In this document: positions 1 to 64,000 of the stretch, piece after piece | Numbering within the stretch: the stretch's first letter is position 1 | Layout: each line of letters opens with the position of its first letter | DNA from: Prochlorococcus marinus str. MIT 9515 | GTDB taxonomy: Bacteria; Cyanobacteriota; Cyanobacteriia; PCC-6307; Cyanobiaceae | Reading direction: 5' to 3' | Assembly (NCBI RefSeq): GCF_000015665.1 | Contig: NC_008817.1 | Span: 434,001-498,000 of the forward strand | DNA length: 64,000 nt | Made by a program: the position numbers and the translations under genes | The notes under the pieces: generated by a model | Seen by the model: the letters and a program-made list of their open reading frames with translations, nothing else | What the model was told of the DNA's origin: nothing | Database searches by the model: none

Positions 1-1193
1 ATCCTCATGATTTTTTAATTATGAAAAGAATAAATAGCTTTGTAAAAGCCAACAAGCTTAAATTACAAATTTTCCAATCCCCAATGTTTATTACTAAAGA
101 AGACTTAAGAGAGTCATTTAGGGTGAATCCCAAAAAACCTTTGATGGGTAGATTTTATGAGAATCAAAGAAAAAGTCAAAATATATTAGTTAATCTTGAT
201 GGCTCACCAAAGGGAGGTAAATGGAGTTTTGATGAATTAAATAGAAAAAAATTACCAAAAAAAATAACTATTCCTGAAATTCCAAGATTACCAAAAAATG
301 AGTTTGTAATGCAGGCTGAAAATTTAATTACTGATTTAAATATTGAATTCATCGGGGAAAGTAATCATTTTATATATCCAACTTCTTTTTCTGAAGCAGA
401 TAATTGGCTTCATGATTTTTTCGAATCTAGAATTTTTTTATTTGGAGATTATGAAGATGCAATTAGTAAGAAAAAAGTTTTTTTATGGCATAGTTTGCTT
501 TCTCCTCTTTTAAATAGTGGTTTATTAACTCCAAAAGAAGTTATAAATAAGGCATTAACTTTTGCTGAAAAAAATAAAGTTCCTATGAATTCTTTAGAGG
601 GTTTTATTCGTCAAATTGTTGGATGGAGAGAATTTATTTGTCTTGTTTATGAAAAGCATGGTACCAAAATGCGTACTACCAATTTTTGGAATTTTGAGAA
701 CAATCCAATGCCTGATGTTTTTTATACAGGAAATACAGGGATTGAGCCAGTAGATATTGTTATAAACAATATTATTAAATACGGTTATTGTCATCATATT
801 GAGAGACTAATGATCGTAGGCAACTTTATGCTTTTATGTCGTATACATCCAGATCAGGTTTATAAATGGTTCATGGAAATGTTTATAGATTCTTATGATT
901 GGGTAATGGTACCCAATGTATATGGGATGAGTCAGTTTAGCGATGGAGGCATCTTTTCAACAAAACCTTATATTTCCAGTTCAAATTATGTAAAAAAAAT
1001 GTCTGATTATAAAAGTGGATCTTGGTGTTCAATTTGGGATGGATTATTTTGGAAATTCATAAAAGATAATGAAACTTACTTTAGAAAACAATATAGATTG
1101 GCGATGTTAACAAGGAATCTAGATAAAATGAGTGACGAAAAGTTAAATGGTCATTTGACAACAGCTGAGGTATTTATAAAGAATCTTTATTAA
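1..1193 (+). CDS. FeS-BCP/CryB-type photolyase-related protein (5' end outside window)
   Basis: Flavoprotein of the prokaryotic (6-4) photolyase-related family (PhrB/CryB, DPRP). Members bind FAD and repair UV photoproducts or act as photoreceptors. The open frame runs to the window edge without a stop, and family members are about 500 aa. The ATG at 21 is therefore probably internal, and the N-terminal antenna domain lies upstream. Numbered from that Met, family motifs are GGKWSFDELNR (about 65-76), EGFIRQIVGWRE (about 193-204), HHIERLMIVGNF (about 258-269) and NVYGMSQFSDGG (about 299-310). As I recall Agrobacterium PhrB, its 4Fe-4S ligands are one Cys before the HHIQRLM block and three near the C-terminus. 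Here those sites read GIEPVDI and SDYKSGSWCSIWDG, so the cluster is probably absent. Family assignment is firm. Repair activity is inferred. Confidence 0.85.
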   Translation, partial: PHDFLIMKRINSFVKANKLKLQIFQSPMFITKEDLRESFRVNPKKPLMGRFYENQRKSQNILVNLDGSPKGGKWSFDELNRKKLPKKITIPEIPRLPKNEFVMQAENLITDLNIEFIGESNHFIYPTSFSEADNWLHDFFESRIFLFGDYEDAISKKKVFLWHSLLSPLLNSGLLTPKEVINKALTFAEKNKVPMNSLEGFIRQIVGWREFICLVYEKHGTKMRTTNFWNFENNPMPDVFYTGNTGIEPVDIVINNIIKYGYCHHIERLMIVGNFMLLCRIHPDQVYKWFMEMFIDSYDWVMVPNVYGMSQFSDGGIFSTKPYISSSNYVKKMSDYKSGSWCSIWDGLFWKFIKDNETYFRKQYRLAMLTRNLDKMSDEKLNGHLTTAEVFIKNLY

Positions 1194-1356
1194 AGAAACA
1201 ACCATTTTTGAAAACTTAAGAGAACCTTACATTCTGATGAAAAATTAGATGTAGATGCTAAGTTGGTCCAAATTTAGAAATTAAATGAATATTAACGTTT
1301 TTTTTTGAATATAAATTTTAATCTAATTGCTTGAAACTTTCTTATCTAACTTATTT

Positions 1357-1494
1357 ATGAAAAATAATAAAAAAATTAAATTATTATCTAGAGAAAAACT
1401 GCACTCTTTAAATATATATTTATTTTTAGGATTTAATTTTACCCTGGTAACTATTCTTGGTTTTATTTTGTTTAATACTACAATTAATAGTTAA
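1357..1494 (+). CDS. possible small single-span membrane protein (45 aa)
   Basis: ATG at 1357 opens 45 codons ending in TAA. The product has a basic N-terminus (MKNNKKIK) followed by a hydrophobic stretch of about 23 residues (LNIYLFLGF through ILGFILFN, about 18-40), as in a one-pass membrane protein. It lies in the 365-bp space between the photolyase-like gene and rsmB. The rest of that space shows nothing recognisable. No family is recognised. The frame could be chance in such AT-rich DNA, but the positive-then-hydrophobic layout favours a real micro-protein. Confidence 0.4.
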   Translation: MKNNKKIKLLSREKLHSLNIYLFLGFNFTLVTILGFILFNTTINS

Positions 1495-1558
1495 CTTCAA
1501 TATTGTCAGTAAATAGTATATTAAATATATATATATTTTTAAATAACTTTAAGACACT

Positions 1559-2872
1559 TTGGCAACAGGATACCTTCAAAGAAAAGCATCTTGGGAAATT
1601 TTATTAAAGGTAAGTTCTGGTATCTATTCAGACCATGCACTTGAGAAGGTACTAAAAAATTATGAGTTTAATTCATTAGATATAGCCTTCATAACTGAAT
1701 TATCTTTTGGATGTATAAGATATAGAAAATTTCTTGATACTTGGATAGATCACATCTCAAAACTTTCTCATCAAAAACAACCTCCAAAACTAAGATGGCT
1801 TTTACATATTGGTTTATATCAATTATTGAAAATGGATAAAATACCTTTTCCTGCCGCTATTTCCTCCACAGTAGAAGTAGCAAAGAGAACTGATTTAAAA
1901 GGTTTAGCTGGTACCGTGAATGCAATATTAAGAAATACTGTTAGAAATATAGAAAGAGATAATTGCCCAAAAATATCTACTGACGAAATGGAAAAGTTAT
2001 CTTGTCTTGAGTCATTGCCATTATGGCTTGTAACTGAAATTGTTAATTGGGTAGGAATAAAAGAAGCTAAAAATATCTTTAAAGCATTTAATAAAAAACC
2101 TACGATTGATTTACGAATTAATTCACTGAAAACTAATTTCAATAAAATTTTGAAAGAACTTAATGAATGTAATATTCAGGCAGAGCCTATAAATCAATTA
2201 AATAATGGAGTTGCTTTAAATTCAAATCCAAGATCTATAAAAAATCTTCCAGGGTATAAAGATGGCCTATGGGTGGTTCAAGATAGATCTTCTCAATGGG
2301 TGGCTCCTCTTTTAAATCCGAAGAAAGGAGAAAAGATTCTGGATGCTTGTTCTGCTCCTGGAAGCAAAACAACTCATTTAGCTGCATTAGTAAATGATGA
2401 TGCTGAAATTCTAGCTGTTGATAGATCAGAAAAAAGATTGAAAATACTACAGTCAAATTTAGAAAGATTAAATATAAAAAGTGTAAAAACCTTAGAAGCA
2501 GATGCCACAACTTTGATTGATATTAAGCCAAATCTCGCATCTTATTTTGATAAGATTTTAATTGATGCTCCTTGCTCAGGAATCGGAACCTTTGCAAGAA
2601 ATCCAGATACAAGATGGTCTTTAAGTAAAGATAAAATAAATCAATTAATTATTCTTCAGGAAGGATTACTAGACAGTATTTTCCCTCTTTTAAAAAAAAA
2701 TGGAACTTTAGTTTATTCAACGTGTACAATTTGCCCTGATGAGAATAACTTACTCATTAGAAGATTTTTGTCAAAAAATAAGGAACTTAAATTAGATAGT
2801 GAAAGACAAATTTTACCAAGATTTGATAAGCCAGGAGATGGATTCTATGCAGCAACAATATCCTATAAGTAA
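1559..2872 (+). CDS. rsmB: 16S rRNA m5C967 methyltransferase RsmB (Sun)
   Basis: SAM-dependent enzyme that methylates C967 of 16S rRNA in the small subunit. The first ~140 residues form a NusB-like RNA-binding domain, followed by the Rossmann methyltransferase domain. The SAM-binding motif DACSAPGSKT is near residue 261. The two family cysteines lie in DAPCSGIGT (about 335) and STCTICPDEN (about 386). At 437 aa the length is typical. The start is TTG at 1559 (MATGYLQRKASW); no ATG lies between it and the conserved RKASWEIL start of the NusB-like domain. It converges on the penicillin-binding protein gene with a 15-bp gap. Confidence 0.93.
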   Translation: MATGYLQRKASWEILLKVSSGIYSDHALEKVLKNYEFNSLDIAFITELSFGCIRYRKFLDTWIDHISKLSHQKQPPKLRWLLHIGLYQLLKMDKIPFPAAISSTVEVAKRTDLKGLAGTVNAILRNTVRNIERDNCPKISTDEMEKLSCLESLPLWLVTEIVNWVGIKEAKNIFKAFNKKPTIDLRINSLKTNFNKILKELNECNIQAEPINQLNNGVALNSNPRSIKNLPGYKDGLWVVQDRSSQWVAPLLNPKKGEKILDACSAPGSKTTHLAALVNDDAEILAVDRSEKRLKILQSNLERLNIKSVKTLEADATTLIDIKPNLASYFDKILIDAPCSGIGTFARNPDTRWSLSKDKINQLIILQEGLLDSIFPLLKKNGTLVYSTCTICPDENNLLIRRFLSKNKELKLDSERQILPRFDKPGDGFYAATISYK

Positions 2873-2887
2873 AACTAAAACTTTTTA

Positions 2888-4657
2888 TTATTGAATTTTT
2901 AAATCAAAAATTTTACTTATAAATTTTTTCCAGAAATAAGCTGCATTACCACTTGATAAGTTAGATTTTTTGTTTTCATCAAAACCTATCCAAACTCCAG
3001 TAGTAAGATTTTTAATTGAACCAATAAACCAAAGGTCTCTATTCTCATCCGAGGTACCTGTCTTTCCAAATATCCTTTCTCCTTTTATTGAAGCTCCTAT
3101 CGAAGTTCCTTCTGATACAGATTTCTCAAGTAGATTATTTAAATTTTTGTTTACTTTAGGAGCTAATATTTTCTTATGAACAAATTTGTTTTCCCAAATT
3201 AATTCTTGATTTTTTGACTCTATTTTTTCAATAATGCTAGGCTTATAGAGATTTCCATTGCTATTCAAAACTGCATAGGCGTTTGTAATATTTAGAAGGT
3301 TATCTCCATAAGATCCAATAGCTAATGGTAGAAATTCTTCAAGCTTTTGTTCATATCCTAGTCCAAATAAATTAGCTAAATTTATAATTTTTTTTAGGCC
3401 TATATTATTAGCTATTTTTAATGGAACTATATTAGAAGATTTTTTAAAAGATTCAGTTAAGGATATCTTACCAAGGTAGTTTTCAGAAAAATTGTTTGGA
3501 CAATAATCTTTCCAGCAAGTAGGAATATCCTCGAATTTATCACTTAACTTTCTACCTTCTATAAGTGCTGCTGCATAAGGAATAATTTTAAAAGTTGAGC
3601 CTAAAGGTCTTACTGCTGAAGTGACTCTATTAAATTCGTTTATTGATGGATTTTTGCTGGTGATCATTGTTCTAATTAAACCTGTATTGGATTCAATTGA
3701 TACCAAAGCTATTTCAATATTATTAGGACCTATATACTTTGAAATATGTTGTCCAATTTCTTGCCAATTTTTGTTGATACTTGATTTGATTTTTAAAAAC
3801 TTATATTTTTTATGAGTCTTAATAATTTTATTTGCTTCCTCCAAAATATAATTTACTAATAATTTATCGTTAAGATTTTTGTTATCTATTTGATAATTTA
3901 ATTTAACTTTTTCCTGAAGAGCTGAATCTTTTTCACCTAATGATATGTGGCCATCTAAATACATAGATTCTAAAATTTTATTTCTTTGTTTAATAGCTAA
4001 ATCAATATTTTCATAAGGTGAATAAATTGAAGGAGCAGGAGCTAAACCTGCTATTAAGGCAACCTCAGATAATGTTAATTCGTTAATAAATTTCCCAAAA
4101 TAAACTTGAGAGGCCTCATTTACTCCGTAAGCTCCAGATCCTAGGTAAATATTATTTAGATATAATTTTAAAATCTGGGATTTACTGTATTTAAAATCTA
4201 GTATTAAGGATATTATCATTTCTTTAATTTTTCGTTGAAAACTTAAATCATTATTTAAAAAAATTAATCTAGCTACTTGCTGCGTAATAGTACTTCCACC
4301 CTCCTTAAAGGACCTACTTTGAATATTATTAATCAAGGCTCTTGATAAACCTATTAAATCAATTCCATTATGTTTAAAAAATCTTTTGTCCTCTCCAGAG
4401 ATAAAAGAATATTTTAGGAAAAATGGTATCGAATTTGTATCATCAAGGACATCAAATTTTCTACTTAATTTGCTTAATATTTTATTATCAGAAGATAATA
4501 TTTCATAAGAATAGGTTATTGATTTTGAATTATTATTATTTTTAAGTGGATTAGAATTTAAAGTAAACCTAATTAAATTAATTACGGGGAAAAATATACC
4601 AAAGAAAATAAATATTGAGGGGGTAATAATAAGATATTTGTATTTTTTTTCATTCAC
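2888..4657 (-). CDS. class A penicillin-binding protein (GT51 transglycosylase plus transpeptidase)
   Basis: Bifunctional peptidoglycan synthase anchored in the inner membrane and acting in the periplasm. A transmembrane helix (about 8-30) is followed by a GT51 domain with EDKRFFKHNGID (catalytic Glu about 89), GGSTITQQ (about 120-127) and the downstream LYLNNIYLGSGAYG motif. The transpeptidase domain has SxxK as STFK (about 353-356), SSN within KKSSNIVPL, and KTGT (about 531-535). At 589 aa it is compact for PBP1A but complete. It is the last gene of a minus-strand run, one base after chlG, so it is probably cotranscribed with chlG and the DUF2862 gene. PBP1A and PBP1C-like subtypes cannot be separated by eye. 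Confidence 0.92.
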   Translation of the reverse strand: MNEKKYKYLIITPSIFIFFGIFFPVINLIRFTLNSNPLKNNNNSKSITYSYEILSSDNKILSKLSRKFDVLDDTNSIPFFLKYSFISGEDKRFFKHNGIDLIGLSRALINNIQSRSFKEGGSTITQQVARLIFLNNDLSFQRKIKEMIISLILDFKYSKSQILKLYLNNIYLGSGAYGVNEASQVYFGKFINELTLSEVALIAGLAPAPSIYSPYENIDLAIKQRNKILESMYLDGHISLGEKDSALQEKVKLNYQIDNKNLNDKLLVNYILEEANKIIKTHKKYKFLKIKSSINKNWQEIGQHISKYIGPNNIEIALVSIESNTGLIRTMITSKNPSINEFNRVTSAVRPLGSTFKIIPYAAALIEGRKLSDKFEDIPTCWKDYCPNNFSENYLGKISLTESFKKSSNIVPLKIANNIGLKKIINLANLFGLGYEQKLEEFLPLAIGSYGDNLLNITNAYAVLNSNGNLYKPSIIEKIESKNQELIWENKFVHKKILAPKVNKNLNNLLEKSVSEGTSIGASIKGERIFGKTGTSDENRDLWFIGSIKNLTTGVWIGFDENKKSNLSSGNAAYFWKKFISKIFDLKIQ

Positions 4658-4658
4658 T

Positions 4659-5606
4659 TTAAGCTACTAAAAAACTATGTCCTATTGCTAAGGCAGTTAC
4701 TAACATTCCAGTTATTAGGAATGGCTGTGCGCTTGCCTGATATTTGACATCAAATTTTAGCGGGTCTCTTAGTAACCACATATCTTGAAACGTAATTTGA
4801 GGAATTACCAGTAAAACTAAAATTACTGATGCTAAATGTTGACCAATAACAATTAATACAATAACCATCGCCAATTGAAAAATATCAATGAGACCAGCAC
4901 TTATTCGACTAGCATTTTTAATTCCAAATATTACAGGTAATGAATTTAAACCTAGTTTTGAGTCCCCTTCAACACTTTTAAAATCATTTATTACTGCTAT
5001 GCCTAGCCCAGAAAGACTATAAGCAAGAGTTAGCAATGCAGTAACAATCGTTAATTTCCCAAATAAAGCTTGCCCTGCCCACCAAGGAAGAGCTATGTAT
5101 GATGCTCCTAAAGCGTAATTTCCTAGCCAGCCATTTTGCTTCAATTTTAAGGGAGGAGCAGAATAGATGTAACTTACGAAAGAACCACCTAAAGCTAGAA
5201 GGAGGACAGAAGGAAAACTATGTTTTGCATATAAATCTAGTAAAAAAGAAACAACTAATCCAGAAATAAGTAATACCCAGATTTGTGTTTTCACTTCCTT
5301 AATCGAAATTTTTCCAGAGGGGATTGGTCTATTAGGTTCATTAATAGCATCAATATCTCTATCAAAATAATCATTAATAGTTTGTGTATAACCTGCTAAA
5401 AGTGGTCCGCTCATAAGCATGCATGCTAGTGAGGCTAAAACGTTGCTTATAGTCCACTGAAAGTTTCCGCTTGCAGCGGCTCCACAGATTACACCCCATA
5501 TTAAAGGTATCCATGTAATTGGCTTCATCAATTGTATTCGGAGTTTCCAAATACTTGAGGTCTCTGAAGCACCTTTAATGCCTAATAATTGTTTTGGATC
5601 ATTCAC
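4659..5606 (-). CDS. chlG: chlorophyll synthase ChlG
   Basis: Membrane UbiA-superfamily prenyltransferase that esterifies chlorophyllide with geranylgeranyl or phytyl diphosphate, the last step of chlorophyll synthesis. The first Asp-rich motif NDYFDRDIDAINEPNRPIPSG at about 78-98, here quoted in part, is diagnostic of ChlG rather than of quinone prenyltransferases. A second acidic motif, NDFKSVEGD, follows near residue 207. Several hydrophobic helices span the rest. At 315 aa it matches the family. The picocyanobacterial pigment is divinyl chlorophyll, but the sequence does not show vinyl specificity. It lies between the DUF2862 gene and the penicillin-binding protein gene, with gaps of 9 bp and 1 bp. 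Confidence 0.96.
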   Translation of the reverse strand: MNDPKQLLGIKGASETSSIWKLRIQLMKPITWIPLIWGVICGAAASGNFQWTISNVLASLACMLMSGPLLAGYTQTINDYFDRDIDAINEPNRPIPSGKISIKEVKTQIWVLLISGLVVSFLLDLYAKHSFPSVLLLALGGSFVSYIYSAPPLKLKQNGWLGNYALGASYIALPWWAGQALFGKLTIVTALLTLAYSLSGLGIAVINDFKSVEGDSKLGLNSLPVIFGIKNASRISAGLIDIFQLAMVIVLIVIGQHLASVILVLLVIPQITFQDMWLLRDPLKFDVKYQASAQPFLITGMLVTALAIGHSFLVA

Positions 5607-5615
5607 TTTAGCTAT

Positions 5616-5840
5616 TTAACCTTTCTCAATTTCTTCAGGGAAAAACCAATTTTCTTCTCCATTTTGCAATCTAACAGTAATGCCAATACTTCTACCATCA
5701 GTCATTTTATATCCAGTTGTTACAACTCTTGGGTTTGATGATATTTGATCAATTAGCTTTGCAGGTAATCTATCTTTAACCTTGTTAATGTTGATTTTAA
5801 CTTTACTACCAATTTTAGGTAATAATTTTGTTTGAGCCAT
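5616..5840 (-). CDS. small conserved cyanobacterial protein, DUF2862-like
   Basis: A 74-aa basic soluble protein with no signal or membrane segment. The sequence (MAQTKLLPKIGSKVKIN near the start, GYKMTDGRSIGITVRL in the middle, NWFFPEEIE at the end) matches what I recall of DUF2862. That is a small SH3-like beta-barrel family restricted to cyanobacteria and plastids, resembling small photosynthetic-complex subunits. It sits 9 bp upstream of chlG in the same direction, which suggests coexpression. The family name is moderately sure, and no function is asserted. Confidence 0.8.
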   Translation of the reverse strand: MAQTKLLPKIGSKVKININKVKDRLPAKLIDQISSNPRVVTTGYKMTDGRSIGITVRLQNGEENWFFPEEIEKG

Positions 5841-5899
5841 AAGAGTTAAAATGGAAGCTATTATGCAAGATTAACAGTCTTTGGACAATTTTTTTTAAA

Positions 5900-6673
5900 A
5901 TGGTAGCTCTTCGTTTAATTCCTTGTTTAGATGTAGCTAATGGCAGGGTAGTTAAAGGTGTCAATTTTGTAAACCTTAGAGACTCCGGCGATCCTGTTGA
6001 ATTAGCTTGTAGATACTCAGAAGCAGGGGCGGATGAATTAGTCTTTTTAGATATTAGAGCTAGTGTGGAAAATAGAAAAACATTAGTTGATCTTGTCTCT
6101 AGGACTGCGAAATCAGTAAAAATCCCTTTTACTGTTGGTGGTGGAATAAATTCGATAGTCACAATAAATGATCTCTTAAGAGCAGGCGCAGATAAAGTAA
6201 GCTTGAATTCATCTGCAGTTAAGAATCCAAAAATAATTTCTCAAAGCTCTAAAAAATTTGGAACACAGTGTATTGTGATAGCTATTGATGCAAGAAAAAA
6301 ACATAATGTATCTAATGAATGGGAAGTCTACGTTAAGGGGGGTAGAGAGAACACTGGTCTAGATGTGGTAAATTGGGCAAAAAAAGTTGAGGAATTAGGA
6401 GCTGGAGAAATTTTATTAACTTCTATGGATGGAGATGGGACACAAAATGGATATGACTTATTATTAACTAAAACAGTTGCGAAGGCAGTTAATATTCCTG
6501 TTATAGCTTCAGGAGGTGCAGGCTCTTTAGAAGATATTTTTGATGTTTTTACTGAAGGTGAAGCATCTGCAGCACTTTTAGCATCCTTACTTCATGATAA
6601 AAAACTTACCATTGAAGAAATAAAATCTTTTCTTATTAACAAGAAACTAATAATAAGGCCGAATGAAAAATAG
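5900..6673 (+). CDS. hisF: imidazole glycerol phosphate synthase, cyclase subunit HisF
   Basis: Cyclase half of the HisF-HisH synthase. It uses ammonia from HisH to convert PRFAR to imidazole glycerol phosphate and AICAR in histidine synthesis. It is a (beta/alpha)8 barrel with both catalytic aspartates visible: D11 in [15 protein letters not shown] and D130 in VIAIDAR. Phosphate-binding loops include FTVGGGI and ASGGAG. At 257 aa it is full length. It is divergent from the DUF2862 gene, with about 59 bp between them, and is followed 32 bp later by the ubiE-like gene. No other his gene is in the window. Confidence 0.97.
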
Positions 6674-6705
6674 CTTATTATTATTAATTTTTAAAATGAT
6701 TAAAT

Positions 6706-7407
6706 ATGAGGCATAAAAAAATTAATGAGGTCAAAACTATTTTTAATAATATTTCTTGTAGTTATGACTTTTTAAATAGTTTATTCAGTTTAGGATTACA
6801 TAGATTTTGGAAAAATAAATTAGTTTATTTATTAAAACCAATTGATGGAGAAGATTGGGCTGATCTTTGTTGTGGAACTGGTGATTTATCCTTTCTGATT
6901 TTTAAAAAAGTTAGTCCTAATGGAACTGTTACTGGTATTGATAGTGCAAAAGAAATTTTAAATATTGCAAGGAAAAGGTCCAAATTGATTGGAAATAAAT
7001 ATATATCTTGGGAAATGCAAGACATCTTTGAAATAGATGAAAACTTAAAAAATTATGATGGAATTTGTATGTCTTATGGTTTAAGAAATTTGATGAATGT
7101 AGAGGAAGGATTAAAAAAAGTCTTTAATCTTTTAAATAATAGTGGTAGAGCAGGGTTTCTAGACTTTAATCATTCTAAGTTGAATTCTTTAGCTGATTTA
7201 TTTCAAAAAATATATTTAAGATCTATCGTGGTCCCAATTTCAAAATTTTTCCAATTAAGTAAAGAATATTCTTATATTGAAAAAAGTATTAAAAGTTTTC
7301 CGGAAGGAAATAAACTCATGCTTATCGCGAAAAAAGTTGGTTTTAAGAGGGTTGAATATAGGACTATTTTTTTCAATCAAATGGGAATATTAATAGTAGA
7401 AAAATAA
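6706..7407 (+). CDS. menG: UbiE/MenG-type C-methyltransferase (demethylphylloquinone methyltransferase)
   Basis: SAM-dependent methyltransferase of the UbiE/COQ5 family. In cyanobacteria without ubiquinone it methylates demethylphylloquinone to phylloquinone, the PSI A1 cofactor. The SAM motif DLCCGTGDLSF is at about 53-63, and the UbiE signature YGLRNLMNVEEGLKK is near residue 124. The N-terminal FNNISCSYDFLNSLFSLGLHR is typical, written here in parts: FNNIS then YDFLNSLFSLG. At 233 aa it is normal length. Assigning MenG rather than UbiE rests on cyanobacterial biology, not on this sequence. Confidence 0.92.
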   Translation: MRHKKINEVKTIFNNISCSYDFLNSLFSLGLHRFWKNKLVYLLKPIDGEDWADLCCGTGDLSFLIFKKVSPNGTVTGIDSAKEILNIARKRSKLIGNKYISWEMQDIFEIDENLKNYDGICMSYGLRNLMNVEEGLKKVFNLLNNSGRAGFLDFNHSKLNSLADLFQKIYLRSIVVPISKFFQLSKEYSYIEKSIKSFPEGNKLMLIAKKVGFKRVEYRTIFFNQMGILIVEK

Positions 7408-7416
7408 AAAATGATC

Positions 7417-7899
7417 TTAACCATTTTTTCTCCAACAAAAAGTACATTTCCCCCATCTTGATATTTCACCTTTTGGTGCAGGACTATTACATAGTTTGCA
7501 AATAACCATATTATTATTCTTTATTCTGCTGGGATGATTCTCCCAGATGATTTTTGCGTTAATCTCTTTTTTATCTAAAGTTTGGACTTCATAATTTTGT
7601 ATTATCTTGATTTCATTTAAACTAATTCCAAATTTGCTAATACTCTCTTTTAAACGGTGCTTGTTATAAATCAATGCCTGCCTCCATTGTGGATGATTTA
7701 CAGCAATAGTAAGATTTTTTTGATCAATTTTTAATGGTTTGCATGCTCTAGATAATTCAAGACCAATTAACTTTTCCCAATTTTCATTTAGTTTGGATAA
7801 TTTATCTAGGTCTTCCCATGATTTTTTGAAATTATCAAGACAATTTCTCATTGAAAATGGATATCTTTTATTTAATATTGGTAAATATTTCTTATTCAA
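7417..7899 (-). CDS. DUF721 (DciA-like) protein with C-terminal zinc ribbon
   Basis: A 160-aa protein. Residues about 25-95 match DUF721, with NWEKLIGLELSRACKPL and then LTIAVNHPQWRQALIY. DUF721 includes DciA, which loads the replicative helicase in bacteria lacking DnaC. The C-terminus adds four cysteines in two CxxC pairs (C134, C137, C152, C155: CKLC and CTFC), a likely zinc ribbon. It converges on the methyltransferase gene with a 9-bp gap. The domain assignment is fairly sure. A helicase-loading role is inferred from the family only. Confidence 0.78.
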   Translation of the reverse strand: MNKKYLPILNKRYPFSMRNCLDNFKKSWEDLDKLSKLNENWEKLIGLELSRACKPLKIDQKNLTIAVNHPQWRQALIYNKHRLKESISKFGISLNEIKIIQNYEVQTLDKKEINAKIIWENHPSRIKNNNMVICKLCNSPAPKGEISRWGKCTFCWRKNG

Positions 7900-7975
7900 T
7901 TTGTTTAATTAAAACTATAAGATTTAAGATAATTTAATCTATTAAAGATTGCTTGTTTTTTAATATTAAGGTTTT

Positions 7976-8725
7976 GTGAAAGTTTTAGGTTCTGTAGCTA
8001 GGACAGCATTTTATTTCAAAAAAATTCAGGGATTGTGCCCAGATTGGAAACTGCAATACAAATTCAAATGTAGAAGTACTGAATATGAACTAACAAATTT
8101 GCTTCAAGATTCTCCTGTCCAGAGAAATAAACCAATAGCAATAGTGGCCAAAGAGCAATTATCAGGGATAGGTCAAAATTCAAGATCATGGTTTTCTCCT
8201 AAAGGAGGAATTTGGCTTAGTGCAGCTTATCCAATATTCTCCTCAGAATTTTCAAGTGAGACTTTGAGTCTTTCATTCGCAATTAAGTTATGTGAAATGT
8301 TTCAAATGGAATCTATAAATGTTGATTTGAAATGGCCAAATGATATTTTTTATGATTCTAAAAAATTAATTGGATTTTTACCTAGGGTCATAACAAGAGG
8401 AAAAGAAATTATTTATATGAGAATTGGTTTGGGAATGAATTTTTCAAATAAAACTCCATTAGAGGGGATTGCTTTATCAGAAATACTTAAAACTAAAAAT
8501 ATATGCGAACATTATTGGACTGCGAAAATTCTTAAAACTATTCATGATTCAGTCGAATTTAATGGTAAAAAAGAATATATTATTGAGAATGCAAATAAAT
8601 ACCTTACAAAAAAACAATTACCTAGAGGGTATAACTCCAAGTACTGGAAAATAAAAGATGTAGACAATAATGGGAATTTGAGAATTTATAATCAAACCCA
8701 AGAAAAAGTATTAAAAAGATTTTAA
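7976..8725 (+). CDS. birA: biotin--[acetyl-CoA-carboxylase] ligase BirA (no repressor domain)
   Basis: Attaches biotin to the BCCP subunit of acetyl-CoA carboxylase through biotinyl-AMP. Motifs are SGIGQNSRSW (63-72, the counterpart of GRGRxGRxW), GGIWLSAAY, KWPNDIFYDSKKLIG (119-133) and the IGLGMNF core motif. There is no N-terminal helix-turn-helix, so it is a monofunctional ligase. The start is GTG at 7976, with no in-frame ATG before the catalytic core. It ends 2 bp from the convergent ABC ATPase gene. The adenylate-binding loop is a divergent version of the consensus. Confidence 0.9.
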   Translation: MKVLGSVARTAFYFKKIQGLCPDWKLQYKFKCRSTEYELTNLLQDSPVQRNKPIAIVAKEQLSGIGQNSRSWFSPKGGIWLSAAYPIFSSEFSSETLSLSFAIKLCEMFQMESINVDLKWPNDIFYDSKKLIGFLPRVITRGKEIIYMRIGLGMNFSNKTPLEGIALSEILKTKNICEHYWTAKILKTIHDSVEFNGKKEYIIENANKYLTKKQLPRGYNSKYWKIKDVDNNGNLRIYNQTQEKVLKRF

Positions 8726-8727
8726 AT

Positions 8728-9414
8728 TTATTTTATTTTTAATTCAACTATTTTCCCATCTTTAAACTTTGCAACTTTTTTTGCACGACTTGCAACTTCA
8801 TCTTCGTGAGTTACTAAAACTATAGTTATCCCTGATTCATGTAATTTATCAAAAAGGTCTAATACATCTTCTGTTGTCTTTGAATCCAATGCTCCAGTAG
8901 GCTCATCTGCCAATAATAGTGAAGGATTATTTATAATTGCTCTTGCAATTGCGACACGTTGTTGTTGTCCTCCGGATAACTGATTAGGACGATTATCAAT
9001 TCTCTTAGAAAGCCCAACTTTATCTAATGCGTTTTTAGCTCTTTCTTCTCTTTCAATTGGATTGACACCCGCATAAATCATTGGTAAAAGTACATTTTCT
9101 AGTGCTGTAGCGTCTGAAAGAAGATGAAATTGTTGGAAAACGAATCCTAATTTTTGGTTTCTTAACTCAGCTAATTCGTCATCAGATAAATTTTCAACTG
9201 GAGTCCCATTTAATTTATAAACTCCCTTGGAGGGCCTATCTAGACAGCCAATAATATTCATTGCAGTACTTTTGCCTGAACCACTTGCACCCATAACAGC
9301 CAAATAGTCACCTTTATAAATTTCTAAATTTACATTATCTAAGGCTTTTACAATAAGATCATCTTTACCGTAAGTCTTAGATACTTTTTCTAAGGTCGCA
9401 ACTTTTTTAGTCAT
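8728..9414 (-). CDS. ABC transporter ATPase, MacB/LolD/DevA type
   Basis: Nucleotide-binding subunit of an ABC exporter in the MacB/LolD/DevA subfamily. It has Walker A GASGSGKST (42-50), the Q-loop stretch GFVFQQFHLL, signature LSGGQQQRVAIARA and Walker B LLLADEPTGALDS. At 228 aa it is a stand-alone ATPase. The family usually pairs with a MacB/DevC permease, and none is adjacent. It lies 14 bp downstream of ndhB on the same strand, so it may be read through from ndhB. The substrate is unknown. Confidence 0.9.
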   Translation of the reverse strand: MTKKVATLEKVSKTYGKDDLIVKALDNVNLEIYKGDYLAVMGASGSGKSTAMNIIGCLDRPSKGVYKLNGTPVENLSDDELAELRNQKLGFVFQQFHLLSDATALENVLLPMIYAGVNPIEREERAKNALDKVGLSKRIDNRPNQLSGGQQQRVAIARAIINNPSLLLADEPTGALDSKTTEDVLDLFDKLHESGITIVLVTHEDEVASRAKKVAKFKDGKIVELKIK

Positions 9415-9428
9415 TTATGAATAATTTT

Positions 9429-10949
9429 TTAGAGCATATTATTTGTTACAGCTAAGATATCCTGTAAAAAAGGAGTTTCTGATACTGCTGAATTAGCTAA
9501 TTTGAAAAGAGGGTTAGAAAGTATTCCTCCTAAAGCTGTCACAGCTATACAAGTATATAAAGCAATTCTTAACGGAGGTAATCCTATTATATTCCATTTG
9601 ATTTCAGGATAGGATTTTACTATTTCAGAAGCTTCTTGGGGCTCTTTTACTACCATCATTTTTATAACCGAGATGTAGTAATAAATTGAAATTACTGAAG
9701 TAACCAATCCAACAACTACTAAAAGATATTGATGATTAGCCCAGCCTGCAAAGAACAAATATATTTTCCCGAAAAAACCTAACATAGGCGGAAGTCCTCC
9801 GAGAGAAAGAAGACATAAACTCAAACCCAAAGTAATTAAGGGATCTTTTTGATACAGGCCTGAATAATCTGAAATTCTATCTGAGCCAGTTCTAAGAGAA
9901 AAAAGTATTACACATGAAAAAGCTCCTAGATTCATAAATAAGTAAGCAGCCAAGTATAAGACAGCAGCTGAAAGACCATCTTGAGTCCCGGAAACTATTC
10001 CAATCATTACAAATCCTGCTTGACCAATTGAACTATAAGCCAACATTCTTTTCATTGAGGTTTGGGCCAATGCAACAATATTTCCTAAGGCCATACTTAA
10101 AATAGCTAAAATGGTAAATAGTAATTTCCATTGTTCATCAAAAGAAGAAAAAGAGGTGGTTAAAATTCTTATTGCAAAAGCAAATCCAGCAGTCTTTGAA
10201 CCAACTGACAAAAAAGCTACTACCGGCGTGGGAGATCCTTCGTAGACATCGGGTGTCCACTGATGAAATGGAACTGCAGCAATTTTAAAAGCAACAGTTG
10301 ATAAGACAAAGACTAGAGATAAGGATGTAATAAAAGATGGCTTATTTATTATCTCTACTCCAATAGTTGATAAGTTTGTGGAACCACTTAGACCATAAAG
10401 AAATGAGGATCCATATAAATAAATTGCAGCTGCTGCTGATCCGACAAGAAGATATTTTAAAGCGGCCTCTGAGCTTCTTGGGTCTCTTTTGAGGTAACCG
10501 GAAAGCAAATAACTTGCTACTGATAAAGTTTCTAAAGATATAAATACACTTACAAGGTCAGTAGATCCACACAAAAGCATGGCTCCTAAAGTTGCCGATA
10601 AAACTATTGCAGCAAATTCTCCGATTGGACTTCCACTCTGCTCTGTATAACGCCAACTAATGAGTAAGGAAATCAAAGTTGATAATGCAATGATTGATCT
10701 AAATGCAATAGCTAGATTATCTGAATTAAAAGAACCAAGGAATGCGTTATTAACAGGGTTACTCCACTGAAAAGCGAGACTTACCAGAGAACTGCCTAAA
10801 GAAATATAACAAATCACAGGCGCCCACCTAGAGGCTGTCTTTTCGCCAGCTAGATCAACAAGAAGAGTACCAACAATACCAAGCAAAATGAAAGCTTCTG
10901 GAATAATTGCTTGAGCATTTAAATTAATTGTAAAGATTTCGTTAGGCAC
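9429..10949 (-). CDS. ndhB: NAD(P)H-quinone oxidoreductase subunit 2 (NdhB)
   Basis: Antiporter-like membrane subunit of the photosynthetic NDH-1 complex, which carries cyclic and respiratory electron flow to plastoquinone and pumps protons. It is a very hydrophobic 506-aa protein with about 14 helices. Conserved blocks are [20 protein letters not shown] (about 230-249) and the [14 protein letters not shown] block (about 303-316). The 168-bp space before topA holds the divergent start region. I see TATAAT-like hexamers there, but no well-spaced promoter pair that I would call. Confidence 0.96.
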
Positions 10950-11117
10950 TTAATTAAATTGAATGTTTGATTGTAAGGATGTAAGAGTTAATCTTAAGTT
11001 GATTATAATTTGTGGGTATGATTTTTGAAATTCTTGAGCAAGTTTGTTTTAAGAAGTTTCAATTAATCATAATATGCCCTAATTGATTAAAAAAACACCA
11101 ATTATTTGAAATAGACC

Positions 11118-13730
11118 TTGGATCACACACTTGTTATTGTTGAAAGTCCCACAAAGGCAAAAACTATAAGAAGGTTTTTGCCTCCTAATTATGAAGTTTT
11201 AGCTTCTATGGGGCATGTAAGAGATCTTCCAAAAGGAGCTGCTGAAATCCCTGCATCAGTAAAAAAAGAAAAATGGTCAAGAATAGGTGTAAACACTACA
11301 GAAGATTTTGAACCACTTTATATCGTTCCTAAAGAAAAAAAGAAAGTTGTTAAAGATTTAAAAAATGCCTTAAAAGATGCTACCCAATTACTATTAGCAA
11401 CTGATGAAGATAGGGAGGGAGAGAGTATAAGTTGGCACTTAATGCAAATACTTAAACCCAAGATTCCAACTAAACGGATGGTTTTTCATGAAATTACTAA
11501 AAAGGCTATTAATAAGGCTCTAGATGAAACTAGAGAAATTGATATGGAATTAGTTCAGGCCCAAGAAACAAGAAGAATTCTTGACAGGCTTTTTGGATAT
11601 GAACTTTCCCCATTACTTTGGAAAAAGGTAGCCCCTAGGCTTTCTGCAGGTCGTGTTCAGTCTGTATCTGTAAGATTGCTTGTTAATAAAGAAAGAGAAA
11701 GGAGAGCTTTTAAAAAAGCTACTTATTGGGGATTAAAAGCCACTTTACTTAAGGATAATGTTTTTTTTGACAGTAAGTTATCTAGCCTATCTGGTCAGAA
11801 AATCTCTAACGGATCTGATTTTGATGAGAAAACCGGTAAATTAAAAAATGGTAATAAATCTTTAATTTTGAACGAAGAGAGAGCGAAGAGTTTGCTCAAG
11901 TCTTTATCTGAAGAAAAGTGGAGAGTTATAAAAATAGAGAAAAAACCAACAACTAGGAAGCCTGTTCCACCATTTACTACTAGTACCTTGCAGCAGGAGG
12001 CTAATCGAAAACTTCGATTATCAGCAAGAGAAACAATGAGATGTGCACAAGGCTTGTATGAGAGAGGTTTTATTACATATATGAGAACTGATTCGGTACA
12101 TCTCTCAGAACAAGCAATAAGAGCGGCGAGAGAATGTGTGCAGTCAAGATACGGAAAAGAATATTTATCAAGTTCAGTTCGTCAATTTAATTCAAAAGAA
12201 AGGAATGCTCAAGAAGCTCATGAAGCTATTAGACCTGCCGGAGAAGTATTTAAAACACCCAGCGATACAGACTTGGCGGGAAGGGATCTTTCCCTATATG
12301 AATTAATTTGGAAAAGAACTGTTGCCAGTCAAATGGCTGAAGCAAGATTAACTATGGTTAATGCTGAAATAGAAGTGGGAGAAGGATTATTTAAGTCCAG
12401 TGGAAAAAGTATTGATTTTGCAGGATTTTTTAGAGCTTACGTCGAAGGTAGTGATGATCCAAGTGCATCATTGGAACAGCAAGAAGTAATTCTCCCAAAT
12501 TTAACTCTTGGGTCTACTCTTGAGGTGGCCAGTAAAGAGGCTACTTATCATGAGACTAAATCTCCAGCCAGATATACTGAGGCTGCATTAGTTAAAGTTC
12601 TAGAAAAAGAGGGCATAGGCAGACCTTCTACTTATGCAAGTATTATTGGAACAATAGTTGATAGGGGTTATGCAAATATTTCTTCAAACTCTTTATCTCC
12701 TACCTTTACTGCTTTTGCTGTTACGGCATTACTAGAGGAGCACTTCCCTGATCTAGTAGATACTACTTTTACGGCAAAAATGGAATCTTCATTAGATGAA
12801 ATTTCTTCAGGTAATCTAGAATGGCTACCATATTTAGAAACTTTTTATAAAGGTAAAAACGGTCTTGAGGTGAAAGTTCAGAAAACAGAAGGTGATATTG
12901 ATGGGAAAGCATATAGACAAGTTGATTTTGATGATCTCCCTTGTGTAGTTAGAATCGGATCAAACGGGCCATGGCTAGAGGGAGTAAAAATAGATGAATC
13001 AGGAAATGAAATACAAGCAAAAGGAAATCTCCCTATGGATATTACTCCTGGAGATTTAGATAAAAAGAAAGTTGATCAAATACTAAGTGGCCCCTCAGAT
13101 CTTGGGACTGATCCAAAAACAGGTGAGCAAGTATTTTTGAGATTTGGTCCTTATGGACCTTATGTTCAGCTAGGTAATATTGAAGAGGGTAAAGCCAAGC
13201 CAAGAAGGGCTAGTTTACCCAAAGACTTGAAAACTGATGACTTGTCATTATCGGAAGCTCTAGAACTATTAAGCTTACCAAAATTGCTTGGAGAGCATCC
13301 CGAGGGTGGAATTGTTGAGGCTGACAGAGGAAGATTTGGTCCTTATATTAAATGGATCAAAGATGAAGATACTTCTGAAAATAGATCTTTAAAAAAAGAA
13401 GATGATGTATTTAAGGTTGATCTTAAGCGTGCATTAGAAATCCTCGCGATGCCAAAATTAGGGAGAGGGGGACAAGAAGTAATAAAGGATTTTGGGAAAC
13501 CTAAAGAGTTAAATGATAAAGTTCAAGTTTTAAATGGAAAATATGGAATATATGTGAAGTGTGGGAAAATAAATGTTTCTCTGCCTAAAGATACTGATTT
13601 AGAAAAATTTACAATTGAAAATGCCTTGATTCTTTTAGAAGAGAAAATGAAAGATAAAAAGGTTTCTGTTTTCAAAAAAAATAAAGTAATTAGTAAAAAG
13701 ACCAAAAAAAATAAAAAAATTAAAAAATAA
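11118..13730 (+). CDS. topA: DNA topoisomerase I (TopA)
   Basis: Type IA topoisomerase that relaxes negative supercoils. The TOPRIM domain has the N-terminal Glu (E9 in IVESPTKAKT) and DEDREGE (96-102). The catalytic tyrosine is Y321 in FITYMRTDS, and the nearby EAHEAIRP motif is intact. The C-terminus carries three cyanobacterial-type repeats (FGPYGPYVQLG, RFGPYIKW, GKYGIYVKCG) instead of Cys4 zinc fingers, then a Lys-rich tail. At 870 aa it is typical for cyanobacteria. The start is TTG at 11118 (MDHTLVIVES), immediately before the conserved beta strand. Confidence 0.96.
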   Translation: MDHTLVIVESPTKAKTIRRFLPPNYEVLASMGHVRDLPKGAAEIPASVKKEKWSRIGVNTTEDFEPLYIVPKEKKKVVKDLKNALKDATQLLLATDEDREGESISWHLMQILKPKIPTKRMVFHEITKKAINKALDETREIDMELVQAQETRRILDRLFGYELSPLLWKKVAPRLSAGRVQSVSVRLLVNKERERRAFKKATYWGLKATLLKDNVFFDSKLSSLSGQKISNGSDFDEKTGKLKNGNKSLILNEERAKSLLKSLSEEKWRVIKIEKKPTTRKPVPPFTTSTLQQEANRKLRLSARETMRCAQGLYERGFITYMRTDSVHLSEQAIRAARECVQSRYGKEYLSSSVRQFNSKERNAQEAHEAIRPAGEVFKTPSDTDLAGRDLSLYELIWKRTVASQMAEARLTMVNAEIEVGEGLFKSSGKSIDFAGFFRAYVEGSDDPSASLEQQEVILPNLTLGSTLEVASKEATYHETKSPARYTEAALVKVLEKEGIGRPSTYASIIGTIVDRGYANISSNSLSPTFTAFAVTALLEEHFPDLVDTTFTAKMESSLDEISSGNLEWLPYLETFYKGKNGLEVKVQKTEGDIDGKAYRQVDFDDLPCVVRIGSNGPWLEGVKIDESGNEIQAKGNLPMDITPGDLDKKKVDQILSGPSDLGTDPKTGEQVFLRFGPYGPYVQLGNIEEGKAKPRRASLPKDLKTDDLSLSEALELLSLPKLLGEHPEGGIVEADRGRFGPYIKWIKDEDTSENRSLKKEDDVFKVDLKRALEILAMPKLGRGGQEVIKDFGKPKELNDKVQVLNGKYGIYVKCGKINVSLPKDTDLEKFTIENALILLEEKMKDKKVSVFKKNKVISKKTKKNKKIKK

Positions 13731-13732
13731 AT

Positions 13733-14224
13733 ATGGGTTTTAAAATAAAAAAAGTTTTTTTATTGATAATTTTATTTTTATTGCAATCATGCTCGGGAGG
13801 GAGAGTTGGAGATTTCTTAGAATCTAGTTTTAAAAATGTTGAAGAATCAAGAATTAAAGAAGATGCTAAAAATAATTTAAAAAATAAAAAAGTATTTAAA
13901 CTTGAGGAAAATATTGAAAATATACAAATTATTAAAGAACAAATAATCAAAGATGATGTTAAAAATAATTTAAAGAATAAAAAAGTTATTAAGCTTGAGG
14001 AGAAACAAAAAAACACCAAAAAAATTAATAAGCAAAAAATTTCGATCCCAAAAAGAAAATATCAGCCTCAATCATACAAAATTATTTTTATTTTAAAAGA
14101 TGTAGATCCAAAAGACCCTATTGAAGATCTAAGTAACATTTTAAGAAATTCTGATGTAAATTTCGAAATAGAAAAGATAGAACGTTTTCTTGACTCAAAA
14201 AACGAAAGTATAAAAAGGGATTAA
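13733..14224 (+). CDS. putative lipoprotein with duplicated basic segment
   Basis: A 163-aa protein of unknown function. The N-terminal signal ends in a lipobox LLQSC (Cys20), which predicts lipid anchoring after Lgt processing. Next comes a highly charged, probably helical region with two near-identical 19-residue copies at 41-59 and 72-90 (IKEDAKNNLKNKKVFKLEE and IKDDVKNNLKNKKVIKLEE). The C-terminal ~55 residues (from YQPQSYKIIFILKD) look like a small folded domain. It starts 2 bp after topA and is followed 5 bp later by the DUF2232 gene. No family is recognised. Confidence 0.8.
   Translation: MGFKIKKVFLLIILFLLQSCSGGRVGDFLESSFKNVEESRIKEDAKNNLKNKKVFKLEENIENIQIIKEQIIKDDVKNNLKNKKVIKLEEKQKNTKKINKQKISIPKRKYQPQSYKIIFILKDVDPKDPIEDLSNILRNSDVNFEIEKIERFLDSKNESIKRD
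13853..14002 (+). repeat. in-frame direct duplication inside the lipoprotein gene
   Basis: Two copies of about 57 bp (13853-13909 and 13946-14002), offset by 93 bp, encode the two 19-residue repeats. The protein copies differ at three positions: Glu/Asp, Ala/Val and Phe/Ile. The DNA copies differ mostly at silent or conservative sites. This looks like an old tandem duplication kept in frame. Confidence 0.8.
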
Positions 14225-14229
14225 ATAGC

Positions 14230-14880
14230 GTGAAAAATCATATGAAATTTTTAAGAAAAAATGACGCACTTAATATTGTTGAACCTTCCTATTTAGCTTC
14301 TCTTTCTTCTTTACTTTGGGTCGCTTTATATTATTTACCTATAGGTGGAGCATTGTTGAGATTAGTATTACCACTCCCTATGATCTTGTTGCACTTGAGA
14401 AGAGGAACTAGTACTGCCTTGGAAGGCCTCATAATACAATTTCTTTTGTTATTAATACTTATGGGTCCAATTAGAGGGACTTTATTTTTATTCCCATATG
14501 GAATATTAGCCTTTTGGCTCGGATGGTCTTGGTTCAAGCAAAAAAACTGGTGGCTTAGTTGGAGTGTAGGTTTTATTCTAGGGACATTAGGTTTTTTTAT
14601 AAGAGTATTTGCATTATCAACGTTAGTTGGTGATAATCTTTGGATAATAATAACAAGAGCAAGTTATGGACTTTTAGACAAATTTATAGAATTATTTAAT
14701 TTACCCTTTTCACCTTCGATCAGAATTATACAATTAGTCGCACTACTATTAATAATTTTTCAAGAAATGGTTTATGTCTTAACTATACATATTCTTTCAT
14801 ATTCTCTTTTCCCTAGATTAAATTCAAATATTCCTGATCCTCCAAAAATAATGAATGGATTTGTTGATTTAGGTCTTTGA
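14230..14880 (+). CDS. DUF2232-like multi-span membrane protein
   Basis: A 216-aa hydrophobic protein with about five or six transmembrane helices, resembling the YybS/DUF2232 family. Conserved-looking pieces are LPLPMILLHLRRG (about 47-60) and PYGILAFWLGW (about 88-98). The start could be GTG at 14230 or ATG at 14242; both precede the first helix. It lies between the lipoprotein and the CobT-like gene in a tight plus-strand run. Function is unknown. Confidence 0.72.
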   Translation: MKNHMKFLRKNDALNIVEPSYLASLSSLLWVALYYLPIGGALLRLVLPLPMILLHLRRGTSTALEGLIIQFLLLLILMGPIRGTLFLFPYGILAFWLGWSWFKQKNWWLSWSVGFILGTLGFFIRVFALSTLVGDNLWIIITRASYGLLDKFIELFNLPFSPSIRIIQLVALLLIIFQEMVYVLTIHILSYSLFPRLNSNIPDPPKIMNGFVDLGL

Positions 14881-14894
14881 TATAAGATTAAATA

Positions 14895-16052
14895 ATGCAG
14901 AAAACGTATTTAGGAATAAAGTTATTTGGTAGTAAAATTAATCAAAAATTATGTTCTGAAAGAGTAGAAACTCTTAAAAAAGAAATTGATAATTTTATTT
15001 TCTATCTTGTTATTGCAGGGACAGAAACATCTCAAATTCGAGGTATATCTGCAGCCGGAATTAATTCAAAAGCTAGAAGGAAAACTGCATTAGCAGATGC
15101 TGAATTTCTTCTTTTTGGTGCCTTTATAGATCATAAATATAAATTACCTTTTTTAAATGCAGGAGTTACCCCAGCATTGATAAGTTATGTGTGCTCGAAA
15201 CTGATATGTGCGAGTCCAATAGTTGTCCCCATAGGAATAAATGAAAAACCTTACTTTAGACATTTGATTGTGGAAAACTATTCGGTAGGTCCCTCTAAAT
15301 GCTTAACTACGGGAAAATCTATGAATAAAAATAGAGTTTTGAGTCTTTACAAAAAAGGACTAGACATTGGAAAATCTACAAATCAACCCATATTTATTTC
15401 AGAATCTGTCCCAGGAGGAACCACTACTGCTCAAGCAGTAATGGAAGCTTTTGGTTTGAATGTAAATAAATTAATAGGGAGTAGTTTGATAAATGCTCCA
15501 AGGGCCTTAAAAACAAAAGTAATTAAAGCTGGGCTATTAAATTCAAATCTAAATTATGATTTTGACTCATTAGATGTTATTTCTTCAGTTGGAGACCCAT
15601 TTCAAGCTTTCTCTATGGGACTATTGATTGGTGCAAGATTAGCTAATCAAACCGTTGTACTTTCTGGAGGTAGTCAGATGTTGGCTATTGTTTTACTTGC
15701 ATTGGAATTTATTGACTCTAAAGAAAAACAAGAGTTTGTTGATTTCGTTTTTATTGCAACTACAGGATGGTTAGTTAAGGATAATGCATTGAATGATTTA
15801 TTAGATTTAATCACTGAAAAACATAAAGTAAATTTAATAGGTTTAGCAAGTCCTTTAAATTTCGAATCATCTAAATATGAAGAATTAAGTGATTATGAAA
15901 TAGGATATGTTAAGGAGGGTGTAGGCGCTGGAGGGATGTCAATTTTTGCTTTTCTTAAGGGTTTTAGCAATGAAGAAATAGTTTCTATGTGTCAAATTAA
16001 TCTAGAAAGGATGAAGAAGTTAGGTCAAATTTCTTTAGAGGAAAATTTATAA
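14895..16052 (+). CDS. CobT-like protein (UPF0284, nicotinate-nucleotide phosphoribosyltransferase-like)
   Basis: A 385-aa member of UPF0284, a family related to CobT (nicotinate-nucleotide:dimethylbenzimidazole phosphoribosyltransferase), which activates the lower-ligand base of cobamides. Visible blocks are VPGGTTTAQAVMEAFG (about 174-189), SSVGDPFQAFSMGLLIGAR and VVLSGGSQMLAIVLLAL. Picocyanobacteria make pseudocobalamin, so a role in lower-ligand activation is plausible but inferred. Another corrin gene, cobM, lies 20 kb away. Its stop is directly followed by the next start at 16053. Confidence 0.85.
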   Translation: MQKTYLGIKLFGSKINQKLCSERVETLKKEIDNFIFYLVIAGTETSQIRGISAAGINSKARRKTALADAEFLLFGAFIDHKYKLPFLNAGVTPALISYVCSKLICASPIVVPIGINEKPYFRHLIVENYSVGPSKCLTTGKSMNKNRVLSLYKKGLDIGKSTNQPIFISESVPGGTTTAQAVMEAFGLNVNKLIGSSLINAPRALKTKVIKAGLLNSNLNYDFDSLDVISSVGDPFQAFSMGLLIGARLANQTVVLSGGSQMLAIVLLALEFIDSKEKQEFVDFVFIATTGWLVKDNALNDLLDLITEKHKVNLIGLASPLNFESSKYEELSDYEIGYVKEGVGAGGMSIFAFLKGFSNEEIVSMCQINLERMKKLGQISLEENL

Positions 16053-17051
16053 ATGCTTAAAAATTATTCAACAAGAAGGGAATTTCTTAACTATGGAAAA
16101 CTATCGCTTCTTTTATTACTAAATTCATGTAGTAATTCCTCAAGAAAAATAAGTATTTCTTTACAAAGCTCTTTTTATCCTCAATCTTTAAAAGATACTT
16201 TGCCTAAGAGTTGGGAAAAAGAAATTATTAATTTGAGTAAGCTTGACTTAATAAAAAATAAAAAATTATCTAATTCTGATTATATGTTGATTAATGATGG
16301 ATGGATAAACAGTTTAAATTTTGAAAACTTTCAGAGTTTAAATAATTTATTTAATAATGATAGATTAGATAATAGGTCTAAAGAATTTCTAAATGATTTT
16401 AAAGAATATCAAAGTAATAAATTATTTCCAATAGGTGTAGTTCCATATGCAGTAGTTATAAAAAATAATAAAAATTTAATTAGTGATGCAAGTCAGTCAT
16501 GGGATTTCCTTCTCGCTGAAAAGTTGAAAGGAAAAATTATATTTCCTCAAAGTCCGAGAATAATAATGTCTATTTTAAAAAAAATTAATGCTAAAAATTC
16601 TTTTAGCAAACTTAAAAATCAAGTAATGTTATTTGATGATCAAAATTCAATAAATTGGTTAATTAATTCTCAGGCAACTGTTGCTATTGTTCCATATTCT
16701 CAATGTGTAAAATATCTCAAATTTGATTCAAGACTTTCTATTGTTTTTCCTAATAAAGGTGTTCCTTTAATTTGGTATTTCCTTTTAAGTAAATCAAAAG
16801 TTAATAATCAAATTTTAATTGATTGGATTAAATCTTTTGAAAATAGGAAAACTATCGACTTATTGGCAAATGAAGGTTGGTACCTACCTTTTAATGATGA
16901 ATATTCTCAAAATAAATATAATATCAATTCTAAATATAATAATTCTGGCCCATCAAAAATTTGTTGGGAAAATAGTTGGTCTTTGCCTCCTATTAATAAA
17001 AAAGAAAAATCTAATTTGGAAAATTTATGGAATCAATCTTCAACCCCATAA
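16053..17051 (+). CDS. Tat-type lipoprotein, PotD/iron-type periplasmic binding protein-like
   Basis: A 332-aa predicted exported protein. The N-terminus has a twin-arginine motif (TRREFLN, R8-R9), a hydrophobic stretch and a lipobox ending at Cys26 (LLNSC). It therefore looks like a Tat-exported lipoprotein. The body resembles type 2 binding proteins of the spermidine/putrescine or Fe3+ class, with IGVVPYAVVIKNN, SQSWDFLLAEKLKGKI, TVAIVPYSQ and NEGWYLPFN. No permease or ATPase is adjacent, so the ligand is unknown. The iron-type permease at 58.7 kb is too far away to link with confidence. Its last 12 bp overlap the convergent reductase gene. Confidence 0.75.
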   Translation: MLKNYSTRREFLNYGKLSLLLLLNSCSNSSRKISISLQSSFYPQSLKDTLPKSWEKEIINLSKLDLIKNKKLSNSDYMLINDGWINSLNFENFQSLNNLFNNDRLDNRSKEFLNDFKEYQSNKLFPIGVVPYAVVIKNNKNLISDASQSWDFLLAEKLKGKIIFPQSPRIIMSILKKINAKNSFSKLKNQVMLFDDQNSINWLINSQATVAIVPYSQCVKYLKFDSRLSIVFPNKGVPLIWYFLLSKSKVNNQILIDWIKSFENRKTIDLLANEGWYLPFNDEYSQNKYNINSKYNNSGPSKICWENSWSLPPINKKEKSNLENLWNQSSTP

Positions 17052-18182
17052 TCTTTTTTTAGGCTTTTCAACTAATAGGTTGTGAGTTTGTTTTAATAAT
17101 TCTGGAATATTTAATTCACTTGGACATTTTGGAACGCATTCATTACACTCTAAACAAAAAGAGGCATTTTTCTCTTCCCACCAGTGGCCAGCTCTACCTA
17201 TTAAATTATATCTTTCTTTAGCAAACTCTATCTGGCCATAACCTAAAGAGATATTTCTTAAACGAAGTATTTCAGGTATAGGGATTTCACTTGGGCATGG
17301 AAGGCAAGATCTACATTGCTCACATTTTGAGGACTTTAATTCTTCATTAGCGACCTTTTCGATATTTTTTAATGCATTAATTTCAGAAGAAGTAAGTTTT
17401 TGACTTGAATTAATAAGTTTTTCTGCAATATAAAAATCTTCAATTTTTGAAGCTCCTAAAGATAGAGTTGTAATTCCTTTTGAAAGTAAAAATCTATAAG
17501 CCAGTGCTAAAGGATGGTATGGTGCAGATGCTTTTAATAAAGTATCACTTGGTGCATATAATCTTCCGCCTTTATCAGCAGGGGATATAGCTAAAACACC
17601 CATTTTCTTTTTTAAAGCTAACTGGGCAAGGCTTATCTTCGATTGATCTAAAAAATGTAAATGAAGATTGCAAAAACTAAATACTTCACAATTAATTGCT
17701 TTTTCAATAAGTTTATAACTTCCATGCGAACTAAAACCAACTTGATCAACTAGGTCATTCTTAATTAACCACTGTAAAAACTTTACCCCCTCTCCATTTA
17801 AAACCCAATCCAAATGCTCATCTAAATTTATTCCATGAATAGCAAGATTATGAATTTTTTTTAGCTTTAAATTTTTTAGAGAATTTTTGAAATTTTTTTT
17901 TAGATAATTAAAATCTCCTTTAGGTAAAACTTTAGTAGTAATTATCCATTCTTTCTTCGTTATTTTTTCGGAATTTTCTAACTTATTTAATACTTCCCCT
18001 ATCAGGATTTCTGCTTTTCCATAAGATGCAGCTGTTTCTAAATGATTAATGCCCGCTTGATGAGCCCTTTTTATCAGAGAGTACATTTTATTAAGATTTT
18101 CAGTCGCTCGCATTGTGCCTAAAGTAAATAAACTTACATTGCAACCTTTGCCAAATAATCTTTTCTGAGAATCAATAATCAT
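17040..18182 (-). CDS. aldo/keto reductase with C-terminal two-cluster ferredoxin domain
   Basis: A 380-aa oxidoreductase. Residues about 1-280 form an aldo-keto reductase barrel, with ETAASYGKAEILIGEVL carrying the catalytic Tyr region and FSSHGSY and LSLGASK loops. The C-terminus adds two 4Fe-4S-like cysteine motifs: CEQCRSCLPCP (about 297-307) and CLECNECVPKCP (about 346-357). The fusion is known in COG1453-type reductases. It suggests electron delivery from ferredoxin, but the substrate is unknown. It is divergent from ribE with a 111-bp space. Confidence 0.88.
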   Translation of the reverse strand: MIIDSQKRLFGKGCNVSLFTLGTMRATENLNKMYSLIKRAHQAGINHLETAASYGKAEILIGEVLNKLENSEKITKKEWIITTKVLPKGDFNYLKKNFKNSLKNLKLKKIHNLAIHGINLDEHLDWVLNGEGVKFLQWLIKNDLVDQVGFSSHGSYKLIEKAINCEVFSFCNLHLHFLDQSKISLAQLALKKKMGVLAISPADKGGRLYAPSDTLLKASAPYHPLALAYRFLLSKGITTLSLGASKIEDFYIAEKLINSSQKLTSSEINALKNIEKVANEELKSSKCEQCRSCLPCPSEIPIPEILRLRNISLGYGQIEFAKERYNLIGRAGHWWEEKNASFCLECNECVPKCPSELNIPELLKQTHNLLVEKPKKRLWG

Positions 18183-18293
18183 CTTTATATAATTAATTTC
18201 TACTAAATAATTCTTTTATTTATTTATAGTTGATATTGGTTTAAAGTAAATTAAAATTAATATTTATTCTAAAAAAAATCTTTATTTAAAGTT

Positions 18294-18953
18294 ATGTTTA
18301 CAGGAATAATTCAGTCAGTAGGAAAACTTAAAAAAGAAAAAGATTTCTTAATTATTGAAATTCTTGATGAACCTTTTGATATGCAAATAGGCGATAGTAT
18401 CGCAGTTAATGGGATTTGTTTAACGGTAAAAGAAATTTCAAATAATCAATTTAAAGTAGATGTAAGTGAAGAAACTTTTAAAAAAACTACTTTAGGAGAT
18501 AAATCAAGTATCAATCAAATAGTTAATTTGGAACCAGCTATCCGTCTTTCAGATCGTCTTGGGGGGCACATAGTAAGTGGACATATAGATGGTTTGGGAA
18601 AAGTTGAAAATATAGAAAAACTAGAAAAATCATGGATGTTAAAAATTAAGTGGCAAAATAAAAAATTTTCCAAATACATAGTTGATAAAGGAAGTATATG
18701 CGTAAACGGAATTAGTCTGACAATTGCAAAATCTGAGAATCAAGGAGAAATTTTTACGATCGCAATTATCCCTCATACCTGGGATAACACGAATCTGAAA
18801 AATTTATCAATTGGCGATAGTGTAAATCTTGAAGGAGATGCATTAATTAAATACGTCGAAAAATTACTTCTATTTAACAAAAATAGAGAATCAGATAACT
18901 TTTCTGAAGAAATCTCTTCAAATTGGCTTAAAGAAAATGGCTGGGATAAATAA
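18294..18953 (+). CDS. ribE: riboflavin synthase alpha chain
   Basis: Dismutates two 6,7-dimethyl-8-ribityllumazine molecules to riboflavin. The N-terminus MFTGIIQSVGKL is the hallmark start. Two lumazine-binding repeats are visible, each with a VNGICLTV-type motif (NGICLTVKEI near 42 and NGISLTIAKS near 139) and a GGHIVSGHIDGLG block near 90. At 219 aa it is typical. It ends 3 bp from the convergent cyAbrB gene. I do not see an FMN riboswitch in the short leader. Confidence 0.95.
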   Translation: MFTGIIQSVGKLKKEKDFLIIEILDEPFDMQIGDSIAVNGICLTVKEISNNQFKVDVSEETFKKTTLGDKSSINQIVNLEPAIRLSDRLGGHIVSGHIDGLGKVENIEKLEKSWMLKIKWQNKKFSKYIVDKGSICVNGISLTIAKSENQGEIFTIAIIPHTWDNTNLKNLSIGDSVNLEGDALIKYVEKLLLFNKNRESDNFSEEISSNWLKENGWDK

Positions 18954-18956
18954 TTT

Positions 18957-19310
18957 TTAATTAATTGGAATTAGGGAAATAGTTTTAGTATCTTTTTTGA
19001 GATCAATTTTATATTCTTGACCAGGCTCTAATCCTAATTTCTTTGTATAGGCATGACCTATTAATAAGTTGCCATTGCAATGAACTTTTGTTTTGAATTC
19101 TGCTTGTCTCCCTCTTGAAGATCTATTCCCTGGCCTTGTATTTCCACTACTACTTAACTTGTAACCCTTAGCTTCAACAAGTGCTCTATAAAAATTTTTT
19201 CTTAAGACTCTCCCACTTGGTCCTACATAGCCACAACCTCTAGCTATTTCATCCTCAGATTTATTGCTGAGTAATTTAGATTTTTCGAGAAGTTCTTTTC
19301 CTACAAGCAT
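18957..19310 (-). CDS. cyAbrB-type transcriptional regulator
   Basis: A 117-aa DNA-binding protein of the cyanobacterial AbrB family. The N-terminal part (LLEKSKLLSNKSEDEIARGCGY, split as LLEKSKLLSN and DEIARGCGY) is the cyanobacteria-specific region. The C-terminal ~55 residues (KVHCNGNLLIGHAYTKKLGL) form the swapped-hairpin AbrB-like DNA-binding fold. Family members act as broad regulators of carbon and nitrogen genes. It lies 96 bp downstream of ctaE on the same strand. Targets are unknown. Confidence 0.9.
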   Translation of the reverse strand: MLVGKELLEKSKLLSNKSEDEIARGCGYVGPSGRVLRKNFYRALVEAKGYKLSSSGNTRPGNRSSRGRQAEFKTKVHCNGNLLIGHAYTKKLGLEPGQEYKIDLKKDTKTISLIPIN

Positions 19311-19406
19311 TATATAAATTATTTCTAATTATATATTCTTACTAATAATGAGAATTGTGGCAATATAAGTTAATAAAAAATAGACTTTTAAATAATAATT
19401 TTTAAA

Positions 19407-20009
19407 TTATAAAAGATATAAAATAATAAATAAAACAACCCATATTCCATCTACAAAATGCCAATATAATTCAACAGCTTCTAATGGAAACATATTTTGA
19501 TTGGTAATTCTTCCTCCCTTTGATCTTGCTTGCCAAGAAATAATTAATATCATTAACGTTCCTAAAGTTACATGGAGACCATGAAAGCCTGTTAAAGCAT
19601 AAAAAGTACTTGCAAATAAATTATCCGTTAAACCGAAAGGTAAATTAAAATATTCGAATAATTGACATATTAAAAAAACTATCCCAAGAAGAGCAGTAAC
19701 TAATAACCATTTCTGGGTATCGGAATTTTTATTTTTAAGAAGCGCTTTACCTGCTTTATGAAAGGTTGCACTACTTACAAGTAATAAAATTGTATTTAAA
19801 GTAGGTATAGGCAATTCTAATTCGTAGATAGCACCATCCGGCAAAGGATTGACTGCTTTATATGTGAGGTAGGCAGCAAAGAAACCAGCAAAAGTCATCC
19901 CATCAGCTATTAAAAAAGTGATTAATCCAAACATCCTGAAGTCTTCATGATGTTCCCTTAGCTCACTCTCATTTTTTTTAATTTCTTTTGAACTATCTAG
20001 AGTTGTCAT
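19407..20009 (-). CDS. ctaE: cytochrome c oxidase subunit III
   Basis: Subunit III of the aa3-type terminal oxidase. It is a 200-aa protein with five to six transmembrane helices. Conserved pieces are REHHEDFRMFGLITFLIADG (about 18-37), the TFYALTGFHGLHVTLGTLM block carrying the family Glu/His region, and the terminal YWHFVDGIWVVLFIILYLL, quoted in part as YWHFVDGIWV. It is the last gene of ctaC-ctaD-ctaE, 15 bp after ctaD. Confidence 0.96.
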   Translation of the reverse strand: MTTLDSSKEIKKNESELREHHEDFRMFGLITFLIADGMTFAGFFAAYLTYKAVNPLPDGAIYELELPIPTLNTILLLVSSATFHKAGKALLKNKNSDTQKWLLVTALLGIVFLICQLFEYFNLPFGLTDNLFASTFYALTGFHGLHVTLGTLMILIISWQARSKGGRITNQNMFPLEAVELYWHFVDGIWVVLFIILYLL

Positions 20010-20024
20010 ACTTTTTGATTGATT

Positions 20025-21644
20025 TTATTTAGAGATTGGTTTTCCATAACCATAAGGTTCTTCTACTAAAGGTGCTTCTCCTTCCCAATTCTCAACGGGT
20101 GGAGGAGAGGTTGTTAACCATTCAGGAGTTAAAGCATCCCAAGGATTATCCCCAGAATCCTTACCATTTTTAATACTTGCATATATATTGATCAAAAAAG
20201 GGATAGTACTAATAGCCATTAAGAGAGCACCAAGGCTACTAATTTGATTAACAAATTGAAATTGAGGATCATATTCTGCCACCCTTCTAGGCATTCCATT
20301 AAGACCAAGCCAATGTTGAGGAGCAAAACATAAGTTAAATCCAATAAAAGTTATGGCAAAATGTAATATCCCTAGTTTTTCATTCATTAACTTACCTGTC
20401 ACCTTTGGGAACCAATGGTATATGGATGAGAAGATAATAAAAACGGTCCCTCCGTAAACGATGTAATGGAAGTGAGCTACAACAAAATATGTATCATGGA
20501 CATGAATATCAAAAGGTACTTGAGCTAGAGCAACTCCCGTAATACCTCCAAATACAAAATTAATTATAAATCCACATGAAAATAACATTGCACTATTGAT
20601 AGATATTTTCCCGCCCCACAATGTTGCAACCCAATTAAAAAATTTAATTCCAGTTGGAACTGCTATAAACGCTGTCGCGATGGTAAAGAATAATCTCATC
20701 CAAGGTGGGGTTCCACTTGTAAACATATGATGAGCCCAAACAACTAGACCAAGAACAACTATTCCCATTATTGAAAAAACCATTGTGGTGTATCCAAAAA
20801 GTGGCTTCCTTGAATGTACTGGAAGGATTTCACTAACCAATCCGAAAGCAGGAAGTACCATTATGTAAACAGCTGGGTGAGAATAAAACCAGAATAAATG
20901 TTGATAAACGACTACGTTCCCACCCAAAACAGGGTTAAAGAAACCGGTATGAGCAACAATATCAAAGCTAAGCAATATTAATGTTCCAGCTAAAACTGGA
21001 GTTGACAAAACTACTAATAAACTTGTCCCTAACATCGCCCAACAATACATAGGTAGTTGCATAAGCTTTAATCCTGGTCTTCTTAATTTGATAATTGTTG
21101 CAATGAAATTTATCCCTCCAAAAATTGAGCTGCCTCCGAGCAATAAAACACTCATTATCCAAATTATTTGTCCCGATTGTGGGGTTGTTATACTCAAAGG
21201 AGGATACGCAGTCCATCCTGCCTGTGCAGCTCCTTCAACAAAATAACTAGCCACTAACATTAAACCGGAAGGGGGTATTAGCCAAAAAGCTACAGCATTC
21301 AGTCTTGGGAATGCCATATCTCTTGCTCCAACATAAAAAGGAATTAAATAATTCCCAAATGCACCATTTACTACAGGTACAATCCACAAGAAAATCATTA
21401 TTGTTCCATGTAATGTTAAAACTTGGTTATATATATCTCTAGGCATAAAGTCCGACATTGGACTTGTTAATTCAATTCTTATAGCACTTGCCAAAGTTCC
21501 TCCAATTAAATAAAAAAGAAACCCACATACTAAATATTGGATACCTATTACTTTATGATCAAGACTAAAGCTAAAATATCTAAGCCAACCTTTAGGTTGA
21601 AGACTCTTGTTATTGGAATCTTGTGAATCAATTAATATTGTCAT
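20025..21644 (-). CDS. ctaD: cytochrome c oxidase subunit I
   Basis: Catalytic subunit holding heme a and the heme a3-CuB centre. It is 539 aa with 12 expected helices. Seen are LTLHGTIMIFLW (heme a His), HLFWFYSHPAVYIM (CuB His and the Tyr-His region), VWAHHMFTSG (His-His for CuB) and HDTYFVVAHFHYI (heme a3 and heme a His). All ligand motifs appear intact. The ATG overlaps the ctaC stop by 4 bp, so translation is probably coupled. Confidence 0.98.
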   Translation of the reverse strand: MTILIDSQDSNNKSLQPKGWLRYFSFSLDHKVIGIQYLVCGFLFYLIGGTLASAIRIELTSPMSDFMPRDIYNQVLTLHGTIMIFLWIVPVVNGAFGNYLIPFYVGARDMAFPRLNAVAFWLIPPSGLMLVASYFVEGAAQAGWTAYPPLSITTPQSGQIIWIMSVLLLGGSSIFGGINFIATIIKLRRPGLKLMQLPMYCWAMLGTSLLVVLSTPVLAGTLILLSFDIVAHTGFFNPVLGGNVVVYQHLFWFYSHPAVYIMVLPAFGLVSEILPVHSRKPLFGYTTMVFSIMGIVVLGLVVWAHHMFTSGTPPWMRLFFTIATAFIAVPTGIKFFNWVATLWGGKISINSAMLFSCGFIINFVFGGITGVALAQVPFDIHVHDTYFVVAHFHYIVYGGTVFIIFSSIYHWFPKVTGKLMNEKLGILHFAITFIGFNLCFAPQHWLGLNGMPRRVAEYDPQFQFVNQISSLGALLMAISTIPFLINIYASIKNGKDSGDNPWDALTPEWLTTSPPPVENWEGEAPLVEEPYGYGKPISK

Positions 21645-22444
21645 AAACTAACCTCAGTTTTTGTATTTTTGTTAAACCAATCTTTGTAATCAGATTCTTC
21701 TTCAACTATTATTGATGCTCTCATGCCTCCGTGATAAGGACCACATAATTCAGCACAAATTATTGGATATTTCCCAACTTTAGTAGGAGTGAAATTTAAA
21801 ATCGTAGGTTGGCCTGGAATGATATCTTGTTTTATTCTGAATTCCGGAACCCAAAAAGCATGAATAACATCTTTCGATTCCATCTTCATAGAGACCTTAT
21901 GATCAACTGGAACATGAAGCTCCCCAGAAATAAATTCACCTTTTGGATAATTAAATAAAAAAGCAAATTGCATTGCTGACACTTCAACAGATAAATTTTT
22001 ATTTGCAACTTCATTATTTGATGTTTGGCTAATTCCAGCCCATATCTTTTCTGTATTTGATTTCATCATTTCATGGCTGTGATTAAGTTCTTTCATACCT
22101 CCCATACGATCGTAAATGTTATAGCTATATAAACCTATTATTAAAACAATAATAGAAGGGATAATTGTCCATACAATTTCAAGGCTTAAATTACCTTCTA
22201 AAGCTATCCCATCTCCGAATTGATCTTTCCTTTTTCTGAATTTAAATAAACTATATACAACAGCTATTGTCATTCCTATGAAAATTATTAATCCAATAAT
22301 AAAAAGAATTTTAAAAAGCTCATCATATATTGGTGCATTTATACTTGCTTCAACAGGAAGTAAATTAACATTAAATCCGATCCAAAAAGATATACCAAAT
22401 ACAGCGGAAATTATAAGTATTAAATAAAAGTTTTTATTTAACAA
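21641..22444 (-). CDS. ctaC: cytochrome c oxidase subunit II
   Basis: Carries the CuA centre that accepts electrons from cytochrome c or plastocyanin. Two N-terminal transmembrane helices (about 5-25 and 43-66) are followed by a cupredoxin domain ending in CAELCGPYHGGM, which supplies CuA ligands. An insertion around residues 105-150 (rich in His, Met and Asn) is larger than in minimal homologues. The start is TTG at 22444 (MLNKNFYLIL). The 252-bp space to the divergent ctaA shows no ORF and no promoter pair I would call with confidence. Confidence 0.96.
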   Translation of the reverse strand: MLNKNFYLILIISAVFGISFWIGFNVNLLPVEASINAPIYDELFKILFIIGLIIFIGMTIAVVYSLFKFRKRKDQFGDGIALEGNLSLEIVWTIIPSIIVLIIGLYSYNIYDRMGGMKELNHSHEMMKSNTEKIWAGISQTSNNEVANKNLSVEVSAMQFAFLFNYPKGEFISGELHVPVDHKVSMKMESKDVIHAFWVPEFRIKQDIIPGQPTILNFTPTKVGKYPIICAELCGPYHGGMRASIIVEEESDYKDWFNKNTKTEVSL

Positions 22445-22696
22445 GTTAGAAAAAAAGTAGTTATTTATATTTTCAAGATATTCTTTTTTTTTAATTTTGC
22501 ATCGTTTGTTAATGGAAAATTATTGAAATTCACAACTTCTTAAGATTTATAAAATAAAAGAACTGTTATCAGTAACTTTTATAGATTTATGTCAGGAAAA
22601 AAAGATTAAAAAAACAAATAAATTTTTAAAATAAAACATTTACTTTTAATTAATGTTTGTTAATTGAATCTAAATTAGTATGCAAAAATAAGACCT

Positions 22697-23632
22697 TTGA
22701 TTAACTTGTTCAATAACAAAATACATCAAAAAAGATTCAAATCAATTTTTCTGAAATTGGGAAATCATTGCGTTTTGGCATTAATAGCTTTAATAGTTAT
22801 TGGAGGAGCTACAAGAGTTATGGAGGCAGGTCTTGCTTGCCCTGATTGGCCCTTATGTTATGGGACTTTTCTACCTCTAAATCATATGAATTTAAGAGTT
22901 TTTCTAGAATGGTTTCATCGCTTGGACGCCTTTCTTGTTGGTCTGTTAATTCTTTCTCAATTCATACTTTCATTAGTATGGAGAAAAGATCTTCCAAATT
23001 GGCTACCAAAGACATATTCAGTATTAGTTTTCTTAATAATTGTTCAAGGTTCAATTGGAGCATTAACAGTAATTAATTTACTTAATTCGTATGCAGTTAC
23101 TGCACATCTTTTGACAGCTTTTTTACTCCTTATAACGACAATAACTATAAATCAGAACCTAGAAAATAATGAGGTGAATAAATCATTGCGTTGGTGGCGA
23201 ATATTATTATTTGTTCCACTAATATTAACTTTAACTCAATCATTTATTGGAGTAAGGCTTTCATCAACTTGGTCTGCTCATCTCTGCTTATCTTTTAATA
23301 AACAATGTTTCATATTAAATACCCATAAATTATTTGCTATCCCAATTTCTGTTTTGATTGTATCTATTTTGCTCATATCAATATACAAACAAAATTTGTT
23401 CCTAAATAACTGGAAATATCTTTGCTCACTTTTTTTGCTTTTGATTTCCCAGATTTTTCTAGGGATATTAAGTCTTAAAACCAATTTAACTGAACCTATG
23501 CTTGTTATTGGTCATCAACTAAATGCTTCATTATTAATTGCGATCCTAACAGCATTGATTTTTAGAAATCCTAAGTTAAATAAAAAAATCAATCAATCAT
23601 TTAATCCAGTAATAGTATCTTTAAACTCATGA
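22697..23632 (+). CDS. ctaA: heme A synthase CtaA
   Basis: Membrane oxidase that converts heme O to heme A for the aa3 oxidase encoded just upstream on the other strand. It is 311 aa with about eight helices. The first half has [21 protein letters not shown], quoted here as [10 protein letters not shown] and CPDWPLCYG, and [11 protein letters not shown] with a heme-binding His. The second half has the paired His regions near [10 protein letters not shown] and [10 protein letters not shown]. The start is TTG at 22697, before the conserved basic N-terminus. It overlaps ctaB by 4 bp (ATGA). Confidence 0.95.
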
Positions 23633-24627
23633 AAAGTAATTTAGAAAACTTTAATTTTCAGACTTCAATTCGTGAACAAGTTGTACCCTCAAGAAAAAAA
23701 GTAATACTTCCTGCTTGGCTTGAAGTTGCCAAACCAAGATTGATTCCATTATTACTAGCTACAACTTTAGGTGGTATGGCATTGACGGAAGAATGGCCTT
23801 TATCCTCTCCTAAACTTATCTGTACTTTAGGAGGCGGTGCCTTGGCAGCTGCGGCAGCTGGAGCTCTTAACTGCTTATGGGAAATGGACCTAGATAAGAG
23901 GATGAAAAGGACAAGTAATAGAGCTTTACCTTCAGGTAAATTATCATTTAATACTGTATTTTTAGGGGCCGTATCTTGTACATTTGCAGCTGCAATGCTT
24001 TTGATAAGTGGAGTAAATTATTTAGCTGCCGGATTAACATTGCTGGGATTATGTAGTTATGTGATTTTGTATACGATAATTCTTAAACCAAGAACAACTC
24101 AAAATATTGTTTTTGGTGGAGTTGCAGGGGCCATACCTCCTTTAGTAGGAGCTTCAGCAGCTACAGGACATGTAGGTCTTAGTGGTTGGTGGCTATTTGG
24201 GTTGGTAATGCTTTGGACGCCAGCACATTTTTGGGCTCTTGCAATTTTATTAAAAGATGATTATGCGTCTGTCGGAATACCCATGCTTCCTTCCGTTAAA
24301 GGTTCAGCTTTTACAGTCAAAGCTATTTCACGTTATGGATGGGCAACAGTATTCATGAGTATTCTAGGTGTCTTTGCTTTACCTGAAGGAGGACTGCTTT
24401 ATGTGATAATGCTTTTACCTTTTAATGGAAGACTTTTACAATTAATCAATAGATTGAAAAGTTCACCTGATGATTTAGAAAAAGCTAAAGGATTATTTAG
24501 ATGGTCAATACTTTATATGTTTGGTATTTGTCTTTTACTTTTAATTTCAAGAACCCAACTTTCTGTTGATTTTGAGCAGCAGTCTATGCAAATATTCTTA
24601 TCTTTGAAGGCATACTTTAATATTTAG
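23629..24627 (+). CDS. ctaB: protoheme IX farnesyltransferase (heme O synthase)
   Basis: UbiA-superfamily enzyme that farnesylates heme B to heme O, the substrate of CtaA. Motifs are [20 protein letters not shown] (about 82-101, the NxxxDxxxDxxxxRT motif) and, later, [20 protein letters not shown], quoted in part as [13 protein letters not shown]. It is 332 aa with nine helices expected. Its translation is probably coupled to ctaA through a 4-bp overlap. Together with ctaC-ctaD-ctaE it forms the complete oxidase plus heme A module. Confidence 0.96.
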
Positions 24628-24664
24628 ATTGATGTAAAATGTTGATAGAAAAAATTCTGGTTTG

Positions 24665-25681
24665 ATGAATTATATACAAATTACGGATCTTTCAAAATCA
24701 TATTCTGATATTGAGGCATTAAAAAAATTATCAATGGAAATTAATGCTGGTACATTATTTGGAATCTTAGGTCCAAATGGTGCAGGCAAGTCTACTCTCA
24801 TAAAAATTCTAGCGACTCTAGTCGAACCTGATAGTGGAGAAGTTTTTATAAATAATATTAATTTAATAAAAAATCCTAAAAAAATTAGAGAATTAATTGG
24901 TTATGTAGCTCAAGATATTGCTCTCGATAAAATTCTTACAGGACGTGAGTTATTAGATTTTCAGTCAGATTTATATCATATGAAAAAAAAGGAAAAATAC
25001 GAAAGAATAAAATTATTAATAAAGCAATTAGATATGAATGATTGGATTGATAGAAAATGTGGAACATATTCAGGAGGAATGAAAAGAAGAATAGATTTAG
25101 CAGCTGGACTTTTACATTTACCCAAAGTTTTAATACTAGATGAACCAACTGTAGGTTTGGATATTGAGAGTAGAAATATAATTTGGAATCTTTTGAAAGA
25201 TTTGAAGAATGATGGAATGACTATTATTTTAAGTAGTCATTATCTTGATGAAATAGATAAATTAGCAGATAGTTTGGTAATTATTGATGATGGGAAAGTA
25301 ATAGCACAAGGAACACCTATTCAACTGAAAAATAAATTAGGAGGAGATAGGATTACTTTGAAAGTAAGAGAATTTAGTTCTGATGAAGAGTCTAAAAAAA
25401 TATGCGAGATTTTATCTTCAATAGATGGAATTAGTCAGATTGTGACAAATAAGGCGCAAGGTTATTCACTAAATTTTGTTGTAGATAAGGATAAGGATTT
25501 ACTCACAAAACTTAAAGTAGAATTAGCTTTTTCAAAGTTTGAAATTTTTTCTCTTGCTCAAAGCCAGCCTAGCTTGGATGATGTTTATCTACAGGCTACT
25601 GGCAAAACATTATTAGATGCTGAAATTTCCATGACGGGTAAAAGAGATCTTAAAAAAGAATCGAAGCAATCAATGAGATAA
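24665..25681 (+). CDS. ABC exporter ATPase, DrrA/CcmA type
   Basis: ATPase subunit of an ABC-2 type exporter in the multidrug/daunorubicin-resistance class. It has Walker A GPNGAGKST (about 37-45), signature YSGGMKRRIDLAAGLLH (about 135), Walker B VLILDEPTVGLD and the H-loop LSSHYLDEID. The C-terminal ~100 residues match the DrrA-type accessory domain. A TTG at 24662 lies directly before the ATG at 24665, and I prefer the ATG. The matching permease follows 53 bp downstream. Linkage to ctaAB is common in cyanobacteria, but a role in oxidase assembly is not established. Confidence 0.93.
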   Translation: MNYIQITDLSKSYSDIEALKKLSMEINAGTLFGILGPNGAGKSTLIKILATLVEPDSGEVFINNINLIKNPKKIRELIGYVAQDIALDKILTGRELLDFQSDLYHMKKKEKYERIKLLIKQLDMNDWIDRKCGTYSGGMKRRIDLAAGLLHLPKVLILDEPTVGLDIESRNIIWNLLKDLKNDGMTIILSSHYLDEIDKLADSLVIIDDGKVIAQGTPIQLKNKLGGDRITLKVREFSSDEESKKICEILSSIDGISQIVTNKAQGYSLNFVVDKDKDLLTKLKVELAFSKFEIFSLAQSQPSLDDVYLQATGKTLLDAEISMTGKRDLKKESKQSMR

Positions 25682-25734
25682 AGTAATAAATTTTTTGATA
25701 TTTAATTATAATATCTATTAGAAGACACTACAAA

Positions 25735-26559
25735 ATGGAATTAAATCAATATAGTTTATTTTTTTTGTATCAAGAAACTATTGCTTTAACAAAAAGATTA
25801 TTCATCCAATTAAAAAGAAGACCCTCAACTCTTTTAGCAGGTATATTGCAACCTATAATATGGCTGTTTTTATTTGGAGCTCTTTTCTCAAATGCTCCTG
25901 AAGGTTTTCTCCCGGGAGTAGATTCTTATGGAAATTTTTTAGGAGCAGGACTAATTGTTTTTACTGCTTTTAGCGGAGCATTAAATTCAGGCTTGCCTTT
26001 AATGTTTGATAGAGAGTTCGGCTTTTTAAATAGGTTACTTGTTGCACCTTTAGCAAGTAGGTTGTCAATTGTTTTATCCTCTTTTTTTTATATAACTATT
26101 CTGAGTTTCGTTCAGAGTATCGTTATAATGATTGTTTCTTTTGTTTTAGGTTATGGATGGCCTGACTTTTATGGTTTAGGAATTGTATTTACAACATTAA
26201 TACTATTAGTACTTTTTGTGACATCAATTAGTCTTTGTTTGGCGTTCATATTACCTGGTCATATCGAATTAATTGCTCTTATATTTGTAATAAATTTGCC
26301 TCTTCTCTTTGCAAGTACTGCATTAGCTCCTATTTCTTTTATGCCAAAGTGGCTAGGGTGGCTCGCCTCTTTAAATCCTTTAACTTTTGCTATTGAACCT
26401 ATCAGGATTGCTTATACTCAAAATATGAATTTAGGTTTAGTGGCTTTACATGCACCTTATGGTGACTTAACTTGTAAGAGTTGTATCTCAATTTTATTTT
26501 CCCTAACAATTTTTTCCTTAATCATTATCAGACCACTTTTAAATAGAAAATTAAATTAG
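25735..26559 (+). CDS. ABC-2 type permease, DrrB-like
   Basis: A 274-aa membrane protein with six helices, partner of the ATPase just upstream. The ABC-2 signature region is visible at GFLNRLLVAPLASR (about 96-109), preceded by the long loop after the first helix (RPSTLLAGILQPIIWLFLFG, about 22-41). The later PISFMPKWLGWLASLNPLTF block is also typical of this class. A TATAAT hexamer at 25707-25712 could give it its own start site, although no good -35 is seen. The substrate is unknown. Confidence 0.92.
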   Translation: MELNQYSLFFLYQETIALTKRLFIQLKRRPSTLLAGILQPIIWLFLFGALFSNAPEGFLPGVDSYGNFLGAGLIVFTAFSGALNSGLPLMFDREFGFLNRLLVAPLASRLSIVLSSFFYITILSFVQSIVIMIVSFVLGYGWPDFYGLGIVFTTLILLVLFVTSISLCLAFILPGHIELIALIFVINLPLLFASTALAPISFMPKWLGWLASLNPLTFAIEPIRIAYTQNMNLGLVALHAPYGDLTCKSCISILFSLTIFSLIIIRPLLNRKLN

Positions 26560-26566
26560 TAAATTT

Positions 26567-26971
26567 ATGTTCTTAAAAGATCATTTAAAAGATTCTTATC
26601 AAAAAGCATCTTTTGATAAAAATAATTTAAAGATAGAAAATATAATTAATAGATGGGTACATAGGTTTGATATTGAATCTTTGAATGAGCTAATAGCTTC
26701 AAATCAAGATCAAATTAAATTATTAGAGGAAGATAAGCTAGTTTCAAATCAAGATCAAACAAGATCGGAATTATTAGAAATTGTTCAAAACGAAATAGAG
26801 GTAAAATTTAAATCTAATAAAGAAAACAAATATAAAGAAAATAAAATTAATAATAAAGATATTTATGGTTGTTATAAAAACAAGAGTGAAGATAACAAAT
26901 TAAAGGAATTACCGCTGCCTAAAATAAATAATCTCAGAAAATGGATTAACAACGGTAAAAAAGCCAGCTAG
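26567..26971 (+). CDS. hypothetical charged protein with internal SNQDQ repeat
   Basis: A 134-aa soluble, highly charged protein starting 7 bp after the ABC permease gene and ending 1 bp before the convergent groEL stop. There is no signal peptide or membrane segment. Residues about 20-40 (IINRWVHRFDIESLNELIA) look like a folded helix pair. A short duplication then repeats the SNQDQ core, backed by a repeated DNA string tcaaatcaagatcaaa. The middle is Lys/Asn-rich and probably disordered. No family is recognised. It is likely real because it fills the space exactly and follows the operon. Confidence 0.65.
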   Translation: MFLKDHLKDSYQKASFDKNNLKIENIINRWVHRFDIESLNELIASNQDQIKLLEEDKLVSNQDQTRSELLEIVQNEIEVKFKSNKENKYKENKINNKDIYGCYKNKSEDNKLKELPLPKINNLRKWINNGKKAS

Positions 26972-26972
26972 C

Positions 26973-28736
26973 CTACATCATACCAGGCATACCCATGCCT
27001 CCCATGCCAGGCATACCCATGCCGCCCATGCCAGGCATACCCATGCCGCCCATACCAGGCATACCCATGCCTCCCATGCCAGGCATACCCATGCCTCCCA
27101 TGCCGCCCATGCCTCCCATTCCACCCATCGGATCTGCTCCGGGTCCTCCAGGTGCAGGTGCCTCTGGTTCTGGGATGTCAGCTACTGCAACTTCTGTTGT
27201 AAGAATCATTGCTGCGATTGATACTGAATCTTGAAGAGCTAATCGAATAACTTTAGTTGGGTCTAATATTCCTGATTGATTTAAATTTTCATATTGTCCA
27301 TTATTAGCATTAAAGCCTTTATTAAGTCTTTTAATATCCGCAATAACTACATCCCCATTAAAACCAGCATTTCTTGCTATTTGTTTGGTAGGTTCTAAAA
27401 GTGCTTTTGTAATAATTTTAATACCTGTATTTAAATCAACTGATTTTTCTTTGCCTAAATTAGAGAGTTCTTCTGAAATCTCTATTAAAGTTTGCCCTCC
27501 CCCTGAAACAACTCCTTCTTCTATGGCAGCTTTTGTTGCATTAAGTGAATCTTCTATTCTTAATTTTTTATACTTCATCTCTGTTTCCGTCGCCGCACCA
27601 ACTTTAATTAGAGCTACCCCACCAGCAAGTTTTGCTATTCTCTCATTAATTTTATCCTTGTCGTATTCTGATTCAGTTATTTCTACTTCCCTTTTTAATT
27701 TTTCAACTCTTGCTTTTACTAAATCTTTGGTATCGTCAAAAGCCACGATGGTTGTTTTATCCTTTGAGATCGTTATTTTCTTTGCTTTCCCAAGATCATT
27801 GATGGTAACCTCTTCTAATTTCATTGATTGATCTTCGCTAATTAATCTAGCCCCAGTAAGAATCGCAATATCTTCTAAAGCAGCCTTTCTTCTTTCGCCA
27901 AATGATGGAGCTCGAACAGCTGAAACATTTAATACCCCACTATTTTTATTTAAAACAAGGGTCGTTAATGCCTCTCCTTCAATGTCTTCAGCTAAAACTA
28001 AAAAAGGAGAAGAGGATTTTTGAATTTCTTCGAGAATAGGAACTAGGTTTGTTAACGTTGAAATCTTTTGGTCTGTGATTAAGATCTTAGGATTTTCAAG
28101 TTCACAAATCTGTCTTTCTTGATCTGTTACAAAATAGGGCGAACTATAACCTCTATCAAAAGACATTCCCTCTGTGATATCTAATTCCGTCTCTAGTGAT
28201 TGGGATTCTTCAACAGTTATAACCCCATCTGAAGTTACAATATCCATTGCTTTTGAAATTATTGAACCTATCTCTTCATCTCCTCCTGCACTTACTGTCG
28301 CAACTTTTTGAATATCTGAACCGTTTATTTTGATACTCTTTGATTTTAATTTCTCTAAAACAATATCTAATCCTTTCTCCATTCCTTTTTTGAGCTCGAT
28401 TGGACTAGCTCCAGCTGCTATATTTTTTAAACCTTCTTGAACCATTATTTGAGTCAAGATTGTTGCTGTTGTTGTTCCATCCCCAGCACTCTCTTTAGTT
28501 TTTGAGGCTACTTGTTCAATTAATTTTGCCCCTAAATTAGAGATTGGGTTGTCAAGGTTGATTTCTTTAGCAACAGTAGATCCATCTCTCACTATGTCTG
28601 GTGAACCAAATTTTCTCTCTATTACAACATTCTTTGCTTTGGGTCCAATAGTTACCTTAACAGCATTAGCTACAGTATTAACTCCGTTTTCGAGCGCTTC
28701 TCGTGAGTCGTTCGAAAAGCTCAGTTGTTTTGGCAT
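26973..28736 (-). CDS. groL: chaperonin GroEL (copy without adjacent groES)
   Basis: 60-kDa chaperonin subunit that folds proteins in an ATP-driven double ring. The N-terminus lacks the usual AAKxI start but has the expected [17 protein letters not shown] (quoted in part), [10 protein letters not shown] (ATP site) and the TLVPILEE and LLVLAED-type apical region. At 587 aa it is longer than typical GroEL (about 545). The C-terminal ~50 residues are an extended Gly/Met/Pro tail. No groES is adjacent. Cyanobacteria usually have a groESL operon plus a second groEL, so this is probably the second copy. No CIRCE operator is seen upstream. Confidence 0.96.
26983..27102. repeat. five 24-bp tandem repeats in the groEL C-terminal tail
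   Basis: Five head-to-tail 24-bp units (26983-27006, 27007-27030, 27031-27054, 27055-27078, 27079-27102) differ only at two positions. On the coding strand each adds eight residues of the Gly-Met-Pro type. Being a multiple of three, copy changes stay in frame. This is a good candidate for length variation between strains. Confidence 0.92.
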
Positions 28737-28759
28737 TTTATTGAAATCTTTAAGTTCTT

Positions 28760-28788
28760 ATTATAATCTCCCATGAAATTAAATTTAA
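28760..28788 (-). promoter_or_regulatory. possible groEL promoter
   Basis: On the minus strand a perfect TATAAT (28765-28760) lies about 24 bp before the groEL ATG. A weak -35-like TTAAAT (28788-28783) is 17 bp upstream of it. No CIRCE inverted repeat (TTAGCACTC and its complement) is present in this 133-bp region. Confidence 0.35.
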
Positions 28789-28869
28789 GGGATACTTAAT
28801 TAAGTGGGGAAAGCCGAATTTCTCTTAAACAGCTATCCAAATTAGTTAAATTATGAGTATCTTTAGGTT

Positions 28870-29049
28870 ATGGATAAAACTGATAATCTTATTTTTACTT
28901 TAACTGCTACCCTTGCAGTTGCAATGACTCTTATATACTTTCCTTTAAGATTTTTCTTGACTTTAACTGCTAGAAGTCGAAGATTAAAGTTATTACAAAA
29001 AATTAGAAGATTAAGGGATGAGTTAGGCCAACCATACGAAAGGAACTAA
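28870..29049 (+). CDS. small membrane-anchored basic protein (59 aa)
   Basis: ATG at 28870 opens 59 codons ending at 29049, one base from the convergent fabG stop. The protein has an N-terminal hydrophobic helix (about 8-30, LIFTLTATLAVAMTLIYFPL in part) and a strongly basic amphipathic C-terminal half (ARSRRLKLLQKIRRLRDELG). The regular composition, the exact packing against fabG and the divergence from groEL make this a credible gene. No named family is recognised. Confidence 0.65.
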   Translation: MDKTDNLIFTLTATLAVAMTLIYFPLRFFLTLTARSRRLKLLQKIRRLRDELGQPYERN

Positions 29050-29799
29050 TTAAATACTCATTCCACCATCAATACTTATTGTTTGTCCTGTAATGTAACT
29101 TCCAGCATTACTCGATACTAAAAATGAAACTAAGTCAGCTATTTGTGAGCAGCTACCTAATTTACCTAATGGTATAGCTTTGACTATTTCCTCATTATTT
29201 AATTTTTCAGTCATTTCTGTTTCTATAAAACCTGGAGCTATAGCATTAACATTTATTCCTCTTGAAGCAAATTCTTTCGCACATGTTTTTGTAAAACCAA
29301 TTACACCTGCTTTTGCAGCAGAATAATTTGCTTGTCCTGGATTTCCAATTATTCCAACAATAGATGAAATATTTATTATCTTACCGCTTCTTTTTTTAAG
29401 CATAAATTTTGAAGCATACTTAGTACAAAGAAAAACCCCTTTTAGATTTGTATTTAGAACGTCATCCCATTGCTCTGATTTCATTCGCATTAAGAGCCCA
29501 TCTCTTGTTATTCCAGCGTTATTAATAAGGATATCTATGGATCCATTGATTTTTATAATTTCTTCAAAAGCTTGACTAACAGATTCCTCTTTTGAGACAT
29601 CAAATTTTAATTTATGAACTTTCCCTCCTAAACCTTTAATTAAATTTAAAACTTCTTCTGCTTTCTCATCGGAAGAGGAATAATTTATAATAACTTCTGC
29701 TCCCAAATTGCTAAGTTCTAAGGCAATTTCCTTGCCTATTCCTCTACTGGCACCTGTAATTAACGCAACTTTCCCTGTTAAAGATTCTTTATTTGACAT
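29050..29799 (-). CDS. fabG: 3-oxoacyl-[acyl-carrier-protein] reductase FabG
   Basis: NADPH-dependent reductase of the fatty acid elongation cycle, SDR superfamily. The nucleotide motif TGASRGIGKEIA is at 16-27. NNAGITRDGLLMRM is typical of FabG. The catalytic Ser lies in ISSIVGIIGN, and the Tyr-Lys pair is in YSAAKAGVIGF. The C-terminal GQTISIDGGMSI is canonical. At 249 aa it is full length. It is divergent from ispD with a 93-bp promoter space. Confidence 0.95.
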   Translation of the reverse strand: MSNKESLTGKVALITGASRGIGKEIALELSNLGAEVIINYSSSDEKAEEVLNLIKGLGGKVHKLKFDVSKEESVSQAFEEIIKINGSIDILINNAGITRDGLLMRMKSEQWDDVLNTNLKGVFLCTKYASKFMLKKRSGKIINISSIVGIIGNPGQANYSAAKAGVIGFTKTCAKEFASRGINVNAIAPGFIETEMTEKLNNEEIVKAIPLGKLGSCSQIADLVSFLVSSNAGSYITGQTISIDGGMSI

Positions 29800-29834
29800 T
29801 TGTAAATTTTTATAATTTAAGATCGTAGTACTTT

Positions 29835-29864
29835 TTGTGCAAACATATTGCTTTTATTTATAAT
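29835..29864 (+). promoter_or_regulatory. possible ispD promoter
   Basis: A perfect TATAAT at 29859-29864 lies 28 bp before the ispD GTG. TTGTGC at 29835-29840 is an 18-bp-spaced weak -35. This was judged by eye only. Confidence 0.4.
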
Positions 29865-29892
29865 TATCTAGAAAATATAAATTCAAATTATT

Positions 29893-30564
29893 GTGCATGT
29901 ATTAATACCCGCTGCAGGTAGTGGCAGAAGAATGGAAGCTGGAAAAAATAAATTACTTATTGATTTAGAAGGTGAATCTCTTATTTATTGGACTTTAAAA
30001 TCTGTATTCTCTGCAAGTTTGGTAAGTTGGGTAGGAATAATTGGACAACCAAATGATAAAAAAAAATTATTAAATTCAGTAAAAAAATTTTCTAATGAAA
30101 TTGAATGGATTAACGGTGGAAATACAAGGCAAGAGTCTGTCTTTAATGGTTTAAATTCACTACCTTCTAATGCTGAGAAAGTTTTAATTCATGATGGTGC
30201 AAGATGCTTAATAAATCCTGACTTGATCAATAAATGTGCTTTGGAATTAGAAGAAAATGATGCAGTTATTTTAGCTACTAAAGTTACAGACACAATAAAA
30301 ATAGTTGATAATGAAGGTTATATCCAACAAACGCCAAATAGACAAAATTTGTGGGCAGCTCAAACTCCTCAAGGTTTTCTAGTGAAGAAATTAAGAGAAG
30401 CTCATGAAATGGCGATTGAGAAAAATTGGAAAGTTACAGATGATGCCTCACTCTTTGAAATGTTGAATTGGCAAGTGAGAATTATTGAAGGGAATTCTTC
30501 GAACATAAAAATCACATCTCCATTAGATTTGCAAATAGCGAAACTATTTTTAAAAGATTATTAG
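29893..30564 (+). CDS. ispD: 2-C-methyl-D-erythritol 4-phosphate cytidylyltransferase
   Basis: Third enzyme of the MEP isoprenoid pathway, transferring CMP to MEP. The CTP-binding loop is PAAGSGRRMEAGKNK (about 6-20). HDGARCLINPDLI and ATKVTDTIK are conserved core motifs, and WAAQTPQGF is the family signature. At 223 aa it is typical. The start is GTG at 29893, immediately before the first beta strand. Its 3' end overlaps the convergent peptidase gene by 4 bp. Confidence 0.95.
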   Translation: MHVLIPAAGSGRRMEAGKNKLLIDLEGESLIYWTLKSVFSASLVSWVGIIGQPNDKKKLLNSVKKFSNEIEWINGGNTRQESVFNGLNSLPSNAEKVLIHDGARCLINPDLINKCALELEENDAVILATKVTDTIKIVDNEGYIQQTPNRQNLWAAQTPQGFLVKKLREAHEMAIEKNWKVTDDASLFEMLNWQVRIIEGNSSNIKITSPLDLQIAKLFLKDY

Positions 30565-31433
30565 TAACAAGGAATAGAAATACTAAGTATTCCATTATTT
30601 CCATTTAATGTAGCTTTACAACCAAGAGGAATGCATGCATTCCCAGATATATGTCCAATTGGGAGATCAAAAAGAATGGGAATATCAAATTCTTGAAATC
30701 TCTCAAAAATTAAGCTTTTGAGTAATTCTTTCCACTCAGGGGTATATAGATCATCTGAAAAACTTCCGAATCCAATTCCTGCAATTTCGTTTAATTTTTT
30801 TGTCATTCTCAAATAAGTTAACATTCGATCAATTTTATAAATATCTTCATTAATATCCTCAAAAATTATTATTTTTCCTTTTAATTCCGGAAAGTGATTA
30901 GTACCAATTAAAAAAGAAACAATAGTTAGGTTAGATACAATAATTTCTCCAGTTGCTTTTCCTTTCTGTAAAGGGATCCCCTTAATATCCTCAACATACC
31001 CCTCAAAAAGTAAATTTCTTAGTCTCCTTAAACTCCATTCAGGTTCTTTAAAAAGAGTAGTGATCATAGGGCCATGAATCGAGCCAAAGGATCCTTGTTT
31101 ATATTTTGATAACAATAATGAACATGTATCAGAGAATCCCATCATCAAGCCATCACCCCAGTTTGGATTTTTTTCTAAAAGTCTTGCGGATCCCCAGCCT
31201 CCTTTAGCGAAAATGATAAGCTTACTATTTTGTGCTTTTTTGAGTTCTTCAAATCTAGTTTGATCATCTCCAGCAAAATAACCAAATTTTTTTGAGAGGT
31301 TACCGTTGATAGCAATTTTTAAATCCCATGTTTTTAAAATATTTATGCCTTTTGTAAAATTTTCTTCTTTATCGATAAAAGAAGCAGGCGCTAAAATGTT
31401 GATTTCATCGCCTTTTTTTAATTTAGTTAACAT
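30561..31433 (-). CDS. LD-carboxypeptidase family protein (peptidase S66)
   Basis: Serine peptidase family that trims the terminal D-residue from tetrapeptides during murein recycling; MccF relatives have other amide targets. Seen are FAKGGWGSARLL (about 94-105), the nucleophile loop MGFSDTCSLL (Ser about 118), IIFEDINEDIYKIDRML with a conserved Glu, and GHISGNACIPLG with the catalytic His. At 290 aa it is normal. It lies 12 bp downstream of ubiA on the same strand. LdcA-type function is the default reading. Confidence 0.87.
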   Translation of the reverse strand: MLTKLKKGDEINILAPASFIDKEENFTKGINILKTWDLKIAINGNLSKKFGYFAGDDQTRFEELKKAQNSKLIIFAKGGWGSARLLEKNPNWGDGLMMGFSDTCSLLLSKYKQGSFGSIHGPMITTLFKEPEWSLRRLRNLLFEGYVEDIKGIPLQKGKATGEIIVSNLTIVSFLIGTNHFPELKGKIIIFEDINEDIYKIDRMLTYLRMTKKLNEIAGIGFGSFSDDLYTPEWKELLKSLIFERFQEFDIPILFDLPIGHISGNACIPLGCKATLNGNNGILSISIPCY

Positions 31434-31445
31434 TAGTTTAATAAT

Positions 31446-32333
31446 TTATGAGGAGATTATGATTCCCAACAAAATTAATCCACCATATATTGTTTGGTTT
31501 TTGAAATGATTACCAATTTTTTTAATGGAATGATTACTTTCAGGGAAGATTTTTAAGATATCTTTTTGCATTAAAAAAGCTGTTATTAACCAAATGGGCC
31601 AAAAAATTAAATTTAATTGATTGATTAAAGCACAAATTGCAAGAAAACTGGAAGTCAGAAAATAACAAATTTGTATGGTGATTTTTGTATTAGATGCAAG
31701 GTTAACCGCAGAACTATTCACCCCAATTTTAAGGTCATATTTCATATCAGCCAAAGCATATACAGTATCAAAACCAAATGTCCAAAAAATTGTAGCGAGC
31801 CAGCAAAAAAGTAAAACAATACTTTTAATATCCCCTTCGTTAGCAGCCCAAGGTATCAAAACTGCGAATCCCCAGCATAATGACAAGATAAGTTGGGGAT
31901 ATTTAAACCATCTTTTTGCAGAAGGGTAAATTAGGATTAACGGCAGGGCAAAAAAAGCAAGTGAAATAGAAAGTAGTCTTCCATTCTCTGGAAGTGACAA
32001 AGTTAAAAAGAAACTGCATATTATTAAAAATATAAGAATTAAATAAGCTGTTTTATTACCAATCTTATTTGCAGCAAGAGGTCTGTTTTGGGTTCTTAAG
32101 ACTTTTTGATCTATTTTTTTATCCCAAATATCATTAGCAATACAACCTAAACCACTAACTAATAATCCCCCCATTATTATTTTCAATAACATATGAAAGC
32201 TTGGATTTGATTCTGGAGTAAGATACAAACTCCACCCAGCAGGGATAAGTAGAATAAGTCGACCAGTTGGTTTATTCCACCTTAGAAGTTCAAAAAGGAT
32301 ATTTAATTTATATCTGAAGTCTGTATTTATCAC
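31446..32333 (-). CDS. ubiA: 4-hydroxybenzoate polyprenyltransferase-like (UbiA)
   Basis: Membrane prenyltransferase that attaches a polyprenyl chain to 4-hydroxybenzoate, used by cyanobacteria in plastoquinone synthesis. The first Asp motif is NDIWDKKIDQKVLRTQNRPL (about 67-86). A second, DTVYALADMKYD (about 190-201), follows. It is 295 aa with nine helices expected. It is one of three UbiA-superfamily genes in this window, distinguished from chlG and ctaB by the RTQNRPLA sequence. It is followed by the peptidase S66 gene. Confidence 0.92.
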   Translation of the reverse strand: MINTDFRYKLNILFELLRWNKPTGRLILLIPAGWSLYLTPESNPSFHMLLKIIMGGLLVSGLGCIANDIWDKKIDQKVLRTQNRPLAANKIGNKTAYLILIFLIICSFFLTLSLPENGRLLSISLAFFALPLILIYPSAKRWFKYPQLILSLCWGFAVLIPWAANEGDIKSIVLLFCWLATIFWTFGFDTVYALADMKYDLKIGVNSSAVNLASNTKITIQICYFLTSSFLAICALINQLNLIFWPIWLITAFLMQKDILKIFPESNHSIKKIGNHFKNQTIYGGLILLGIIISS

Positions 32334-32455
32334 GAGTTCTTATATTTCATAACTTTAAATAATCTAACTAGTATTTAATTAATTCTATAATTTAATAATC
32401 AATTTTAAGTATATTAATTACGGTATTTAGGATCTCTGTTTTTTAGAGAATAAAA

Positions 32456-34051
32456 ATGATACAAGAAAACGAATTAAGTAATTTGCAAGAAAAAAATATT
32501 TTAGTAGCCTCAATCGATATAGGAACAAATTCTACTCATCTTTTGATTTCAGAAGTTAATTTAGATCTCAAATCCTTTTCAATAAAATTTACTGATAAAT
32601 CTACAACCCGCTTAGGAGAGAAAGATGAAGAGGGAAATCTTACTGAAGAATCAATTCAAAGAGTTTTATATACCCTTAAGCGGTTTAAGGAATATTGCAA
32701 TAGTAATGGTGTTAATCAAATAGTAACTGCAGCGACAAGTGCTGTTAGGGAAGCTCCAAACGGTCGAGACTTTCTTAATAGAGTTCAAAAGGAATTAGGT
32801 ATTCAAATAGAACTAATAAGCGGATCTGAGGAGGCTAGGTTAATTTATCTTGGAGTATTGTCTGGAATGGCTTTTGAAGATGAGTCCTACGTAATTATTG
32901 ATATTGGTGGTGGCTCTACAGAGTTAATACTTGCAGATAAAAAAGACGCAATAGCTCTTACAAGTTCAAGAGTTGGAGCAGTTAGGCTTAAAAATGATTT
33001 TCTTAATGAAGAACCCATCAGTAATGAAAGATCTAAGTTTTTGAAGACTTTTATTAGAGGGTCTTTAGAACCATCTGTTGAAAAAATAAAAAGGAGACTA
33101 CATAAAGAAAAAAGTGTTGCAATGATTGCTACAAGCGGAACTGCGATCTCACTAGGGAATTTGATTTTGTCTGATCTTAGTCAGCCAAAACAGAAAATGC
33201 ATGGTTATAAATTTAAAAAAGATAATTTAGAGGTTATTTTGGAAAAATTAATTAAAATGCCCATCACTGAAATAAAGAAAATTCCATCATTGAGTGAAAG
33301 AAGAGCAGAAATAATAATCCCAGGAGCATTAATTCTTAATACTTCAATGGATATGCTGGATTTTAATGAGTTAACAATAAGTGAGAGGGCTCTAAGGGAA
33401 GGTTTAGTAGTTGATTGGATGCTTCGCCAAGGAATAATTAAAAACGAATTTAATATTCAAAGTAATATTAGAAAAACCACCATAGTTCATCAGGCTAGAA
33501 AGTTTGGTGTTGATAAAAATAGATCTGAAAAAGTTACTAATATCGCTTTTCAAATATACGACCAAACTAAAAATATCTTTCACAGCGATACTGACTCAAA
33601 AGCAAAAAAGCTCCTTTGGGCAGCTTGTCATCTTTATAGCTGTGGAAAATATGTAAACATAAATTCGTACCATAAACATTCTTGGTATTTAATAAAACAT
33701 TGTGAATTATTAGGTTATTCTCAATTGGAAACAAATATTATTGCTTCGATTGCTAGATATCATCGAAAGACTTTGCCTAAAAAAAGACATGAATCGTGGC
33801 AAAGTTTAATTTCAAAAGAAGAAAAAACAATAGTACTTGAAATGTCCTTGATTTTAAGATTAGCGGCGTCCTTGGATCAAAGACCTGAGAATGTAATATC
33901 ATCAATAAAAATTAAATTACAAAAAAATGCTCTTTCAATGGAAATAATACCTTTTAATTCAAATCAAGATCTTCTTCTTGAGAAATGGAGCTTAGAATCA
34001 TGTCGCAATGCGATTAAAGAACTCAAAAACTTAGAGTTAAAAGTGGTTTGA
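32456..34051 (+). CDS. ppx: exopolyphosphatase / ppGpp phosphohydrolase (Ppx/GppA)
   Basis: ASKHA-fold phosphatase that removes terminal phosphate from polyphosphate or pppGpp. The phosphate-binding motifs SIDIGTNSTHLLI (about 19-31) and IIDIGGGSTELIL (about 148-160) are intact, as is TAATSAVREAPNG. The C-terminal ~200 residues form an HD-like helical domain. At 531 aa it is a long-form Ppx. The 3' end overlaps the convergent RodZ-like gene by 88 bp, which is unusual in length. Confidence 0.93.
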   Translation: MIQENELSNLQEKNILVASIDIGTNSTHLLISEVNLDLKSFSIKFTDKSTTRLGEKDEEGNLTEESIQRVLYTLKRFKEYCNSNGVNQIVTAATSAVREAPNGRDFLNRVQKELGIQIELISGSEEARLIYLGVLSGMAFEDESYVIIDIGGGSTELILADKKDAIALTSSRVGAVRLKNDFLNEEPISNERSKFLKTFIRGSLEPSVEKIKRRLHKEKSVAMIATSGTAISLGNLILSDLSQPKQKMHGYKFKKDNLEVILEKLIKMPITEIKKIPSLSERRAEIIIPGALILNTSMDMLDFNELTISERALREGLVVDWMLRQGIIKNEFNIQSNIRKTTIVHQARKFGVDKNRSEKVTNIAFQIYDQTKNIFHSDTDSKAKKLLWAACHLYSCGKYVNINSYHKHSWYLIKHCELLGYSQLETNIIASIARYHRKTLPKKRHESWQSLISKEEKTIVLEMSLILRLAASLDQRPENVISSIKIKLQKNALSMEIIPFNSNQDLLLEKWSLESCRNAIKELKNLELKVV

Positions 34052-34530
34052 TTTTTCTTTTTAAGTTCTTGTTTTGGAATTTGATTTTGGAAAGAGTTTG
34101 AAATGACATTAAAAATTAGAGAGGAGGCTAAAAGGCCTAAAATTCCCGATATCAGAATAAACAAAATAGAGTTATTATTCTTGATTTTTTTGTTTTGTTT
34201 AGTTTTGATTAAAACTTCCTGAACAATTTCTTCAACTTTTACTTCCGGTCTTTCAGTTTTAAATTCGTTCATTATAAATTCTGTATCAACTTTAAGCTTT
34301 TCTGAAATTCTACGAACCATTGCTTTTATAAAAACTTTTTCTGGTAAATGTTCTTCATTACCGCCTTCTATTGCTTGAAGTTGGTGAGTTCCAATTTTTA
34401 AATCAGTAGCTAATTCTTCAATTGAAAGATTTCTGCTTAATCTGGCCTCTTTGATAAAATTCCCAATTCTTTTTAAAGAAGAATTATTTATTGAATTATT
34501 GTCTGAATTATTAGAATTTATTTCGTTCAA
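33964..34530 (-). CDS. RodZ-like helix-turn-helix membrane protein
   Basis: A 188-aa protein with an N-terminal Xre/RodZ-type helix-turn-helix (IGNFIKEARLSRNLSIEELA at about 21-40, then LQAIEGGNEEHLPEKVFIKA). A single transmembrane helix follows (ILFILISGILGLLASSLIF, about 132-150), then a short basic tail. RodZ links the MreB cytoskeleton to the membrane, but the usual large periplasmic domain is missing. The last ~29 codons overlap the end of ppx on the other strand, so the tail may be a non-conserved extension. Confidence 0.78.
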   Translation of the reverse strand: MNEINSNNSDNNSINNSSLKRIGNFIKEARLSRNLSIEELATDLKIGTHQLQAIEGGNEEHLPEKVFIKAMVRRISEKLKVDTEFIMNEFKTERPEVKVEEIVQEVLIKTKQNKKIKNNNSILFILISGILGLLASSLIFNVISNSFQNQIPKQELKKKNQTTFNSKFLSSLIALRHDSKLHFSRRRS

Positions 34531-34587
34531 AGCAATTGATTTTTTCTCAATTATAGTGATTTATATTTATCTATCAACTTTAATCGA

Positions 34588-35343
34588 TTATTTATTCCTA
34601 AAGAGATGATTGTAAGAAGGGTTATAAAGATTAGACCTATTTGTAATATTTTTAATTGCAGGACTAACAATATAAATAGTAGTTCTAATAATCTCTTTTT
34701 CACGAGTAAATTTTTCCATATCCTTCAATTCAATTAGAGATGTCCAACCATCATCCCAAGAGACTCTGTAGCCAACGATTACTTTAGTTTCTGGAGGGTA
34801 AAATTCTAATAAGATTTTTTGAGAATTCTTTACGTGCCTAGCACTTAGATAAAGACATAAAGAGGATTTGTGCTTCGCAAGTTCCTTAAGAGATTCTTTC
34901 TCAGGCATACCAGTTCGGCCTCCTGCTCTCGTCAGAATTATAGTTTGAGTAATATCCGGAATTGTAAGCTCAGCCTGATGATACGCAGCAGCAACTTGAA
35001 AAGCACTTACACCAGGGATGACTTCAGTCTTGATGTTGTTTAGCTTTAGTATTTCTATTTGTTCTTTTACTGCTCCATATAGGCATGGATCTCCATCATG
35101 CAATCTAATTATAGTTTTACCTTCATTGTATCTTTTTATCATTATTGACGTTATTTTTTCTAAAGTAAGCGTACTTGTTTTTATTTTTTCAGAACCCTCA
35201 AGTGAAAAATTTATAATTTTTTCAGGAATTAAAGAATCAGCCCAAAAGATAACCTCTGCTGATTTTATTTTTTTTAACGCTTTAATTGTTAATAAATCAG
35301 GATCGCCTGGACCAACTCCAATAAATGAGATTTTTTTATCCAT
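34588..35343 (-). CDS. cobM: precorrin-4 C11-methyltransferase
   Basis: SAM-dependent tetrapyrrole methyltransferase of the aerobic-type or shared corrin ring pathway. [14 protein letters not shown] (about 9-22), [16 protein letters not shown] (about 80-95) and [14 protein letters not shown] are the family blocks. The [20 protein letters not shown] segment (about 130-149) is typical of CobM/CbiF. At 251 aa it is normal. It is one of at least two corrin-related genes in the window, the other being CobT-like. Its start overlaps the end of lgt by 8 bp. Confidence 0.93.
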
Positions 35344-36229
35344 TCTTTCTTGTTTTTTTATTATATGTTTTTAATCTTAAAAAAAATATTCCAATTAATC
35401 CAGAGGAAAATAAAACAATACTAATAAACTGAGCCATCCGTAATCCCCCATCGCAAAAGGGTGGGAGTCCCCCAAGACATAAAGGATCAATTCTTAAACC
35501 TTCAATCCAGAATCTTCCAAAACTATAGCCAATTAAATACAGACAACTTATAAAGCCAGGTCTTAATGAGCTATTAGTATTCTGTTTGTAAAAAATAGAA
35601 ATTAATAATATAAAAATCAAAAAATTCCATAATGATTCATAGATAAATGTTGGATGAAAAAACTGATAATTTATAAACTCGATTGGCCTATTTTGGAGAG
35701 GTATAAATAACTTCCATGGTAACTCTGTCGGTATTCCAAAAGCTTCGTTATTAAAGAAATTGCCCCATCTACCAATTGATTGACCAAGAATAATGGATGG
35801 AATTAGTATATCCATAAAGGTCTTAAGATGAATATTTTTAGATTTGCAAAAAAATAAAATAGATAAAAATCCTCCAATTAATCCTCCATGGATTGCTATG
35901 CCCCCTTCCCAAATAGCAAGAAAAGAGGGTATTTGAATTACGTTATCAAACAGGTTAAAAGAAGTAAAAAAGTTATTACCACTATATTGTTTCCATTCAA
36001 AAATTACATAATAAAATCTAGCGCCGATGATTGATGATATTATTAAAGAAGGTAGAATATCACTTATATATTGAGGGTTAATATTCCTTGATTTTGCAAG
36101 CTTTTTAGAAATAAAAATTCCAATTAATACAGATAGGGAAATTAGCAGTCCATACCATCTAATAGTTAGAAAACCTAAATTTAAAAATGTATCTCCAGGT
36201 GATTGAATAAAAGCTTGATGTGTAAGCAT
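35336..36229 (-). CDS. lgt: prolipoprotein diacylglyceryl transferase
   Basis: Inner membrane enzyme that adds diacylglycerol to the lipobox cysteine of prolipoproteins. The Lgt signature [13 protein letters not shown] lies near residue 154. [15 protein letters not shown] at the start and [10 protein letters not shown]-type [13 protein letters not shown] near the end are also conserved. It has seven helices and 297 aa. It would process the lipoproteins predicted at 13.7 and 16.1 kb. It is 11 bp downstream of petA in a petC-petA-lgt-cobM run. Confidence 0.96.
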
Positions 36230-36240
36230 TTAAAGCCTAA

Positions 36241-37194
36241 TTAAATGCCCTCAGCAGCTTGTACTTTTTCAACTTGTTTCTTCTTAAGCACTAGTAATAT
36301 TTGAGTTAGGCCTACACCGATAAAAAATGCAATTAAGCCTATAATTCTATAAGGGCTTTGTAATACTACTTCAGCATCTAATTGTCCAAAACCTCCGACA
36401 TTAGGGTCACTAGTGAGAGGGGCTCCTACAGTTATTTGGTCTTGTTCTTTCACAATTAGTTTAGGACCAACTGGAACAGCCTCAGTAGTTATTTCCCCGT
36501 TCTCATTCTCAATATTGATCTGATAACTACCGTCTTCTATAGTTTCTATTGAATTGATAGTTCCTGCAGAAGAAGAAGTGAATATTACATTGTTACTCTT
36601 GTCACCAGTTGGATAAACTTGTCCTCTGCCTCTATTCCCTCCAATATGCAAGGAATACTTCCCATAGTGATATTCTTTATTGGTAGCTGGATTAGGTGAA
36701 AGAACTGGAAAAATAATTTCTTTATTAGTATCGCCGGGTAATGGTCCAACAATAATTATATTCTCTTTTTCTTCGCTGTAGTTAGTAAAGTATACCCCTT
36801 CCGTTTCTTCTTTTATTTCATCAGTCCATCTCTCCTGAGGAGCTAATTTAAAGCCGTCAGGCAGCATAACCACAGCCCCAACTTGTAAAGGTACCTCTGA
36901 GCCATCAGCGCCTATTTCCTTTATGTCATCTTTATAAGGTATTTTGACTACAGCTTTGAAAACACTGTCAGCCCCAACAGCTTGCGGTACTTCTGCAATA
37001 GTTGGCATTTGCGCTAAATGGCAATTTGCGCAGACTATTTTTCCTGTAGCTTCTCTAGGAGATTCGTAATTTTGCTGCGCCCAAAAAGGATAAGCCAAAG
37101 AAGATCTTGGGGCAATTAAAATACTGGAAACCAAGAGCATTGCGCAGAGAAAGAAAGTTGTTTTTTTCATTATTTGTTTTTTAAAATTAATCAT
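36241..37194 (-). CDS. petA: apocytochrome f
   Basis: c-type cytochrome of the b6f complex, passing electrons from the Rieske centre to plastocyanin or cytochrome c6. The signal peptide ends at [10 protein letters not shown], so the mature N-terminal Tyr is the axial heme ligand. CANCH (about 50-54) binds heme covalently. A C-terminal helix ([20 protein letters not shown]) anchors it. I chose the ATG at 37194 (MINFKKQ), 4 bp after the petC stop and preceded by AAGAGA. The upstream in-frame ATG at 37221 lies inside petC. Confidence 0.96.
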
Positions 37195-37198
37195 TCTC

Positions 37199-37735
37199 TT
37201 AAGCCCACCATGGATTTTCATTAGTTCTAAAATCTGTTTCTGACCACTGTTTTACAAGCACAGCATCATCATCTACATCAACATGCGCCAAGGCCAAAGA
37301 TAAAGGAGCAGGTCCTCTAACTACTTTCCCATTCGTATCATATTGACTTCCGTGACAAGGGCATATGAATTTATTGGCACCGCTGTCCCAGGGGACAACG
37401 CATCCTAAATGGGTACAAATTGCATTTAATCCAAATTCTCCTATATCTCCCTCACTATTAACAATTAAGTAAGTTGGATCTCCTTTGAGACCCTGCACTA
37501 AACTTCTATCTCCTGCTTGATGATTTGCTAGCCAGCCAGTCTTTGTAACTGGATTACCTAATTCATCTTTTGCAGAAGTTCCGCCACCACCACCACCAGC
37601 TCTTAGTGGCATGAAATAATTTGCTACAGGATATAAAGCTCCTAATGCGACCCCAGTTGCGGTACCAAATGTAAGAAGATTCATAAATTGCCTTCGACCC
37701 ATGGAGGGGACGTCATTGGAACTTAATTGAGTCAT
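37199..37735 (-). CDS. petC: Rieske iron-sulfur protein of cytochrome b6f
   Basis: 2Fe-2S subunit that takes electrons from plastoquinol. The cluster motifs CTHLGC (about 108-113) and CPCHGSQYD (about 126-134) are intact. The N-terminus has [12 protein letters not shown] with a twin-arginine and the uncleaved anchor helix; the protein is a known Tat substrate in plastids and cyanobacteria. A Gly-rich hinge ([12 protein letters not shown]) follows. It has 178 aa. It heads the petC-petA operon, and tatC is 400 bp away on the same strand. Confidence 0.97.
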
Positions 37736-37859
37736 TCGATACTTTGGACTGTTATTTATTAGTTATTATGGATCAGATTGCGCGATTTCTGTTGCAAATA
37801 GATAGGACTTTTAATATTTTAAAGTATAAGTTTTTATGAGATCGCTTAATTATTAAATT

Positions 37860-38177
37860 ATGAAACCATTGGTAGTAGATGAGATTATCCATTACTTGAT
37901 TCATCGATGGGGTAAAAAATATGACTTTAGACTTTTCAAAAGAGGTAAATATTTATATTTTCAAATGATGTGGGGTTTTTTAGGACAAGAATCTTTCCCA
38001 TTAAATGAAGTGGAATACAAAAAATCAATTGCAGATAAAATTGAAATATTAAATAGATGTGGCTATTCAGATGAGGTAAGGGAATGGCTTAAAAAAGTAA
38101 ATTCAAGACCAAGACTAGGAAGAGCTGTAAGCCTTCAACTTAATATTAATGAGAGGATGAAAGAGTTTTTGATTTAA
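37860..38177 (+). CDS. DUF3067-like small cyanobacterial protein
   Basis: A 105-aa soluble protein, basic, with no signal peptide. The sequence includes IIHYLIHRWGKKYDFRLFKR, MMWGFLGQESFPLNEVEY and the C-terminal SRPRLGRAVSLQLN. It matches what I recall of DUF3067, a family found in cyanobacteria and plant plastids. It lies divergently from petC and overlaps the convergent tatC by 32 bp. Function is unknown. The position between petC and tatC hints at cytochrome b6f, but this is inference. Confidence 0.82.
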   Translation: MKPLVVDEIIHYLIHRWGKKYDFRLFKRGKYLYFQMMWGFLGQESFPLNEVEYKKSIADKIEILNRCGYSDEVREWLKKVNSRPRLGRAVSLQLNINERMKEFLI

Positions 38178-38904
38178 GGTTTTCAGATATATAAGTTAGC
38201 CCAGCCCCTACAAAAAATAAAAAAATAATCGAAATTGAGAGTAATGACATAGTTAAGGGATCTGTTGAAGGTGTAATTACTGCCGATAGGATTGCAGATG
38301 AAATTACAACTATTTTCCAATTTGAAAGCATTTTTGCTGTAGTAATAATTCCAAGTGAACCAAGAATAAATTGCAAAACCGGTAATTGAAATGCTATCGC
38401 AGTACTTGACATTAACAATAAAACAAAGTCAAAGTATCTCTCTATGGACCATGTCGGTTCAACAATATCAGCTCCAAAATTTATAAAGAAATTGATTGCT
38501 GCTGGGACTAAAATCCACCAAGAAAAAAGCAAGCCAAGAAAGAATAATAAACCTGATCCAAAAACTGCGGGTAAAATTAGATTTTTTTCTTTTTTACTTA
38601 ATCCTGGAGAAATAAATAATATTACTTGATAAAAAATGTATGGAATAGAGACGATTATCCCGCTATAACCGGCTACTTTGATGGCAACAAATAAAAACTC
38701 ACCAGGGGCAAGTTGTAATAAATGTATGTCACTTGCAGGAATCTCTAAAAAAGAAATTAACGGCTTAATTATCAAAAAACTAAAAAAAATGGAAATTAAT
38801 ATCGAATAAATGGAATTTAGTAATCTTTGCCTGAGTTCATCTAAATGATCAGTAAAACTCATCGAATCATATTTATTATTTTTAATATCTTCTTTTCTCT
38901 TCAT
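38146..38904 (-). CDS. tatC: Sec-independent translocase protein TatC
   Basis: Polytopic receptor of the twin-arginine export pathway. The N-terminal motif SFTDHLDELRQRLL (about 16-29) is the signature cytoplasmic segment that binds the twin-arginine peptide. Six helices follow, and FxLPVLxFxL-like FQLPVLQFILGSLG near residue 168 is conserved. At 252 aa it is typical. Predicted Tat substrates in the window are PetC and the lipoprotein at 16.1 kb. TatA is not here. Confidence 0.95.
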   Translation of the reverse strand: MKRKEDIKNNKYDSMSFTDHLDELRQRLLNSIYSILISIFFSFLIIKPLISFLEIPASDIHLLQLAPGEFLFVAIKVAGYSGIIVSIPYIFYQVILFISPGLSKKEKNLILPAVFGSGLLFFLGLLFSWWILVPAAINFFINFGADIVEPTWSIERYFDFVLLLMSSTAIAFQLPVLQFILGSLGIITTAKMLSNWKIVVISSAILSAVITPSTDPLTMSLLSISIIFLFFVGAGLTYISENLKSKTLSSSH

Positions 38905-38984
38905 TATTGACCTTTTTATGATTTGAAATTAATAATCATTGATATTTATTTTTAAAGCATAATTTTTTATTATTTGGTTGCTAA

Positions 38985-39245
38985 TTATTTACTTAATTTT
39001 GGATTGGTTGGATCAGGTAATAAAAATGGAGGAGCGTCATTTAAAGAGGACTCTCCATATGTTTCATATTCTCTATATCCACCCATTTTTCCATTTGTTT
39101 TCATCAAAGCACTTACAAAAGCAAGTAATAGAAAAACAGTTGGTGCTCCAATAATTAATGCTGCTCCAAATAAATACCCTACAATAAACTCTGGAAAGCT
39201 ATGATTACCTAAAAATTCGTGAGTTCCTAGTAAAAAATCTAACAT
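38985..39245 (-). CDS. small conserved membrane protein, function unknown
   Basis: An 86-aa protein. The first half contains one hydrophobic helix (GYLFGAALIIGAPTVFLLLAF, about 23-43, quoted in part as ALIIGAPTVFLLLAF). The soluble tail is rich in Gly, Tyr and Pro (GKMGGYREYETYGESSL, then PPFLLPDPTNPKLSK). The composition is protein-like and quite unlike the antisense reading. It lies between tatC and the rqcH-like gene on the same strand. No named family is recognised. Confidence 0.75.
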   Translation of the reverse strand: MLDFLLGTHEFLGNHSFPEFIVGYLFGAALIIGAPTVFLLLAFVSALMKTNGKMGGYREYETYGESSLNDAPPFLLPDPTNPKLSK

Positions 39246-39273
39246 TTAAAAAATAATTTTTTTTAATTATAGG

Positions 39274-40998
39274 CTAAATTAGTCTTTTAAGATTTTTTTT
39301 AATGTAATCTTTTCCTCTTGTAGGATTACCCCAAATAATTTCTACATTGTGGAACGAAACACAGCCAGGACCGCCTTTAGTTATTTTTTGGAGGTCTTTT
39401 ATATTTACAAGACTTATAGGGACTTTAATATTCATTTTTGCTTTACTAAATAAAGCTGCTAAATCTGCGGATATTTGAATATCTTCATCTGAAGGTTTTT
39501 GAGATGAGGACTTTAAAACAACATGACTTCCAGGTGATTCTTGTGCATGGAACCAAAGATCCCCTTTTTTTGAAAACTTAAAACTTATTAGATCATTTTG
39601 CCTCATATTTCTTCCTATTTGTATTTTTAAGCCTTTAGGAGTATTTATTTCTATTGGGGCTGACTCTAATCTAGACAAGTCTTTTTTTTGCGATCTTGTA
39701 TTTCTGGTTCTCACATTAAACTCTCTACAAATTTCATCTTTAATTTCTTCCAGTAAATTGATTCTAATTGTCAGATTTTCATTTTTTAAAGAATTTAAGT
39801 TATCCACTAGAGCACTAAATTCCTCTAATCTATCAAGCTTGTTTTTATAAATATCAATCCTCTCTTTGATTAAATTTTGTGCTCTTTTTAGCTTTTTTGA
39901 CTTTTTATAAAGCTTTTGGCCTTTGATAATATCTTTTTTTTGTATCTCATGAGTCATAAATATTTTGTCAGCTTTTTCTTTATATATTTGATAATTTTCG
40001 GAGTTAATCAAAAGATCAGATTGCAAATTAAAATTCTTTTTCTCAAGATTTGTTTGTTTAAAAATTATTCCGTCAATTTTTTTTATTAAGGCGTCAATTT
40101 TTCTTTGTTTTAGATAAAAATCATAATAGTTTTCTAATCCATTAATTTCATCAATATTATTGATGTTATTTATTTCACTCTTTAAAAACCAAACTGAATA
40201 AAAAAAACTGTCAAAAATTGAAAAATTAAAATTGTTATTATTAAACCTATCAATCCATATTTTCCAACTTTGGTATATCTTTTTTAAGTTGACTTCACTT
40301 ATGAAATCAATATTTTTATTCATTATTTCTGAACTACCTAGATTACTAAAAGCCTCAAGTTGCTTCGTTAATATTGGACTTACACCTTGATATGTATTTA
40401 TTAAGCAGTATTTAAGAGTTTCTGGAACTGAAGATATAGACTCTTTCCAATTTTCATAAGATTCGTCTGGACTGGGCTCCTTTTTCATGTTTTTGGGAGG
40501 CTCTGAATAGATAGAGCCTGTAGAAACGGTACGAAAGCTAGATTGATTAGAGTTTATTTGTTTGCCAACTGCAATTATTTTTTGATTATTATCTAAGTAA
40601 AAAATATTACTATGTTTACCCATTAGTTCAAAAATTAAGTACTTGTTTATCTCATCTCCAGGCTTTTTCGCAAATCCAAATTTAATAACCCTCTCAAATT
40701 TATCTTGCTTTATCGTTACTAAAGCCATATATTTCAAGCCAAATCTCAATTGTTTTGAGAGTGTACTTTCTGCTCCTAATTTTTCAGGCCTATTTATTTT
40801 AAGTATTCGTGCAGAATCACTGCTCCAAGATACTTCTATCCAAGTTTGGCTATTTATTCCTCTTAAACAGAATTGAATTATATTAGGTTCGGGTTGTTGA
40901 GCGGTTTCAAACCTTGAGGGTAGAATTTCTTCTGATAATTCATGCAACACAGATTTTATAGATGTAATATCCATAATCTGAGGTACACCTTTTTGCAT
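39274..40998 (-). CDS. rqcH: NFACT family protein, RqcH homologue
   Basis: Ribosome quality control factor of the NFACT (NEMF/FbpA/Caliban/Tae2) family. In other bacteria RqcH binds stalled 50S-peptidyl-tRNA and adds alanine tails. The N-terminal NFACT-N domain starts MDITSIKSVLHELSEEI. A central coiled-coil rich in Lys/Glu spans about 300-430. The C-terminal NFACT-R/DUF814 domain has GDLWFHAQESPGSHVVL (about 489-505). At 574 aa it is full length. The upstream ATG at 40998 adds eight residues over the ATG at 40974, and either is possible. Confidence 0.87.
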   Translation of the reverse strand: MQKGVPQIMDITSIKSVLHELSEEILPSRFETAQQPEPNIIQFCLRGINSQTWIEVSWSSDSARILKINRPEKLGAESTLSKQLRFGLKYMALVTIKQDKFERVIKFGFAKKPGDEINKYLIFELMGKHSNIFYLDNNQKIIAVGKQINSNQSSFRTVSTGSIYSEPPKNMKKEPSPDESYENWKESISSVPETLKYCLINTYQGVSPILTKQLEAFSNLGSSEIMNKNIDFISEVNLKKIYQSWKIWIDRFNNNNFNFSIFDSFFYSVWFLKSEINNINNIDEINGLENYYDFYLKQRKIDALIKKIDGIIFKQTNLEKKNFNLQSDLLINSENYQIYKEKADKIFMTHEIQKKDIIKGQKLYKKSKKLKRAQNLIKERIDIYKNKLDRLEEFSALVDNLNSLKNENLTIRINLLEEIKDEICREFNVRTRNTRSQKKDLSRLESAPIEINTPKGLKIQIGRNMRQNDLISFKFSKKGDLWFHAQESPGSHVVLKSSSQKPSDEDIQISADLAALFSKAKMNIKVPISLVNIKDLQKITKGGPGCVSFHNVEIIWGNPTRGKDYIKKNLKRLI

Positions 40999-41048
40999 TA
41001 TTTCTTGTAGTTAATCACCAAAACCCACTTTACTGTAAAAATTTTAAT

Positions 41049-41603
41049 ATGAAAAATTTAAAAAAACTCATTATTATCACAGGCCCAAGTGGAGTTGGGA
41101 AAGGTACTGTTGTTAAACAACTTTTAGATAGTAAAAAAGATATATGGCTTTCTATCTCTGCGACAACAAGAAACCCCAGAATGGGAGAGAAAGATGGTGT
41201 GAATTATTACTTTATTAGTGATGAAAAGTTTAAAGATATGGTCGATAAAAAAGAATTTCTTGAATGGGCTCAATTCGCAGGTAATTATTATGGAACTCCA
41301 CTATCTACTGTAAATGAAAAGATTGAAAGTGGATTTATTGTTTTACTGGAAATTGAAGTTGAAGGTGCCAAACAAATTAAAGAAAAGTTCCCAGAAGCTT
41401 TATCAATATTTCTTCTTCCTCCTAGCGATGAGGAATTAGAAAAAAGAATAAGAAATAGAGGTACTGAAAAAGAAGAGGCAATAAAAATGAGACTTAGGAG
41501 AGCTAAATACGAAATTGCTTCCTCAGATAGATTTGATTTTGTTTTAACAAATTATCATGTTGATGAGACAGTTAAAAGAATTTTCGAAATAATTAAGTCT
41601 TGA
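41049..41603 (+). CDS. gmk: guanylate kinase
   Basis: Phosphorylates GMP to GDP in nucleotide synthesis. The P-loop GPSGVGKGTVVKQL is at about 11-24, followed by SATTRNPRMGEKDGVNYYF (GMP-binding) and FLEWAQFAGNYYGTP. The lid region RIRNRGTEKEEAIKMRL is conserved. At 184 aa it is a normal short form. It is divergent from rqcH with a 50-bp space and converges on psaJ with 16 bp between stops. Confidence 0.96.
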   Translation: MKNLKKLIIITGPSGVGKGTVVKQLLDSKKDIWLSISATTRNPRMGEKDGVNYYFISDEKFKDMVDKKEFLEWAQFAGNYYGTPLSTVNEKIESGFIVLLEIEVEGAKQIKEKFPEALSIFLLPPSDEELEKRIRNRGTEKEEAIKMRLRRAKYEIASSDRFDFVLTNYHVDETVKRIFEIIKS

Positions 41604-41619
41604 AATTTTTTTGAAAATC

Positions 41620-41754
41620 TCAGCTCATTGGATGGAATAATAAATCAGGAAAAAATCTATTAAATTCAATAATTATTCCAGCGGTGAGGCTTATCCAAAT
41701 TGCCGCAACTATTGGGGCAGACCTCATGAATTTTGTATTAAAGATTTTGAACAT
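41620..41754 (-). CDS. psaJ: photosystem I subunit IX (PsaJ)
   Basis: A 44-aa one-helix PSI subunit that contacts PsaF. Translation on the minus strand from ATG at 41754 gives [18 protein letters not shown], then a hydrophobic helix ([20 protein letters not shown]) and a LLFHPMS end. The RSAPIVA and EFNRFFPD blocks are diagnostic. It lies 29 bp downstream of psaF, the usual psaF-psaJ order. Confidence 0.95.
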
Positions 41755-41783
41755 TTGATTTTAAAATAGTGTTGAAAGGTGTT

Positions 41784-42347
41784 TTATCTAGGGCCATTTA
41801 GTGTGATATTTTTATCTTTCTCTCTTAAATCTCCGTTTCTTCCTTGTTTATTAGCTAATAAAGGCCATTGAGCACCTTTGATAAGGCATTTTCTTGCTAG
41901 GTCTAAATCAATAATAATTTCAAGGTCTGCTGGATTCTTAGTCTTTTTGGATTCAATCAAATACTCTCTCCCAGACCAACCTATTATTCCAGCTATGTAG
42001 ATAAATAGTACACCTGGGATAAGGAGATCTCCTTCATGTCCTCTATTTAAGAGAGCTCCAAAAGGTTCAAGAGGCGGTCCTATTATTAAATGAGGTAATC
42101 CATCATCCCCACAAGCTGCTTTACCATATCTTTCAAATCTTGTGATATCTTTTTGGGTTTTAGCCGAACTTGCTCTTTCAATAAATTTAGGATTCTCTGA
42201 ACATGTTGTTAAAGCTGATGCTGTGAATTCTGTGCTTGCTCTATCCGGATTTAATACTTGACCTTTAGCAGCCAAAGCAATTGGAGTTATTCCAAGAAAC
42301 AGAAAAAACGAGAGTATGATTGAAAAAAAGAATTTCATAAGTTGCAA
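41784..42347 (-). CDS. psaF: photosystem I subunit III (PsaF)
   Basis: Lumen-exposed PSI subunit at the plastocyanin/cytochrome c6 docking side. A signal peptide (about 1-26, ending IALAAKG) is followed by the lumenal domain with two Cys (ALTTCSENPKF and GKAACGDDGLPHLI). A transmembrane region (IPGVLFIYIAGIIGWSGREY) and a cytoplasmic tail complete it. At 187 aa it is slightly long at the C-terminus. An internal ATG 9 bp in (MKFFFS) is an alternative start. The 66-bp space to tsaD is divergent. Confidence 0.96.
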   Translation of the reverse strand: MQLMKFFFSIILSFFLFLGITPIALAAKGQVLNPDRASTEFTASALTTCSENPKFIERASSAKTQKDITRFERYGKAACGDDGLPHLIIGPPLEPFGALLNRGHEGDLLIPGVLFIYIAGIIGWSGREYLIESKKTKNPADLEIIIDLDLARKCLIKGAQWPLLANKQGRNGDLREKDKNITLNGPR

Positions 42348-42413
42348 TCTTTAATTCCTTTTGATGTTTTAATTAAGAAATTATTATTAAAATAGAACAG
42401 TATCGAATCAAAT

Positions 42414-43484
42414 ATGCTCAAAGTTCTGGCTATTGAAACAAGTTGTGATGAGACGTCAGTCTCCGTTGTCTCTAATAGTAATGATATTTATAAAATACAT
42501 TCAAATATTGTTGCATCACAAATTGAAGATCATTCTAAGTGGGGAGGAGTGGTACCAGAACTCGCAGCAAGAAAACATTTAGAGTTAATTCCTTTTGTCC
42601 TTGAAGAGGCTCTAGAGGAATCAAAAATAAGTATTGAAGAGATTGATGCTATAGCCTCGACCGTAACTCCAGGATTAGTAGGCTGCTTAAGAGTTGGTTC
42701 CATAACTGCCAGATCACTATGTACTTTATACTCAAAACCGTTTTTGGGGATACATCACTTAGAAGGACATCTATCTTCAATATTATTTTCAAAGAATTAT
42801 CCCAAGCCTCCTTTTTTAACCTTACTTGTTAGTGGGGGACATACCGAATTAATTAAAATTGGTGAGAGAAGAATAATGCAAAGACTTGGCAGAAGTTATG
42901 ATGATGCGGCTGGGGAAGCCTTCGATAAAGTTGGAAGATTATTAGGACTTAGTTACCCTGGGGGGCCTGCAATTGCGGAAATTGCCAAAAAAGGCAATTC
43001 CTTAAAATTTAACTTACCTAAGTGTAAAATCTCTGACAAGAAAGGGGGTTTTTTGAAATATGATTTCTCTTTTAGTGGTTTAAAAACGGCTGTATTGAGG
43101 TTAGTTGAAAAAATAAGGTTAAATGGAGATGAAATACCAATTCCAGATATCGCTGCTAGTTTTGAGAGGGTTGTGTCAGAAGTATTGGTAGAGAGGACAA
43201 TAAAATGCGCAGTTGATTATGATTTAGATAACGTTGTTGTTGTAGGTGGAGTTGCGGCAAACGATACGTTAAGAAAAATGATGATTAGTGAAGCAGGTAA
43301 AAAATCTATTAAAGTTCATTTAGCTCCATTAAATCTTTGCACCGATAATGCTGCGATGATTGGAGCCGCTGCCTTATTTAGACTTAAATTTAAGGCACAT
43401 GAAAGTTCTCTTGAATTGGGTATTTCAGGAAGACTTCCTATTGACCAAGCAAATACTCTTTATGCAAACAAACCTCCTTTCTAA
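42414..43484 (+). CDS. tsaD: tRNA N6-threonylcarbamoyladenosine transferase TsaD
   Basis: Catalytic subunit that transfers threonylcarbamoyl to A37 of ANN-decoding tRNAs, working with TsaB and TsaE. The N-terminal LAIETSCDETSVSVV (about 5-19) and metal-binding HHLEGHLSS (about 113-121) are intact, and LLVSGGHTELIKI (about 138-150) is the nucleotide loop. The C-terminal VVVGGVAANDTLR is conserved. At 356 aa it is full length. It is 6 bp upstream of the hli gene. Confidence 0.96.
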   Translation: MLKVLAIETSCDETSVSVVSNSNDIYKIHSNIVASQIEDHSKWGGVVPELAARKHLELIPFVLEEALEESKISIEEIDAIASTVTPGLVGCLRVGSITARSLCTLYSKPFLGIHHLEGHLSSILFSKNYPKPPFLTLLVSGGHTELIKIGERRIMQRLGRSYDDAAGEAFDKVGRLLGLSYPGGPAIAEIAKKGNSLKFNLPKCKISDKKGGFLKYDFSFSGLKTAVLRLVEKIRLNGDEIPIPDIAASFERVVSEVLVERTIKCAVDYDLDNVVVVGGVAANDTLRKMMISEAGKKSIKVHLAPLNLCTDNAAMIGAAALFRLKFKAHESSLELGISGRLPIDQANTLYANKPPF

Positions 43485-43490
43485 TAACTA

Positions 43491-43673
43491 ATGAAAAAAC
43501 AAACCAAAATAGAGCTTAAAGAAACAAAAAAGTTTGTTGATAAACAAGAGCTTAATTTATGGAAAAGAGGTTTTACTCCTCAAGCAGAAATTTGGAACGG
43601 AAGAATGGCGACGATAGGTATAGGAATAATATTTATTGTTATTTTTTTTATTAGTAAATTTTCTTCTATATAG
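43491..43673 (+). CDS. high-light-inducible protein (Hli/SCP)
   Basis: A 60-aa one-helix protein of the light-harvesting-like family, which binds chlorophyll and carotenoid and protects photosystem assembly. The helix carries the family motif as AEIWNGRMATIGIGIIFIVI (about 32-51), with Glu and Asn-Gly-Arg in place. The conserved Ala-Met pair of ExxNGRxAM is here Met-Ala. The N-terminus is Lys/Glu-rich. It follows tsaD by 6 bp and is probably cotranscribed. Confidence 0.92.
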   Translation: MKKQTKIELKETKKFVDKQELNLWKRGFTPQAEIWNGRMATIGIGIIFIVIFFISKFSSI

Positions 43674-43831
43674 AAATTATTTAAAAATTTTTTGTTTTTT
43701 TTCTTTAAAAGAGAGGTCTGATTTCCTTAGTCTTTAATTAGATTTAATTAATAAATATTCTTTATAGTAGACTTGAAATAAGATTATTGATTTAATCAAA
43801 TTAATTAATATTTTTATTAAAAGAAACCTTT

Positions 43832-45031
43832 ATGACTCCTGAAAAGCTTGGCTTACTTTGGGGTATAACTGTTTTCGCAGGAGCATGCGCACGTCTTATC
43901 TCTTCTGTATTTGGTTTTCCAAGTGTTGTAATTTTACTACTCTCTGGATTATTCATTGGTCGTTCAGGTTTGGGACTTGTTGAGCCACTTGATCTTGGAC
44001 AAGGACTAGAAGCTATTGTTGGACTTTTAGTTTGTTTGGTTTTATTTGAAGGAGGGTTAAATTTAAAACTACCGGAAGGAAACATAAGAAATACTGTCTT
44101 AAAAATTTCGTTAATCAGATTATTTATTTCATTATCAGCAGGAATATTTGTGGCTCATTGGTTAGCGGGACTATCTTGGCCAGTAGCTGGAGTATATAGT
44201 GCGATAGTTCTTGCAACTGGACCGACAGTAGTTTCACCTTTGGTCGACCAAATAAAATTAGTCTCCCCACTTCCCGAGGTTCTAAAAGCTGAAGGATTGG
44301 TTCTTGAGCCCATCGGTGCTGTCCTCGCTTTGTTGCTGTTAGAGTTGATATTAGGAGATTTGCATGGGATTAAGGAGGTGTTTATTGCTTTAATGCAGAG
44401 ATTAGGTGGAGGGGTTTTGATAGGTTTAAGTTCTGGATGGTTGCTATCTGAAATTTTAAAGAAAATAAAAAACGAGGCATCATTTGGAATTGAGCTTCAA
44501 GTTACATTAGGTTTTATTTTCCTTGTGTATGGAATTTGTGAATACATTTTGCCCGAATCAGGGTTGCCTGCATCTGTTGCTTCAGGGTTTATTGTAGGTA
44601 AAAGAGAAATTATAGATAAAGAAAGATTAGATAATTTGATTGGTGAATTAGCTCAACTTGCCATTACAGTTCTTTTCCCTCTATTGGCATCAGATGTTTC
44701 TTGGGGAGAATTAAGCCCTTTGGGTTGGGGTGGTATTGTTTGTGTATTAATGCTGATGTTGATTGTAAGGCCAATTTCTATATCTTTAGCAACTATGGGA
44801 AGAGAGTTAGATATTAAACAAAGAGTGTTTTTAGCTTGGTTGGCGCCCAGAGGAATAGTTACTGCCGCTGTAGCATCTCTTTTCTCAATAAGACTTGAGC
44901 AAGCAGGTGTACTTGGTGCCGGACGTCTTCAAGGTTTGGTATTTCTTACGATACTCATGACAGTTGGGATTCAGGGTCTTACAGCAAGACCTCTCGCGAA
45001 TTTTCTGGATTTAATAGAAAAGAAAATATAG
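43832..45031 (+). CDS. CPA1-type sodium/proton antiporter (NhaP-like)
   Basis: A 399-aa membrane transporter with about 12 helices. ATGPTVVSPLVDQIKLVSPL (about 128-147) resembles the CPA1 ND/TP core motif. LKAEGLVLEPIGAVLALLLLEL follows with an EGxxxxPxxAV variant, written here in part as EGLVLEPIGAVLALL. AWLAPRGIVTAAVASLFSIR (about 337-356) is the CPA1 APRG signature. It is likely to control Na+ and pH in the cytoplasm. The usual GLxxxND motif is not obvious, so ion specificity is open. Confidence 0.85.
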   Translation: MTPEKLGLLWGITVFAGACARLISSVFGFPSVVILLLSGLFIGRSGLGLVEPLDLGQGLEAIVGLLVCLVLFEGGLNLKLPEGNIRNTVLKISLIRLFISLSAGIFVAHWLAGLSWPVAGVYSAIVLATGPTVVSPLVDQIKLVSPLPEVLKAEGLVLEPIGAVLALLLLELILGDLHGIKEVFIALMQRLGGGVLIGLSSGWLLSEILKKIKNEASFGIELQVTLGFIFLVYGICEYILPESGLPASVASGFIVGKREIIDKERLDNLIGELAQLAITVLFPLLASDVSWGELSPLGWGGIVCVLMLMLIVRPISISLATMGRELDIKQRVFLAWLAPRGIVTAAVASLFSIRLEQAGVLGAGRLQGLVFLTILMTVGIQGLTARPLANFLDLIEKKI

Positions 45032-46468
45032 TTAAATAAGACATCTTTCAATTAAGGTTATATCACTTTTGTTTTCAGAGAATAATTCCCAACTTTGAAT
45101 TAAATCTGGTCCGCTAAGACAACCAAAAAAAGCTACCCTCAATGACTTCATTAAAATCCCTTTTTTTATAGAGTTTTCAACAGAAATTTTGTGAATTATT
45201 TCTTTAGCTTTATTACTATCAATGGTTGATATATTTTCTTCTTTTAGATAGCAAAGGATATATTTTAAAGACTCTCTTGTCTCATCTTTATTGTTCAGAA
45301 ATTCTTCCCCCTCTTTTTGCATTTGAGACAAAGTAAAAAATGGTTTTGATTGATCAATTGCATCCTTTAACAAAAGCATTGAGTCTCGAATTAGATTTAT
45401 TAGTTTCAAATCCCATTCTGCTGAAGGAGATTCCCAACCCATATCATCCCAGTAATTTTTTATGAGTTGTCTTAATTTTGTTAATTCCATTTGCTTAATA
45501 TATTGAGAATTAATCCAATTAAGTTTTTCCCAATTAAATTTTGCACCAGCTTTATTTATATCTGATAAATTAAAAACTCTAGATATCTCTTTTAATGAGA
45601 GAATTTCACTTTCAGAATCTTTTATTGACCATCCCAAAAATGCCATGTAATTGGCTAAAGCTTCTGGTAAATATCCCATTTCTCTGAATTCATCAATTGA
45701 AGTTACGCAATCACGTTTTGAGAGCTTTTTACCTTCACTATTCAATATAAGAGGAGTATGAGAAAAAATTGGCAATTTAAAATTTAAGGCCTTATAAATC
45801 AAGATTTGTTTTGCAGTATTTGAAATGTGATCTTCACCCCTTACAACATGAGTAATATTCATGAAATTGTCATCTACCACGACAGCAAGATTATATAGTG
45901 GATCTCCTATTTCATCGCCTAAAGCTCTTCTAGACAAAACCAAATCGCCCCCAAGATCCCTCCCTTTCCATTTTATTTCGCCTCTAATCTGATCTTCCCA
46001 TTTGATTTCTGTTTCATCATCAATCTTAAACCTTATGACTGAAGATCTTCCTTGAGATAAAAATGCTTTAATTTCGTTACTCGTAAGATTTCTATGTCTA
46101 TTGTCATGCCTTGGTGGCAACCCACTTGATTTTTGCTTTTCTCTAAGCTCAGAAATCTCACTTTCTGAAGTAAAGCATCTATATGCAGCTCCAATTTCCA
46201 AAAGTTTTTTAATATTTTTTTTGTAAATAGAAATTCGTTTGCTTTGTTTAATAGGCTCTTCATCCCAAGAAAGTCCTAACCAATTTAATCCATCTAATAT
46301 GTTGGTTGTATATTCAGACTTAGATCGGACAATATCAGTATCTTCTATTCGAATAAAGAATTTTCCATTAGTTTTTTTTGCATATAACCAATTAAATAGT
46401 GCTGTTCTTGCTGTACCTATGTGTAATAAACCAGTTGGACTGGGCGCTAACCTTAAACGTTTTTCCAA
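45032..46468 (-). CDS. gltX: glutamyl-tRNA synthetase
   Basis: Class I synthetase charging tRNA-Glu, also the entry point to chlorophyll and heme through the C5 pathway. The HIGH motif is [18 protein letters not shown] (HIG at about 16-18), and the KMSKS motif is [11 protein letters not shown]. From the TTG start at 46468 ([12 protein letters not shown]) the protein is 478 aa, normal length. A longer frame reaches 46513, but that runs through the tRNA-Asp gene, so the TTG start is preferred. It ends 1 bp from the convergent antiporter gene. Confidence 0.95.
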
Positions 46469-46486
46469 TTTCTTTTTAGAAAAGAA

Positions 46487-46560
46487 CGGGACCGACGGGA
46501 TTCGAACCCGCAACTTCCGCCGTGACAGGGCGGTGCTCTAACCAGTTGAACTACGGTCCC
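46487..46560 (-). tRNA. tRNA-Asp (GTC)
   Basis: A 74-nt tRNA on the minus strand. The acceptor stem GGGACCG pairs with CGGTCCC, with discriminator G. A D-arm GTTC/GAGC, an anticodon arm with loop CTGTCAC (anticodon GTC) and a T-arm with TTCGAAT are all visible. CCA is not encoded. The 3' end is 18 nt upstream of the gltX start. Confidence 0.95.
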
Positions 46561-46708
46561 AGAATTTTTGTTCTAATTAAGGAACTGACTTTAAAATTAT
46601 CAGATAATAATACTTAATTAATGTTGTTGTAATAAAAAACATTCATTCATTTGTGGATTTAAAGAAATAATTAATTTTTTTTACAACATAGACAATAATT
46701 AATTTTGT

Positions 46709-46897
46709 TTAGGGCCTAAAGCCTGCAGGCTCTATTAATCTAACTTGGTTACCCCGAGCTGTAAATTCTCTGCCTTGATCGCTTTGAACAACAACTCTTC
46801 CTCCAGATTTTACTCTGATAACCCTTGCACGAACCCATCCTAAAGCGGCTGATTCTAGGACTTTAACCACATCCCCTGGTTGAAGGTCTAACTCCAT
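46709..46897 (-). CDS. small conserved protein, possible SH3/KOW-like fold
   Basis: A 62-aa protein with many Val and Arg residues in an alternating pattern (DLQPGDVVKVLESAALGWV, then ARVIRVKSGGRVVVQSD), typical of a small SH3- or KOW-like beta barrel. There is no signal or membrane segment. It is flanked by tRNA-Asp and tRNA-Trp on the same strand. The composition and GC content are above the local average, which supports coding. No named family is recognised. Confidence 0.72.
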   Translation of the reverse strand: MELDLQPGDVVKVLESAALGWVRARVIRVKSGGRVVVQSDQGREFTARGNQVRLIEPAGFRP

Positions 46898-46935
46898 CTC
46901 AATGAAAATAATAATTTACAAAATGTTGATCCAAA

Positions 46936-47008
46936 CGCGCCGTGGAGGACTTGAACCCCCGACATCAGGTTTTGGAGACCTGCGTTCTACCAACTGAACT
47001 AACGGCGC
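46936..47008 (-). tRNA. tRNA-Trp (CCA)
   Basis: A 73-nt tRNA on the minus strand. The acceptor GCGCCGT pairs with ACGGCGC, with discriminator G. The anticodon stem CAGGT/ACCTG has loop CTCCAAA, giving anticodon CCA. The T-loop TTCAAGT is standard. CCA is not encoded. It lies between rplS and the 62-aa gene. Confidence 0.95.
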
Positions 47009-47064
47009 AATAAAAAATATTATAAGCGCCTTTATGACCATTAGGTTGAAATAACTTTACAACC

Positions 47065-47535
47065 TTATCGATCAAAGCGTTGTTTTACGCGAGTAGCTTT
47101 TCCTACTCTATCCCTTAGATAGAATAACTTAGCTCTCCTTACTTTACCTCTACGTTCAACTTTTAGAGAGGCAACTTGCGGACTATGTAGCATAAATACT
47201 CTTTCGACTCCAATTCCCTGAAAAATTCTTCTTACTGTAATCGTTTGGTTAAGACCGCCATGTCTCTTTGCAATAACAACTCCTTCGTAAGGTTGAACCC
47301 TTTCTTTGTTACCTTCTGTGATTTTCACTCCGACTTTAACTGTATCTCCTACATAAATTTCGGGTAATTGTTTTTTTAACTGTTCACTTTCAAATTCTTT
47401 TATTAAGTTTGATGAACTATGAATTTTTTCAGTTTGGGAAATAGATGCTTTTTTTTCATTTTCAACAGTAATTACTGTAGATTTGTCAGTTTGGTTAATG
47501 ATTTCTGACTCATTTTCTTGTTTCTCTTTTGCCAT
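47065..47535 (-). CDS. rplS: ribosomal protein L19 with N-terminal extension
   Basis: 50S protein at the 30S-50S interface. The core starts near residue 47 ([20 protein letters not shown]) and includes [30 protein letters not shown] and the [20 protein letters not shown] tail, quoted in part. The first ~45 residues are a charged, Gln/Ser/Lys-rich extension of low complexity. Bacterial L19 is usually 115-120 aa against 156 here. The extension is likely disordered. tRNA-Trp follows 56 bp downstream on the same strand. Confidence 0.96.
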
Positions 47536-47579
47536 TTTATGCTCAATAATTCTACAAGATTCTTATTTTAACCTTTCAA

Positions 47580-47876
47580 CTAGCCTTTAGTAACCTTTTT
47601 AGCAAATACAAATTTTTTTGAAAACATTATGAACCAAGTTATTGGCATCCAAATAAGTCCTTAAGAATGTAAGGTTACACAAATTAATCCTTCATTATCT
47701 CCAAGTCACTCTCCTTCGTATAGAGGCATTAACCACTGAATATTATCTCTTGAATAGCCTAATAAATCTCTCAATATGCTTTGAAAATAACCCTGTCAAA
47801 GCTGAAATGAATAACGGGGGGAAACCCAAGGTGCCAATGATTTATGAAATTGCCTAGAATTCTTAATAAAATTCAT
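47580..47876 (-). pseudogene. decayed gene, probable PepSY-associated membrane protein
   Basis: The 427-bp space between rplS and map holds a broken reading frame of 99 codons (ATG at 47876, TAG ending at 47580). It is interrupted by stops at codons 27, 57 and 72. The frame starts MNFIKNSRQFHKSLAPWV. The next stretch, FPPLFISALTGL, is only readable one frame over, as if a single T was lost from TTTTCCCCCC. The original frame resumes at DLLGYSRDNIQWLMPLYEGE, then a stop where Trp is expected, LGDNEGLICVTLHS, a stop where Leu is expected, then GLIWMPITW. Reassembled, it looks like a short PepSY-associated TM protein. The pseudogene call is solid. The family is moderate. Confidence 0.75.
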
Positions 47877-47962
47877 TTTCTGTTTTCTTACTGATAGATT
47901 AAAATGGCCAAGCAGTCTATGGCTATTTTGATGATATTTACCTATTTCCATTATTTATTCCA

Positions 47963-48802
47963 ATGAAACATTTTGCAGATCTTTTATTAAATAAAAATAA
48001 TTCAAGATCTAACGATCAAGTCCCTTTTATTCAAAGAAGAAGAGGAATAGAAATAAAGTCTTCGAGGGAAATAAAATTAATGAAGAAATCTAGCAGGATC
48101 GTAGCAACTGTTTTGCGAGAAATAAATGACTTGATAGAACCTGGAATGAGTACAAAAGATTTAGATGATTTTGCAGAAAAGAGAATTAGAGAAATGGGCG
48201 CAGCGCCAAGTTTTAAGGGTTATCATGGTTTCCCATCCAGTATTTGTGCCAGTATAAATAATGAAGTTGTGCACGGCATTCCAAATAAAAATGTAACAAT
48301 TAAAGATGGAGATCTTGTGAAAATTGATACAGGAGCTTATTTAGATGGCTTTCACGGTGATAGTTGCATCACTATTTGTGTTGGTCAAGTAAGTGATCAA
48401 GCCAAAAAACTTAGTGAAGTAGCCTTAGAAGCTTTATTCTCAGGACTTTCGAAAATTAAATCGGGAAATACACTGCTTGATGTGGCTGGAGCTATTGAGG
48501 ATGTTGTGAGATTAAATGGGTTTAGTGTTGTTGAAGACTATACAGGTCATGGGGTGGGACGAAATCTTCACGAAGAACCATCTGTTTTTAATTTTCGAAC
48601 TAATGATTTACCGAATATCATTCTTCGTGAGGGGATGACGTTGGCTGTTGAACCTATCGTTAATCAAGGCAGTAAGTTTTGTAAAACTTTAAATGACAAA
48701 TGGACAGTAATAACAAAAGATGGGAAATTATCAGCACAATGGGAACATACAATTGTCGTAATGAAAGATGGTATTGAAATATTGACAGACAGAGAATTTT
48801 AA
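47963..48802 (+). CDS. map: methionine aminopeptidase, type I
   Basis: Removes the initiator Met from new proteins. The five metal ligands of the M24A fold are visible: Asp in [14 protein letters not shown] (two, about 121-134), His in [11 protein letters not shown], Glu in AVEPIV and Glu in QWEHTIVV. At 279 aa there is a short N-terminal extension ([17 protein letters not shown]) ahead of the catalytic core. The stop overlaps the convergent SDR gene by 4 bp. Confidence 0.95.
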
Positions 48803-49515
48803 CTACTAACCTTTGATATTATTAGAAGCTTACAATACAAAAAAATGTATAACTCTTTTAAAGGAAAAAGAATGTATGAAAGTGGATTTGGACTAACAAT
48901 AATCAAAAAAATATTTAAATTTGCAAAATCGTAAATTCTGTTAGACACAAACTTTGGATTCATAATTCCTATTGGGTTCAATTCTGACTTAAAAGGACCC
49001 AAAATGATTTTCTTTATTTTTAATTTTTTCTTTGTATTTTTATCGAGAAGGTTTTTTTTAAAGGATACTAATTGTCCAATGAGTGATTTACTTACTTCGT
49101 AGGATGGATTTAGAGCTGGTAATATTTCCGCTTCCGAAGTATTTATCCAAATTTCTTTTACAATGGGAGATTTGTTTTCGCTAGCAATTGTTTCAAATAA
49201 ATTTAAGAATTTAAATTTGCTTAAAGCATTTATTTCTATTGAATTTTCATAACTTGAATTGTGTTTTTTTCTCACATCATAAATTCCATGGTTCAAAATT
49301 AAGATATCAATTTTTTTAAGATGTTCCTGTAATAAGAATTCTTTCCCAACTTCCCATTTTATCCATTCGTTTGGAGAATGATTATTTATTTCATTATTAT
49401 TTTTACTATGTGTAAATCCGATCACTTTGTATCCTTTATTTCGAAATATTTTTGTTAACTCTTTTCCTAATGCTCCAGAAGCTCCCGTAATACCAATAGT
49501 TTTTCTCTCACTCAT
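48799..49515 (-). CDS. SDR family protein (short-chain dehydrogenase-like)
   Basis: A 238-aa Rossmann protein. The nucleotide-binding motif is [15 protein letters not shown] (about 10-24), and [14 protein letters not shown] is the NNAG-type segment. The Tyr-Lys pair is [11 protein letters not shown] (about 140-150). It resembles the C-terminal SDR part of cyanobacterial sterol desaturase/SDR proteins, but no desaturase domain is present here. The C-terminal ~40 residues are hydrophobic, which suggests membrane association. The substrate is unknown. Confidence 0.8.
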
Positions 49516-49682
49516 GCATTCAATGGAATTTTGTTTAAACCTGATAATAGATCAATTCACCTAAAATTAATTGTCTTTTAGCGTGTTTTTTAATTTATTT
49601 GATTAAAAGTCATAAATAAATAATTGTATACCTCTAAAAATAATATTATCTTGAATCTATGGATAAATTTATTTAATTCATT

Positions 49683-50792
49683 ATGAGTCAGATATTGTTA
49701 ATTGGTTCATGCGAACCATTTAGTGGTAAGTCAGCATTAGTACTTGGAATATCAAAAAAACTTATAGAGGAGGGAAAAAAAATCCGTATAGGAAAACCAC
49801 TAGCAACTTGTACTGAACTTACTAATCTTCCTGCAATGACTTACGAAGGGCTTATAGATGATGATGTTAAATTTATTGGCTCTACCTTAAATATTGTAGA
49901 AGAGAACTTAATTCCTTCAGTAGGTTTATTAGACAATATCTCTGCGGAGAAAAGAATTGCTAATCAAGACTTAAGCCCAGGTAAAGGATTTAAACAAATT
50001 GAGGCATTAGTAAATGATAATTTTGATGGATTAAATATTCTTGAAGCAGCAGGTAGCCTAAATGAAGGGATGATTTATGGTTTAAGTCTTCCACAACTTG
50101 CAAAACAATTAAATGCAAAAGTCCTAATTGTTAATCTCTGGGAAGATAGTAAAAGTGTTGATGCATTACTAGACGCAAAACAACAACTAGGAGATCATTT
50201 TGTAGGAGCCGTTTTGAATGCTGTCGTACCTGAAGAAGTAGAAAAAATAAAAAACATAATAATACCATCTCTCCAAGAGATGAATATGAAAATTTTTGGG
50301 GTGATGCCCAAATCTCCATTACTTAGAAGTGTCACTGTAGGTGAACTGATAAATAGATTAGACGCTCAAGTAATTTGTTGCCCTGAAAAAGAACAATTAC
50401 TGGTTGAAACATTAAGTATTGGTGCCATGGGGGTTAATTCTGCAATGGAATTTTTTAGAAGAAGGAGAAATATGGCTGTCGTTACAGGTGCTGATAGAAC
50501 GGATATTCAACTTGCAGCATTGGAGGCTTCAACTCAATGTTTAATTCTTACTGGTTTAGGAGAACCTTTATCACAGATAATCCATAGAGCAGAAGAATTA
50601 GAAGTTCCAATATTAAAAGTAGAGTTAGATACTCTTGCTTCAGTAGAAATTATTGAACAAGCTTTTGGGCATGTCAGGATACATGAATCAATAAAGGCAT
50701 CATATGCCGTCCAGTTAGTTCAGCAGCATGTAAATCTACAAAATATTTTTGAAACAATAGATTTCCCCTGCAATATCTCAGATCAATGCTAA
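49683..50792 (+). CDS. BioD-like P-loop plus DRTGG domain protein
   Basis: A 369-aa protein resembling the N-terminal half of long phosphotransacetylases. A P-loop domain related to dethiobiotin synthetase (GSCEPFSGKSALVLG, about 7-21) is followed by a DRTGG domain (NMAVVTGADRTDIQLAALE, about 262-280). The catalytic phosphotransacetylase domain is absent. This points to a sensor or regulatory role rather than acetyl transfer, but the function is unknown. It is 25 bp upstream of a SLOG-type gene on the same strand, suggesting a pair. Confidence 0.82.
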   Translation: MSQILLIGSCEPFSGKSALVLGISKKLIEEGKKIRIGKPLATCTELTNLPAMTYEGLIDDDVKFIGSTLNIVEENLIPSVGLLDNISAEKRIANQDLSPGKGFKQIEALVNDNFDGLNILEAAGSLNEGMIYGLSLPQLAKQLNAKVLIVNLWEDSKSVDALLDAKQQLGDHFVGAVLNAVVPEEVEKIKNIIIPSLQEMNMKIFGVMPKSPLLRSVTVGELINRLDAQVICCPEKEQLLVETLSIGAMGVNSAMEFFRRRRNMAVVTGADRTDIQLAALEASTQCLILTGLGEPLSQIIHRAEELEVPILKVELDTLASVEIIEQAFGHVRIHESIKASYAVQLVQQHVNLQNIFETIDFPCNISDQC

Positions 50793-50817
50793 TTTCAAAT
50801 ATAGAAACAATTTTATT

Positions 50818-51330
50818 TTGAGTCGTTCTCTAGACCTACCCTCAACCCAAGGTGTTGACACTTTAGCTCAAGAACTAGCAAAACTTCAGGATAATGGGAA
50901 AAGAAGGATTGCTTTTTTGGGTAGTAGACACGTACCTGTTGTAGATATTCACTTGATCGAATTAATCGCAAGGTCATTAGCTGAAGAGGGACATACTATC
51001 ATTACCTCTGGCTCTCAGGGAGTTAATGCTGCAGTAATAAGAGCTGTTTTGGAAATTAATCCATCTTTGTTGACTGTAATTTTGCCACAGAGTTTAGATA
51101 AGCAATTACCTGAAATTAAAGATCAATTGAAGAGCGTAATGCATTTGGTTGAGAAGAGTGAAAATAATGAATTACCTTTACCGATGGCAAGTAGTCTTTG
51201 TAATCAAGAAATTATAAATAGATGCGATCAATTAATTTGCTTCGCTTTTCATGATAGTGAAACAATACTAAATAGTTGTAGATGTGCTGAAGAAATGGGT
51301 AAGGTAGTTAGTTTGTTATTTTTTGATTAA
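50818..51330 (+). CDS. SLOG/LOG-like Rossmann protein
   Basis: A 170-aa protein with a DprA/LOG-like Rossmann fold: RRIAFLGSRHVPVVDIHLIE (about 28-47) and GHTIITSGSQGVNAAVIRA (about 58-76) with the Gly-rich nucleotide loop. It lacks the usual PGGxGT motif of cytokinin-type LOG proteins. Cyanobacterial members have been annotated as recombination-mediator-like, without proof. The start is TTG at 50818, just before a conserved-looking region. It follows the DRTGG gene closely. Confidence 0.72.
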   Translation: MSRSLDLPSTQGVDTLAQELAKLQDNGKRRIAFLGSRHVPVVDIHLIELIARSLAEEGHTIITSGSQGVNAAVIRAVLEINPSLLTVILPQSLDKQLPEIKDQLKSVMHLVEKSENNELPLPMASSLCNQEIINRCDQLICFAFHDSETILNSCRCAEEMGKVVSLLFFD

Positions 51331-51396
51331 ATAAACTTTTTTTTTATTTTTTTTACTTTATTTGGAGTAATAATAAAATTAATTTAAATTTGAGTA

Positions 51397-51894
51397 ATGG
51401 CAGAAAATTTTTCGTTTGATGTGGTTTCCGATTTCGATAGACAAGAATTGGTAAATGCTTTGGATCAAGTCAAAAGGGAAATTTCTCAAAGATATGATCT
51501 AAAAGGAACAGAAACCATATTGGAGTTAGAAAAAGAAAATATTTTTATAACTACAAATAGCGAATTAACTCTAAATTCTGTAATCGATATTATTAGACAA
51601 AAGGCAATAAAAAGAAAACTATCTTTAAAAATCTTTGAATACAAGAGTATTGAAGCTGTAAGCGGAAATAAAGTAAAGCAAACTATAACTTTAAAGAAAG
51701 GACTTAATCAGGAAATTGCGAAAAAAATAAGTAAAAATTTGAGAGATGAAATTAAAAAGATCAATGTAAGTATTAATGGAGAAACATTGAGAGTAATGAG
51801 CAAAAGCAAGAATGATCTTCAATTGGCAATAAAGTTACTTGAAAATTTGGAGGAGACATATAAAATTCCTCTACAAGCAAATAATTATCGATAA
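51397..51894 (+). CDS. YajQ family nucleotide-binding protein
   Basis: A 165-aa protein of UPF0234/YajQ, two ferredoxin-like domains reported to bind nucleotides, including cyclic di-GMP in some bacteria. Signature blocks are SFDVVSDFDRQELVNALDQV (about 5-24), RYDLKGT, QTITLKKGLNQEIAKKI and RVMSKSKNDLQ. The length is typical. Its physiological role in cyanobacteria is unclear. It is followed 24 bp later by a small gene on the same strand. Confidence 0.93.
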   Translation: MAENFSFDVVSDFDRQELVNALDQVKREISQRYDLKGTETILELEKENIFITTNSELTLNSVIDIIRQKAIKRKLSLKIFEYKSIEAVSGNKVKQTITLKKGLNQEIAKKISKNLRDEIKKINVSINGETLRVMSKSKNDLQLAIKLLENLEETYKIPLQANNYR

Positions 51895-51918
51895 CATGTT
51901 AATAATTAAAATCTTACA

Positions 51919-52128
51919 ATGTCAGACTATACAAAATCACTTATTGAATCATTGAGCCTAAAAATAAAAGATTATCCACGCTTTTCTTTAACAGAAATTG
52001 AGAAGTTTTGTTGGATGGCGGCCCATGAACATAAACATGGAGTCCTACCTTCTGAATACGATATAAGAGAAATAGATGAGGATCTTTATTTGCTTCTATT
52101 ACAGAAATTTAAAGTAAATAATTTATAG
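51919..52128 (+). CDS. small conserved protein, function unknown
   Basis: A 69-aa acidic, mostly helical protein with no signal or membrane segment. It has LTEIEKFCWMAAHEHKHGVL (about 24-43) and a Leu-rich end (DLYLLLLQKFKV). The regular amphipathic pattern and its place 24 bp after the yajQ-like gene support a real gene. No named family is recognised. Confidence 0.7.
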   Translation: MSDYTKSLIESLSLKIKDYPRFSLTEIEKFCWMAAHEHKHGVLPSEYDIREIDEDLYLLLLQKFKVNNL

Positions 52129-52238
52129 GATTCATTTGTAAGACAAGTAAAAGAATTATTAAAAAAATATTTTAATTAAATACCTAATTAATGCATAAAT
52201 TAATTTCTTTAAATATGATTAATAAAAATCAAAATTAA

Positions 52239-53045
52239 ATGTCAACATCTTTTAAGAATGTCACTCCAACGGGGCCCGGAGGGACAGCAACACTATTAAT
52301 TGTTTTATCTTTTACTGGATTCCTTTTACTTACTCAATCTTTATTTGTAGTGCCTTCTGGACAAGTTGCCGTTGTAACTACCCTTGGAAAAGTTAGTGGA
52401 GGTTCAAGAAGAGCTGGATTAAACTTTAAAGTCCCCTTCGTTCAGTCCGTCTTCCCCTTTGATATAAAAACTCAAGTACAACCTGAGAAGTTTGAAACCT
52501 TAACAAAAGATCTTCAAGTTATTAGAGCAACAGCGACTGTCAAATATTCGGTTAAGCCAAATGAAGCAGGAAGGATTTTTGCAACAATTGCAAGTAGAAA
52601 CAGTGATGTTTATCAAAAAATAGTTCAGCCTTCTCTACTTAAAGCATTGAAATCTGTTTTTTCACAGTATGAATTAGAAACAATAGCAACTGAATTTAAT
52701 GTTATTTCTGAAAGGGTTGCTGATACCGTTGCTGAGGAATTGAACTCTTTTGATTACGTAGATGTTAAAAGCTTAGATCTTACTGGGTTAGAAATAGCTG
52801 AGGAATACAGAGCGGCGATTGAACAGAAACAAATTGCGGGACAGCTTCTTTTAAGAGCTAAAACAGAAGTAGAAATTGCAGAACAGGAAGCCTTGAGATA
52901 CGAGACCTTAAATAAAGGCCTAAATGATCAGGTTTTATTTAAACTATTCCTTGATAAATGGGACGGTAGCACACAAGTAGTTCCCGGACTTCCTGGAACT
53001 AATGGAGGAACTCCACCTGTAATAGTTGGAGGAAATAATAGATAA
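52239..53045 (+). CDS. prohibitin/SPFH family membrane protein
   Basis: A 268-aa protein with an N-terminal transmembrane helix (about 17-38) and an SPFH/Band 7 domain. Features are SGQVAVVTTLGKVSGGSRR (about 44-62), the FDIKTQVQPEKFETLTKDLQ segment and the helical EIAEEYRAAIEQKQIAGQLL repeat near the end. SPFH proteins form membrane rings that scaffold proteases such as FtsH. The C-terminus is Gly/Pro-rich. It converges on hemL with a 2-bp gap. Confidence 0.92.
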   Translation: MSTSFKNVTPTGPGGTATLLIVLSFTGFLLLTQSLFVVPSGQVAVVTTLGKVSGGSRRAGLNFKVPFVQSVFPFDIKTQVQPEKFETLTKDLQVIRATATVKYSVKPNEAGRIFATIASRNSDVYQKIVQPSLLKALKSVFSQYELETIATEFNVISERVADTVAEELNSFDYVDVKSLDLTGLEIAEEYRAAIEQKQIAGQLLLRAKTEVEIAEQEALRYETLNKGLNDQVLFKLFLDKWDGSTQVVPGLPGTNGGTPPVIVGGNNR

Positions 53046-53047
53046 AA

Positions 53048-54349
53048 TTAATTTTTTATAACGCTAAAAGATTGATCGAATGCTTCTATGGTTCGATCAA
53101 TTTCTTCTTCACTATGAGCTAATGAAGTAAATCCAGCTTCAAATGGACTTGGAGCTAAATATACGCCTCGTTTTATCATCTCCCTGTGTAGTTTTCCAAA
53201 AAGTTCTGAATTATTTGTTTTAGCTTCTTCAAAGTTTCTTACTGGACCTTCGCACAAGAAAAATCCGAACATTGCACTAACGCTTCCACCATTTATAGCG
53301 ATACCATTATTCTCAGCAGATTGCATTATACCTTCAATTAATCTAGAGGTAGCTAACCCCATTTTTTCATAAGTACCTTCTTGTTTAAGTAGCTCAAGAG
53401 TTTTGATACCTGCTGTCATTGCTAATGGATTACCACTTAATGTTCCTGCTTGATATACAGGACCTGATGGCGCAACCATGGACATTATTTCTTTCCTTCC
53501 CCCATATGCTCCTACAGGTAAGCCTCCTCCAATGACTTTGCCTAGGGTCGTTAAATCAGGCGTAACTCCGAATTTTTCTTGTGCTCCTCCATAGCTAATT
53601 CTGAAACCAGTCATTACCTCATCAAAAACTAGTAAAGATCCATTTTCAGTTGTGAGTTCTCTCAATCCTTCAAGGAAACCAGGTTCAGGGGTAATAAATC
53701 CTGCATTACCAACTATAGGTTCAAGAATGACTCCAGATATTGCATCAGGATTTTCCGAAAATAATTTTTTTACAGCTTCAAGATCGTTGTAAGGTGCAGT
53801 TAGAGTGTTTGCTGTTGTAGTTCTTGGAACGCCGGGGGAATCTGGAAGGCCTAAAGTAGCTACTCCAGAACCAGCTTTTACCAAAAACATGTCAGCATGG
53901 CCATGGTAACAACCATCAAACTTTATTACTTTATCTCTTCCTGTAAATGCCCTCATTAGCCTTAGAACTGCCATGCAAGCTTCTGTGCCACTGTTGACAA
54001 ATCTGACCATCTCTACCGAAGGAACAGCGTCAATCACCATTTCAGCAAGTTTATTCTCTTGAACACAAGGAGCACCAAAACTAGTGCCTTTTTCTATTGC
54101 CTCTTGCAATGCTGTAATCACTTCAGGGTGAGCATGCCCACAAATAGCTGGTCCCCAACTACCTATGTAATCGATATACCTGTTCCCATCAACGTCCCAG
54201 GCAAATGGGCCTTTTACTCTATCAAAAACAATGGGCTGTCCACCAACAGACTTAAATGCTCTTACCGGAGAACTAACCCCTCCAGGCATCAATTTTAAAG
54301 CGGAAGAAAAAACTTCTTCAGAATGAGTGATATTAAATATGTCAGTCAA
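53048..54349 (-). CDS. hemL: glutamate-1-semialdehyde 2,1-aminomutase
   Basis: PLP enzyme that converts glutamate-1-semialdehyde to 5-aminolevulinate, the committed precursor of heme and chlorophyll. It has [19 protein letters not shown] near the start, [33 protein letters not shown] and the PLP Lys in [17 protein letters not shown]. At 433 aa it is full length. gltX, the other C5-pathway enzyme in this window, is 7 kb away. A consensus-like promoter lies upstream. Confidence 0.97.
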
Positions 54350-54391
54350 AATTTAAATAAATAGATTTTTGAGAAAGTTTCGTCATGTTCT

Positions 54392-54420
54392 AAGTTAGAA
54401 ATAAGTAAAAATTTTGTCAA
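54392..54420 (-). promoter_or_regulatory. hemL promoter, sigma-70 type
   Basis: On the minus strand a perfect -35 TTGACA (54420-54415) is followed after exactly 17 bp by TAACTT (54397-54392). The -10 matches T-A-N-N-N-T. The predicted start near 54385 leaves a leader of about 36 nt before the hemL ATG at 54349. This is the best promoter match seen in the window. Confidence 0.6.
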
Positions 54421-54450
54421 TCAATATAAAATTCTACATTATGATATTTT

Positions 54451-54460
54451 TATCGCGATA
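54451..54460. promoter_or_regulatory. perfect 10-bp palindrome upstream of the hemL promoter
   Basis: TATCGCGATA is a perfect palindrome about 30 bp upstream of the -35 box. It is flanked by GATATTTT on both sides as a direct repeat 14 bp apart. The position fits an activator site, but no known regulator is matched. The remaining 226-bp hemL-xth space shows no ORF. Confidence 0.3.
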
Positions 54461-54575
54461 TTTTGGAATGTAAATAATTAATTATGGAGAATTTTGACAT
54501 TAATCTAATTGATTTCGAAATTTTTCTTTAATAATAAGCGTTTTGAGGGTTGATTTAAATACAAGATCTTTTTAA

Positions 54576-55421
54576 CTATATTTCGAAAAGATCGTCATCA
54601 TCATCAAAGTAAACTTCACTTTGATTATCGATTTCTAAATTAATTAATACTGGAGCATGGTCACTAGGTTGTGAATTTTCTCTTTGACTCCTTTCTATTA
54701 CACAGCTCTTAAGTTGTGAGGAAAGATTATTACTAATATAAATATGGTCTATCCTCCAACCTTTATTTAGTTCATAGGCATTATTACGGTAATCCCACCA
54801 ACTCCAATGACCGGTATTTTTCTCAAAAATCCGAAAAGAATCAATAAATCTTCCTTTGATAACTTTTTTTAGCGCTTCTCTTTCGATCTTTGAAGCCATT
54901 ATTCCTCCTTCGTATTTCTGAGGACAATGAATATCTATGTCAAAAGGGGCTATATTAAAATCACCTACAAAACAGACTAAATCATCCTCTCTCACTTGCT
55001 TATCTAAGAATGATGATAAATGATTCAACCATTTAATTTTATAATCGAACTTGTCAGAGTCTAATGAAGATCCATTTGGCACGTAAACATTTATTATTTT
55101 TAACCCATTGATATCTGCCGAAATTAATCTTTTTTGTTCATTAAAATTTAAAAAATTGCTTTTTTCTTCATTTTCATTTGTAAATCCTTTTATGATATTT
55201 TCAATCTTAAATTTACTTATAATCGCAACACCATTATAAGATTTTTGACCATGTACAGTAACTTCATAACCTAATTCCTCGAAAGGTGTCAAAGGAAAAG
55301 AATTGTCAATAACTTTAGTTTCTTGAAGACAAAGGATATCTGGATTGACATTTTTTATCCAATTTATAATTTGAGAAAGCCTAGTTCTAACAGAATTTAC
55401 ATTCCAAGTAGCTATTAACAA
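54576..55421 (-). CDS. xth: exodeoxyribonuclease III (XthA-like AP endonuclease)
   Basis: Endonuclease/exonuclease/phosphatase-fold enzyme that cuts at abasic sites in base excision repair. Motifs are TWNVNSVRTRLSQII (about 4-18), LQETKVIDN (Glu for Mg2+), GDFNIAPFDIDIHCP (Asp-Asn) and PSDHAPVLINL (catalytic His). An unusual acidic tail (DDDDDLFEI) ends the protein. At 281 aa it is normal. It is divergent from the small secreted-type gene at 55493. Confidence 0.94.
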   Translation of the reverse strand: MLIATWNVNSVRTRLSQIINWIKNVNPDILCLQETKVIDNSFPLTPFEELGYEVTVHGQKSYNGVAIISKFKIENIIKGFTNENEEKSNFLNFNEQKRLISADINGLKIINVYVPNGSSLDSDKFDYKIKWLNHLSSFLDKQVREDDLVCFVGDFNIAPFDIDIHCPQKYEGGIMASKIEREALKKVIKGRFIDSFRIFEKNTGHWSWWDYRNNAYELNKGWRIDHIYISNNLSSQLKSCVIERSQRENSQPSDHAPVLINLEIDNQSEVYFDDDDDLFEI

Positions 55422-55492
55422 TTTATTATCAAACTATGTAAAATTAAAATAGCAAAAATTTGTTATCTTTAATTATTTTGAAATTAATCAAA

Positions 55493-55789
55493 ATGAAATT
55501 CAATTTAAATAAATATATATACATATCAGCTAAATTTTTTATTTTTTTTATTGCAATAATCAGTATGAGATCCACAATATTAAACGCAGAAGACTCATAC
55601 TTAAATGAACTTGAAATTGATAGTTCCACAAAATTTGATAAGAGTAGTTCAGAATTACCTTCTAATCCCTTTGAAATAGTTGAGATGCTCAGAAGGGCGA
55701 ATAGTATGAATGAAGCAACTAAGCCTTCTATTGCCATTGATGATGCTTTAGAATTATTTAATAAAATCGAAGAAAAAGAAAATCTTTAA
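55493..55789 (+). CDS. small predicted exported protein
   Basis: From ATG at 55493 the product is 98 aa. A basic N-terminus (MKFNLNKYIY) and a hydrophobic stretch (about 11-27) end near NAEDSYL, like a signal peptide or anchor. The remainder is acidic and helical (SNPFEIVEMLRRANSMNEAT, then IDDALELFNKIEEKEN). A TTG 33 bp upstream would extend the frame but adds non-conserved-looking residues. No family is recognised. The reverse-strand frame over it is less protein-like. Confidence 0.6.
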   Translation: MKFNLNKYIYISAKFFIFFIAIISMRSTILNAEDSYLNELEIDSSTKFDKSSSELPSNPFEIVEMLRRANSMNEATKPSIAIDDALELFNKIEEKENL

Positions 55790-55837
55790 TTCGATTAAAA
55801 TAACGTTCAAAACAAAAAAATTCAAATACAAACAAAT

Positions 55838-56437
55838 ATGATCAAAAATCCTATTCAAGAAGTTACAAATAAATTACAGTACAGAGCAATAGGTATTGTT
55901 AAAGGTGTTTACAAGCCAAATGATGCAGAAAAATTAAATCGAGGAACATTAACCGATAAAGAAGGAAAAATAATCGACACAGTTGTTCTTGGTAAAGCTT
56001 TATCTCTATTAAAAAAATATATCAACTTAGAGAGGAATTATTTTTGGATAGTTTATCCAAGAAACAAAAGTACTAATAACCTACATTTACAGGTAGCAGG
56101 TATATGGGATCCATATCAATTAAATCAAGTTGATATTAGTGATTCTGAAAAGGATCCCAACGACTTATTAGATGAATTAAATTTAAACAATAATTATTTT
56201 TCTATTAGAGGTGAATTAGTTTATGTAAATACACAAAAGAAAGAGATTGTTATCAAAATCTGTTCTTCTCCCCGTTCAAAGAGGTCAAAAAATACAACTT
56301 TTAAAATAATTATTGAGGGTGAAATTCCTCTTCAATTTTTGAATAATTTTATAAGCCTTGATGTAACTAGAGATGGAAATACATTACGTATGGTTAAGTA
56401 CGAAGTTATTGAAAAAATAAAATCTAAAAAAGTATAG
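55838..56437 (+). CDS. conserved cyanobacterial hypothetical protein
   Basis: A 199-aa soluble basic protein. Regular beta-like segments are visible (YRAIGIVKGVYKPNDAE, about 15-31; FSIRGELVYVNTQKKEIVIK, about 121-140; LDVTRDGNTLRMVKYE near the end). No signal peptide or membrane helix is seen. The pattern resembles cyanobacterial proteins of unknown function. The gene is 49 bp after the small exported-type gene and 63 bp before larC. Confidence 0.75.
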   Translation: MIKNPIQEVTNKLQYRAIGIVKGVYKPNDAEKLNRGTLTDKEGKIIDTVVLGKALSLLKKYINLERNYFWIVYPRNKSTNNLHLQVAGIWDPYQLNQVDISDSEKDPNDLLDELNLNNNYFSIRGELVYVNTQKKEIVIKICSSPRSKRSKNTTFKIIIEGEIPLQFLNNFISLDVTRDGNTLRMVKYEVIEKIKSKKV

Positions 56438-56500
56438 TATTCCATATGATTAGAAATTTTTTATCTGTGAATTTTTATTATTAAAAATCTATAAAGGGCT

Positions 56501-57724
56501 ATGGAAGAAATATTTATTGAATGTTCCCCTGGGGTCTCTGGCGACATGTTACTAGGAGCCTTTATCGACTTGGGTGTACCAAAAAATATAATTGAAAAAA
56601 CTCTTACATGTTTTGGACTAGAAAAATTATATTACTTAAATTTTAGGGAATCGAAAAGTTGTTCAATTCGAGGAGTGAAGGTTGAAATTGAAAAAATTGA
56701 TCAAAGCACAAAAAGAGATTGGAGTAGTATCAAAAATTTAATTTTAAAGGCTCAATTAGAAAAAAAATTAAAAAAAAGAATTTACGAAGTTTTTGAGTCT
56801 TTAGCTTTTGCAGAGGGAATAGTTCATGGTATTGATCCTGAGAAAGTTCATTTTCATGAGATTGGTGCAATTGATTCATTAGTCGATATCATTGGCGTTT
56901 GCGCTTCAATTGAATATTTAAAACCAAAAAAGGTTTTTTGTAATGAACCAACATTAGGGAGAGGTTTTGTTCAAACTGATCATGGCAAACTATCAATTCC
57001 ATCTCCTGCGGTTATAGAGTTATTGAGAAAAAAAGATATTAAAGTGATTTCAAGGATTGATGTAATAGAGGGGGAATTGTCAACACCAACTGGAATAGCT
57101 CTCCTTTGTAATTTAGTTGAATCTTTCAATATCCCTAATAAATATTCTATTAATTCCTATGGAGTAGGTATTGGGAACTTGGAACTGTCATGTCCAAATT
57201 TGGTAAGGGTTTTAAAAATTAATACTGATAATGAAAATCTAATACATAAAAAAATCAGCCCAAGATATGAAGAGATTTCTATTCAAGAGGCATTGATTGA
57301 TGATCAAACATCTGAAGAAATTGCAAATCTTTTAGAGATATTTAGAAAACAAGGAGCTCATGATGTTTCTTGTCAGACAATTAATATGAAAAAAAATAGA
57401 ACTGGTTTTTCGATCCAAGTTATCTTACCTATTGAAAAGCAAGAATATTTCAGGAAATTATGGTTTCAATATTCCAACACAATAGGATTGAGAGAAAGGA
57501 AAGAATTTAGGTGGGTTTTACTTAGAAGAAGAGGAGAGTGTTTAACTACTTTTGGAAATATTAAGTTTAAACAATCAATGAAACCTGATGGAACTATTTC
57601 AATGAAACCAGAAAATGATGAAATTTTAAGATTGCAGATTGAACATAATAAAACAGCGCAAGAGGTAAGAAGAATTATTAAAGAGTCATGCAATGAATTT
57701 AAAGCCTTTGAAGATTGGAAATAA
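56501..57724 (+). CDS. larC: nickel-pincer cofactor biosynthesis protein LarC (DUF111)
   Basis: LarC family (formerly DUF111/UPF0272), which inserts nickel into the pincer nucleotide cofactor of lactate racemase-type enzymes. The start FIECSPGVSGDMLLGAFID (about 5-23) and VHFHEIGAIDSLVDIIG (about 109-125) are family signatures, the latter with metal-binding His. At 407 aa it is full length. No larA, larB or larE is nearby, so its client enzyme is unknown. A terminator-like hairpin starts 30 bp after the stop. Confidence 0.88.
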   Translation: MEEIFIECSPGVSGDMLLGAFIDLGVPKNIIEKTLTCFGLEKLYYLNFRESKSCSIRGVKVEIEKIDQSTKRDWSSIKNLILKAQLEKKLKKRIYEVFESLAFAEGIVHGIDPEKVHFHEIGAIDSLVDIIGVCASIEYLKPKKVFCNEPTLGRGFVQTDHGKLSIPSPAVIELLRKKDIKVISRIDVIEGELSTPTGIALLCNLVESFNIPNKYSINSYGVGIGNLELSCPNLVRVLKINTDNENLIHKKISPRYEEISIQEALIDDQTSEEIANLLEIFRKQGAHDVSCQTINMKKNRTGFSIQVILPIEKQEYFRKLWFQYSNTIGLRERKEFRWVLLRRRGECLTTFGNIKFKQSMKPDGTISMKPENDEILRLQIEHNKTAQEVRRIIKESCNEFKAFEDWK

Positions 57725-58677
57725 GATTTAAGATGCAAAAAGATTTTTTGATTAAGGTTCTTAAGAATATTAATTTTGAGATGCTTAAGAACCTTTTTTT
57801 TCTTTTGAGTTTATCTTATTTCTGTATTTATTTTTTTAAAAATTTTGATCAAATTTCATTCAATGTAGATTTCGCTAGAAACGCTAACTATATATTGTTA
57901 TCATTTTTGCTTTGTATATTAAGCATTTTTTTTAACGCACTAGCTTGGAAAAATATAGTTATTTGGTTTGGTAAAACTAAGACAAAAAATAATTTAATTT
58001 CCTTTTATGCCATTACGAATATTCTTAAATATGTTCCGGGTGGTATTTGGCATTTTTTTGAAAGATATAGCTTTTTAAAAGATATTAGTAATCCTCAATT
58101 GGCTTTCTACACTTCACTTATTGAACCTTATTTTATGTTGTGTTCATCTTTTCTCTTGGCTTCGGTCGGAATAATTTTTTCCCCATTTTATTTTTTATTA
58201 CTATTACCATTGCTATTTCTCAATAAAAAATTAATCTATCTAATTTTACGAAGGTTAGAAACCTTAAAAACTAAGACAATTAGCGTTTTGAAAATTAAAA
58301 ATGCCAAGTATCAATTTAATGAAAGAATAAAAATAATTTCTTTCTTCCCTTCCAAAGCCTTTTTTTTTGAAACTCTTTTTGTTTTATCAAAATTTATTGG
58401 ATTTATTATTTGCCTTTACATAGTAAATTTTGAGCAGCAATATAATATTTTCTATTTATTAGTAATTTTTTGTATGTCTTGGGCTATAGGTTTAGTAGTT
58501 CCAACTGCTCCTGGAGGGATCGGTGTCTTTGAATCTTGTTTCCTTTTTTTTGTTGGGAAAAACATTCCACAAAATCCAATCTTTGTAAGTTTAATTTATT
58601 TTAGATTGATATCTACTTCGGCAGATTTATTATTAGGCCTCCCTTTCTTATTTAGAAAACTTTTAAAAAGAATTTAA
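57715..58677 (+). CDS. UPF0104/lysylphosphatidylglycerol synthase TM-like membrane protein
   Basis: A 320-aa membrane protein with about eight helices. The family blocks are ITNILKYVPGGIWHFFERYS (about 101-120) and IGLVVPTAPGGIGVFESCFL (about 261-280), the latter the PGGxGxxE signature. Members occur in MprF flippase and AglD-type proteins. The role here is unknown. Possible starts are ATG 57715 (overlapping larC), 57733 and 57781. The last falls after the first arm of an inverted repeat. It overlaps the convergent permease gene by 4 bp. Confidence 0.8.
   Translation: MEIRFKMQKDFLIKVLKNINFEMLKNLFFLLSLSYFCIYFFKNFDQISFNVDFARNANYILLSFLLCILSIFFNALAWKNIVIWFGKTKTKNNLISFYAITNILKYVPGGIWHFFERYSFLKDISNPQLAFYTSLIEPYFMLCSSFLLASVGIIFSPFYFLLLLPLLFLNKKLIYLILRRLETLKTKTISVLKIKNAKYQFNERIKIISFFPSKAFFFETLFVLSKFIGFIICLYIVNFEQQYNIFYLLVIFCMSWAIGLVVPTAPGGIGVFESCFLFFVGKNIPQNPIFVSLIYFRLISTSADLLLGLPFLFRKLLKRI
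57754..57801 (+). terminator. terminator-like hairpin at the start of the UPF0104 gene
   Basis: AAGGTTCTTAAG (57754-57765) and its exact reverse complement CTTAAGAACCTT (57784-57795) flank an 18-nt loop. A run of eight T spans 57794-57801, the first two of which lie in the stem. It starts 30 bp after the larC stop and overlaps codons near the start of the next ORF. It may terminate larC or attenuate the downstream gene. The stem is AT-rich, and the loop is long for a strong terminator. Confidence 0.5.
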
Positions 58678-60212
58678 TTCTTTTTTTCTAAACTTGGAAT
58701 CAATGTACTCGATGCAATTAAACCCACAATCGTTATGAAGAGTGCTGGTAATAGTGCTTCAGCCATTCGCTCATCTCCAGCATATTGATATATCCTTACG
58801 GATAATGTATCAAAGTCGAATGGTCTGAGAATAAATGTAATTGGCAATTCCTTAATTGTATCTACGAACACTAAAAGTGAACCAACAAATATTGGTCCTT
58901 TTAATAAGGGAAGATGTATCTTTTTAATAACATCAAGCCAATTAGAGCCTAAGCCCTTTGCAGCCTCATCAAGACTAGGAGATATTCTCTCAAACCCAGA
59001 ATCAAGAGTTCCTTTTGAAATAGTCAAAAATCGAACTATATAACCCCAGATCAGAAGACATAAAGCTATAAAATGGAACTTTGTATTAGAAATAGTTATT
59101 AATGATATCGCTAATACTGTACCTGGTATTGCATATCCTATCCCTGCAGGGAATGTTATGAATTTAGTTAGTAAGCTCTTACTTTGACGATTAGCTAGTG
59201 TAAATATTAGAGAGAAAAATAATGTTAATAATGCAGCAATTATTCCGAGGCTAACAGTTCTCAAGGTTAGAGAAAGTAATTCTGTCGTAAATCCTTTTTT
59301 TAACTGATCAATATTTAGTAGAAACCATGAAAATGGAAGCCCAATCGAAAACAATGGAGGAAATAAAGTTACTAATACTGCTAAGTAAGATCTATATCCT
59401 CTTAATTCCCATCCAAGCGAATCTAATGATGCAGGATTTTCACTCCAACGCTTTGTTTTCTTTCTTGAGAATTTTTCAAACAAAATTAAAGCAAATACTA
59501 TCAATAGGGCAACTAATGATAATCCAATATCACTCTTAGGATTCCCCTCAATAATCCAGTTCTCTGTTATACCTTTAGAAATACTTGGGATATTTAATAA
59601 CTCAACTGTTCCCAGCTCATTCATAACTTCCATACACATAAGGCTGATTCCAGTTGTCAATGCAGGCAATGCCATTGGGAGTGCAATTTTAAAAAAACTA
59701 CCCCATGGTCCAATTCCTAAACCTCTACTAGCATTAATTTGATTAACTCCAAATTTATTAAAACTTTCATTGGCAAGTATGAAAACATAAGGATAAGTAG
59801 TAATAGAAAGTATAAGAACTCCCCACCATAAACCAGTTATTTGATATCCCAAAATACTTCCTAAATCCTGTAAAACTGCAGTAATCAAATATGCTGGAGT
59901 TGCCAGTGGAATTAGTTGAAAAATACGAAGATTTTTCCTTAATCTAAATTCACAATTTGAGAGTAACCATCCATTTAAGGTTCCTAACCCACCTCCAAAA
60001 AAACTAGTTAGGATTAAAAGTTTCAATGTGCCAAATATTTCTTTTCTACCTGAAAATCCTAAAGAAAAATTTCCTCCTAAAACATAACCTATGCCTTCAA
60101 TCAAGAAATTAAAAATTGGAATTATAACTACAACTGCAACAATTAAAGATGCAATATCTAAAGGTTTTAAATAGGTTAATAATTTTTTTGTATGTTTAAT
60201 AATAATTTTCAA
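58674..60212 (-). CDS. Fe3+-type ABC transporter permease (FutB/ThiP-like)
   Basis: A 512-aa inner membrane protein with two fused permease domains of the binding-protein-dependent type, about 12 helices. The first EAA-like loop is INASRGLGIGPWGSFFKIAL (about 157-176), and the second is DEAAKGLGSNWLDVIKKIHL (about 407-426). Fused two-domain permeases of this kind serve ferric iron and thiamine importers. In picocyanobacteria the iron reading (FutB) is more likely. No ATPase or binding protein is adjacent. Confidence 0.87.
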   Translation of the reverse strand: MKIIIKHTKKLLTYLKPLDIASLIVAVVVIIPIFNFLIEGIGYVLGGNFSLGFSGRKEIFGTLKLLILTSFFGGGLGTLNGWLLSNCEFRLRKNLRIFQLIPLATPAYLITAVLQDLGSILGYQITGLWWGVLILSITTYPYVFILANESFNKFGVNQINASRGLGIGPWGSFFKIALPMALPALTTGISLMCMEVMNELGTVELLNIPSISKGITENWIIEGNPKSDIGLSLVALLIVFALILFEKFSRKKTKRWSENPASLDSLGWELRGYRSYLAVLVTLFPPLFSIGLPFSWFLLNIDQLKKGFTTELLSLTLRTVSLGIIAALLTLFFSLIFTLANRQSKSLLTKFITFPAGIGYAIPGTVLAISLITISNTKFHFIALCLLIWGYIVRFLTISKGTLDSGFERISPSLDEAAKGLGSNWLDVIKKIHLPLLKGPIFVGSLLVFVDTIKELPITFILRPFDFDTLSVRIYQYAGDERMAEALLPALFITIVGLIASSTLIPSLEKKN

Positions 60213-60231
60213 AAATTAAATTAAAACTTTA

Positions 60232-61305
60232 TTATGCTTCGTCTCTCGAATTAAATCTACAAGAATCAAGTTGATTCTTAATAGTTTGATGATCTAAATT
60301 TTTTCCTATGAGAACAATTTTATTTAATTTTTCATTTTCCCACTCATAATCGTCAAGTGAAAAACGTTTACCTGATAAATGAAAAATGTGTTTTCGTTCG
60401 CTTTCTACAAACCATAAAATTCCTTTTGCTCTAAAAACATTTTGAGAGATTTGATTATCTAAGAAATTTTGAAACTTCCTTAAAGAAAATGGTTCAATCG
60501 TCTTAAAAGAAACTGAAGTAAATCCCTCTATATTATTAATTAAATCATGAGAATGGGAAGAGTGATCATGAGAATGGGAAGAGTGATCATGAGAATGGGA
60601 AGAGTGATCATGAGAGTGGGAAGAGTGATCATGAGAGTGGGAAGAGTGATCATTCAAATCTATATTTTTCTTCATCTTCTCATTAAATTGAAAAGTATCT
60701 GTTTCAAAAAGTCCCACACTTATTATCGTTTGCAATCCCACTTCACTATTTATCGCCCTCAAAATTCTTGGCTCTTTTTTTATCCCATTAATGTATTTTT
60801 CAATCTTATTTAACTGTGCATCAGTTACTAAATCGCATTTATTCAGTAGTAAGATATCACCGTATAAAATTTGAGAATAAGCAACACTAGAATTTTTTAT
60901 ATCAAAATCAAAGTTATCGGCGTCAATTAAAGTAATGATAGAATCTAATCTTACTTTTTCTCTTAGATCCCCTCCTGCAAAAGTCATTGCCACGGGTAGT
61001 GGATCTGCAAGGCCAGTAGTCTCAACAATTAAATAATCTATTTTTTCAGGCCTTTCTAATATCTTAGAAACAGTGTTTAATAATTCTCCATTTATTGTGC
61101 AACAAATGCATCCGTTATTTAACTCAATCATATCTTCAGCAGTTTTGATAATTAATTCATTATCAATTCCTATCTCTCCAAATTCATTAACTAAAACAGC
61201 AGTTTTAATACCAACTTGATTTTTTAAAATATGATTAAGAAGCGTAGTTTTCCCTGATCCCAAGAATCCACTAATAATGGTTACAGGTATCAATTTTTCA
61301 ATCAT
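60232..61305 (-). CDS. COG0523/CobW-type GTPase with His-rich repeat
   Basis: A 357-aa G3E GTPase of the metallochaperone family that includes CobW and the zinc chaperones ZNG1 and YeiR. It has Walker A GFLGSGKTTLLNHIL (about 13-27), the metal-binding GCICCT (CxCC, about 65-70), NKCDLV and a CobW C-terminal domain. Between domains lies a His-Asp-Ser repeat (about 219-253) made of five DHSSHSH units, a likely metal buffer. It may act in zinc, cobalt or nickel delivery. It is 19 bp from the iron-type permease on the same strand. Confidence 0.92.
   Translation of the reverse strand: MIEKLIPVTIISGFLGSGKTTLLNHILKNQVGIKTAVLVNEFGEIGIDNELIIKTAEDMIELNNGCICCTINGELLNTVSKILERPEKIDYLIVETTGLADPLPVAMTFAGGDLREKVRLDSIITLIDADNFDFDIKNSSVAYSQILYGDILLLNKCDLVTDAQLNKIEKYINGIKKEPRILRAINSEVGLQTIISVGLFETDTFQFNEKMKKNIDLNDHSSHSHDHSSHSHDHSSHSHDHSSHSHDHSSHSHDLINNIEGFTSVSFKTIEPFSLRKFQNFLDNQISQNVFRAKGILWFVESERKHIFHLSGKRFSLDDYEWENEKLNKIVLIGKNLDHQTIKNQLDSCRFNSRDEA
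60547..60651. repeat. five 21-bp tandem repeats in the COG0523 gene
   Basis: Five head-to-tail 21-bp units (60547, 60568, 60589, 60610 and 60631). Three read atgagaatgggaagagtgat plus c, and two carry G for A at position 7. Each encodes DHSSHSH on the minus strand, so any copy change keeps the frame. The silent difference shows how the array expanded as blocks. Confidence 0.93.
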
Positions 61306-61349
61306 TTAAATTATGATCTTTTGAAAGAATAAAGTAATTCTATATTAAA

Positions 61350-61640
61350 TTATTTTTCGAAAATTTCATTAATTTCCGAAGCAATTTTCTGATCTAAATT
61401 TGTAATACCTCCTAAATCATGTGTACTTAGTTTAATAATTACTTTCGAATAGACATTTTCCCAATTGGGATGATGATTATATTTTTCACAAATTAAAGCA
61501 ATCTTTGTCATAAAGGAAAAAGCTTCTATAAAGTCACCAAAATTAAACTCTCTTTCTAAGTGATTTGAGATGATTTCCCATCCGGGTATTTTGGCAATTA
61601 GTTCTTTTAATTCCTCATTTTGTAGAAGGTGTGGTTTCAT
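61350..61640 (-). CDS. pterin-4a-carbinolamine dehydratase
   Basis: A 96-aa enzyme that dehydrates 4a-hydroxytetrahydropterin in pterin recycling. The active-site motif EKYNHHPNWENVYSKVIIKL, quoted here in part as NHHPNWENVY (about 55-64), with THDLGGITNLD following, matches an active dehydratase. It is not the degenerate carboxysomal Rubisco-assembly paralogue. It lies 45 bp upstream of the COG0523 GTPase gene. Phenylalanine hydroxylase is not present in the window, so its physiological use is unclear. Confidence 0.9.
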   Translation of the reverse strand: MKPHLLQNEELKELIAKIPGWEIISNHLEREFNFGDFIEAFSFMTKIALICEKYNHHPNWENVYSKVIIKLSTHDLGGITNLDQKIASEINEIFEK

Positions 61641-61676
61641 TTATATTTAATATTGCTGAATATCATTATAGATATT

Positions 61677-62132
61677 TTAACTTTTTGAACCAATAATATG
61701 AACACTTATAATTCTTTCTTTTTTACTAAATCGATGTTCCCATAAATAAATAGCTTGCCAAGTGCCAAGTATGATTTCACCTTCTTGAAAACTTAAAGAC
61801 AAATTAGTATTAGTTAAAGCTGTTTTAATATGAGCTGGCATATCGTCCTCTCCTTCCTGAAAATGTTCATAGTATATTTCCTTTCTTTCTTTCGATAAGG
61901 AGGTATAGCAATTGTTAGGGACTATACTTTTCATGAATTTTTTTAAGTCCTTTAAAACATTTGGATCAGCATTCTCATTTATAGTTAAACTACAACTGGT
62001 ATGAAGTGATGTTAAATTTAAAATACCTGATTGGAAGTTACTTTTTTGTATAAATAAATTTAAATTGTGAGTAATATCAGTTAACCCCTCTCCATTAGTT
62101 TTAAAGATTAATTTTGAAAAAATTTGTTCCAT
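61677..62132 (-). CDS. YjbQ family protein (UPF0047)
   Basis: A 151-aa protein of the YjbQ/UPF0047 family, reported to have low thiamin phosphate synthase activity in E. coli. The family core is LHTSCSLTINENADPNVLKD (about 43-62, with conserved His, Asn and Glu/Asp). EDDMPAHIKTALT and GTWQAIYLWEH near the end are typical. The three genes PCD, COG0523 and YjbQ run in one direction with short gaps. Confidence 0.92.
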   Translation of the reverse strand: MEQIFSKLIFKTNGEGLTDITHNLNLFIQKSNFQSGILNLTSLHTSCSLTINENADPNVLKDLKKFMKSIVPNNCYTSLSKERKEIYYEHFQEGEDDMPAHIKTALTNTNLSLSFQEGEIILGTWQAIYLWEHRFSKKERIISVHIIGSKS

Positions 62133-62242
62133 AAATATTTAAATTCCATATAATTAATATTCTATTATGCATATAGTTTTAAAATTTTTACACTTTCTTC
62201 AAAAATTTTGTTCTAAGATATTTACTAATAATATAAATATTT

Positions 62243-63748
62243 TTGGCTGAAACTGAATGGAATAAGCTAGGTGCTTATCTAAAAGAAACTCAAATATTAG
62301 GCTCAATACAGAGTACATTATATTGGGATCAAAATACAGGGATGCCCAAGAAAGGAGCCTCTTGGAGATCTGAACAACTTACCTACATTGCCAAGAAACT
62401 TCATAAAAGAAATTCCTCAGAAGAGTTTTCAGATTTAATAAAAAGTGCTGAAGATGAATTTGTTAGTTCCCTGGAAACATTATCGAGTCAAGAAATTATT
62501 CAAAGTAAAAAAAAGAATCTTGAATTATTAACCAAAGAGTTTAATAGGCAAAATAATTTAGATCCTAAATTAGTTGAATCTCTCGCTAAGGCTAAATCAA
62601 AAGGTTATGAAAGTTGGCAAGAAGCTAAATACAAATCAGATTTTAAAATTTTCTTGCCATATTTTGATGATTTGATCAAATTACGTATTGAAGAAGCAAA
62701 CCAAATCTCTGAAAAATATACAAATTGGGAAACTTTAGCTCAACCATTTGAACCTGAAATAACCCTAGAGTGGTTAAATAATATTTTCATGCCACTTAAA
62801 GAAATTATCCCGTCTTTATTAAGTGATCTCAAGAAAGGAGAAAAATATCACTGGGATTTAAGTCCCAAATCTCAGCAAAATTTGTGCTCTAAATTACTTG
62901 ATGAGTTTGGGAGAGATAAAGATATAGTCGTAGTTGCAAAATCTCCCCATCCTTTTTCTATAACCTTAGGTCCAAATGATTACAGGATTACTACAAGAAT
63001 TGTTGAAGGTGAACCATTCTCTAGTTTTCTGGCTACTGCTCATGAGTGGGGACATTCGATTTATGAACAGGGTTTGCCTTCTCAAAGTCATCAATGGTTT
63101 GCATGGCCTTTAGGTCAAGCAACATCAATGGGTGTACATGAAAGTCAATCATTGTTTTGGGAAAATAGGATAGTTAAATCAAAATCTTTTTCAAAAAGGT
63201 TTTTCAGGCATTTTGTTTCTGAAGGTTGTTCTTTGAATAATCATTCAGAACTTTGGAAATCTATTAATCATTTGCAAGCAGGCTTAAACAGAGTTGAGGC
63301 AGATGAATTAAGTTATGGGTTGCATATTTTAATTAGAACTGAATTAGAAATAGATTTGATTGAAGGAGATCTAAATGCAAAAGATATTCCATCAGAATGG
63401 AATAAAAGATATGAAGAATTATTAGGTATTAAGCCATCTAATGATGCAGAAGGTTGTCTTCAAGATGTTCATTGGAGTGAAGGTGCTTTTGGATATTTCC
63501 CTTCATATTTATTAGGACATATTATAAGTGCGCAAATATCTTCAAAAATGGAAAAGGAAATAGGATTAATTGATAATTTAGTTGAAGATGGAGAATATGA
63601 AAAAATAATCTTTTGGTTAAAAAATAATATCCATAAATATGGAAGATCTCTTAACTCTATGGAGTTAGTGAGAAATGTGACAGGAGAAGAATTAACATCA
63701 AGTTATTTTGTTAATCATTTAAAATCGAAGTTAAAAGATTTTTGCTAA
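62243..63748 (+). CDS. M32 family metallocarboxypeptidase (carboxypeptidase Taq)
   Basis: A zinc carboxypeptidase with broad specificity. The HEXXH motif is HEWGH at 267-271, followed downstream by HESQSLFWENRI with the third ligand Glu. HPFSITLGPNDYRITTR and LSYGLHILIRTELE are M32 signatures. At 501 aa it is typical. It is cytoplasmic, since no signal peptide is seen. The start is TTG at 62243 (MAETEWNKLG), consistent with the short leader. It ends 62 bp before ppa. Confidence 0.93.
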   Translation: MAETEWNKLGAYLKETQILGSIQSTLYWDQNTGMPKKGASWRSEQLTYIAKKLHKRNSSEEFSDLIKSAEDEFVSSLETLSSQEIIQSKKKNLELLTKEFNRQNNLDPKLVESLAKAKSKGYESWQEAKYKSDFKIFLPYFDDLIKLRIEEANQISEKYTNWETLAQPFEPEITLEWLNNIFMPLKEIIPSLLSDLKKGEKYHWDLSPKSQQNLCSKLLDEFGRDKDIVVVAKSPHPFSITLGPNDYRITTRIVEGEPFSSFLATAHEWGHSIYEQGLPSQSHQWFAWPLGQATSMGVHESQSLFWENRIVKSKSFSKRFFRHFVSEGCSLNNHSELWKSINHLQAGLNRVEADELSYGLHILIRTELEIDLIEGDLNAKDIPSEWNKRYEELLGIKPSNDAEGCLQDVHWSEGAFGYFPSYLLGHIISAQISSKMEKEIGLIDNLVEDGEYEKIIFWLKNNIHKYGRSLNSMELVRNVTGEELTSSYFVNHLKSKLKDFC

Positions 63749-63810
63749 AAATTTACTTTATAGATTGTGATTGAGTGTAAGGATGTAGGATAAATAAAAA
63801 TAATTTTTTG

Positions 63811-64000
63811 ATGGCAAACCTTAATCAACCTCCTAGCAGAGTTACTCCTAATTTATTGCATATTTTAGATGCTTTTACAGACAGTAAAAAATCAGTAGTT
63901 AATACAATTGTCGAATTGAATTCTAATACCATAAATAAATATGAGCTAATTACAGAAACTGGACATTTGAAACTTGATAGAGTTGGTTATTCCTCTCTTG
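63811..64000 (+). CDS. ppa: inorganic pyrophosphatase (3' end outside window)
   Basis: The visible 63 residues start MANLNQPPSRVTPNLLHILD and continue with VNTIVELNSNTINKYEL and KLDRVGYSSL. This is the usual N-terminal region of cyanobacterial class I pyrophosphatase, where the KYE triplet is conserved. The enzyme hydrolyses PPi from biosynthetic reactions. The catalytic Asp cluster lies beyond the window edge. Confidence 0.88.
   Translation, partial: MANLNQPPSRVTPNLLHILDAFTDSKKSVVNTIVELNSNTINKYELITETGHLKLDRVGYSSL

Follow-up and report, generated by a model that had tools for sequence, protein, structure and literature searches.

One kind of system close to the locus described here is the unitary pseudogene of reduced bacterial genomes. 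The locus resembles it in that a single-copy gene, here called gene A, took up indels and nonsense changes and then drifted. It is unlike the typical case in that its relatives show many stages, starting with a single nonsense change and ending with a clean deletion, and in that one end of the gene looks as if it were held by selection. As for the causes of genome reduction in Prochlorococcus, PMC3940434 attributes the early phase to the loss of many genes of small effect, and PMC10837832 attributes it to a low population size, under which pseudogenes arose and were later deleted; the gene A locus is compatible with either account.

Gene A has invariant histidines in a helical region, like the reductases of the PepSY_TM family (PF03929; FoxB, CrpH and relatives), and PMC13038864 describes haem binding via such residues, and the reduction of metal complexes, for the larger proteins of this family. 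All members compared in PMC13038864, CrpH and FoxB among them, are predicted to cross the membrane with four or more segments and carry a large periplasmic part, whereas the gene A protein has about 102 amino acids and two long helices and lacks a periplasmic PepSY domain, and the copy studied here is, unlike FoxB and CrpH, dead. A further comparison is with promoters placed inside upstream genes. This is a known class (internal-primary start sites) in the strain MED4, where 122 are given for N-replete cells in Table 2 of PMC5607370. The gene A locus would resemble this class, but differ from its usual members in that the gene around the putative element is dying while the element outlives it.

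A disabled gene between rplS and map

The DNA analysed (the window) is a stretch of 64,000 nucleotides, G000:C1:434001-498000, from the genome of Prochlorococcus marinus MIT 9515, which forms a single contig of 1,704,176 bases. Within it the gene A pseudogene lies at 47568..47876 on the minus strand, identified by its match to an intact relative with internal stops and lesions. The former reading frame ran from an ATG at 47876 to a TAA at 47570-47568, toward an ORF 32 bp downstream (47065..47535, minus strand) that we take, with the initial annotation, to be rplS (ribosomal protein L19). On its other side lies the divergent map gene (methionine aminopeptidase; ORF at 47963..48802, plus strand), which has matches in 95 of 101 genomes, some of them to a weak paralogue only. 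The initial annotation had placed the frame at 47580-47876; the start is right, but the gene reaches 47568 and keeps its full length of 309 bp, position 47580 belonging to a premature TAG at codon 99.

The lesions, read in one assembly of one strain of the species, were otherwise largely as first described. In the alignment with intact relatives, one base is lost at the TTT-CCCCCC run at codon 18-19 (GGGTTT/CCCCCC; about 47820..47827, minus strand), and one extra base at codon 31-32 (about 47779..47787, minus strand) compensates for it; the stop at codon 27 exists only in the shifted frame between these two indels. Beyond them, premature stops replace Trp at codon 57 (TGA, within 47703..47711), Leu at codon 72 (TAA, within 47658..47666) and Glu at codon 99 (TAG, within 47577..47585), all on the minus strand. 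The last of these went unmentioned in the initial annotation, as did the changes of H47 to Q and of H53 to Y, two of three histidines (H11, H47 and H53) that do not vary among the 13 aligned relatives. When read through, the window copy matches an intact relative over 102 of 102 residues at 65% identity with four internal stops (E = 3.6e-36), which excludes a chance resemblance.

That the decayed gene encoded a PepSY_TM membrane protein, as originally proposed, agrees with the score of the intact copy in G015, which was used in place of the broken window copy: 32 bits against PF03929 with a cut-off of 28.8 (E 1.5e-7). The same copy matches the cytochrome b561 family weakly (E 0.031, below the cut-off) and no NCBIfam family. 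In the predicted structure of the intact protein (mean pLDDT 82) helices span residues 3-38, 43-54 and 60-89 and would lie in the membrane; the C-terminal end is probably disordered, judging from a pLDDT of 42-44 at codons 91-102. A Foldseek search with the predicted structure gave no PDB match at E <= 0.001, a second structure comparison reached Z values up to 6.2, and a gene A profile found no match among PDB sequences; the two structure comparisons thus yielded no convincing relative by fold. A literature search on PepSY in Prochlorococcus turned up no title on gene A. From the histidine chemistry of the larger family members we would guess, by analogy, that the lost protein may have been a small haem-binding or metal-redox accessory.

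Selection on the window copy is relaxed. Measured against 11 members of its group, G015 among them, its dN/dS is 0.41-0.60, while intact gene A copies compared in eight pairs give 0.07-0.11, and the same 11 pairs give 0.05-0.07 for map and 0.09-0.15 for rplS. Against the more distant G060, G003 and G265 the ratio is 0.33, 0.25 and 0.14, which fits the smaller share that the dead branch has in these comparisons. The private changes of the window copy comprise 23 non-synonymous and 2 synonymous ones, and the 11 other tips carry 0-9 private non-synonymous changes (G094 the most). Codons 1-31 (47784-47876) hold one of the 23 (binomial 0.0024, a post hoc test), a scarcity that is not predicted by a uniformly neutral gene.

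The loss was dated by a three-point estimate in which the synonymous changes of map and rplS served as the clock and the dN/dS before the loss was set at 0.09. This gives a neutral fraction of 0.40 for the terminal branch of the window genome (95% bootstrap 0.19-0.72); two other reference pairs gave 0.40 and 0.44, with upper limits of 76% and 84%, and controls on four intact tips gave -0.06 to 0.09. The private synonymous count in gene A is low (2 of 63 sites), and its terminal dS of 0.05-0.11 lies below the 0.26-0.29 of map and rplS, which makes the date depend on the flanking genes; the neutral share would be larger if gene A's own dS were used as the clock. In the map tree the sister of the window genome is G093 (support 98/79), in which gene A is intact. 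The loss therefore came after the split from G093, yet with about 40% of the branch neutral it is not fresh, and the recent loss that the initial annotation had supposed gives way to one that is not clearly recent.

Intact copies and other losses at the locus

A comparison with other Prochlorococcus genomes, as suggested at the outset, found an open orthologue in 202 of the 266 genomes of the genus. A match of any kind is present in 238 of the 266, and by hand tally 203 match over the full length (at least 98 of 102 residues, E <= 2.3e-50), all stop-free except G091; in the remainder of the 238 the copy is broken or runs off a contig, or the match is to a weak paralogue only. Of the 266 genomes, 53 were left unscored; as far as these were followed by hand, either no map orthologue was found or a contig ends at or near the gene. 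All 29 other loci that were read (L003-L031) have, at the rplS-map place, an open gene A of full length that starts with ATG. Beyond the genus, 253 genomes of a 300-genome sample of the family have a match, a figure that includes this genus and weak paralogue matches, and the order rplS-gene A-map is found in all eight genomes of other genera that were read, with gene A open there. We take G015 to be MED4, G040 to be MIT9215, G310 to be MIT9313, G273 to be SS120 and G342 to be NATL2A, and use high-light, low-light and Synechococcus-like as group labels of our own.

Four apparent truncations (G087, G181, G208 and G167) were set aside, as their contigs end inside gene A. At least seven draft assemblies (L063, L067, L069, L081, L222-L224) break off in the 309 bp of gene A or directly next to it, four of the contig ends lying inside the gene and three about 83-134 bases before map; this may be chance, or something may be breaking the assembly.

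Loss of gene A has occurred repeatedly, in several separate events at the same place, and the gene is dispensable in several lineages. The loss that the initial annotation placed in this lineage is not specific to it: G040, G091, G111 and G157 carry different breaks, and the five broken copies known in the genus (these and G000) have no lesion in common. Two bases are missing from G040, which also has several stops; one base is missing from G111; in G157 the ATG has become ATT and there is one extra base; and G091 has a single TAG at Trp76. The gene is cleanly gone from G113, G115, G080, G097, G261 and G122, where the gap between rplS and map is 252-299 bp as against about 430 elsewhere, and these six genomes form one clade in the map tree with moderate support (94/86).

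Faint remnants were found by a profile scan in three of 13 loci of other genera that lack a tblastn match. With a corrected profile L130 scores 50 bits, L129 23 and L127 16, compared to a maximum of 7.4 among 1800 shuffled frames; the first profile had given 42 to 51, 23 to 24 and 17 bits, with a shuffle maximum of 6.3. L129 and L127 belong to the same genus. Two further candidates, L121 and L123, were rejected, since they scored 8.8 and 7.8 bits with the first profile and 7.7 and 9.1 with the corrected one, near the best shuffles in both cases. In eight of the 13 loci the scan found nothing left of gene A. The expectation that remnants are deleted quickly is not borne out here: the full 309 bp persist in the window, and remnants persist in the three genomes of other genera.

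The conserved 3' end of gene A

A conserved element at 47564..47597 (minus strand) covers the 3' end of gene A and is, from its conservation and its one match in the genome, a probable rplS promoter. Its hexamers, chosen by eye, are TTACTA at 47593-47588 and TAAAAT at 47570-47565, separated by a 17 nt spacer, and the TAAAAT hexamer overlies the stop codon of gene A. The best 80 of 276 genes, all distinct, intact and on named contigs, have a synonymous difference (pS) of 0.164 in codons 91-102 compared to 0.430 in codons 1-90; so low a value arose in 1 of 20,000 random 12-codon sets and in 0 of 79 contiguous windows.

The element is also present where the gene is broken or gone. Its 38-base consensus is matched at 37, 38 and 37 of 38 positions in the broken copies of G040, G157 and G111, at 34 in G015 and at 33 in the window copy. 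In the deletion clade it always ends 25 nt before rplS, with 32 of 38 positions matched in G113, G080 and G261, 31 in G097, 29 in G115 and 24 in G122. Each of these matches was equalled by 0 of 300 shuffles, with a margin of one base for G122 and for the intact, divergent G265, so that five of the six deletion genomes stand clearly above the shuffles and G122 is borderline (24 of 38, against a shuffle maximum of 23). A degenerate form of the element, allowing up to 3 mismatches, has one match genome-wide, at 47564-47597. The low pS, and the retention in dead copies and in the deletion clade, mark the element as conserved at the DNA level independently of coding.

The element was not found in nine loci of other genera, where 31 to 255 of 300 shuffles did as well as the best match, and these genera may use another element before rplS. 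By eye, L121, L122, L128, L130, L131 and L135 have the motif GTTACAAT just before rplS, and L123 has as its counterpart GTTACACT ahead of rplS. The GTTACAAT motif would perhaps be an equivalent rplS promoter where the high-light element is missing. At the opposite end of the shared space, 30 bp adjoining map (~47936-47962) show a conservation of 0.92 between the two high-light groups, equal to that of the gene A 3' end, as expected of a map promoter or leader.

A scan with the sigma-70 consensus over 47000-48100 returned 4 sites, with 4.4 expected, and none on the minus strand, where the element lies. Promoters of marine cyanobacteria may differ from this consensus. With the scan silent at the element, its reading as a promoter rests on conservation: the 3' end of gene A probably contains an embedded rplS promoter, which would leave rplS with a leader of roughly 20-25 nt.

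Competing explanations and what the locus means

We regard it as very probable that the window copy is a unitary pseudogene, disabled and then drifting at full length, of a dispensable gene lost several separate times here. The ancestor had a 102-residue, two-helix membrane protein of the PepSY_TM kind, whose gene was read toward rplS and began in the space that it shares with map. Here the gene was disabled, and its middle then drifted while the full length was kept; the tail would have been retained because rplS needs the embedded promoter. The wider reading, in which the rplS promoter sits in the tail of gene A, so that the gene keeps dying while selection pins the tail and clean deletions stop there, seems to us somewhat favoured, judging from sequence comparison.

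The initial annotation had itself named sequencing error and a conserved RNA as alternatives. Errors of sequencing or assembly in an intact gene would be suggested by two of the lesions, which are single-base indels near short homopolymers, but the three in-frame stops, the 23 non-synonymous as against 2 synonymous private changes and the altered invariant His47 and His53 amount to more than a few base-calling slips, and make such errors extremely unlikely. That the stretch now serves as a functional RNA or as a long rplS leader, with the coding lesions irrelevant, might be argued from the DNA-level conservation of the last ~38 bp. It is nevertheless highly improbable, given that 47050-48000 has no Rfam match up to E = 1, that four 3' ends fold no clearly better than shuffles (z 1.5, 0.8, -1.0 and 0.7), that 202 of 203 full-length relatives are open, and that the raised dN/dS of the window copy applies across gene A. 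At the gathering score, Rfam finds two tRNAs only in the whole window, and a conversion of the shared rplS-map space into a regulatory RNA was dropped on these Rfam and folding results. We also consider it quite unlikely that a shortened product is still made, such as one from the 26 codons ahead of the frame-shifted stop: the near lack of private non-synonymous changes in codons 1-31 and an ORF of 51 amino acids from 47951 would agree with it, but the count is small, the test is post hoc, and the product would lack the second helix and the greater part of the conserved core.

The fate of the paralogues bears on a different possibility, namely that the loss of gene A is tied to that of other small PepSY_TM genes, a whole pathway being given up. 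Paralogue B, located elsewhere in the genome, occurs in 49 of 60 genomes that are at least 95% complete (hand count, E < 1e-40), and a search of G000 gave no good match to it. A second small PepSY_TM gene, B2, with neighbours that we take to be murD and a DUF3721-like gene, lies at G000:C1:1357331-1357559 (L233 2335-2560) and in G015 at L234 about 2557-2798. Both copies are frame-shifted close to a T-rich stretch, that of G000 missing one more base than that of G015 and having a late stop; a relative of B2 in G167 (L070) is open. A gene A search of the G000 genome at E <= 10 returned only the broken gene A place, and the paralogue search only pieces of B2, so no working gene A copy exists elsewhere in G000. 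No intact paralogue was thus found in G000, and an intact B or B2 is lacking in 3 of 5 genomes without a working gene A versus 6 of 54 with one (Fisher one-sided 0.022; genomes at least 95% complete, classes set by hand, G167 excluded as its contig ends in gene A and the partial open match of G162 counted as having the gene). The link is weak, however, being post hoc and drawn from a small sample with kinship ignored, and G111 and G091 retain an intact B; a joint loss is tentative and, in our view, unlikely.

Under the preferred reading, a dispensable gene decaying at full length, the loss of gene A is an ordinary type of event at an instructive locus. The locus spans the course of gene loss, from intact copies through one nonsense change, one frameshift and heavily broken copies to a faint remnant and a clean deletion, and lets the pace of substitution be compared with that of deletion in a streamlined free-living bacterium. 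It argues against remnants always being cleared fast, and suggests a simple reason for keeping part of a dead gene. If the promoter reading is true, the promoters of neighbouring genes would set the edges of deletions in streamlined genomes, and the gene A locus would be a measure of this.
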